A DNA stretch of 32,662 nt, taken from contig RPQN01000027.1 in NCBI GenBank assembly GCA_003819715.1, positions 1 through 32,662 of the forward strand, written 5' to 3'. Positions within the stretch are counted from its first letter, which is position 1. Each line of letters begins with the position of its first letter. The DNA comes from Ignavibacteriota bacterium. GTDB lineage: Bacteria; Bacteroidota; Ignavibacteria; UBA10030. Under the pieces are notes generated by a model. The model was not told where the DNA came from, searched no databases, and saw nothing but the letters and a program-made list of their open reading frames with translations. The translations under genes and the position numbers were made by a program. Positions 1 through 32,662 of the stretch are shown here, piece by piece.

Positions 1-1758
1 ATCGAGGAACCGCAATAGCGCAAGAATATCACCGGTGACCCTCCGGCCGCGAATGTCGAGGCTGCTGTGCGAAACAAATCGGATATGTGCGCTGTTCAGC
101 CATCCGCTGACTGCCACGACATGTTCATTCTTCGGCGTCAGGATAGTGATATCGCTGTACCGGTAACCGCGTTGTTCACAGCAATCCCGGATAATGTCCA
201 GAATCTTCGCACGCTGCTGTTCCTGCGCTTCGTCTTTTTCAAACGACACCACCTCGACATATCCTTTGTTCCGGTTAATCTCATTGACATTCTGTTCAAA
301 GGTAGACAATCCGCTGGCACGCGGTGCTTCGCCGTCGACGACGAAGGGCACGACGGTATGAAACACTGTTTTATCGAAGTCGAGAATCTTCTCGAAACTC
401 CGGTAATTCGTTTTCAATTCCAGTACGTGAGGAGGAGCGGACGGAAACACATTGTCCTCCATAGTGCTTTTCATGATGCGCCAATCGGCGTGACGAAATG
501 CATAGATGGATTGTTTGGTATCGCCGACCACAAACAGGCTGCCCTGTTTCGAAAGGGCTTCGGCAAACAGCGGCTTGAGTGTTTCCCACTGCACCGGAGC
601 GGTATCCTGAAATTCATCGATGAGATAATGAGAGATGGTATCGCCGAGATAAAAATAGACCTGAGGTACGATTTCTTCTGAAATAAAATGACGAAGTATA
701 CGGTTGACATCGGGAAGCTGCACCTGGCCGCTTCGCCGCATCATCCGGTCAATCGTGCCCCGGAATAAATTATGCGCTTCGATCGACGGCCGGTAAAAAT
801 GGTATGCCTGGGTGACCACATATTCTCCGGCAAGCTCATCGAACCTGTCCAGAAGGGGAAGAAAACGCCGGCTCCACTCCTCCGTTTTTTCTTTTTCCTC
901 TTTTGATTTTCCCGTTTTCACGGGTTTATGAACGCTCTTCAATTCAATGAGTTTATCCACATCTCCGCCTTGAGCAGCGGCCACCGCATTTTCGAAATAC
1001 CTGCTCATCTCCAGTCCGGAATTCCGGACAAGCCCGGTGAGTTCGTGAAACACATCCAGGAGTTCCTTGCGCAGGGTGCTCACGTGATGACCGCCATCCA
1101 CCGTCGTCAGGATATCTTTTGATTGTGCGCTCAAGGTATTGTACAGGCGGCGGACTTCATCGGAAAGTTTTTGATAAGGATCCCATATATATTTTGAGGA
1201 TGTATTCTGGCTCTCGATATAAATATCCGTCAGTTCTTCAAGCAGTTTCTGTTTTGAAGGATCGGTTGCAAGCTCGCGTGCAAACTGATCAAATGCCGCA
1301 TCCAGGATAGCCGCGTTGTTCAGAACAATTTCAATCGAGGGCGAATACCCGAATTCCAGCGCCGAGGCACGGAACACACGGGCCATAAAGCTGTCGATGG
1401 TCTGTACCTGGAACGCGGAATAGTCCTGCAGAATGGTTTCCAGTAATTCACCGCAGCGGATGCGAAGGTCCGGACGATTTATTGACACCAGCGGACTTAA
1501 TTGATCAAGTATCGTGTTGTCGCCATGGAATGCCTTTTTGAGATATTCCAGGACGCGCTGACGCATTTCCGCTGCGGCATTCCTGGTGAACGTCATTGCC
1601 AGCACATTGTTCAGCCGGTTGTTCGGGACCTTCTTCGAGAGCAGGAGCTGGAGAATTTTCAACGTGAGCGTATGTGTTTTCCCCGATCCTGCCGATGCAG
1701 AAACGATGGTAAAATCGGGGAATCGAAGTTCGGTATCGTTTAAGAGAATGGGGGCCAC
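1..1758 (-). CDS. RecB/AddA-type UvrD-family helicase (exonuclease helicase subunit), N-terminal part, cut by window edge
   Basis: This is an ATP-dependent superfamily 1A helicase of the RecB/AddA kind, expected to act in double-strand-break end processing and recombination. The minus-strand frame is open from a GTG at 1758 to the window edge, about 586 codons. It shows Walker A (A-S-A-G-S-G-K-T, residues 21-28), MTFTRNAAAEM (motif Ia region), L-I-D-E-F-Q-D-T near residue 381 (motif II), G-D-T-K-Q-S-I-Y-A-F-R near 412 (motif III) and T-N-Y-R-S near 450 (motif IV). The A-S-A-G-S-G-K-T and D-E-F-Q-D-T spellings are typical of RecB/AddA rather than UvrD/PcrA. GTG was chosen because an in-frame TGA lies seven codons upstream and no ATG precedes Walker A. 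The C-terminal helicase and nuclease domains and any AddB partner would lie to the left of the window. Confidence 0.9.
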   Translation of the reverse strand, partial: MAPILLNDTELRFPDFTIVSASAGSGKTHTLTLKILQLLLSKKVPNNRLNNVLAMTFTRNAAAEMRQRVLEYLKKAFHGDNTILDQLSPLVSINRPDLRIRCGELLETILQDYSAFQVQTIDSFMARVFRASALEFGYSPSIEIVLNNAAILDAAFDQFARELATDPSKQKLLEELTDIYIESQNTSSKYIWDPYQKLSDEVRRLYNTLSAQSKDILTTVDGGHHVSTLRKELLDVFHELTGLVRNSGLEMSRYFENAVAAAQGGDVDKLIELKSVHKPVKTGKSKEEKEKTEEWSRRFLPLLDRFDELAGEYVVTQAYHFYRPSIEAHNLFRGTIDRMMRRSGQVQLPDVNRILRHFISEEIVPQVYFYLGDTISHYLIDEFQDTAPVQWETLKPLFAEALSKQGSLFVVGDTKQSIYAFRHADWRIMKSTMEDNVFPSAPPHVLELKTNYRSFEKILDFDKTVFHTVVPFVVDGEAPRASGLSTFEQNVNEINRNKGYVEVVSFEKDEAQEQQRAKILDIIRDCCEQRGYRYSDITILTPKNEHVVAVSGWLNSAHIRFVSHSSLDIRGRRVTGDILALLRFLD

Positions 1759-1776
1759 AGATAAATTTTTAATTTC

Positions 1777-2319
1777 TCAATTAAATATTGGATTCTCTCT
1801 GTCATAAAACCATTTTATTGGATTGTTGATAATATAATCACGGATGTGTTGTAGACCTTTTTCGTCGCGAATGATGTGTTCATAAAATCCTGGCTGCCAG
1901 CGAAATTCATTCGATCCAATTCGCCGGCATTCTCTCGTCACGGCAGCTTTATACGTTCGTATAATGACCGACAATGTTCCTTTTTTCGGCGATATTATCG
2001 CAGAGGAATCTTTCGTAGAGACGTTCAATTGAACGTCTCTACCTCGTTGATCATTTATTATAATAATTCCGTGAATATGGTTCGGCATTACAATAAATTC
2101 ATCCAATGTAACATAATGAAAATGATCCGGAATTTGTTCCCAGCACTTTTTAGCAATATTACCAACATTCGACAAATTCATAATTTCTTGTTCCACATCC
2201 CCCAATATGCATTCATGATTGCGAACACATATCGTTGCAAAATAATCACCTGGGTGGGAATAATCATACCCTTTCAATCTCGTTGATTCGATCCGAAATG
2301 TGTTTTTAAATAATGTCAT
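1777..2319 (-). CDS. REP-associated tyrosine transposase (RAYT-1, Y1/IS200-like family)
   Basis: This is a single-domain Y1 HUH transposase of the REP-associated (RAYT) type, which nicks single-stranded REP hairpins. The metal-binding HUH motif is V-M-P-N-H-I-H-G (H81, H83). The probable nucleophile is Y162 in D-Y-I-I-N-N-P-I-K-W, matching the position of the catalytic Tyr in E. coli TnpA-REP as I recall it. Its 180 residues are normal for the family. The ATG follows a good ribosome site, AAGGGGGT. Residues 93-102 (roughly R-D-V-Q-L-N-V-S-T) are encoded by a 28-nt perfect palindrome of the same type as repeats at 2332, 2449 and 19009. It lies in the variable loop between the HUH motif and the K-A-A-V-T-R segment. 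The gene appears intact, so it may be active or recently domesticated. Confidence 0.88.
   Translation of the reverse strand: MTLFKNTFRIESTRLKGYDYSHPGDYFATICVRNHECILGDVEQEIMNLSNVGNIAKKCWEQIPDHFHYVTLDEFIVMPNHIHGIIIINDQRGRDVQLNVSTKDSSAIISPKKGTLSVIIRTYKAAVTRECRRIGSNEFRWQPGFYEHIIRDEKGLQHIRDYIINNPIKWFYDRENPIFN
2015..2042. repeat. GTAG-type palindrome inside the RAYT-1 coding sequence
   Basis: A perfect 28-nt palindrome, GTAGAGACGTTCAA joined to its reverse complement TTGAACGTCTCTAC. It keeps the RAYT-1 frame open. It belongs to the same family as the intergenic palindromes at 2332-2359, 2449-2476 and 19009-19044. Confidence 0.85.
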
Positions 2320-2331
2320 GTTACCCCCTTT

Positions 2332-2359
2332 GTAGAGACGTAATATATTACTTCTCTAC
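2332..2359. repeat. GTAG-type palindrome just upstream of RAYT-1
   Basis: A 28-nt inverted repeat beginning GTAGAGACGTAATA and ending TATTACTTCTCTAC, with one imperfect pairing region. It lies 13 nt upstream of the RAYT-1 start codon and could fold in the RAYT mRNA leader or act as a substrate of the transposase. Confidence 0.75.
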
Positions 2360-2448
2360 AACAACAAACATTATTACGATTCTACCCTGTAATTTTATTT
2401 CCCCATCACCTTTTTCACAATCGCATCAATGAGATTCTTCCCGGTACT

Positions 2449-2476
2449 GTAGGGATGTTTCATTAAACGTCCCTAC
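2449..2476. repeat. GTAG-type palindrome downstream of the M3 peptidase gene
   Basis: A 28-nt inverted repeat, GTAGGGATGTTTCA followed by TTAAACGTCCCTAC, one mismatch from perfect. It sits 24 nt past the peptidase stop codon, so it may also act as a 3' mRNA hairpin. The 2320-2500 gap otherwise holds only the second palindrome and a short remnant-like reading frame at 2395-2463 (minus). Confidence 0.75.
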
Positions 2477-2500
2477 GTTTGAAAAGAAAATATAAATCAT

Positions 2501-4582
2501 TTACATCAGTCCCCGCTTCTTCAGCAAGGGTTCGATGGTGGGCTGCTTGCCCCGGAATTTTACATAGAGCGTCATCGGGTCATCCGAACCGCCGCGCTCG
2601 AGAATATTTTTCATAAACGATTGCGCGGTGGCCTGGTCAAAGATCCCTTTTTCCTTGAATGCTTCAAACGCATCCGAATCCAGGACCTCCGCCCAGAGAT
2701 AGCTGTAATATCCTGCTGCATAACCTCCGATGATATGCGAAAAATACATGCTGCGGTACCGCGAAACAATTTCAGGCATCAGCCCGATCTTTCCCATGGA
2801 TTGATTCTCGAAAGCGACCGCATCAACCGAGCCCGTATCGGTCAGCATATGCCAGTCCATATCGAGGAACGACGCTGCGAGATACTCCACCGTCGCGAAG
2901 CCCTGATTGAACTTCGCACTGTTTGTGATCTTATCGATAAGGCTTTGCGGAATGACATCGCCGGTTTTATAATGGAACGCGTACGTCCGGAGAACTTCCG
3001 GCTCCATGGCCCAGTGTTCCATAATCTGGGACGGGAGTTCAACAAAATCCCTTGCAATCGGAAGTCCGGGATACGTGACGTTGGAGAGCAGGCCTTGCAG
3101 CGCATGACCGAATTCATGAAACAGCGTTTCCACTTCGTCAAGGCTCAGGAGCGCCGGCTGATCCCCGGCAGGCCGGGAGAAATTGCCGACATTATAAATG
3201 AGCGGCGTGACGTTCTTTCCGCCGACATATTTCTGCCTCCGGAAACTGCTGCACCAGGCTCCCGCACGTTTGCCCGAACGCGGAAAATAATCCGAGTAGA
3301 AAATACCGAGGTGCGACCCGTCGCTTCGTTTTACTTCGAACACGGACACTTCATCCATATATTTCGGAATATCATTTCGTTCGACGAACTGCAGTCCATA
3401 GAGCTTGTGCGCGACATCGAAAGCGCCTTTTCGAACGTTCTCCATCTGGAAATAAGGGCGCAGTTCATTCTCATCAAGATCGTACCGCTCTTTGCGGACT
3501 TTTTCAGAATAGTACCACCAATCCCATGACGCCAGCTTGAATGTGCCGCCTTCCTTATCAATGATCGACTGCATATCGTCCCGCTCTTTTTTTGCAACCT
3601 TCACTGCAGGATCCCACACGTTCCTGAGCAGGTCATAGACTGCTTGCGGAGTTTTTGCCATGTTGATTTCCAGCCGGTAATCGGCAAAGGTTTTGTATCC
3701 AAGCAGGTTCGACCGCTCTACACGGAGCGCTGCAATGCGGGAGATGATCTTTTTATTGTCATACTCGTTGTTGTTATCGCCGCGTTTGATATAGCCGGTA
3801 TAGAGTTTTTCACGGAGGCTTCGATTCGCCGCAAACGTGAGGAACGGCAGCATGCTCGGTTTCTGCGTCGTAAAGACCCACCTGCCGTCGAGCTCTGCGG
3901 CGGCATCGATCGAACTTTGCGGCAATCCGGCCAGGTCTTCTTTTTTTTCAACCACCATTTTGAAATTGTTCGTTTCCTTGAGAACATTATCATTGAATTT
4001 CAGCGAGAGCATGGAAAGTTCTTCGTTGATCTTCCGGAACCGCTCTTTCTGTTCCGACGAAAGATTTGCGCCGCCGCGGATAAATCCTTTGTACGTATTC
4101 TCGAGTAAACGCAGCTGTTCCGTATTCAAGCCAAGTTTTTCCCTCCCGTCATAGATCGATTTGACTCGGAGAAAGAGCTTTTCGTTCATATTGATATCAT
4201 CGCTGTGTTTCGATTCCAGCGGCGACACGGCAACGGCAATTTTTTGAAGTTCGTCATTGTTATTGGCCCCGCGGACTGCCGAAAAGACATTGTCGACTTT
4301 TTCCAGGAGCGCCCCGGTGCGGGCAAACGCTTCGATCGTATTCTTAAAATCCGGCGGCTGCGGATTATTGACAATCGCATCAACTTCCTTCATCTCCCGG
4401 TTCATCCCTTCGAGAAATGCAGGCATATAATGTTCGGTCCTGATGAGATCGAATGGTGGGGTTTGGAACGGCGTCTGATACTCTCCAAAGAACGGATTTA
4501 TGCCTCGGGACTCTTTTTCCTGCGATGATAACGAACCTATCAGATAACAACAGCATGCGAGCGTGAAGATCAATATCCTCAT
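2501..4582 (-). CDS. dcp: M3-family zinc metallopeptidase, peptidyl-dipeptidase Dcp-like, exported
   Basis: This is a thimet-oligopeptidase-family (M3A) enzyme, expected to cleave dipeptides from the C-terminus of short peptides. The zinc site is clear: F-H-E-F-G-H-A-L gives H489, E490 and H493, and E515 in F-V-E-L-P-S-Q is the third ligand. The 693-residue length matches Dcp (about 680) plus a signal peptide, M-R-I-L-I-F-T-L-A-C-C-C-Y-L-I-G, ending near S-S-Q; the Cys run could instead form a lipobox-like site. The E. coli enzyme lacks such a signal, so this copy probably works in the periplasm or is membrane-anchored. The C-terminus (P-L-L-K-K-R-G-L) is complete. It stands alone and is divergent from the sigma factor gene across about 200 bp. 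Confidence 0.93.
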   Translation of the reverse strand: MRILIFTLACCCYLIGSLSSQEKESRGINPFFGEYQTPFQTPPFDLIRTEHYMPAFLEGMNREMKEVDAIVNNPQPPDFKNTIEAFARTGALLEKVDNVFSAVRGANNNDELQKIAVAVSPLESKHSDDINMNEKLFLRVKSIYDGREKLGLNTEQLRLLENTYKGFIRGGANLSSEQKERFRKINEELSMLSLKFNDNVLKETNNFKMVVEKKEDLAGLPQSSIDAAAELDGRWVFTTQKPSMLPFLTFAANRSLREKLYTGYIKRGDNNNEYDNKKIISRIAALRVERSNLLGYKTFADYRLEINMAKTPQAVYDLLRNVWDPAVKVAKKERDDMQSIIDKEGGTFKLASWDWWYYSEKVRKERYDLDENELRPYFQMENVRKGAFDVAHKLYGLQFVERNDIPKYMDEVSVFEVKRSDGSHLGIFYSDYFPRSGKRAGAWCSSFRRQKYVGGKNVTPLIYNVGNFSRPAGDQPALLSLDEVETLFHEFGHALQGLLSNVTYPGLPIARDFVELPSQIMEHWAMEPEVLRTYAFHYKTGDVIPQSLIDKITNSAKFNQGFATVEYLAASFLDMDWHMLTDTGSVDAVAFENQSMGKIGLMPEIVSRYRSMYFSHIIGGYAAGYYSYLWAEVLDSDAFEAFKEKGIFDQATAQSFMKNILERGGSDDPMTLYVKFRGKQPTIEPLLKKRGLM

Positions 4583-4779
4583 GATGAATGGTCCTTTTAA
4601 AACGTGAGATGGTTAAAATCGCTTTGGCTACAATATCGGAATTCCTTCCAAGGAAAGCACCATTTTAATAAATTTTGGCATTGTCCGAGCAACTTTCTTT
4701 CCCTTTGTGCATCTTCTATAGGAGCGGGGAAAATCCGGAAGCGTCAACGTCACCTTTCGCAGTGCAGAAAGAATTCGCA

Positions 4780-5310
4780 GTGAGGACAGATACCGAATTA
4801 ATTCAGCTTTTACATCAGGGCGACCGGCAGGCATTTGCTGATTTATACGAGCATCATAAATCTGCAATTTTCCGTTATTGCCAGCGTATGCTGAATGATT
4901 CCGGCGCCGCGGAAGATGCGACACAGGAAACATTTATTAAGATGTATGCGAATATCCGGCTGCTGCAAAAAACCGAATCGTTTCTCTCCTGGTTGTTCAG
5001 TATTGCACGGAACGAAGTCATGATGCACATCCGGAAGCAGCGGCGGAACGGTGCTCAAGGCAATGATGATGTCTGGGATGAAACGACTCCTTATGAGTTG
5101 ATGGTTTCTGCCGAAACAAAGGAAATTGTTCAACGTCTTCTTCAAAATTTGAAAAGTGAATACCGGGAAGTCCTTCTCCTGCGAGAGTACGAACAGCTAT
5201 CGTATGCTCAGATTGCAGAGATTACGTCGAACACGGAAAGTTCGGTCAAGTCGCGCCTGTTCAAGGCGCGCAAAGCATTGACACAGCGATTAAAACAATA
5301 TTATCAATAA
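4780..5310 (+). CDS. ECF-type RNA polymerase sigma factor (sigma-70 family, RpoE-like)
   Basis: This is an extracytoplasmic-function sigma factor with two domains. Region 2 runs from D-L-Y-E-H-H-K-S-A-I-F-R-Y-C through A-E-D-A-T-Q-E-T-F-I-K-M-Y to S-W-L-F-S-I-A-R-N. Region 4 ends with Q-L-S-Y-A-Q-I-A-E-I-T and S-S-V-K-S-R-L-F-K-A-R-K-A-L. The frame is open from an ATG at 4675, but the first 35 residues do not resemble the family. I prefer GTG at 4780, preceded by a purine-rich AGAAAGAA, giving 176 residues, a normal ECF size; GTG at 4762 is an alternative. The anti-sigma gene follows about 105 bp downstream on the same strand, so the pair probably forms a regulatory unit. Confidence 0.9.
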   Translation: MRTDTELIQLLHQGDRQAFADLYEHHKSAIFRYCQRMLNDSGAAEDATQETFIKMYANIRLLQKTESFLSWLFSIARNEVMMHIRKQRRNGAQGNDDVWDETTPYELMVSAETKEIVQRLLQNLKSEYREVLLLREYEQLSYAQIAEITSNTESSVKSRLFKARKALTQRLKQYYQ

Positions 5311-5415
5311 ATGAATGTCAACCCCGAATATGGAAATGAGGAATTTGAGAAAACGACAGCACGATTCCGACAGGATGGATGCGGGATTGGTAAAATGATT
5401 TTCATGAGGTGAATT

Positions 5416-5871
5416 ATGAATTGCGAACGGTATCAGGAATTTATCAGCCAGTTCATCGACGGTGAATTGGACAACATTAACGAATCAGATCTGTTTCGGC
5501 ATCTCGGTTCCTGCGAGTTGTGCCGGACATTTTTCAAAAATGTTATCTCATTACGAAGTTCATTAGCCGCCCAATCCCCCGCGGTCGTCCCCGTTTCCAT
5601 GGACCAGCGGGTGCTCAATCCATTATCCCGGAATATCAAACGGCCGGCGCTTCAAAATTTCCTTTGGCTTCAGGGGAAAGCGCGGTATTCATTCCGTGTC
5701 GTCGGACTGGCAGTCGTCTTAACGGCGCTCACGAGTATTTTTGTATCTTCACTCTGGTACACCTCTCAACAACCGCAACGGACGATCGTCTGTCTGACTC
5801 CGCTTCCGGAAGTGGAAGTCAACGGATATGTCGTTGTTGCCTCATCACCAACGAAAGGATTCAACCAATGA
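5416..5871 (+). CDS. Zinc-finger anti-sigma factor, single-pass membrane protein
   Basis: This is a putative anti-sigma factor of the ZAS/zf-HC2 kind. The cytoplasmic N-terminus carries H-L-G-S-C-E-L-C (H29, C33, C36; C3 could complete the site). One transmembrane helix spans roughly residues 95-116 (V-V-G-L-A-V-V-L-T-A-L-T-S-I-F-V), leaving a short periplasmic tail of about 35 residues. By family analogy it holds the sigma factor encoded just upstream inactive at the membrane until a signal arrives. The start is supported by AGGTG eight bases before the ATG. Its stop codon overlaps the next gene's start (ATGA), so the two are translationally coupled. Confidence 0.87.
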   Translation: MNCERYQEFISQFIDGELDNINESDLFRHLGSCELCRTFFKNVISLRSSLAAQSPAVVPVSMDQRVLNPLSRNIKRPALQNFLWLQGKARYSFRVVGLAVVLTALTSIFVSSLWYTSQQPQRTIVCLTPLPEVEVNGYVVVASSPTKGFNQ

Positions 5872-6692
5872 AAAAAAATATATTCATCGTCACATGCCTG
5901 CTGGCTCTCTCCGGGCTCATGAGTATCGCTTCAGCACAAACGAAGTCACTGCCGCCATCCGACAAGGAAATTCCGTTCGATAAGGAGCCCCGTGTCATAA
6001 AACAGGTGAACACGGAATACCCGTCGAGCATGCTCAGCGGCGGCTGGGAAGCAACGGTTTATATGAAAGCATTCATCGATGTAGAGGGCAATGTCACCGA
6101 TGCGAAAAGCGAAAAGATTCAGGTCACTGCCGCCAGGACGGACGATCAGCATGATGCCGCGGGCACGAAACAAGCCGATGGCAAAGCATTTGAAGAAGCG
6201 GCGTATGCTGCAGTCAAACAATGGAAGTTTTCACCGGCTCAAATGCAGGGAAAACCTGTCGCCGTGTGGGTCACGATTCCATTCCGATTTAAGTTGAGCG
6301 GAAAAGGCCCCTCTCCAGTGAATGAGGCAGACCGGGAGAAAATGGAAAAGGCCATGGAATCCATCAAGACAACCATTGAGAATATTCTCAAAGGCACGGA
6401 TTTAGAAAATGCCAAAAAGAAGGTCAGTAAGGATGCCATGCTCATCGCTAATACAAAAACGGAGAACCTGTACAGCGTTTTGAACGGAGAACACAAGGAG
6501 TTGCGCCTGAACGAAGGGAAAGAAGCGAAACGCACCAATATCAATGTGAAAGTGTATGATAAAGGGAAATCGGCGCTGATCGTGTGGACATCGGAACTTC
6601 CCGGAAAGAAAAACAAACGGATCCACTCCATCATGCTCTCTTTGACTGCAGAAAACACGTGGCAGATCACTCACTGGCACGTCAGCTGGTAA
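5868..6692 (+). CDS. Periplasmic TonB C-terminal-domain protein with C-terminal NTF2-like domain
   Basis: The ATG at 5868 overlaps the anti-sigma stop codon and starts a 274-residue protein with a clear signal peptide (M-K-K-N-I-F-I-V-T-C-L-L-A-L-S-G ... A-S-A-Q). The same frame is open further upstream, but that part overlaps the anti-sigma gene out of frame and is not coding. Residues about 40-140 look like a TonB_C domain: Y-P-S-S-M-L-S-G-G-W-E-A-T-V-Y-M-K, V-D-V-E-G-N-V-T-D-A and A-A-V-K-Q-W-K-F-S-P-A. There is no N-terminal membrane anchor or proline-rich spacer, so it is not a classical TonB. Residues about 165-274 look NTF2/SnoaL-like, ending N-T-W-Q-I-T-H-W-H-V-S-W. The domain pairing and coupling to a sigma/anti-sigma pair suggest an envelope-stress sensor or effector; that role is inference. 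Confidence 0.8.
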   Translation: MKKNIFIVTCLLALSGLMSIASAQTKSLPPSDKEIPFDKEPRVIKQVNTEYPSSMLSGGWEATVYMKAFIDVEGNVTDAKSEKIQVTAARTDDQHDAAGTKQADGKAFEEAAYAAVKQWKFSPAQMQGKPVAVWVTIPFRFKLSGKGPSPVNEADREKMEKAMESIKTTIENILKGTDLENAKKKVSKDAMLIANTKTENLYSVLNGEHKELRLNEGKEAKRTNINVKVYDKGKSALIVWTSELPGKKNKRIHSIMLSLTAENTWQITHWHVSW

Positions 6693-6716
6693 CCGCAACA
6701 AAGAACTTGGCTGTCG

Positions 6717-6745
6717 GTCCCGCCGCAGCAGTGTTGCGGCGGGAC
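6717..6745. terminator. Strong GC-rich hairpin between convergent genes, likely terminator
   Basis: GTCCCGCCGCA (6717-6727) and TGCGGCGGGAC (6735-6745) form a perfect 11-bp stem with a 7-nt loop. It lies between the TonB-like gene (plus) and the membrane-protein gene (minus). A T-run (TTTTTT near 6761) lies some 15 nt past the stem on the plus side, so it is not a textbook intrinsic terminator, but its convergent position fits a bidirectional one. Confidence 0.65.
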
Positions 6746-6763
6746 TCCTGACAAAAAGATTTT

Positions 6764-7354
6764 TTATCCGCGTCCCTTAATGGGCAATTTTTTATCCTGC
6801 CGGTGGAGATCGACGGAATGGATGATGGACTCCGCTATTTCAACGCCGACGCCGAGACTCAAACCCAGCCATAATCCGTCGAGAAAATTTCTTTGGAACA
6901 GTTCGGGCGGCAGGGATGCCACTTTCGTCAGGACACCAATCGCCAGTGTCAGCAGCACAAATATTGCGCCATACACAATGCCGACGACGACAAATTTCCA
7001 TTGTTTGAAATAGGCGAGTTTCCGTTCAAAAAGAAATGCGAGCACGACCACCGAGAGATTCACGCCGAACGACCAGATCGCGGCGTTCAACACCGGCATC
7101 CAGAACGATCCAAGAACAAAAATCACCGCGCCGGTTGACACTGCAGCGGTGATGGTATTGGAAAGTCCGCGCACGTGATAGAATGCAAAAATAAATGAGG
7201 TGCTTAACCCAAATAAAATATAGTACGCAAATCCTGAAGATTCCGGAATGAATATGGTCCCCCCGTAAATCATCAGTCCGGCTATCACACTTCCGGCAAG
7301 ACCAAGAAACGTAATGAGGCACAGCCTCCAGAGTTCTCCCAGCCACAGGTTCAT
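6764..7354 (-). CDS. Multi-pass membrane protein of unknown function
   Basis: I do not recognise the family. The 196-residue protein has about five or six hydrophobic segments: L-C-L-I-T-F-L-G-L-A-G-S-V-I-A near residue 15, Y-Y-I-L-F-G-L-S-T-S-F-I-F-A near 45, I-T-A-A-V-S-T-G-A-V-I-F-V near 70, V-N-L-S-V-V-V-L-A-F-L-F near 100, and V-V-V-G-I-V-Y-G-A-I-F-V-L-L near 125. A final glycine-rich segment (G-L-W-L-G-L-S-L-G-V-G) lies near 165. The C-terminal tail is charged and probably cytoplasmic (D-L-H-R-Q-D-K-K-L). It lies about 50 bp downstream of the DUF4175 gene on the same strand and may be co-transcribed with it. The start is preceded by AAGGAGAG. Confidence 0.7.
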   Translation of the reverse strand: MNLWLGELWRLCLITFLGLAGSVIAGLMIYGGTIFIPESSGFAYYILFGLSTSFIFAFYHVRGLSNTITAAVSTGAVIFVLGSFWMPVLNAAIWSFGVNLSVVVLAFLFERKLAYFKQWKFVVVGIVYGAIFVLLTLAIGVLTKVASLPPELFQRNFLDGLWLGLSLGVGVEIAESIIHSVDLHRQDKKLPIKGRG

Positions 7355-7406
7355 AGCACTCTCCTTCTATTGATTGAGAATAGCTGCCGGCGATATCACC
7401 GCCGGT

Positions 7407-10400
7407 TCAATGTACTAACTTTTCTGTCTTTTCCAATTCCTCAAAATATTTTCGTATCAGTTCCTGATAATCTTTCGAATATCCCTGTTCCAGAGCTTTG
7501 AGCAGTTCTTCCCGCAGTTGATTTTTTCCCTCCTGAGTCGTCAGATCGATTTCGTTCGGACTGCGCCGGGTCACCGGTGTACCGGTTTCCGCCTTTCGCT
7601 TTTTTTCATAATCGCGCTCATTCATCGATTTGGATGCATCGAGCAGCCGCGAGAGGATGCGTTCCTGTTTTCTCACGGTTTCCGGATTGACATTATTCTG
7701 TTCAAGATTTTTGACGACCTCGTTCATCTCATCCGCAATTTTCTGAAGATCGCCCAGTAATTTTTTCTGTTCGCCGCTCTGCTGGGCTTCGCGGTTGAGT
7801 TCCTCCAGAGACTTTTGAACCGCGCCCTGTTCTTTTGCCAGGCGGGCCGCTTCCGCCGCCTGCTCCTGGGACATCCCGCCCATCTGCTGGGTTTGCATAT
7901 TGATGACCCCCTGTTGACCCGCCATCCGCTGGAGCTGCTGAAGCAGGCTTCCGGCACCGCCTCCGCCGCCCTGCATCATCGACTGCAGAGCATTCTGCAC
8001 CTGTATCGCCGCCCGGTTCAGTGACGCCATGGCCTGACCTTGTTCCTGCGATGCCCGGGCGCCGCTGCGGGTCTCGAGAGCACGCATGGCGTTGTTCATT
8101 CGAGCGAGCGCTTCACCAATCGCTTTTCCCATCTCCGGAGTCACCATAAACGACTTTTGCGACAGATTGCTCAATCCTTTGATCACATTATTGAGGTCCT
8201 GAACCGCCTGCAGTTGATCCTGCGCGTTCTGGCGAAGCTGGGGGGAATTCTCCGGCGCATTTTGAGATTGCCGCTTCAGCGCTTCCTCGTCTTTTGAAAG
8301 TTCAAGCAGATTATTGGCGGCTTTGCGCATTTCGTTCATCACCATCTGTGATTGCTGCTGAAGCATCTGCTGCTGCATCTCCGTCATTTGATCCCTGAAT
8401 TGCCGTAACTGCTGGCGGACCTGATCCTGCGTCTGTTGCGCGGATTGCAGATTTCCGTTTTGAATCTGCCGGGATGCCTGCTCCATGTTCTGATGCACCT
8501 GCTGCTCCTGAAGCTGCTTGATCGACTTCTGTAATTGGTCCGCCGGCATTTCGGTGAAGAATTCTTCCATTCGCCGCTGGAGGTCGTCTGCCTCGCGCTC
8601 CATCGCCTGCTCTTTCCGTGCAAGATCCGTCTGCTTCTTCGACACTTCCTGCTGCTGCTGAGGATTCCCGGAGGACTTTGAACTTTCTTCCTGTAATTCC
8701 TTCTGTGAGTTCTCCAGTTCTTCTGCGCGTTTTTTTACTTCATCCACTTTTTGTTCAATTTGAATCCGCTTGAGCAGATTCAGCGTTCGTTCGATACTCT
8801 GGCGGAACCGTTCTTCCGAAAAAGTCATATTCTGCATGGCCTGCTGCAGCTGTTCCTTGCTGATATTGGGCATCTGCTGCTGGAGCTGTTTCAGCGCCTG
8901 CTGCAATTCCGTTGCATCGAGCTGCTGGAATAATTGCTGAAGTTCCAGATATTTTTCCAGCGTTTCTTTGGAGATCACGTTTTGCTGCTGCATCTGCTGC
9001 GTCATCTGGTCAAGGCGCGAGTGTACGTCATCCAGCTTTTTCTGCACTTCCTGGACCTGTTTCGCGATCTCTTCCATTTTTTTCTGTGTCTGCCAGTCGG
9101 GGTCCTTGTTCTTCTTTAAATCGCGGTTGATCGATTCGATGTCATCCTTTAATTTTTTTGCATCTTCAAGCGACTGCGTCAAATCGTCCAGCGAACGTTC
9201 ATGTTCCTTATCGACATCTGCAAAGACCTCGTCCAAAGACGGAAGCCGGAGAAGAAAGAGAGTGCTCCGCCCGCTCTTCGGACCTTTGACGGCATCATTA
9301 TCAAAGACCTCGGCAAAATATTCGACCACATCTTCCGGCACCAGATTGAGCGTTGTCAGAATCCACGGATACGGTAATTCAAATTGCGGTCCTGCCTCAT
9401 GCGGAATCGGAACAGGAAGAAAGGTATAATTCGGCTGCGCCTGTTCATACCTCGATTTTATTAAACGGTATCCCAGACGGAGGCTGGAAAAACCAAAATC
9501 ATCTTTGGCCTGGAGAAGAAGATTCAACGACTGGTCCCCGGCAATGTCGATATTGCGGCCCGGTTCCACAATGGCAATAACAGGATATTCGTCCGGCACC
9601 ATTTTGATTTGGTACTGAATCGGTTCACGATTCGACAATCCTTCCTCATCAACAACGGCGATATGATACGAATTATCGGACATCACGGGGAACGAGGCCG
9701 AGAATTTTTCCCCCTGCACCGCCAGGGGAATCGCGGTGTTGTTCCCGAATTGAAGAGACCCCTCCTTCAACGATTTACTTGCAGCTCCGGTGATCGTCAC
9801 CCGTGTTCCCGGCAGTGCGGTCACATCTCCTGAAAATTCATCCATCACTCTTGGTGAAATTTTCGTATAGGCTGGATAATCGAGTTTCATGCGGAATGAC
9901 CGAATCAGCGGACGATCGATGACCGTCAAAGAATAATGCCTGCTTTCGGCATCGGCGAATCGCGCAAAATATTCCGTCGATGCTCGCAATGCCTGGAATA
10001 TCGTCCTGTAATTCCCGTTCGAATCCGGCCGGATGTTCAGTTCATCCTCGTTCTCCTGTCCCTCCTGCCGCCGAACAATCGTGATGTCTGCATTGCGCGA
10101 AGTGAAGGGCGAGAGCAGAGAAACAACTTTGACCTGCACCGCGACATTTTCACCCTTGACAATTTCTTTATTCCCCGGAATTATTTCAAAAGCATAGCGG
10201 GCAGGCGGCGTGAACTCGCTCGTAAAATGAATCAGCCGGAACGCCGCGCCGGAGAACGTTCCGGGGAAAATGGAGAGAATGAATATCGATAGAGCCGCGA
10301 TTCCCATCAGCCATCGGCGGTACAGCGAAAGACGGGATGAATCCACCGAGGTGATAAAGTCGAGCGGCTGAATCTCTGCAGCAAAATCTTTGAGCGATTC

Positions 10401-10805
10401 ATCAATTAATTCAGCAGAATAAACCGTCGAATCGGGTTCAGCGTTTTTTGCGAGTTGAAGCGCATTCAGCAGCCGATCGCGAATGGAGGGGAAAAATAAA
10501 CCCACGCGCTGTGCAACTGAAGCATCCGACCGTGAGGAGAGAAAACCGAGAAGCCGCAGAAACGGCCGGCCGATCATCCCGCTGCTGAATCCAAGCAGCG
10601 ACATGGCATACAGGACTGAAATGATGGTCCGTCCGGAACGGGAGAAGTTAAACAGTGTTTCCAGAATGACGAGGAGAGTCGCCGTGATGATCACACCGAT
10701 CAGGAACAGGATGGCATTCGAGAACAAATCGACACGAGTCTGCCGGTCCCGGACCGCTTGAATCCGACGTTCAATATCTGTTAATATGGATGAGGAAGTC
10801 TGCAA
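7407..10805 (-). CDS. DUF4175-family membrane protein with long Gln-rich coiled coil
   Basis: This large protein (1132 residues) has a DUF4175-like organisation. Two membrane segments lie near residues 25-75 (A-I-L-F-L-I-G-V-I-I-T-A-T-L and S-V-L-Y-A-M-S-L-L-G) and a third near 165-180 (G-I-A-A-L-S-I-F-I-L-S-I-F-P). A beta-rich, Ig-like region follows to about residue 520. The C-terminal half is almost entirely Gln/Glu/Lys/Leu-rich heptad-like sequence (L-Q-Q-L-D-A-T-E-L-Q-Q-A-L and similar), predicted as long coiled coils in the periplasm or against the membrane. Family members often sit with DUF4159, MoxR and VWA genes in FCB bacteria; here only DUF4159 is adjacent. The start is uncertain: TTG at 10805 has no clear ribosome site but follows an in-frame stop. 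Confidence 0.82.
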   Translation of the reverse strand: MQTSSSILTDIERRIQAVRDRQTRVDLFSNAILFLIGVIITATLLVILETLFNFSRSGRTIISVLYAMSLLGFSSGMIGRPFLRLLGFLSSRSDASVAQRVGLFFPSIRDRLLNALQLAKNAEPDSTVYSAELIDESLKDFAAEIQPLDFITSVDSSRLSLYRRWLMGIAALSIFILSIFPGTFSGAAFRLIHFTSEFTPPARYAFEIIPGNKEIVKGENVAVQVKVVSLLSPFTSRNADITIVRRQEGQENEDELNIRPDSNGNYRTIFQALRASTEYFARFADAESRHYSLTVIDRPLIRSFRMKLDYPAYTKISPRVMDEFSGDVTALPGTRVTITGAASKSLKEGSLQFGNNTAIPLAVQGEKFSASFPVMSDNSYHIAVVDEEGLSNREPIQYQIKMVPDEYPVIAIVEPGRNIDIAGDQSLNLLLQAKDDFGFSSLRLGYRLIKSRYEQAQPNYTFLPVPIPHEAGPQFELPYPWILTTLNLVPEDVVEYFAEVFDNDAVKGPKSGRSTLFLLRLPSLDEVFADVDKEHERSLDDLTQSLEDAKKLKDDIESINRDLKKNKDPDWQTQKKMEEIAKQVQEVQKKLDDVHSRLDQMTQQMQQQNVISKETLEKYLELQQLFQQLDATELQQALKQLQQQMPNISKEQLQQAMQNMTFSEERFRQSIERTLNLLKRIQIEQKVDEVKKRAEELENSQKELQEESSKSSGNPQQQQEVSKKQTDLARKEQAMEREADDLQRRMEEFFTEMPADQLQKSIKQLQEQQVHQNMEQASRQIQNGNLQSAQQTQDQVRQQLRQFRDQMTEMQQQMLQQQSQMVMNEMRKAANNLLELSKDEEALKRQSQNAPENSPQLRQNAQDQLQAVQDLNNVIKGLSNLSQKSFMVTPEMGKAIGEALARMNNAMRALETRSGARASQEQGQAMASLNRAAIQVQNALQSMMQGGGGGAGSLLQQLQRMAGQQGVINMQTQQMGGMSQEQAAEAARLAKEQGAVQKSLEELNREAQQSGEQKKLLGDLQKIADEMNEVVKNLEQNNVNPETVRKQERILSRLLDASKSMNERDYEKKRKAETGTPVTRRSPNEIDLTTQEGKNQLREELLKALEQGYSKDYQELIRKYFEELEKTEKLVH

Positions 10806-10817
10806 TGAGAAATTAAT

Positions 10818-10852
10818 GTGAATAGTGAATAGTTAACAGTGAACAGTAATAA
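10818..10852. repeat. Short tandem repeat, 7-nt unit (GTGAATA/GTTAACA/GTGAACA)
   Basis: Five head-to-tail 7-nt units: GTGAATA, GTGAATA, GTTAACA, GTGAACA, GTAATAA. It occupies the start of the gap between the DUF4159 and DUF4175 genes, 12 nt upstream of the DUF4175 TTG start, where a ribosome site or promoter would normally be. Similar GTGAATAGTGAACAG tracts are dispersed in many bacterial genomes. Confidence 0.7.
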
Positions 10853-10913
10853 GAAAAACGAATTCTATTCTGCAGACATAAGCATCCAAGATAAATCTTC
10901 ATCATCCGTTCAA

Positions 10914-11594
10914 TCAATGGGTCAGAGACCAGACAACGATATTGGTTCCAAAGCGCAATGCTTCCTGTCTTACCGGTTCAGGATCTCCATGAATTTCCGG
11001 ATCAGCCCAGGCATCGCTGGGATTCGATTCGTATGTATAATAGACGGCCAGACGGCCCTTGGTGAACAATCCAAATCCCTGCGGCGGTTTCCCATCGTGT
11101 TTATGCGTCTTGGGCACGCCGTTGGGGAAATGGTATTTACAATTATACAATCCGTAGCTAAACGGCAGCTCGGTTAATTCCTGATCGGGAAAAACTTTTT
11201 TCATTTCGCGCCGGAACGCTTTATCCATACCATAATCATCGTCGGCGTAGAGAAATCCTCCCTGCATTAAATAGGCGCGGAGCCGCTGTACTTCATAGTC
11301 GGATAAATTGATATTGCCATGGCCGGTAATATAGAGGAAGGGATACGAAAAAAGTTTATCGCTGGAGAGGTCGACAAACTCGTACCGCGGATCGCAGTCG
11401 ATGCTGGTGTTTTGCCGGACAAATTTTAACAGATTTTCTTCTTCCGACGGATCGTTGTACCAGTCGCCGCCGCCGCTGTATTTTAAACGGGCAATCCGGA
11501 ACTGGCTCTCCACGCGGGGCTGAGCCTCGGCAACCACCATCGAGCACCAGAGGGCAGCAAGCAAAAAACGGATCATAAACAGCCGGCGAACCAT
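10914..11594 (-). CDS. DUF4159 family protein, exported
   Basis: This is a DUF4159 protein of 226 residues with a signal peptide (M-I-R-F-L-L-A-A-L-W-C-S-M-V-V-A-E-A-Q). The family start F-R-I-A-R-L-K-Y-S-G-G-G-D-W-Y-N follows, then P-S-E-E-E-N-L-L-K-F-V, Y-I-T-G-H-G-N-I-N-L-S and L-Q-G-G-F-L-Y-A-D-D-D-Y-G-type segments. The fold is thought to resemble class I glutamine amidotransferases, but I see no catalytic Cys at the expected nucleophile elbow (T-G-H-G), so it is probably a binding module. AGAAGG just before the ATG supports the start. It precedes the DUF4175 gene on the same strand, about 110 bp away, so the two are probably one unit. Its biochemical role is not known. Confidence 0.88.
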   Translation of the reverse strand: MVRRLFMIRFLLAALWCSMVVAEAQPRVESQFRIARLKYSGGGDWYNDPSEEENLLKFVRQNTSIDCDPRYEFVDLSSDKLFSYPFLYITGHGNINLSDYEVQRLRAYLMQGGFLYADDDYGMDKAFRREMKKVFPDQELTELPFSYGLYNCKYHFPNGVPKTHKHDGKPPQGFGLFTKGRLAVYYTYESNPSDAWADPEIHGDPEPVRQEALRFGTNIVVWSLTH

Positions 11595-11775
11595 CGACCT
11601 TCTCCCAGTTCCATTACGTTACGATCAATAACACCATATTGAGGATCATCATTCCAAAACTGTCACGCGCCAATTGCGAAAATTTGTGCAAAAAGCATAA
11701 TCGTTAAATCAATTTAGAAAACTCGGGCTCGAGAAGCAACGAACGAAAGGAAAGCATTGTCGGTCGCAGAGCGGC

Positions 11776-13215
11776 TTATCGGGATGTTCGTCTCAGTATA
11801 TGAATTTCAATAAATCGTCGTACTAGACGAAGAAGTATACGGCTTCTTCCAAGTTTTATCTGGCTCCAAATCACACTCAATGCAGCGTGAGGATTTTTCA
11901 TCCAGAATCTGGCAAGCCGGAATTCAATTTTTCGAAATTCTTTCCATCCAAACTGAGTCTGAATAAGAACCGGTACAAGAGGATCATTCCCGAGTGATTC
12001 GACATTTTGATCGACAAAGGCTGACGACCAGGAAAACGCGCTGTCCAGAAATTTTGTTGATCGGGCATAATGCTCCACTTCTGTCCCCGGATAAATCCTG
12101 ACACCAATACCGGTCGCGGCAACCGTGATATATTTGGCGTTCCTCTCCATGAATTCAACGGTCGTCCGTGCATCTTCAAGAGTCTCACCTATATGTCCAA
12201 AAGTAAAAAAAGCTTTCGTCAATATGCCGAGTTCCTTCGTCCAGTGAAACACGTTTTCCACCTGGCTCAGGGTAATGCCTTTATGCATGGATTTTAACAC
12301 GGCAGGGCTGGCTGATTCTACACCAAAATCTACGTAATAGCACCCAGCATCTTTCATGGTGCGAAGTAAGTCGCGCGACATCCCGTTTACGCGTATTTCA
12401 CATTCCCATGGGAATCGCAGGTTACGGTTTTTTATTTCTGCACAAATTGCTTCAATATGATTTCGGTTCAGCGTCAATGTACTGTCAAAGAATTTCACTC
12501 CTTCGTAACGATATTCTTTGAGAAGAAATTCGATCTCGTCGACAACATTTGCCGCTGAGCGCAAAGTAAGCTGAGTACCAAACATTGCGCTGGCCGAGCA
12601 GAAAGAACAGTTCACAGGACATCCGCGTGAACTCATGACAGAGGCAGCGGGGATATTTAAAAAATCAAGCTGAAGATTGTACCGTCGAATTGCTTCCGGA
12701 TCGCGATAGGGAAACGGTAACATATCCAGATTGGATATTCTTTGTACATCAGGATTATGAATGATGCTCCCGTTTCTGCGATAACTAATACCCGATATAT
12801 CCGAAAAATTTAAATCTCTTTTCAACACATGTGATGCAACGCTATACGTCGATTGCTCCCCTTCCCCCCTCACAATAATATCGATTTCTGGAATATGGGC
12901 CAGGGTATCTTCAGAGGTAAATGTCGCATGTGAACCGCCGTAAAGGACCTGAATATCCGGAGCAAAAGCTTTTACTTGGCGAGCAATACCAAAACTCTCA
13001 AATCGGGTATGCGAGGTTCCCCCAATACCAACCACCTGGGGACTGTAAGATTGGAGCAACGACTGGATACTTTTCTCCGTCACCTGCAGGTCGACGAGTG
13101 TTGTAGAAATCCCTTTCGATTGAAGAAACGCGGTAACCCACGCCATACCCAGAGGAGGCATGCCGCCAAAAGTAATTCCTTGCTCTGCTGGATGAAGAAG
13201 AAGAACGTCAGACAA
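11776..13215 (-). CDS. B12-binding-domain radical SAM protein
   Basis: This is a radical S-adenosylmethionine enzyme with an N-terminal cobalamin-binding-type domain. The 4Fe-4S motif is S-R-G-C-P-V-N-C-S-F-C (C199, C203, C206; CxxxCxxC). Residues 1-140 form the Rossmann-like B12 domain (V-V-G-I-G-G-T-S-H, V-L-Y-G-G-S-H-A-T-F), without the D-x-H-x-x-G lower-ligand motif, as is common in this class. Later segments such as F-F-D-S-T-L-T-L-N-R and D-F-G-V-E-S-A fit the radical SAM TIM barrel. The substrate cannot be told from sequence; relatives act in hopanoid, tetrapyrrole, lipid or natural-product methylation and rearrangement. The start is probably TTG at 13215. It is isolated, with gaps of about 180 bp on both sides. 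Confidence 0.9.
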   Translation of the reverse strand: MSDVLLLHPAEQGITFGGMPPLGMAWVTAFLQSKGISTTLVDLQVTEKSIQSLLQSYSPQVVGIGGTSHTRFESFGIARQVKAFAPDIQVLYGGSHATFTSEDTLAHIPEIDIIVRGEGEQSTYSVASHVLKRDLNFSDISGISYRRNGSIIHNPDVQRISNLDMLPFPYRDPEAIRRYNLQLDFLNIPAASVMSSRGCPVNCSFCSASAMFGTQLTLRSAANVVDEIEFLLKEYRYEGVKFFDSTLTLNRNHIEAICAEIKNRNLRFPWECEIRVNGMSRDLLRTMKDAGCYYVDFGVESASPAVLKSMHKGITLSQVENVFHWTKELGILTKAFFTFGHIGETLEDARTTVEFMERNAKYITVAATGIGVRIYPGTEVEHYARSTKFLDSAFSWSSAFVDQNVESLGNDPLVPVLIQTQFGWKEFRKIEFRLARFWMKNPHAALSVIWSQIKLGRSRILLRLVRRFIEIHILRRTSR

Positions 13216-13351
13216 CGGGAGTCATTCCTTAAGAAAATGTGCGCTTCGTTTCAATGTAGATATCCGGGATAAGAGATGCAACGGAAGCGAGGCTTCAAGT
13301 TCGTTGAAGGGTTTTTAAAATTGGACTGAACACACGTTGGACTGACCCTGG

Positions 13352-13403
13352 TTTCAACAAAACGGATTGAATCTTCGAGAGATCAATTTCGAAGATTCAA
13401 TCC
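13352..13403 (-). terminator. Intrinsic terminator of the DUF1015 gene
   Basis: GGATTGAATCTTCGA (13364-13378) and TCGAAGATTCAATCC (13389-13403) form a perfect 15-bp stem with a 10-nt loop. On the minus strand the stem is followed by GTTTTGTTG. The stem overlaps the DUF1015 stop codon, a compact arrangement. Confidence 0.75.
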
Positions 13404-14638
13404 AGGAAATGCACAAATAATCCGTCGCGGAGTTTCGGTTCAAACCATGTGGACTTCGGCGGCATGACTTTGCCCTTATCGGCAATCGCCATTAATTCGG
13501 TGAGCGATGTGGGATACATGCTGAAGGCAATTTCCATTTCACCGGAATTCACGCGCCGCTCCAATTCACCCAGACCCCGGATCCCGCCGACAAAGTCAAC
13601 CCGTTTATCCACCCGCGGATCTTTAATTCCAAGGAGTGAATCGAGCACATGATTTTGAAGGATCGAGACGTCCAGCTGCTCGACCGGATCAGTCCCGGCA
13701 TTCAGGTTGGAGCCGGCGGAAAGGGTGTACCATGTGCCTTCGATATACATACCAAAGTCGCCCTTCTTTGCCGGTTTGACACGCCCGGGTGATTCCACAA
13801 TATCAAATTTCGGCTTTAACTTTTTGAAAAATTCATCTTTCGTCATCCCGTTCAAATCCTTCACCAGCCTGTTATAATCCATAATCCGCAGCTGGTTTGC
13901 CGGGAAATAGACCGCGAGGAAGAAATTATATTCTTCGTCGCCGCGATGATGGGGATTTGACCGGGCGCGCTCTCTGCCGACCCGTGCAGCGGCCGCCGAC
14001 CGATGATGGCCGTCTGCAATATAGAGATGGGGAATTGTTTTAAAGACAGAAATGATTTTTCCGGCGTCGCCTGACTCTCTGATCACCCAGCTCTGGTGAC
14101 GGATGCCGTCCTGAGCGACGTGGTCGTTCTCCGGAGGCTGCTGGGTCACCCGGGTGACGATCGCATCGATTTCTGCGTTCTCGCGGTACGTTAAAAAGAT
14201 CGGTCCGGAATGGGAATTGGTGACTCGCACATGATTGCAGCGGTCTTCTTCCTTGTCCTTCCGCGTCAACTCATGCTTTTTAATGACCTCATTCCAGTAC
14301 TCCTCCACCGATGCACATCCGACTAGGCCGTACTGCGTATGGTCACCCATCGTCTGGGCATACACATACAGGAAGGGCGCGGAATCCTCCAATAGAATAT
14401 TTTGTGAAATGAGCTTCTGGAGATTCTCTTTTCCCTTTTCGTACACGCGGGGATCATGGAGATCGATCCCCGGGTCGAGATCCACTTCCGGTTTGCCGAC
14501 GTGCAGAAATGAATTCGGATGCCCCATTACTTCTTCCCGCGCTTCATCTGAGTTCAGCACGTCATACGGCCTTGCCGCGACTTCGCCGGCGAATTCAGGT
14601 TTCGGTCTAAATGCTTTGAATGGTCGGATGGTCGACAT
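13397..14638 (-). CDS. DUF1015 family protein (next to serA)
   Basis: This is a 413-residue DUF1015 (COG4198) protein. Diagnostic stretches are I-R-P-F-K-A-F-R-P at the start, A-A-R-P-Y-D-V-L-N near residue 22, N-S-F-L-H-V-G-K-P-E near 42, and H-L-Y-I-A-D-G-H-H-R-S-A-A-A near 205. The D209-G-H-H-R213 motif resembles the phosphate-handling loop of ParB/sulfiredoxin-fold serine kinases; this parallel is my inference. It is on the same strand as and downstream of serA (about 130 bp, with a hairpin between), and serC is divergent from serA. No phosphoserine phosphatase gene is beside them, so a link to phosphoserine or serine chemistry is a reasonable hypothesis. There is no signal peptide, so it should be cytosolic. 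The ribosome site is weak (purine-rich A-run). Confidence 0.88.
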   Translation of the reverse strand: MSTIRPFKAFRPKPEFAGEVAARPYDVLNSDEAREEVMGHPNSFLHVGKPEVDLDPGIDLHDPRVYEKGKENLQKLISQNILLEDSAPFLYVYAQTMGDHTQYGLVGCASVEEYWNEVIKKHELTRKDKEEDRCNHVRVTNSHSGPIFLTYRENAEIDAIVTRVTQQPPENDHVAQDGIRHQSWVIRESGDAGKIISVFKTIPHLYIADGHHRSAAAARVGRERARSNPHHRGDEEYNFFLAVYFPANQLRIMDYNRLVKDLNGMTKDEFFKKLKPKFDIVESPGRVKPAKKGDFGMYIEGTWYTLSAGSNLNAGTDPVEQLDVSILQNHVLDSLLGIKDPRVDKRVDFVGGIRGLGELERRVNSGEMEIAFSMYPTSLTELMAIADKGKVMPPKSTWFEPKLRDGLFVHFLD

Positions 14639-14695
14639 TTTTTTTCTGATTGAGTTATCGATGAGACGGTTTGAGAGAAAACCCTGCCCCGGCCT

Positions 14696-14725
14696 TGCAC
14701 CAAAAGCGTTTACGCTTTCGGTGCA
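14696..14725. other. Stem-loop between serA and the DUF1015 gene
   Basis: TGCACCAAAAGCG and CGCTTTCGGTGCA pair over 12 of 13 positions around a TTTA loop. It lies between serA and DUF1015 on the transcribed minus strand. No immediate U-run follows, so it may be an RNA processing or attenuation hairpin rather than a terminator. Confidence 0.5.
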
Positions 14726-14770
14726 GAGGGTCGCGGCAATATTTTGGAGACTATTTTTAAACTCCGTCGA

Positions 14771-15694
14771 TTACGAATGCTGTTCCTGGACACTGAACGC
14801 CTGCACGACCTTTTGAGCAATCTCCGTTCCGACGCGTGCCTGCGCCTCAACGGTCGATCCGCCGATGTGCGGCGAGACGCTGACGCGCGGATGATTAATG
14901 AGCGCTTTCTGTGCATCGGTCGGCGGTTCATTCATAAAGACATCCAGCCCGGCGCCTGCCACCTTCCCTGAATTTAACGCGTCGAGCAGTGCTGCTTCAT
15001 CGACCACACCGCCGCGCGCGCAGTTGACGATCACCACGCCCTTCTTCATCATATCAAATTCCTTCTTCCCGATGGCCGGGCCAAGCTTTTTATCGAAGGG
15101 CAGGTGAAGCGTGATGAAGTCTGCGTTTGCAAGAACTTTTTCCTTGGACGTGATTTCGACAAAGAAGTCCATCGGGGTGAACGGCGGATCGTATGCCAAA
15201 ACGTGCATGCCGAACGCCAGACCGCGTCTCGCCACTTCCTTGCCGATATTCCCGAGGCCGAGGATACCGAGATTTTTTTTGTACAGCTCGATCCCCTCTC
15301 CATATTCCTTCTTCGGCCATTTCCCCTGCCGCATTTCCATCGAACTCACATGCAGGAAACGCGAAACGGCAAGCATGTGGGCCAACGCCAGCTCCGCGAC
15401 CGAGACGGTCGATGCGGCCGGAGTATTCAGCACTTTAATATTTTTGCTTTCGGCAAAAGGCACGTCGATATTGTCGAGGCCGACGCCTCCGCGGGCAATT
15501 ACTTTGAGTTTTGTTCCTGCAGTAATGACTTCCTTCGTTACTTTTGTTGCAGACCGGACAATAATGCAATCATAATCGCCGATTTTCTGCAGGAGCTCTT
15601 CCGGTGTGAGTTTGAGTTTATCTACCTTGTGACCTGCATCGGTAAGGATTTTTGCGCCGTCGGGCGTGATTCCATCGGATACGAGAATATTCAT
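14771..15694 (-). CDS. serA: D-3-phosphoglycerate dehydrogenase, short form without ACT domain
   Basis: SerA oxidises 3-phosphoglycerate to 3-phosphohydroxypyruvate with NAD+, the first step of serine synthesis. The 307-residue protein has the NAD-binding G-L-G-N-I-G (G146, G148, G151) and the catalytic triad typical of the D-2-hydroxyacid dehydrogenase family: R227 in N-C-A-R-G-G, E256 in F-M-N-E-P-P, and H276 in S-P-H-I-G-G. A-R-G-G-V-G-L-D-N-I-D (from residue 68) is typical of PGDH. It lacks the C-terminal ACT domain that gives serine feedback in E. coli-type enzymes, so control probably acts otherwise. The frame continues upstream to 15805, but the ATG at 15694 has GGAG at good spacing and starts M-N-I-L-V-S-D-G. 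It is divergent from serC across about 285 bp. Confidence 0.93.
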   Translation of the reverse strand: MNILVSDGITPDGAKILTDAGHKVDKLKLTPEELLQKIGDYDCIIVRSATKVTKEVITAGTKLKVIARGGVGLDNIDVPFAESKNIKVLNTPAASTVSVAELALAHMLAVSRFLHVSSMEMRQGKWPKKEYGEGIELYKKNLGILGLGNIGKEVARRGLAFGMHVLAYDPPFTPMDFFVEITSKEKVLANADFITLHLPFDKKLGPAIGKKEFDMMKKGVVIVNCARGGVVDEAALLDALNSGKVAGAGLDVFMNEPPTDAQKALINHPRVSVSPHIGGSTVEAQARVGTEIAQKVVQAFSVQEQHS

Positions 15695-15978
15695 AGTAAA
15701 CTCCATAGGATTGATGTAGTGAATTTCCCCCGGCAATCCATCTGATTCGAATCCGGGTCTGGGTAAAGCCGAAGGAGGAAATATTCGGTGAATTATTCTG
15801 TACAAAGTATACCAAAAAATGTTTTAACCAGCAACCCTGGATTCACGGGAAACCCTCAGAACGGCTGCATAATCCCGCAGAAATAGCGCTAGACAGTTTA
15901 TGAAAATATTAGTATGTTAAAGTGTTAGAAAAGACCTCCCGCGGTTACCGAACATAAAATTTGAGAAAGGAAAAACGT
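15695..15978. promoter_or_regulatory. Divergent serA/serC intergenic region
   Basis: This 284-bp gap must hold the promoters for both serA (minus) and serC (plus). Near the serC side the sequence is AT-rich (TTATGAAAATATTAGTATGTTAAAG around 15899-15924), which could contain a promoter, but I cannot assign a -7/-33 pair with confidence. No clear riboswitch or operator palindrome was seen. Confidence 0.4.
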
Positions 15979-17061
15979 ATGGCACGTGCACATAATTTCT
16001 TTGCTGGACCGGCAGTACTTCCTCTTTCCGTCATCGAAGAGACACGCGATGCCGTCATGGATTTTGCCAATATCGGCGTTTCAATTATGGAAATCAGCCA
16101 TCGCGACAAGGCATTTGATAAAGTGGTCGCAGAAGCGCAGGCGGATGCCTTAAGCCTGATGGGCTTATCGGCGCAGGAGTATGCCGTCATATTCCTCGGC
16201 GGCGGTGCCAGTATGCAATTCGCCATGCTCCCGCTCAATTTCCTGCAGAAGAAAGCGGACTATGTCAATACCGGCGAGTGGGCATCAAAAGCATTAAAAG
16301 AAGCAAAGATTATCGGGGAAGCGGTGGAAGTGGCAACGTCCAAAGCGACCAATTTCAATCAACTGCCCAGGAATATTAAATATTCACCCGACGCAGATTA
16401 CGTCCACATCACCACAAACAACACCATTTACGGCACCGAGTGGAAAACCGATCCTGATGTCGGCAGCGTCCCGTTGACCGCCGATATGTCTTCGGATATC
16501 CTCAGCATCAAACGCAATTTTTCAAAGTACAGCCTCATTTACGCAGGCGGTCAAAAAAATCTGGGACCGGCCGGCGTTGTGATGGTGGTGATTAAAAAAG
16601 CATGGATGGAAGCAAAAGCGAAACAGAATTTATCGTCGATGCTGAAATATAAAACGCACGTCGATGCGGGCTCGATGTACAACACGCCGCCATGCCTGCC
16701 GGTCTTTGTGGTCGGCCGGACATTGAAATGGATCATCAAGGAAGGCGGTTTGGAAGCCATTGAAGCGCGGAATCAAAAGAAAGCGAAATTGATTTACGAT
16801 ATTTTCGATGCGTATCCGACGTTCTATAAAAGCGCGGTCGCGGTCAAAGAAGACCGTTCCCTGATGAACATCACGTGGAACCTCCCGACGCCCGAACTGG
16901 AGGAAAAATTTATTACCGAAGCAAAGGCAAAAAAAATGCTCGGACTGAAAGGGCACCGCTCCGTTGGCGGCATGCGCGCTTCGGTGTACAACGCCTGCCC
17001 GATGGAATCCGTAGAACTCCTGGCGAAGCATATGGAAGAATTTTATCAGGCAAATAAGTAA
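15979..17061 (+). CDS. serC: Phosphoserine aminotransferase
   Basis: SerC transfers an amino group from glutamate to 3-phosphohydroxypyruvate, giving phosphoserine; it may also serve pyridoxal phosphate synthesis. The 360-residue length matches the family. A-H-N-F-F-A-G-P-A-V-L-P starts the protein. V-I-F-L-G-G-G-A-S-M-Q-F binds the PLP phosphate, and K193 in Y-A-G-G-Q-K-N-L-G-P-A-G forms the Schiff base. The C-terminal G-L-K-G-H-R-S-V-G-G-M-R-A-S-V-Y-N is diagnostic. The ATG at 15979 is preceded by GAAAGGA; an in-frame TTG at 15961 lies in that ribosome site and is rejected. It is transcribed away from serA and ends about 30 bp before an intrinsic terminator. Confidence 0.95.
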   Translation: MARAHNFFAGPAVLPLSVIEETRDAVMDFANIGVSIMEISHRDKAFDKVVAEAQADALSLMGLSAQEYAVIFLGGGASMQFAMLPLNFLQKKADYVNTGEWASKALKEAKIIGEAVEVATSKATNFNQLPRNIKYSPDADYVHITTNNTIYGTEWKTDPDVGSVPLTADMSSDILSIKRNFSKYSLIYAGGQKNLGPAGVVMVVIKKAWMEAKAKQNLSSMLKYKTHVDAGSMYNTPPCLPVFVVGRTLKWIIKEGGLEAIEARNQKKAKLIYDIFDAYPTFYKSAVAVKEDRSLMNITWNLPTPELEEKFITEAKAKKMLGLKGHRSVGGMRASVYNACPMESVELLAKHMEEFYQANK

Positions 17062-17090
17062 TCACCGCAACGATCATTTCCAATATTCGA

Positions 17091-17127
17091 TGTGCGGAGG
17101 GAATATTCTTCCGCACATTTTTTATTT
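17091..17127 (+). terminator. Intrinsic terminator after serC
   Basis: TGTGCGGA (17091-17098) and TCCGCACA (17110-17117) form a perfect 8-bp stem around a GAATATTC-containing loop, followed at once by a T-rich tract (TTTTTTATTT). The next gene's start codon lies directly after this tract. Confidence 0.85.
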
Positions 17128-17592
17128 ATGACACCAAAACATCAGACATCAAAAAAAATCCTAAAACTCCTTTCCCTCTTTGAAGCCGCGAAAGGACTCC
17201 TGGTGCTGCTGGTCGGCGCCGGCCTGCTGACGTTCATCCATCAAAATACTCAGCAGCAGGCAGCGGAGATCGTACGCCTGCTGCATCTCAATCCTGCCCG
17301 GCATTATCCTGAGATCTTCATTACCACTCTTACCAATCTCGGCAATGTCCAATTCTGGATGCTCAGCGCCTCAGCGCTGCTCTATTCGCTTATCCGATTC
17401 GCCGAAGCGTACGGTTTATGGAACGACCGGCTCTGGGCCATCTGGTTTGGCGTCGCTTCCGGCGGACTTTTTTTACCGATGGAACTTTATGAATTATCAG
17501 AGCACATCACGTTCATCCGCATCGCTCTCTTTCTCCTCAATATTGTCCTCGTATTCTTTCTGTTCAGGATGATCCGGCACCGGGCCTCATAG
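17128..17592 (+). CDS. DUF2127 family small membrane protein
   Basis: This is a 154-residue integral membrane protein with the DUF2127 pattern. It has L-L-S-L-F-E-A-A-K-G-L-L-V-L-L-V-G-A-G-L-L near residue 15 and A-L-L-Y-S-L-I-R-F-A-E-A-Y-G-L-W near 85. F-L-P-M-E-L-Y-E-L near 118 and a final helix F-L-L-N-I-V-L-V-F-F-L-F complete the pattern. About four helices are expected. The family's function is not known. An upstream in-frame GTG at 17092 falls inside the serC terminator stem and is not a credible start. The ATG at 17128 has no clear ribosome site, so its translation may be weak or leaderless. Confidence 0.85.
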   Translation: MTPKHQTSKKILKLLSLFEAAKGLLVLLVGAGLLTFIHQNTQQQAAEIVRLLHLNPARHYPEIFITTLTNLGNVQFWMLSASALLYSLIRFAEAYGLWNDRLWAIWFGVASGGLFLPMELYELSEHITFIRIALFLLNIVLVFFLFRMIRHRAS

Positions 17593-17731
17593 GGATCACC
17601 CAATACATCATCCGCACGGAGCTGCGTCAGTCCTCAAACCAGTCACCCCTTCCCCTGTTGCTTTTAGAGGATATTCCTGTACCTTCTTCCTCAAATCATT
17701 TCCTGCCGCGAACAAACTGATGGGGTGCGCT

Positions 17732-19003
17732 ATGGATAAAGAACTTGTCTCCAATGGAAACAGGAAAGTACTGAAACCCGAGACTCTGATGATGGGGTAC
17801 GGCTACAAGCCGGAATTGTCGGAAGGGGCCGTCAAATGCCCCATATTTCAAACGTCCACGTTCGTTTTCGAAAATGCGAAGGACGGAAAAGAATTTTTCG
17901 AGATGGCGCATGGCACACGCGAGCCGGGCAAACATGGCGCCGGACTCATTTACAGCCGGATCAACAATCCGGATCTGGAAATTCTTGAAGACCGGCTGAC
18001 GATATGGGACGGCGCCGAAGCATGTGCGGTCTTTGACAGCGGGATGGCCGCAATCAGCACAGCGGTCCTTGAACTGCTGAAACCCGGAGATGTTCTCCTG
18101 AGCAGCGAACCGATTTATGGAGGGACGGAACATCTCTTTGAATCAACACTCACAAAATTCGGGATCCAAACGTTAAACTTCGGAGTTCAGCACACCAGGC
18201 AGCAGATCATCGAGATCGTCGAGCGGGCCGGAGCCGCCGATAAACTCCGTATGATCTTCTTTGAAACCCCTGCAAATCCGACGAACTGCCTGATTGATAT
18301 CGATATGTGCGTGGAGATCGCAAAACATTTTTCTACAAAGGACCGCAAGGTACTGACCGCGCTGGACAATACATTTCTTGGTCCCGTGTTCCAACATCCG
18401 ATAAAACACGGCGTGGACCTGGTCATCTATTCTGCGACAAAGTATATCGGCGGGCACAGCGATGTCGTCGCGGGGGCCTGTCTCGGTTCCAAGGAACTGA
18501 TCAATCGGATTAAATCATTGCGTGTCGCGCTGGGCTCCATGGCAAGCCCGCTGACCGGCTGGCTGCTCCTGAGAAGCCTTGAAACGCTCAAGATGCGGAT
18601 GACCACCGCCGCTCAGAACGCGCAGGAAATTGCAGAGTGGCTTTCGACACACCCCAAAGTGGAAAAGGTATTGTATCTCGGACTGTTAAAACGGGACAAT
18701 CCTCAGTATATTATTTATAAAAAACAGTGCCTGTCGCCGGGGGCCATGATCAGTTTTCTTGTCAAGGGCGACGAACTGGCGTCATTCCGATTTCTGGATT
18801 CGCTGAAGATGGTCAAACTGGCGGTCAGTCTCGGCGGGACGGAATCGCTTGCAGAACATCCGGCAGCGATGACCCATTCGGCGGTCGGACTGGAGAAACG
18901 AAAGGAATTCGGCATCGCCGACAATCTCGTGCGGCTTTCGGTCGGCGTCGAAGCCGCCGAAGATATTATCTGGGATCTGGATCAGGCGCTGTCACAAATA
19001 TAA
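17732..19003 (+). CDS. Cystathionine gamma-synthase family PLP enzyme (Cys/Met metabolism)
   Basis: This is a member of the Cys/Met metabolism PLP-dependent family (cystathionine gamma-synthase, beta/gamma-lyase or homocysteine synthase-like). Clear elements are Y-S-R-I-N-N-P (substrate and PLP-phosphate region), D-S-G-M-A-A-I-S-T, P-I-Y-G-G-T-E-H, and the PLP lysine K237 in S-A-T-K-Y-I-G-G-H-S-D. The Y-G-G-T spelling lacks the Cys found at this place in methionine gamma-lyases, so a synthase or cystathionine lyase role is more likely, though the exact reaction cannot be told. The ATG at 17732 is preceded by GGGGTG at good spacing; ATG at 17720 is an alternative four codons upstream. A palindromic REP follows its stop codon, and a SufS-like gene lies downstream on the same strand. 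Confidence 0.9.
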   Translation: MDKELVSNGNRKVLKPETLMMGYGYKPELSEGAVKCPIFQTSTFVFENAKDGKEFFEMAHGTREPGKHGAGLIYSRINNPDLEILEDRLTIWDGAEACAVFDSGMAAISTAVLELLKPGDVLLSSEPIYGGTEHLFESTLTKFGIQTLNFGVQHTRQQIIEIVERAGAADKLRMIFFETPANPTNCLIDIDMCVEIAKHFSTKDRKVLTALDNTFLGPVFQHPIKHGVDLVIYSATKYIGGHSDVVAGACLGSKELINRIKSLRVALGSMASPLTGWLLLRSLETLKMRMTTAAQNAQEIAEWLSTHPKVEKVLYLGLLKRDNPQYIIYKKQCLSPGAMISFLVKGDELASFRFLDSLKMVKLAVSLGGTESLAEHPAAMTHSAVGLEKRKEFGIADNLVRLSVGVEAAEDIIWDLDQALSQI

Positions 19004-19008
19004 TTTCG

Positions 19009-19044
19009 ATTTGTAGGGACGTTCCGCTGAACGTCCCTACAAAT
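19009..19044. repeat. GTAG-type palindrome between two PLP-enzyme genes
   Basis: ATTTGTAGGGACGTTC and GAACGTCCCTACAAAT, with a short centre, form a perfect inverted repeat of the same family as those near RAYT-1, 17 kb away. It lies between the two PLP-enzyme genes, 5 nt after the first stop codon, and could form a hairpin in their shared mRNA. Confidence 0.85.
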
Positions 19045-19065
19045 GGATAATAAAATATCAATCAT

Positions 19066-20532
19066 ATGAACCTCGAAAAATATTTTTCACCATACCGGAA
19101 AAACACTGTCGGAGACCGGCAGACATTTTCCACCCCCTTCGGCAAAAAAAGAATCGTCTATGCGGACTGGACGGCAAGCGGAAGACTGTATGCCCCCATT
19201 GAAGAAAAGATACAGAATACCTTCGGCCCGTTCGTCGGCAACACGCATACCGAGACCAATATCACCGGCACCATGATGACGCAGGCGTATCACTACGCAC
19301 ACGAAGTGATTAAACGCCATGTGAACGCCGGGCCTAAAGACGCATTGCTGAATGTCGGATTTGGCATGACCGCCGCGCTCGTCAAGTTTCAGCGGATGCT
19401 GGGTTTGAAATATCCGGATCAGCTCGATCAGTTTTTTTCTCTCCCCCCCGGAAAAAAACCGGTCGTGTTCGTGACGCACATGGAACACCACTCTAATCAT
19501 ACCTCATGGTATGAAACGATCGCGGATGTCTGCATCATTCCGCCGACAAAAGAAGGACTGGTCGATATTGACCGGTTCCAGGAATCCCTGGACGAATATA
19601 AAAACCGCCCGTTGAAAATAGGTTCATTTACCGCCTGCTCCAATGTGACCGGCATTCAAACTCCGTATCACCAGCTCGCAAAAATCATGCATGAACATGC
19701 CGGTGTTTGTTTCATCGATTTTGCCGCCTCGGCGCCGTACGTGAAGATCGACATGCATCCCGCCGATCCGCTGGAACGATTGGATGCGATCTTCTTTTCC
19801 CCGCATAAATTTTTGGGAGGCCCCGGTTCCTCCGGCGTCATGGTCTTCGATTCGGAGCTCTATCACCTCAAATCTCCCGATCAACCGGGCGGCGGCACTA
19901 TTCTCTGGACCAATCCATGGGGAAAATACCGCTACAAACCCGATATTGAAGAACGCGAAGACGGCGGCACTCCCGGATTCCTCCAGGCCATCCGGTCCGC
20001 ACTTGCGGTGGAATTAAAAGATCTAATGGGTGTGAAACAGATGCTCAAACGCGAGGGAGAGATTGTCCCCGGGATTCTCAGAGAAATGCGGACGATCCCG
20101 GGCCTGAAGATCCTCGCAGATCATATCGATGAGCGGCTCGGGATCATTTCTTTTTATTTTGATGATATCCATTATAACCTGGTCGTTAGAATTTTAAACG
20201 ACCGGTTCGGAATCCAAGTGCGCGGGGGCTGTTTATGCGCCGGTACGTACGGACACTATCTGCTTCATGTCGATCAGCCGCATTCCAGTGCGATAACGGA
20301 ACGGATCGATCATGGCGATCTTTCGACCAAGCCGGGATGGGTACGAATGTCCCTGCATCCGACGACGACCAGCGACGAAGCGGAATTTATCATGGAGGCG
20401 CTGCGCGCGCTGCGGAACAATATCGGGAAATGGGAAAAAGATTACCGGTACAACGTGCATAACAACGAATTCTCGCACAAGAGATTTAAGGGACACCATC
20501 AGAAGACTGTTGAGCAATGGTTTGATTTGTAA
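19066..20532 (+). CDS. Class V aminotransferase-fold PLP enzyme, cysteine desulfurase (SufS)-like
   Basis: This is a fold-type I, class V PLP enzyme related to cysteine desulfurases and selenocysteine lyases. The PLP lysine is K248 in F-F-S-P-H-K-F-L-G-G-P-G. H-M-E-H-H-S-N (near residue 140) and D-F-A-A-S-A-P-Y match the family. A Cys pair, C389 and C391 in R-G-G-C-L-C-A-G-T-Y-G, lies where SufS/CsdA carry the persulfide cysteine. At 488 residues it is about 80 longer than SufS (about 405), with extra sequence in the C-terminal third. No sufBCD genes are near, so it may act on another amino acid. The ribosome site is poor; the start is the first ATG after the palindromic repeat. Confidence 0.88.
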   Translation: MNLEKYFSPYRKNTVGDRQTFSTPFGKKRIVYADWTASGRLYAPIEEKIQNTFGPFVGNTHTETNITGTMMTQAYHYAHEVIKRHVNAGPKDALLNVGFGMTAALVKFQRMLGLKYPDQLDQFFSLPPGKKPVVFVTHMEHHSNHTSWYETIADVCIIPPTKEGLVDIDRFQESLDEYKNRPLKIGSFTACSNVTGIQTPYHQLAKIMHEHAGVCFIDFAASAPYVKIDMHPADPLERLDAIFFSPHKFLGGPGSSGVMVFDSELYHLKSPDQPGGGTILWTNPWGKYRYKPDIEEREDGGTPGFLQAIRSALAVELKDLMGVKQMLKREGEIVPGILREMRTIPGLKILADHIDERLGIISFYFDDIHYNLVVRILNDRFGIQVRGGCLCAGTYGHYLLHVDQPHSSAITERIDHGDLSTKPGWVRMSLHPTTTSDEAEFIMEALRALRNNIGKWEKDYRYNVHNNEFSHKRFKGHHQKTVEQWFDL

Positions 20533-20538
20533 TGCCCT

Positions 20539-20862
20539 GTTACAGTCACGTATTGGTCCGTGACTGCCAGGTAATTGTAATTAAACAGAGATTCATAAAT
20601 TATCTACCATTACCCGGCTAACGTAGCCTCCCTAAGAACCCGGGTGTCACGGTCCATACCGTGACACTTTACCTGAACTTATACAGAAACGTTGGTAGGC
20701 ACATGCTACAGTCACGGATTGGTCCGTGACTGCCAGGAAATTGTACTAACTTGGGCGTCACAGTCCACACCGTGATACGTATACATAACTTCCCCAACGT
20801 AAACGGATATTCTTAAATTATCTACTGTTACCTGGGTGTCACGGTCCACACCGTGACACTTA
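20539..20862. repeat. REP/BIME array, left part (five units, two orientations)
   Basis: Five hairpin units lie in the 377-bp gap upstream of RAYT-2. Type A (GTTACAGTCACGG...CCGTGACTGCCAG) occurs at 20539-20570 and 20705-20736. Type B (CCTGGGTGTCACGGTCC...CCGTGACAC) occurs at 20639-20668, 20751-20780 and 20831-20862. Read in reverse complement, type A begins CTGGCAGTCACGG, so A and B are one family in opposite orientations. The linkers are also repeated (TAAATTATCTACC.TTACC occurs before two B units), giving a composite unit of about 130-160 bp. Confidence 0.88.
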
Positions 20863-20909
20863 CAATTAATCATTCTCAATCAAATAAATAATAGGGGAGA
20901 ATTATAGAA

Positions 20910-21464
20910 ATGGGATTGCGGGGGCGGCAACTCTTAAAGGGCGAAGAGTTTTTCTTTATTACAACGACCGTTGTGCATCATGCAAAAGTGTTTATAAAGA
21001 AGGAGTATTGCGACATACTTCTTCATAATATCCGCTACTATCAGCAACGATATAAATTCGAAATTCTTGGATATGCGACAATGCCGTCCCACCTTCATTG
21101 GATCATCGAAATAAAATCATCGCAGGGAAGCGTTTCCGATATTATGAGGGACGTTAAAAAATACAGTGCATGGGATATTATGGAAGCAATTGAGCACGAT
21201 GGACAGACCAATTTAATAAAATTATTTGAGGATTCAGCTTATTTATCTAATTCACATTCACAGAAACGCAAATTCTGGATGCCGCGTTTTGATGATGAAG
21301 TAATTCATAATGAAGGAATGTTGCTTACGAAATTAGGGTACATTCATAATAATCCGGTGAAAGCAGGCCTGGTGGAAAACCCGGAAGATTATATCTTTTC
21401 AAGTGCGAGGAATTATATTCTAGATGATCATTCTGTCATAAATATCAAGACCGATTGGAAATAG
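20910..21464 (+). CDS. REP-associated tyrosine transposase (RAYT-2)
   Basis: This 184-residue Y1-type HUH transposase belongs to a different RAYT group from RAYT-1. The HUH motif is A-T-M-P-S-H-L-H-W-I-I-E (H61, H63). The probable nucleophile is Y144 in L-G-Y-I-H-N-N-P-V-K-A-G-L-V, the position of the catalytic Tyr in E. coli TnpA-REP as I recall it. The ATG follows a strong ribosome site (GGGGAGA). It lies in the middle of a REP array, with five units to the left and about seven more to the right in two gaps. This is the classic autonomous RAYT arrangement. The gene looks intact. Confidence 0.9.
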   Translation: MGLRGRQLLKGEEFFFITTTVVHHAKVFIKKEYCDILLHNIRYYQQRYKFEILGYATMPSHLHWIIEIKSSQGSVSDIMRDVKKYSAWDIMEAIEHDGQTNLIKLFEDSAYLSNSHSQKRKFWMPRFDDEVIHNEGMLLTKLGYIHNNPVKAGLVENPEDYIFSSARNYILDDHSVINIKTDWK

Positions 21465-21486
21465 AATCTTGAATCAACAACGTTTA

Positions 21487-21665
21487 CCTGGGTGTCACGG
21501 TAAAAATATATCCATTGAAATTTGTTACAGTCACGAAATGGTTCGTGACTGCCAGGATTTTTTATGCGCCTGTGCATCACGGTCCACAGCGTGACGCATA
21601 ACAAAATGTAAACAGAGACACTGGCACATTCATGTTACAGTCACGGAATGGTCCGTGACTGCCAG
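21487..21665. repeat. REP/BIME array, right part next to RAYT-2
   Basis: Four units follow RAYT-2: a half-length type B at 21487-21500 (CCTGGGTGTCACGG, then broken off), type A at 21524-21555, a diverged type B at 21569-21600, and type A at 21634-21665. The last ends 18 nt past the tolC stop codon, so its hairpin may serve as the 3' end of the efflux operon mRNA. Confidence 0.85.
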
Positions 21666-21682
21666 TCCACCGGAAATAACCG

Positions 21683-22972
21683 TCAATAGTCGAACGGTTT
21701 TCCTGTCGCCCGATCGAGTTCGTATTTATTCAGCATCAGACGATACAATGCCTGCAGATTCGTCAGCTTGGAAGCTGATTCGGCCGTCTCTGCGTCCAGC
21801 AAATCCAGATTCGTGATCGAACCGGTTTCGTACCGGGTACGCGCAATTGAAACGGCTTCCATGGCCTGTCGTAATTGCACTTCCGAGATCTTCACTTTAT
21901 CCAGGGCCGCCTGAACATCCGCCGCGACCTGCTCCACATCGGAGCGGACCTGCCGTTCGACGTCCCGGCCATGCGCCTGTTCCGCCTGCAGGGAGGCCTG
22001 TGCTTCTTCCTCCTGATGACTCACCCGGCCGCCGTCGAACAACGGCACACGCGCCTGCACTCCCCACATCCAGTTTCCGCGGAGTGCGTAAATATTGGGC
22101 TCGTATCCGTTTTTCACTCCATAGGCGAGGTTGACATTGAGCACCGGCATATTCCCGAGGGAACTGAATTTCTTCTGGAGCTGCGCGGATTGTTCCGCGT
22201 CGCGTGCCAGCTTCAGCTCGGGCCGCTGCTCTATCGCCGTGCGCTGGAGAGAATCGATGTTGAGTGCAATGGAGGTTTGCTCAAATGAACCTCGAATGAG
22301 CACCGGCGTGTTTGCCGGAAGTCCGAGAAGCTGACGGAAGATCGACTCCTGTTTCTGAAGCGAATTGAGAATTTCCACCCGCTGATTCTGCGATGCGGCG
22401 ACTCGCACCTGTGTCGTGAGGACATCGAAGTTCGTTGCGCTTCCCGCGGCCACCCGTTTTTGCGTAATGGCAAGATGTTCGTTGAGTGCCGCAATTTGTT
22501 CATCCTGCACGAGCAGGCTTTTCCGCAGCAAAACGATTGTATAGAACGTGCGGATCGTCTGCAGCTCGAGATTACTTTTTGTCAGATCGACCATATCGCG
22601 CGATGCTTGAACCTTTGACCGGCTCATATCAACGGCGGAATTCGTTTTCCCGAAATCGTAAACGGTGTACCGCCCGATAATGTGCGCATCATAATTATCT
22701 GCAGGCGCCAGAACCAGATTTTGCCCGCCGAAGAAAAATGCCGGTACCGGACCGATGTGTGTATATGCGGCTTCTGTTGAAACATCCGGAAGCTGCACGC
22801 TCGCAGCCTGGGAGACGCGTGCTTCCGCTGCCCGGGTATTCGCCAGCGCCTGTTCTATCGCAGGATGGATTTGCAGGACCCGCTGGACCGCCTGCTCAAC
22901 GGTCAAGGAATCCTGTGCAGCCGAGATTGAGATATTGAAAAAGATTAAAACGAGAAAACCGAGCAATTTCAT
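21683..22972 (-). CDS. TolC-family outer-membrane efflux channel
   Basis: This is the outer-membrane component of a tripartite exporter. It has a signal peptide (M-K-L-L-G-F-L-V-L-I-F-F-N-I-S-I-S-A-A) and 429 residues. Two repeated alpha-helical halves follow the outer-membrane efflux protein pattern, for example A-V-Q-R-V-L-Q-I-H-P-A-I-E-Q-A-L-A-N-T, A-A-S-Q-N-Q-R-V-E-I-L, and the second-half A-L-D-K-V-K-I-S-E-V-Q and T-R-Y-E-T-G-S-I-T-N-L-D-L-L-D-A-E. AAGGA precedes the ATG. It is the last gene of the efflux operon, but a REP-bearing gap of about 210 bp separates it from the permease gene, so its level may be set separately. Confidence 0.92.
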   Translation of the reverse strand: MKLLGFLVLIFFNISISAAQDSLTVEQAVQRVLQIHPAIEQALANTRAAEARVSQAASVQLPDVSTEAAYTHIGPVPAFFFGGQNLVLAPADNYDAHIIGRYTVYDFGKTNSAVDMSRSKVQASRDMVDLTKSNLELQTIRTFYTIVLLRKSLLVQDEQIAALNEHLAITQKRVAAGSATNFDVLTTQVRVAASQNQRVEILNSLQKQESIFRQLLGLPANTPVLIRGSFEQTSIALNIDSLQRTAIEQRPELKLARDAEQSAQLQKKFSSLGNMPVLNVNLAYGVKNGYEPNIYALRGNWMWGVQARVPLFDGGRVSHQEEEAQASLQAEQAHGRDVERQVRSDVEQVAADVQAALDKVKISEVQLRQAMEAVSIARTRYETGSITNLDLLDAETAESASKLTNLQALYRLMLNKYELDRATGKPFDY

Positions 22973-23004
22973 AATACTGTATCCTTGATAGACTTCTAAA
23001 CTTA

Positions 23005-23177
23005 GTTACAGTCACGGAATGGTCCGTGACTGCCAAGAATTTTTCAGGTGTATTGACTGCCTGGATGCTTCAATAACCTTTACTACCCCGGGTGTCACAT
23101 TCTCCCGCAAACAGCGCAGGACAAGCATACCGCGACAACCTTGTCAAGGTTACATGGAATGGTTCGTGACGCCCAGG
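23005..23177. repeat. REP units in the gap between the efflux permease gene and tolC
   Basis: A well-kept type A unit lies at 23005-23036 (GTTACAGTCACGG...CCGTGACTGCCA). A strongly diverged type B unit starts near 23087 (CCCGGGTGTCACA) and is interrupted by unrelated sequence. A degenerate type A lies at 23149-23177 (GGAATGGTTCGTGACGCCCAGG). The array thus continues on the far side of tolC, within the operon. Confidence 0.75.
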
Positions 23178-23186
23178 TAATAATTG

Positions 23187-24806
23187 TTATTCCGCATCGA
23201 TCACATGTTCAGATTTTTCCCGTTTCTTCGTCCGGATAAAAAGTATGGGAACAAGCGCCGCAATGGTAATTATCGATGCGATAAGAAAATCATCTCCGAC
23301 CGCCTGAATGAACGATTGTGTTGAAATATGAGATGCGATCAACGCATTGGCCCGCATCGCGCCGAGCGTTTGATTTCCCGCCATTGCATCCATGCTGAAT
23401 CGGGATAAATGTTGAGCAACCGCGTGATAGGTATCCGATTGCGGATTGACCGCCTGTCCATAGATCGCCATATGATAAATGGTACGGCGGAGCAATAACG
23501 TGCTCATAAACGCGATTCCAAAACTTCCTCCCAGCTGCCGGATAATGTTGAACAATCCGGATGCCTGTCCGATTTTATGTTTTGGAACATTCGACAATGC
23601 CGCCATGGAGAGCGGCGTAAACATCAGTCCCATGGCAAATCCGCGGATATACAACGCGAGCATGATCTGGTGATGTTCTGAATACAACGACAATGAACTA
23701 TTGATGAACAGGCTGCCGGCAAGGAGCGTTATGCCGATGCCCGCCGGAATTCGCGGATCGATTTTATCCGACAAATATCCGGAAATCGGAGCAGTGATTG
23801 CCTGAAGTATCCCGACCGGCAGAAACAACGACCCTGCCTGAAATGCCGTGTATCCGAGTGAGAGCTGCAGGTAGAGCGGCAGTAAAAACGTACTGCCGAA
23901 CATGCCGAATCCAAAAATAAAAAGAATGCCGTTCGCAATGCTGAAATTAAAATCCTTGAACAGGCTCAAATCGATGAGCGGATGTTCGATGGTTAATTCC
24001 GTGATAAAGAAAATGGTGAGCGAAAGAGCCGCGATCATAAAACAGGAAATGATAAACGGCGACGTCCATCCGCCGGTATTCCACGCTGCATTCCCGTCCG
24101 TCAATGCCAGGAGAAGCGCGCAGAGAAACGCAGCCATCGAAATAAATCCGATCACATCAAACGATCGCGTGCGTTCCGTTTTATATTCCCGCTGAATAAC
24201 GGCAGTCGCAAACAATCCCATGATGCCGACCGGCACATTGACATTAAAGATCGCATTCCAGTTGATGGTATCTATGAGATACCCGCCAATCATAGGTCCG
24301 AGCGACACGGAAGCCGCCGCTGAAATAGCCCAGAATCCGAGTGCAAGTCCGCGCTGTTTCGGCGGAAATTCACGGGTGACAATCGCCATGCCCGTCGGCA
24401 TGAGTAATCCGGCGCCGCATGCCTGAACGATTCTGAACAGAATGAGCATGTTTTCATTCCACGCCAGCCCGCAGAGAAATGAGCCCAGCGTAAACAATGC
24501 CAATGCTAAAAAATATGTTCGTTTGTATCCGAAATGGTCTGCAATCCAGCCGGATGTCGGGAGCAGGACGGCAAAGACCAGCATGTAGGCGGTCACCACC
24601 CATTCGACTTTATCGACCGAGACGCCGAACGTCGACATAATTTTCGACAACGCGACATCGACGATGGTCGCATCGAGCACCACCATAAACGTCCCGATCA
24701 TGATGTTCGCCAGGACCCACCACCGGTACCAGTCGTGCTCGTGATGCAGCGACGGTACGCGACTTGTAAACCCCTGCTTCAGGCGATGTGTTATTCCTTC
24801 AAACAT
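23187..24806 (-). CDS. DHA2-family MFS drug efflux permease (EmrB/QacA-like)
   Basis: This is the inner-membrane proton-driven permease of an EmrAB-TolC-type pump. At 539 residues it has the 14-helix DHA2 layout. It shows N-I-M-I-G-T-F-M-V-V-L-D-A-T-I-V-D-V-A-L in helix 1 (the DHA2 D-x-T-I-V-N/D-V-A-L signature), W-V-V-T-A-Y-M-L and W-I-A-D-H-F-G-Y-K-R-T (motif A loop). M-P-T-G-M-A-I-V-T-R-E-F-P and the motif C-like G-P-M-I-G-G-Y-L follow. The start lies two bases after the HlyD stop codon, so the two are translationally coupled. Substrates cannot be told from sequence. Confidence 0.94.
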   Translation of the reverse strand: MFEGITHRLKQGFTSRVPSLHHEHDWYRWWVLANIMIGTFMVVLDATIVDVALSKIMSTFGVSVDKVEWVVTAYMLVFAVLLPTSGWIADHFGYKRTYFLALALFTLGSFLCGLAWNENMLILFRIVQACGAGLLMPTGMAIVTREFPPKQRGLALGFWAISAAASVSLGPMIGGYLIDTINWNAIFNVNVPVGIMGLFATAVIQREYKTERTRSFDVIGFISMAAFLCALLLALTDGNAAWNTGGWTSPFIISCFMIAALSLTIFFITELTIEHPLIDLSLFKDFNFSIANGILFIFGFGMFGSTFLLPLYLQLSLGYTAFQAGSLFLPVGILQAITAPISGYLSDKIDPRIPAGIGITLLAGSLFINSSLSLYSEHHQIMLALYIRGFAMGLMFTPLSMAALSNVPKHKIGQASGLFNIIRQLGGSFGIAFMSTLLLRRTIYHMAIYGQAVNPQSDTYHAVAQHLSRFSMDAMAGNQTLGAMRANALIASHISTQSFIQAVGDDFLIASIITIAALVPILFIRTKKREKSEHVIDAE

Positions 24807-24808
24807 AA

Positions 24809-25825
24809 TTAACGCACCTTCACTTTTACTTCAACGGACATCCCCGGGAGCAATTTTACCTGCGTCGGATGCGAGCCGGAAAATTGTTCAACGGATATTT
24901 TTATGGGGACACGCTGCGTCACTTTTGTAAAATTCCCCGAAGCATTATTCGGGGGGATCAATGAGAATTGCGATGCGGTGTTCGATCCCAGCCGAAGAAT
25001 GGTACCTCCAAATTTCAGATTCGGATAGGTATCCACTTTGATATCGACGGTATCCCCGAGACGCAATGCCCCGAGAGCGGTCTCCTCCAGATTCGCAGTC
25101 ACCCAGACATCTTTTACATTATAAATGGTGAAGATAGCTTGACCCGGCTGAACTACATCGCCGGTGAGCGCCCACCGTTTTGATATCACGCCCGTCATCG
25201 GCGAGGCAATAATCGTGTTACTCAACTGCGTCTGTATCACACCAAGCTGGGATTGCGCCGATACCACCTGTGCACGTGCAATATTGAGACGTGCGCGGGA
25301 CGATGCGAATTCACTTTCCGCGTGGTCGTATTGTTCCTTCGGGATAATATTTCCATGAAACTGTGTGGAGGCGCGTTGATAATCGGCCTCGGCTTTTTGC
25401 AGATTGACCTGCGCAAGGAGAACATTTTCATGGGCGAACGAAAGAGACGCTTTTGCCTGGGTTTCCTGGGCGCGTAAATCGCTGTCGTCGAGCTGCACCA
25501 AAACCTGACCCTGCCGGACCGAGTCGCCTTCCTCTGCAGTTAATTGATCGATCCTCCCCAAAATTTTTGCACTGACGGAAACACGGTCTGCATCGATATA
25601 GGCGTCATCCGTCGACACAAAATCGCGGAGCTGGATGTAGTAATTCCACGCGAAAATTGAGATCGCCAGAACAACGAGGAACAGCGGTATCACGACTTTC
25701 ACATTTTTGTACATCGGAACGGTTTCGATAGGTTCTTCGTCTTTAACTTCCACCACGGGCTTTATTTCCTGCGGTATCTCCGGTGCCGGTAGTGGAATAT
25801 TCTTTTTCACTGTCTTCGATTTCAT
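24809..25825 (-). CDS. HlyD-family membrane fusion protein (EmrA-like)
   Basis: This is the periplasmic adaptor linking the permease to TolC. The 338-residue protein has a short cytoplasmic N-terminus and one membrane anchor near residues 45-65 (P-L-F-L-V-V-L-A-I-S-I-F-A-W). The lipoyl/biotinyl half-motifs include V-S-A-K-I-L-G-R-I-D-Q-L and E-E-G-D-S-V-R-Q-G-Q-V-L-V-Q-L-D. A coiled-coil hairpin, T-I-I-A-S-P-M-T-G-V-I-S-K-R and a beta-barrel region follow. This matches EmrA-type HlyD proteins. AAAGGA precedes the ATG. It is the second gene after tetR on the same strand. Confidence 0.94.
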   Translation of the reverse strand: MKSKTVKKNIPLPAPEIPQEIKPVVEVKDEEPIETVPMYKNVKVVIPLFLVVLAISIFAWNYYIQLRDFVSTDDAYIDADRVSVSAKILGRIDQLTAEEGDSVRQGQVLVQLDDSDLRAQETQAKASLSFAHENVLLAQVNLQKAEADYQRASTQFHGNIIPKEQYDHAESEFASSRARLNIARAQVVSAQSQLGVIQTQLSNTIIASPMTGVISKRWALTGDVVQPGQAIFTIYNVKDVWVTANLEETALGALRLGDTVDIKVDTYPNLKFGGTILRLGSNTASQFSLIPPNNASGNFTKVTQRVPIKISVEQFSGSHPTQVKLLPGMSVEVKVKVR

Positions 25826-25850
25826 GAAAGATTATCCTTTCGATTAGATA

Positions 25851-26465
25851 CTATGATTTACTGATGATGCCATGAAGAATGGTCTCGGCAAACAGAAGCG
25901 TTTCGTGTTCATAGCAAACACGGTCAGATTCATCGATGGCTTGATGACCGTACCCGCGGAAGAACCGGAGATGGAGTCCCTGAAGTATGTGCAGAATCAT
26001 CGATGCGGTTTTTTGCGGGTGATCGAGCCGGAACTCATGGTTCTTTTTCCCCTCGTGTAATATGTGCGCGATCTGCTGCAATTCCTGCTGAAGAAATTCG
26101 GGAAAGAGATCCTTAAAAATCGGTTTGACTTCGTTCCATCCCTGCGTATGGAAGTGGCTCAGGTTGCTCAATTGCTCCGTCAGTTTGATACGAAGCCGAA
26201 TATACTCCAAAAATTTTTGGCCGGCAGTAAGCGGCTCTTCTATGGCCGCCTTAAGACGGGAAAGGAACTCGTTCTGCTCATGACGGATCACCGAGCGGAA
26301 GATCGCCTCCTTGGTCGGGAAGTAATAATAGAGCGATGCCTTTGCCATCCCGATATCTTCGGCGATCTCATCCATTGTGACCTTGGAATAGCCGTAACCG
26401 GCGAACCGGAGCTGCGCCGCCTGCAGGATAAGGTCTTCTTTATCTTTCGTAAGCGTGTTTTGCAA
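25851..26465 (-). CDS. TetR/AcrR-family transcriptional regulator of the efflux operon
   Basis: This is a 204-residue TetR-type repressor. The N-terminal helix-turn-helix covers about residues 10-58: I-L-Q-A-A-Q-L-R-F-A-G-Y-G-Y-S-K-V-T-M-D-E-I-A, then I-G-M-A-K-A-S-L-Y-Y-Y-F-P-T-K-E-A-I-F. The C-terminal part is the variable ligand-binding region. TTG at 26465 (T-T-G C-A-A) is the likely start, with AAAGG eight bases before it. It is the first gene of the operon that continues with the HlyD, MFS and TolC genes, so it probably represses itself and the pump and releases on binding a pump substrate. Confidence 0.9.
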   Translation of the reverse strand: MQNTLTKDKEDLILQAAQLRFAGYGYSKVTMDEIAEDIGMAKASLYYYFPTKEAIFRSVIRHEQNEFLSRLKAAIEEPLTAGQKFLEYIRLRIKLTEQLSNLSHFHTQGWNEVKPIFKDLFPEFLQQELQQIAHILHEGKKNHEFRLDHPQKTASMILHILQGLHLRFFRGYGHQAIDESDRVCYEHETLLFAETILHGIISKS

Positions 26466-26473
26466 AACTGACC

Positions 26474-26502
26474 TTTCGACTTTGATAGTTAAACAGTCGA
26501 AA
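26474..26502. promoter_or_regulatory. Inverted repeat upstream of tetR, candidate operator
   Basis: TTTCGACT (26474-26481) and AGTCGAAA (26495-26502) form a perfect 8-bp inverted repeat with a 13-nt spacer. It ends 8 nt upstream of the tetR start codon and overlaps its ribosome site. Position and symmetry fit a TetR-family operator, so bound repressor would block initiation of the whole efflux operon. Confidence 0.6.
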
Positions 26503-26613
26503 TATACTGAAAGTTCCGCGGAAATGCTTCGTCGGTGATTAATCCAATTGAGGGTAGCGAATCAGTTAAGTGTGATCAGCTGGTATACACAGATACAAAA
26601 AAAAGCATAGTAA

Positions 26614-26727
26614 GTCATTGCGAGCGAAGCGAAGCAATCTCAATTCAGAGTCAACATAAAAAGCGAGATTGCTTCGCCCGACCCCGCCCCAAAAAAAGGC
26701 GGGCAGGTGTGTCGGGCTCGCAATGAC
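26614..26727. repeat. Dispersed inverted repeat with GTCATTGCGAGC ends
   Basis: The element begins GTCATTGCGAGCGAAGCGAA and ends GGGCTCGCAATGAC. Inside it, GCAATCTC and GAGATTGC form a second complementary pair, and CCCGCC...GGCGGG forms a small inner stem. This is the common genomic repeat whose spurious translation gives S-H-C-E-R-S-E-A-I-S; the short reading frame here (26535-26726) is that artefact. Confidence 0.85.
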
Positions 26728-26776
26728 TTTATAGATGGTATTTAAGAATCCTGCTGAAAGCGTGCCGAATCCCGGT

Positions 26777-26800
26777 AGTCGAAGACTTCAGTCTTCGGCT
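26777..26800. repeat. Short palindrome AGTCGAAGACT / AGTCTTCGGCT
   Basis: An 11-bp stem with a 2-nt loop and one wobble pair. It lies between the long inverted repeat at 26614 and the CCCCCTC repeat at 26824. It is probably another dispersed short palindrome family. Confidence 0.6.
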
Positions 26801-26823
26801 TAAAGCTGATAATTGTTTTTACG

Positions 26824-26895
26824 TTTTTTGTCCCCCTCATTTTCGAGGGGGACCACAGGGGGTGCTTCTCATTATGAAGCCATTCTCTTTAGCCA
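26824..26895. repeat. Flanking direct repeat, copy 1 (GTCCCCCTCATTTTCGAGGG)
   Basis: About 72 bp beginning TTTTTTGTCCCCCTCATTTT and containing CCCCCTC...GAGGGGG (a stem) and GGTGCTTCTC, then GAAGCCATTC and TTTAGCC. It closely matches 28867-28940 in the same orientation, and the two copies bracket the secreted dehydrogenase-like gene. Confidence 0.8.
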
Positions 26896-26971
26896 AAGCC
26901 TCTATACGATGCATTGGAAACTCCTCCTCTAACATACGTGTTGCAGTGGTATCACACACAAGGAGTCATCA

Positions 26972-28675
26972 ATGCTTCATTCCCGGCAGGCAGGAAGAAT
27001 TACCGTTCTCCTCTCATTGATTTTCTTACAGGCAATATGTCTGAATGCCCAACCAAAAGTGACACGCTCCGATATTACTATCAGGCAGGCAGGAATTGTC
27101 GGGTCCAACACAGTCCGCATTAAACAGGATCCTGTTTCCGGCAATCTCTATATCCTGCAGAATAACGGGATCATTCAACGGGTCAATTGGAGTGCGGGAG
27201 GATCGGCAAGCTTAGCCACCGCGTACCAGACATCAGATCATGGCCTGAATGCGCCGTTAGGCATGATCTTTGGAAACGATGGAACGATGTACCTGGTTGG
27301 GAATGACTCGACAGGCCAATTTGGTACCGCAACCATTGTCAAAGGCGTTCCGGATGGTTCCGGAAGCGAACACCGGACGTGGAGTATCATCGCACAAACC
27401 GTCGCATATCCGTACGGAAATATTTATAATCATCGTATGAACGGCATCGTTCTCAACAAGCAGGGCGATTCACTCTACGTCAACAGCGGCGCGGCCACCG
27501 ACCACGGTGAAATGCATGGAGGATTTCGGGAGGTGGGCCTGACCTCCATCATCCTGAAGCTGCCCGTCAATGGGCATACTATTATACTGCAAAATGACCG
27601 CGAGTGGCTTCGCTCGAACGGATTTCTTTTTGCAGAAGGCATCAGAAATACATTCGATCTTGCGTACGGCCCGAGCGGAGATTTATTCGGCGTGGAAAAT
27701 TCGGATGATCGGGATGACCCAGAGGAATTGAATCTGCTCCAGCAGGGCCATCATTACGGATTTCCCTGGAGAATTGGAGGCGACAATACACCGCAGCAAT
27801 ACAATCCGTATAATCCTCACACGGATCCGCTTTTAAGCACTTCGGCATGGGGTGGCGGAAGTTTGTATACGACCTACAGCAACGACCCTGCTTACCCATC
27901 CCGGCCAGAAGGTGTAACGTTTACCGAGCCCATTCCGAGCATTGGACCGGACGCAGATAAATTCAGGGACACAACCACCGGTGCCGTGCGTGATGCCAGC
28001 GCACTCGGACTGACCGTTTCCACATTTACTCCCCACCGTTCAATTGACGGAATAGTGTTTGACAATGACTCCATGCTTGCCGGAAATTTAAAAGGCGGCG
28101 CCTTTGTGATCAGCTTTTCCAACAGCAGACTCATCACCGCAATGGGCGATACAAGTCAGGACCTGGTTCATGTTGCGCTCACGAAACAGAACGGCCAGTA
28201 CATTGCTCACGTGACAAAACTGATTTCAGGTTTGAACTCACCTCTGGGCATCGAGCGCGCAGGAAATATTCTCTATGTGGTGGAAACGGGACTGCAGGGG
28301 AACAATATTTCGCCAAAACTTTGGGTCATAACACTGCCGCTGGATGCAAGCACAGGCGTGAAAGATAATGGAACCCTCCCTTCCGCGTTTGCACTCCATC
28401 AAAATTATCCAAATCCGTTTAATCCTGTTACGACAATCAGGTTTTCTATTGGGACGAATAGCCATACGTCCCTGCGGGTGTTTGATGTACTGGGTCGAGA
28501 GGTGGCAACGATTGTATCTGAAGAACTGTCTGCAGGCGAATATTCCCGGCAATGGAATGCAAGCGATATGCCGAGCGGTATTTATATTTGTCGTTTGTCC
28601 GTTGTACCGGCTGAAGGACGGAATGGGCAAGCGCAAACATATACTGAATCCAGAAAACTCGTTTTACTTAAATGA
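26972..28675 (+). CDS. Secreted glucose/sorbosone dehydrogenase-like beta-propeller protein with T9SS sorting domain
   Basis: This protein has a signal peptide (I-T-V-L-L-S-L-I-F-L-Q-A-I-C-L-N-A-Q) and then about 420 residues resembling the PQQ-dependent soluble glucose dehydrogenase/sorbosone dehydrogenase propeller. Examples are V-R-I-K-Q-D-P-V-S-G-N-L-Y, A-P-L-G-M-I-F-G-N-D-G-T-M-Y, E-G-I-R-N-T-F-D-L-A-Y and G-V-E-N-S-D-D-R-D-D-P-E-E-L-N. The last 85 residues, from A-L-H-Q-N-Y-P-N-P-F-N-P, are a type A sorting domain for type IX secretion, so the protein should be released or attached at the cell surface. Catalytic activity and cofactor use cannot be confirmed here. AAGGAG seven bases before the ATG supports the start. 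A direct repeat lies on each side. Confidence 0.88.
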   Translation: MLHSRQAGRITVLLSLIFLQAICLNAQPKVTRSDITIRQAGIVGSNTVRIKQDPVSGNLYILQNNGIIQRVNWSAGGSASLATAYQTSDHGLNAPLGMIFGNDGTMYLVGNDSTGQFGTATIVKGVPDGSGSEHRTWSIIAQTVAYPYGNIYNHRMNGIVLNKQGDSLYVNSGAATDHGEMHGGFREVGLTSIILKLPVNGHTIILQNDREWLRSNGFLFAEGIRNTFDLAYGPSGDLFGVENSDDRDDPEELNLLQQGHHYGFPWRIGGDNTPQQYNPYNPHTDPLLSTSAWGGGSLYTTYSNDPAYPSRPEGVTFTEPIPSIGPDADKFRDTTTGAVRDASALGLTVSTFTPHRSIDGIVFDNDSMLAGNLKGGAFVISFSNSRLITAMGDTSQDLVHVALTKQNGQYIAHVTKLISGLNSPLGIERAGNILYVVETGLQGNNISPKLWVITLPLDASTGVKDNGTLPSAFALHQNYPNPFNPVTTIRFSIGTNSHTSLRVFDVLGREVATIVSEELSAGEYSRQWNASDMPSGIYICRLSVVPAEGRNGQAQTYTESRKLVLLK

Positions 28676-28723
28676 TATTTGTGATTGAATTTTAACAGCA
28701 CCAGCGTGATAAGCGCTGGTCCG

Positions 28724-28759
28724 ACGGCTCCAGGAGAAATTCCGGAGCCGTTTCTTTTT
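28724..28759 (+). terminator. Intrinsic terminator after the secreted dehydrogenase-like gene
   Basis: ACGGCTCC (28724-28731) and GGAGCCGT (28744-28751) form a perfect 8-bp stem followed by TTCTTTTT. A smaller hairpin (CCAGCG...CGCTGG, 28701-28719) precedes it. A third weak hairpin with a T-run (TGCCC...GGGCA, 28804-28830) follows. Confidence 0.8.
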
Positions 28760-28866
28760 GAACCTTCCTGTTCCCGATCTGGAGAACATTAGATATATTT
28801 TGTTGCCCTGCATAGTGGGGCATTCTTTTTAGGCTCTCGATTCTCTCAACTGAATAATTATGCGCT

Positions 28867-28940
28867 TTTTTTGTCCCCCTCATTTTCGAGGGAGAGCATA
28901 GGGTGTGCTTCTCGATCGCGCAGCCATTCGTCATAGCCGA
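28867..28940. repeat. Flanking direct repeat, copy 2 (GTCCCCCTCATTTTCGAGGG)
   Basis: Second copy of the repeat at 26824-26895, same orientation, diverged at several positions (GGGAGAGCATAGGGTGTGCTTC). Its ends, GCAGCCATTC and ATAGCCGAAA, match the first copy. A minus-strand reading frame over it (28692-28934) is probably not a gene. The rest of the 28676-29056 gap holds only the terminators. Confidence 0.8.
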
Positions 28941-29028
28941 AATCGAAAGTCCGTCTTACGTTTTACCGGACCGGACGGAACTCAAAGGGGAAAGATGTAC
29001 GTTTTATATCAAATCTAAAAGGATTATC

Positions 29029-29049
29029 ATGAGAATAGACACAATGTGA
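29029..29049 (+). other. Six-codon upstream reading frame before the TPR gene
   Basis: ATG AGA ATA GAC ACA ATG TGA follows a good ribosome site (AAAGGA) and ends 7 nt before the TPR gene's ATG, in a different frame. It could be a translated leader that couples to the gene, or a sign of a single-base frameshift at the gene's start. Confidence 0.4.
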
Positions 29050-29056
29050 AAAACTG

Positions 29057-29803
29057 ATGACCATTCCATACATCGCTCTCATCCTGTTCTTCGCTCACCC
29101 ATCGCCCGTCAATCATCTTGCACGCGGCGATGAATACTATCTTGCACTCGATAACAAGCATGCATTAGCGGAATACGAGCAGGCATACAGGGAATCACCT
29201 ACGGATTATGCTACTCTCCTCCGGATGGTGCGAATTTATAACGACAACGGTAAAATTCATCTGAGGAACGATACAGCGTCGGAGTCGGAATACCGCATCG
29301 CCCTCATGTATGCAGACTCGCTGGCGCATTATTATCCTGACAGCGCGGTGACACACTTCTGGATGGCGCTTGCCAAAGGAAGTCTCATACCTTTCGTTGG
29401 AGTTTGGGAGAAGATTGCGATAGGGAAAATAGTAAAGTTGAATGTGCAGCAATCGCTGGAGCGGGATTCCACGTTTTCATATCCGTATGTCATTCGCGCC
29501 ATCTTCGAGCGGGTCGGTGCGCAGCTCAGCTGGATCGAGAAAAGCGTTGTCCGTGTGGTGTTCGGCGAAAATCTTTCCGGCACGCTGGCAGCATCGGAGC
29601 AGAATCTGAAAACTGCGATCCGATACGATCCGGCTAATTCATTCGCCTATTACGAACTTTCCTTGACCTATCAAGCGATGGGAGACACCGCGCAAGCCGC
29701 CGCATCCCTGCGCCGCGTCATAGAGCTGCAGCCGAAAAACCTTCGCGAGAAGTACCAGCAGGATGAAGCACGGCAGCATCTTTCAAAACTCTCTGAAAAA
29801 TAA
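29057..29803 (+). CDS. Tetratricopeptide-repeat protein, probably exported
   Basis: This 248-residue protein starts with a short hydrophobic segment (I-P-Y-I-A-L-I-L-F-F-A-H) that may be a truncated signal peptide. TPR-like helix pairs follow: A-R-G-D-E-Y-Y-L-A-L-D-N-K-H-A-L-A-E-Y-E-Q-A-Y near residue 25, H-F-W-M-A-L-A-K-G near 100, and the clear final repeat S-F-A-Y-Y-E-L-S-L-T-Y-Q-A-M-G-D-T-A-Q-A near 200. Such proteins usually scaffold protein complexes; the partner is not known. The start codon has only a weak ribosome site; the good one lies before the six-codon frame at 29029. It is alone, with no same-strand gene after it. Confidence 0.78.
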   Translation: MTIPYIALILFFAHPSPVNHLARGDEYYLALDNKHALAEYEQAYRESPTDYATLLRMVRIYNDNGKIHLRNDTASESEYRIALMYADSLAHYYPDSAVTHFWMALAKGSLIPFVGVWEKIAIGKIVKLNVQQSLERDSTFSYPYVIRAIFERVGAQLSWIEKSVVRVVFGENLSGTLAASEQNLKTAIRYDPANSFAYYELSLTYQAMGDTAQAAASLRRVIELQPKNLREKYQQDEARQHLSKLSEK

Positions 29804-30025
29804 TTATTCCGCCTGCAGGGATGTACCATGTTGTATGCATGCAAAGAATAACTGCGCTCCGTTTGTCATCCCGTTTTGCGGGACTCGCAGCCTCTCTTGC
29901 CATTATAACAGTACTGTTCGGGATTTACAGGGATCCGTGAAGTAATTTAAAATGGAAGGAGAAATTTTTGAACGTGTAATGAGTTTCCCCTTTTTCTCTT
30001 TATGCCACTTTGTCCATCACCTCAC
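29804..30025. other. Gene-free gap between the TPR gene and the orphan gene
   Basis: No convincing gene. It holds a small inverted repeat (TCCCG...CGGGA near 29869) and short plus-strand reading frames (29763-29945, 29952-30134) with no recognisable sequence or good context. Confidence 0.5.
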
Positions 30026-30091
30026 TCAAACTACTTCCCACGCCTCCATCAGCAGCCGATCAATCTTTTCCCGCACTTGTTTCCTTATCAT
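30026..30091 (-). CDS. Tiny 21-codon reading frame overlapping the orphan gene's stop
   Basis: ATG at 30091-30089 overlaps the orphan gene's TGA by 4 nt (ATGA). It encodes a charged amphipathic peptide (M-I-R-K-Q-V-R-E-K-I-D-R-L-L-M-E-A-W-E-V-V). It could be the remnant of a second gene of the same cassette, a coupled small protein, or chance. No homology is recognised. Confidence 0.25.
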   Translation of the reverse strand: MIRKQVREKIDRLLMEAWEVV

Positions 30092-31560
30092 ATCCCTCTA
30101 TAGAGCCAGTAAGCTTGATAGTCTTGAAGATTAGTAATTGCCCCTTGGAAAAGACTCCATCTTGAAACAAGTCTTATATAGGCTATAGCATCTCTTATGA
30201 GAGAATCGACAATGATATTCTGTTTTCGGATCGCCTTGTTCGCCCATTTATTGAATCGCAGACTATTATAATAATCTTCTTTTTTCCAAATAGAAAAGAC
30301 CGAACTCATCGTCTTCATAGCTTCAATCCTGAGCCTTTTTTCTATGCTCTTTTCGTTTATACGCGGTTTACGCGGCGGAATAACATTTTCGATCTCAGAA
30401 CTCAGAGGCCCTTTTGTTCCATCGGGTTTCATAATTAAGGCATGAAATATACAACCTCTTAGTATTCTGTCAAAATAATCTTCAATTTCTTTAATAGTCT
30501 TTCTGTTGGTCATGGGTTTAATGCCATGAGGATGCCGGTCCTGTTTGAATAATACATTTTGAAGATGTTCCGGATCAGCTGATGTAAGGTCTCCTAATGC
30601 TTCATGCAATCGTCGTTTGAGATGATCATCAACCCAAAGTGTTAAATTCAAAAATGACATAAATGGAGGAAGCTTAAGTATGGTACGTTGCGTCATATAA
30701 AGGCCGGCTCCCGAGATTACTTGTTGTGTTCTGCGAGTAGCGAGAGTTGGAACTTGTGTTGCACCTATTTCACCAATATCTCGTAAAAATTTTTCGCCCT
30801 CTTTAGTAAGACTGTCTGCCTTCATCCTTTGATCATTATTATTTTGCCCTGTATTGTACACGTCAATATCAACCAACCAATGTAAACGGATTGCATAATC
30901 ATTGACGGGATCTATAAGGTTTCCCTTTATTCCATACCCTCCCGAGAAAAAAGCATAAGCACCATTTGGAGTTCTTTTTATCCAATCTAAAATTATATTT
31001 ATATCGTCTTCATTTGTTTCAACATCTGAGTCAAATCGGAGTATAGGACGATGGTCCCCATGCTTAATTCGAATAACTGCTTCAATAAATTTGGGGGAAT
31101 CGTATGTGAAATTGCCATTGGGTCCTGCCAGATCATTAAGAAGCTGTCTATTGCTTTCATAGAGGGAATGTATAAGACCCGTAAGATGCGGTAAGCCGAT
31201 GAACTGAAATTTCGGTGCCTTTAACGGGTCAAAGGTTGGATCGTTACTCAGCGCGACTTTAGCCTGCCTTACTGCAAGCTTAAGGCAATTTCTTGTATTC
31301 TGTTCAAACTCAAGCTCTTCAATGGAATAATTTAAGGATGCCCTCTTCTTGTTGTTGCTCCCATAATGCTGCAGGGTTAATCGGACACCTGTATCTACAT
31401 AAACATAGACTAATCCAATATTTTTGCATTTCAAGAATGCCGTATAATACGGTAATACTTTATTAATCAAATCATTTCTTTTATTTGCATCGTATGAATC
31501 TTTCGGATGTTTCATAGTCACTGGCAAGTGAGTGAAAACAATAGCTTGTGTCTCTGACAT
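30088..31560 (-). CDS. Orphan AT-rich gene, unknown; GT-A glycosyltransferase-like motifs possible
   Basis: I do not recognise this 490-residue protein. It has no signal peptide or membrane segment. An alpha/beta N-terminal region (I-G-L-V-Y-V-Y-V-D-T near residue 50) is followed by H-R-P-I-L-R-F-D-S-D-V-E, with a D177-S-D179 pair. Next come G-A-Y-A-F-F-S-G-G-Y-G near 200, V-I-S-G-A-G-L-Y-M-T near 281 and L-T-L-W-V-D-D-H-L near 307. A strand ending in D-x-D, then G-x-G-x-Y/F and W-V-D/E-D-H/E, is the order seen in GT-A nucleotide-sugar transferases, so that fold is possible; this is inference only. The C-terminal 150 residues are basic and helical. The start has a strong ribosome site (AAGGAGAG). 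Base composition is more AT-rich than neighbours, suggesting horizontal transfer. Confidence 0.8.
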   Translation of the reverse strand: MSETQAIVFTHLPVTMKHPKDSYDANKRNDLINKVLPYYTAFLKCKNIGLVYVYVDTGVRLTLQHYGSNNKKRASLNYSIEELEFEQNTRNCLKLAVRQAKVALSNDPTFDPLKAPKFQFIGLPHLTGLIHSLYESNRQLLNDLAGPNGNFTYDSPKFIEAVIRIKHGDHRPILRFDSDVETNEDDINIILDWIKRTPNGAYAFFSGGYGIKGNLIDPVNDYAIRLHWLVDIDVYNTGQNNNDQRMKADSLTKEGEKFLRDIGEIGATQVPTLATRRTQQVISGAGLYMTQRTILKLPPFMSFLNLTLWVDDHLKRRLHEALGDLTSADPEHLQNVLFKQDRHPHGIKPMTNRKTIKEIEDYFDRILRGCIFHALIMKPDGTKGPLSSEIENVIPPRKPRINEKSIEKRLRIEAMKTMSSVFSIWKKEDYYNSLRFNKWANKAIRKQNIIVDSLIRDAIAYIRLVSRWSLFQGAITNLQDYQAYWLYRGI

Positions 31561-32202
31561 GATCTCTCCTTATTATTGTGAATGCAAAGCCTAACGACTT
31601 CTACTGTCAAAGTTTTTTATTTGCGCTTGTAAGAATGTATGGTTATGCGCAATTATAAACGCTTCGCCCGCCTCCACCGCAGCCGGTATATCTCATCCAT
31701 GCCTTGACCTATCCTTGTAAGGTTTTACCTGGACCGTATGTTTAAGTTTACCATAAAATGGAATTCGACATAATTTTAGGTCTGGATAGGTCCGTAGATG
31801 GGAACAACGACAGATTTGATAATATTTATGGTAGAACGCTGCAACAAAGACATAAATTATGCCTCGTTACAAAATTGTACTAATGTAATTGAGATGAAAT
31901 TAATTGAAAGAAAGATGCCTGGTCCCGTTTTACCTCTCCATAGCTCCCACTATACGAAGAAGGTAAAGGACATCTTCACTATTGACGCTGATAACTAGGA
32001 CATATTGCAAAAGAACAATATAAAAAGCAACAACCATTATGTATTTATATTCAAAACACTTCTCTTCCTCCTCCATCAGTCGCTAAAGCTCTTACCGCAT
32101 CTCGCTCCCAAGCTCTGCTTGGGAGTGCATGACTGGAAGCTCCGCTTCCAATCTATTCACACGTTCTCAAAAGGAGTTTTGGAACGGGGAGAACACATTA
32201 TA
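31561..32202. other. AT-rich gene-poor region
   Basis: No gene I can support. A plus-strand frame at 31798-31998 has no clear ribosome site or family. On the minus strand a short C-terminus-like stretch ending in R-L-R-W-R-R-A-K-R-L and a stop lies near 31655-31705, perhaps a gene remnant. The right part holds the dispersed hairpin pair at 32105-32150. The region's composition matches the orphan gene to its left. Confidence 0.5.
32105..32150. repeat. Paired short hairpins (CTCCCAAGC...GCTTGGGAG; TGGAAGC...GCTTCCA)
   Basis: Two perfect hairpins with 3-nt loops, 9-bp and 7-bp stems, separated by TGCATGAC. This pair is a widespread dispersed repeat whose spurious translation is often annotated as short hypothetical proteins; the frame at 32005-32289 is such an artefact. 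Confidence 0.8.
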
Positions 32203-32662
32203 TCACACCCGCTCTTCCACCGTTATCACCACTTTCCCCCGCGCATGTCCAGATCCAAGATACCGAAGCGCTTCAGCCGCCTCGCTTAACGGATACCGTT
32301 TGTCAATTACGGGGACAATCTTGCCCGCTTCCAAAAGCTCTTTGAGTATAAGCAGATCTTTCTGACTTCTTTTTGCCGAGACGCCTCCCATTTTCCTGCC
32401 CCCGCGTTCCGACATAAATGATCCGAAAAGCATCGCATGGAAAATTTGTGACTTGGTTCCTCCGGCCATGACATAAATTCCCTTGGGAGTTAAAGCACGC
32501 TTATAATCTGATAGAGAATGATATCCGTTTGCAGCAAAGATGAGATCATACTTTTGACTACTTTTAGTGAAATCTTCTTTGGTGTAATCTATGACATGGT
32601 CTGCCCCTAGCGAGCGCGCCTGATCCACATTTCTAGTGCTGCACACGGCAGTCACTTCAGCG
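32203..32662 (-). CDS. Zinc-type alcohol dehydrogenase/quinone oxidoreductase family, C-terminal part, cut by window edge
   Basis: This is the C-terminal half of a medium-chain dehydrogenase/reductase (NAD(P)H:quinone oxidoreductase-like). The visible part has the second half of the Rossmann fold, V-T-A-V-C-S-T-R-N and A-R-S-L-G-A-D-H-V-I-D-Y-T-K-E-D-F. It ends with the standard P-L-S-E-A-A-E-A-L-R-Y-L-G-S-G-H-A-R-G-K-V-V-I. The frame is open to the window edge (the codon before V-T-A-V is E), so the catalytic GroES-like domain and the G-x-G-x-x-G motif lie beyond. A GTG at 32655 is internal, not the start. Confidence 0.92.
   Translation of the reverse strand, partial: AEVTAVCSTRNVDQARSLGADHVIDYTKEDFTKSSQKYDLIFAANGYHSLSDYKRALTPKGIYVMAGGTKSQIFHAMLFGSFMSERGGRKMGGVSAKRSQKDLLILKELLEAGKIVPVIDKRYPLSEAAEALRYLGSGHARGKVVITVEERV

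Follow-up and report, generated by a model that had tools for sequence, protein, structure and literature searches.

In-frame double-foot REP palindromes in the variable loop of subclass 2.4 RAYT genes

Why should the gene of a RAYT (TnpA_REP) transposase carry, inside its own reading frame, a perfect palindrome of the type that also lies around it? The question is raised by a gene near one end of the window, that is, the whole stretch of 32,662 nucleotides analysed here, where a perfect 28-nt palindrome, already pointed out in an earlier note on this DNA, extends between the second bases of codons 93 and 102 and encodes G-R-D-V-Q-L-N-V-S-T (Table 1). In-frame double-foot REPs have been known since Quentin et al. 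2018 (PMC6006769), who found them in tnpA_REP genes between the HuH motif and the Y, in the variable beta3-alphaC region, and took them to be possibly of little consequence for the protein. The feature is general in subclass 2.4, the window gene is a further instance of it, and the window taken alone is an ordinary case of a described phenomenon. What is new here is the frequency of the palindrome, a null model for it, a rule on its reading frame, the turnover of its interior, its match to flanking REPs and a site in T9SS sorting tails; the main texts of PMC6006769 and of Di Nocera et al. 2013 (PMC3733652), as searched here, mention neither the frame rule nor the identity at the DNA level, and neither the turnover of the interior nor the site in T9SS tails.

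Table 1. Positions of the RAYT gene, its motifs and the palindromes of the window
Feature	Position	Strand	Basis or context
RAYT / TnpA_REP-type Y1 HUH transposase gene, 180 aa	1777..2319	-	ORF; match to 4ER8 by sequence and fold
HUH motif H81-I82-H83 (NHIH)	2071..2079	-	invariant in alignments A1 and A2
WQ motif W141-Q142, conserved	1894..1899	-	alignments A1 and A2
Y162 of YIINNP, presumed catalytic tyrosine	1834..1836	-	invariant in alignments A1 and A2
Variable loop, residues 91-115	1975..2049	-	AlphaFold2 pLDDT
Perfect 28-nt double-foot palindrome GTAGAGACGTTCAATTGAACGTCTCTAC, 14/14 pairs	2015..2042	.	in frame in RAYT ORF
Related palindrome, one unpaired position	2332..2359	.	12 nt upstream of RAYT start codon
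Related palindrome, intergenic, two unpaired positions	2449..2476	.	family pattern
Related palindrome, intergenic, one unpaired position	19013..19040	.	family pattern
Degenerate in-frame copy ATTGGGACGAATAGCCATACGTCCCTGC within the T9SS sorting tail encoded by ORF 26972-28675	28448..28475	+	

The nearest solved chain to the encoded protein is 4ER8 (sequence comparison, E=7e-5), the E. coli TnpA_REP in complex with a REP hairpin, which is also the top fold match (Foldseek rank 1) of an AlphaFold2 model built from 76 relatives with a mean pLDDT of 87; the two superpose with Z 12.4 and rmsd 3.1 over 120 residues (VIA-align), and YIINNP around Y162 aligns with YIYINP of 4ER8. The sole family match of this protein and its two paralogues in the same genome is the NCBIfam equivalog NF047646 (REP_Tyr_transpos), of which none is a member, the scores being 56.9, 76.1 and 53.7 bits against a cut-off of 80. 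Pfam PF01797 (Y1_Tnp) gives the RAYT protein 17.8 bits, below the gathering cut-off of 23, and at relaxed E it is matched by all 11 members of A1 (best 2.7e-8). As in RAYTs generally, REPs both adjoin the gene (at 2332 and 2449) and are dispersed, with about ten family palindromes in the genome by pattern searches that detect only 28-nt GTAGNG...CNCTAC forms, and the gene is present singly rather than as a multi-copy insertion sequence, the genome being without a close copy. By five tested features it is a RAYT of subclass 2.4 (group 4 in the table of PMC6006769), a subclass characterized there by the motifs NH[IFV]H, WQ and YIxNNP and by double-foot REPs: it has N80-H81-I82-H83, W141-Q142, Y162-I-I-N-N-P167, a low-confidence loop at 91-115 of the model, variable in length among relatives, as the beta3-alphaC insertion, and the in-frame double-foot REP itself. 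It should also be mentioned that an 8-residue extension at the end of alphaB is another feature of this subclass (PMC6006769). In the model, residues 91-110 have a pLDDT of 57-61 and the others mostly at least 88, the first 20 residues excepted, and the loop joins the HUH strand (81-88) to helix 116-133; the palindrome-coded stretch is thus predicted to be a flexible loop, in agreement with the earlier proposal that it falls in a variable one.

E. coli TnpA_REP (4ER8; PMC8266576) shares the fold and the HUH, WQ and Y motifs of the window RAYT, but E. coli REPs are extragenic and single-foot with a bulged stem, whereas the window element is in the gene and double-foot. The tetranucleotide that is recognised in E. 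coli is GTAG, located at the stem foot, and the stem bulge is required for activity (PMC8266576); since the predicted hairpin at 2015-2042 instead pairs GTAG with CTAC, recognition of a double foot by the RAYT is only putative. The GTAG-tagged REPs of PMC3733652 are similar in being small palindromes with a GTAG foot near RAYT genes, some of which lie in frame inside other genes, but the element treated here is perfect, has feet at both ends and a low copy number, and has its main in-frame home in the RAYT gene. Rickettsia palindromic elements (as given in PMC3733652) are likewise found in frame in protein genes, but they have a CGTC tag and no associated transposase gene, and RPE-1 is longer.

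The family pattern has four matches in the window as against none in 100 dinucleotide shuffles. Related copies had earlier been placed at 2332, 2449 and 19009, and the first two are indeed found there, while the third starts four nucleotides further on; none of the three is perfect. As a single-stranded DNA hairpin the in-gene palindrome is predicted to fold with -12.1 kcal/mol (z -5.0 against shuffles), and as an RNA hairpin with -20.9 (z -5.2). The copy at 2332-2359 lies in the presumed 5' UTR, directly ahead of the GGGGG that presumably belongs to the ribosome-binding site, its counterpart is perfect in L028 and L029, two orthologues from the same genus, and for translational control of the RAYT it is a better candidate than the in-gene palindrome. 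A promoter scan around the gene gave no excess over shuffles. The window also holds a second Y1_Tnp gene (20910-21464), unrelated to the RAYT, with several copies each of the palindromic repeats TTACAGTCACGGAATGGTCCGTGACTG and GTCACGGTCCACACCGTGAC on both its sides (20514-23177), which is the classical flanked arrangement.

The palindrome might in principle result from chance codon choice or from selection on the loop peptide, and the frequency among relatives bears directly on this. We surveyed 154 genes, of which 72 are from the genome itself and its relatives and 82 from 80 named loci in GTDB genomes; the search for loci started from conserved motifs and took up to 80 of them, so that the set is a sample and not a census. 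An inverted repeat with perfect arms of at least 10 nt is present in 105 of the 154 coding sequences, compared with 6 of 770 synonymous-codon shuffles, and 99 of 101 alignable palindromes fall in the stretch that separates the HUH motif from the following helix. The two exceptions carry an in-frame palindrome ahead of the HUH motif (L108) and close to the N-terminus (L125). Named carriers come from at least 18 phyla, among them Bacteroidota, Chloroflexota, Planctomycetota, Cyanobacteriota and Pseudomonadota. Subclass 2.4 of PMC6006769 is likewise scattered over many phyla, and we found no defining difference from it. In about a third of the relatives the palindrome is absent or decayed, and a search of plasmids returned four relatives, all weak. 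Two loci, L165 and L137, have two RAYT-like ORFs on one short contig stretch, those of L165 with different internal palindromes; a 676-residue ORF over the palindrome of L195 was discarded as a coordinate artefact, its translation being full of stops.

The conserved object in the loop is furthermore the DNA palindrome and not the peptide. Among 88 palindromes with a clear foot, 53 read GTA GGG... (frame 0, peptide VG......L) and 35 read xGT AGG G... (frame 1, peptide RD......PT), and the third frame, which contains the TAG stop, is found in 0 of the 88, so that only the two stop-free frames are used. Within a single clade both frames are in use for the 28-mer GTAGAGACAAGGCATGCCTTGTCTCTAC, which encodes VETRHALSL in L126 but RDKACLVST in L135. 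In pairs of the same class and frame the palindrome is 95% identical, a figure inflated by the definition of the classes through a shared 6-mer, against 38% over the 24 nt that flank it to either side and 47% at the third positions of residues that agree. Moreover, GTAGGGGCGGTTCGCGAACCGCCCCTAC is identical at 28/28 positions in L073, an order-mate of the window genome, and in L129, L144 and L148, loci titled Planctomycetota, Chloroflexi and Nitrospirae, even though the proteins are only 45-63% identical and their third positions are saturated. We found no point in favour of chance codon choice or peptide selection, which the reading of one 28-mer as two peptides also contradicts; the excess over shuffles and the DNA-level identity across saturated genes refute this exceedingly improbable explanation. 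The earlier note had itself stated that its idea would fall if the loop residues were conserved in relatives from genomes lacking such palindromes, and since the peptide is unconserved and the DNA palindrome conserved, this argument against it does not hold.

If the palindrome is a REP, it should be asked whether it is of the type that the enzyme is surrounded by. In 21 of the 33 genes that have both, the flanking REP matches the internal core, as compared with 3.8% for the internal cores of other genes, which together with the dispersed copies bears out the earlier suggestion of a cognate-type palindrome. Genomes with a RAYT hit have a median of 4 GTAGNG-N16-CNCTAC sites and those without one have 0 (p=0.0006), and the excess has p=0.012 with the own genus left out. 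About 40 dispersed copies that were sampled are mostly intergenic with no RAYT within 1 kb; the in-gene palindrome of G014 recurs unchanged at four or more other places, and RAYT genes are the sole location of true palindromes that fit the pattern in G058 and G012. The notion that internal and flanking palindromes are alternatives to each other was rejected, as there is no association over all genes (28/76 vs 14/34, Fisher p=0.85).

In the host genome (G000) all three RAYT genes (C50, which is the window gene, C55 and C218, about 47% identical, the other two at most about 50% to C50) have a perfect GTAG...CTAC palindrome in the same loop, each a different one (TGGTAGGGACGCACGGCCGTGCGTCCCTACCA in C55 and GTAGGGATTTGATTAATCAAATCCCTAC in C218). 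The C50 28-mer has two exact intergenic copies (C128 and C289), both at the 3' ends of neighbouring ORFs. A possible explanation, close to the reading of PMC6006769, is neutral and passive insertion into a tolerant loop without any renewal. The predicted disorder of the loop is consistent with it, as are the in-frame REPs of other genes (PMC3733652, and the HsdM and T9SS cases below) and the remnants or partial extra copies in the loops of L021, L028 and L088. However, the RAYT loops make up about 0.01% of the G000 genome and yet contain about a quarter of its palindrome copies as detected by the pattern search, the copies are mostly perfect while the surrounding genes are saturated at third positions, and old shared copies that stay perfect already strain this reading, which we consider improbable. 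The RAYT at L077:660-1328 has a loop that holds, beside the palindrome, a tandem array encoding repeated NHKDVM units, and this array and the partial copies suggest repeated insertion and decay.

How the palindrome is inherited was followed on a tree of 149 proteins made with the loop left out, which has modest support (34 of 146 inner branches starred) and in which an L132 stretch reading N was not scored as a palindrome. The class of the palindrome requires 78 changes on this tree as against a shuffled mean of 96 (minimum 92), its presence 30 against 40 (minimum 33) and its frame 18 against 27 (minimum 22). Similarity of protein and palindrome is correlated as well (Mantel r 0.33, 0/2000 permutations), which fits either inheritance or repeated insertion by enzymes of inherited specificity. 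The interior thus tracks the protein tree, albeit loosely. In an independent-pair test of residue covariation with palindrome position 5, only 2 pairs lie on supported branches. Among close pairs, some show matching changes in the two arms (L054/L075, L021/L067 and L093/L095) and others have the whole interior replaced (L057/L077 and L060/L062). The palindrome is far more persistent than one would expect of a single harmless insertion, and its sequence also changes more quickly.

The main rival is a cis-regulatory role under purifying selection, in which a hairpin of single-stranded DNA or mRNA would be bound or nicked by the RAYT and changes in one arm would be compensated in the other. The both-arm changes of the three pairs just mentioned are what this predicts, and the complete identity of GTAGGGGCGGTTCGCGAACCGCCCCTAC in four groups despite saturation, the strong predicted RNA and DNA hairpins and the second palindrome in the presumed 5' UTR, common to congeners, are likewise in agreement with it; indeed the few dispersed copies, and the palindromes confined to RAYT genes in G058 and G012, fit a maintained cis element as well as they fit renewal. 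A selected element is however in poor agreement with the roughly one third of relatives that are without the palindrome or carry a decayed copy, with close relatives that swap whole interiors, with the use of the same 28-mer in both frames and with the presence of the same elements in unrelated genes, and on balance we find it unlikely.

From these sequence comparisons it seems rather probable that the copies are placed and renewed in the RAYT loop, either through single-stranded DNA cleavage and joining by the enzyme or through conversion with dispersed copies. The window gene carries, in its flexible beta3-alphaC loop, a single double-foot REP whose type is also the one around its family, and placement would occur preferentially near the enzyme's own gene. 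The disorder of the loop and the absence of a stop from two of the three frames may explain why the REP survives there, and if the in-gene copy is renewed, it would stay perfect and keep track of the current REP type of the enzyme. Renewal is suggested by the perfect palindromes in old genes, the use of both frames and the interior swaps. Any benefit, be it self-targeting or control of expression by a hairpin, is putative and would be secondary, and so are the self-nicking and autoregulation put forward in the earlier note. If RAYT genes do hold an up-to-date REP of their own, an enzyme's target type can be looked up in its gene, so that hundreds of enzyme-target pairs could be read from genomes and their specificity tested. 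The turnover data furthermore make REP movement testable, in that the palindrome at a given orthologous site may be an entirely different one in a close relative.

The element is also found in proteins that have nothing to do with RAYTs, which agrees with the earlier idea that a REP-type repeat can serve as a coding linker. The host genes are derived from the sampled dispersed copies and one pattern search and are not a census. In an HsdM-type N6-methylase gene (L207:1-1392, genome G052) an in-frame palindrome encodes RRDVQLNVPT within an inserted stretch of about 26 residues, which two homologues are without. In the T9SS sorting tails of L220, L222, L223, L224 and L228 an in-frame GTAG...CTAC palindrome occupies one identical turn, in the context FxI-VGTxxxxxSL-xVYDxLGREVATL, with differing interiors and several of the copies perfect. 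The degenerate copy at 28448-28475 of the window is in the very place where relatives have perfect ones. Genomes with palindrome-bearing tails have 72-114 such tails each, and the tails with the element are no longer than normal, residues being apparently replaced and not added. A more far-reaching and, to our mind, doubtful notion is that subclass 2.4 RAYTs keep in their own gene a renewable current REP, a type specimen which would renew the dispersed REPs, that enzyme and target would be transferred horizontally together, and that the element would also be passed on to other tolerant loops, chiefly to the turn that precedes SLxVYDxLGREVATL. The T9SS-tail gene of the window is bracketed by two copies of a 47-nt repeat (26824-26870 and 28867-28913), 91% identical to each other.
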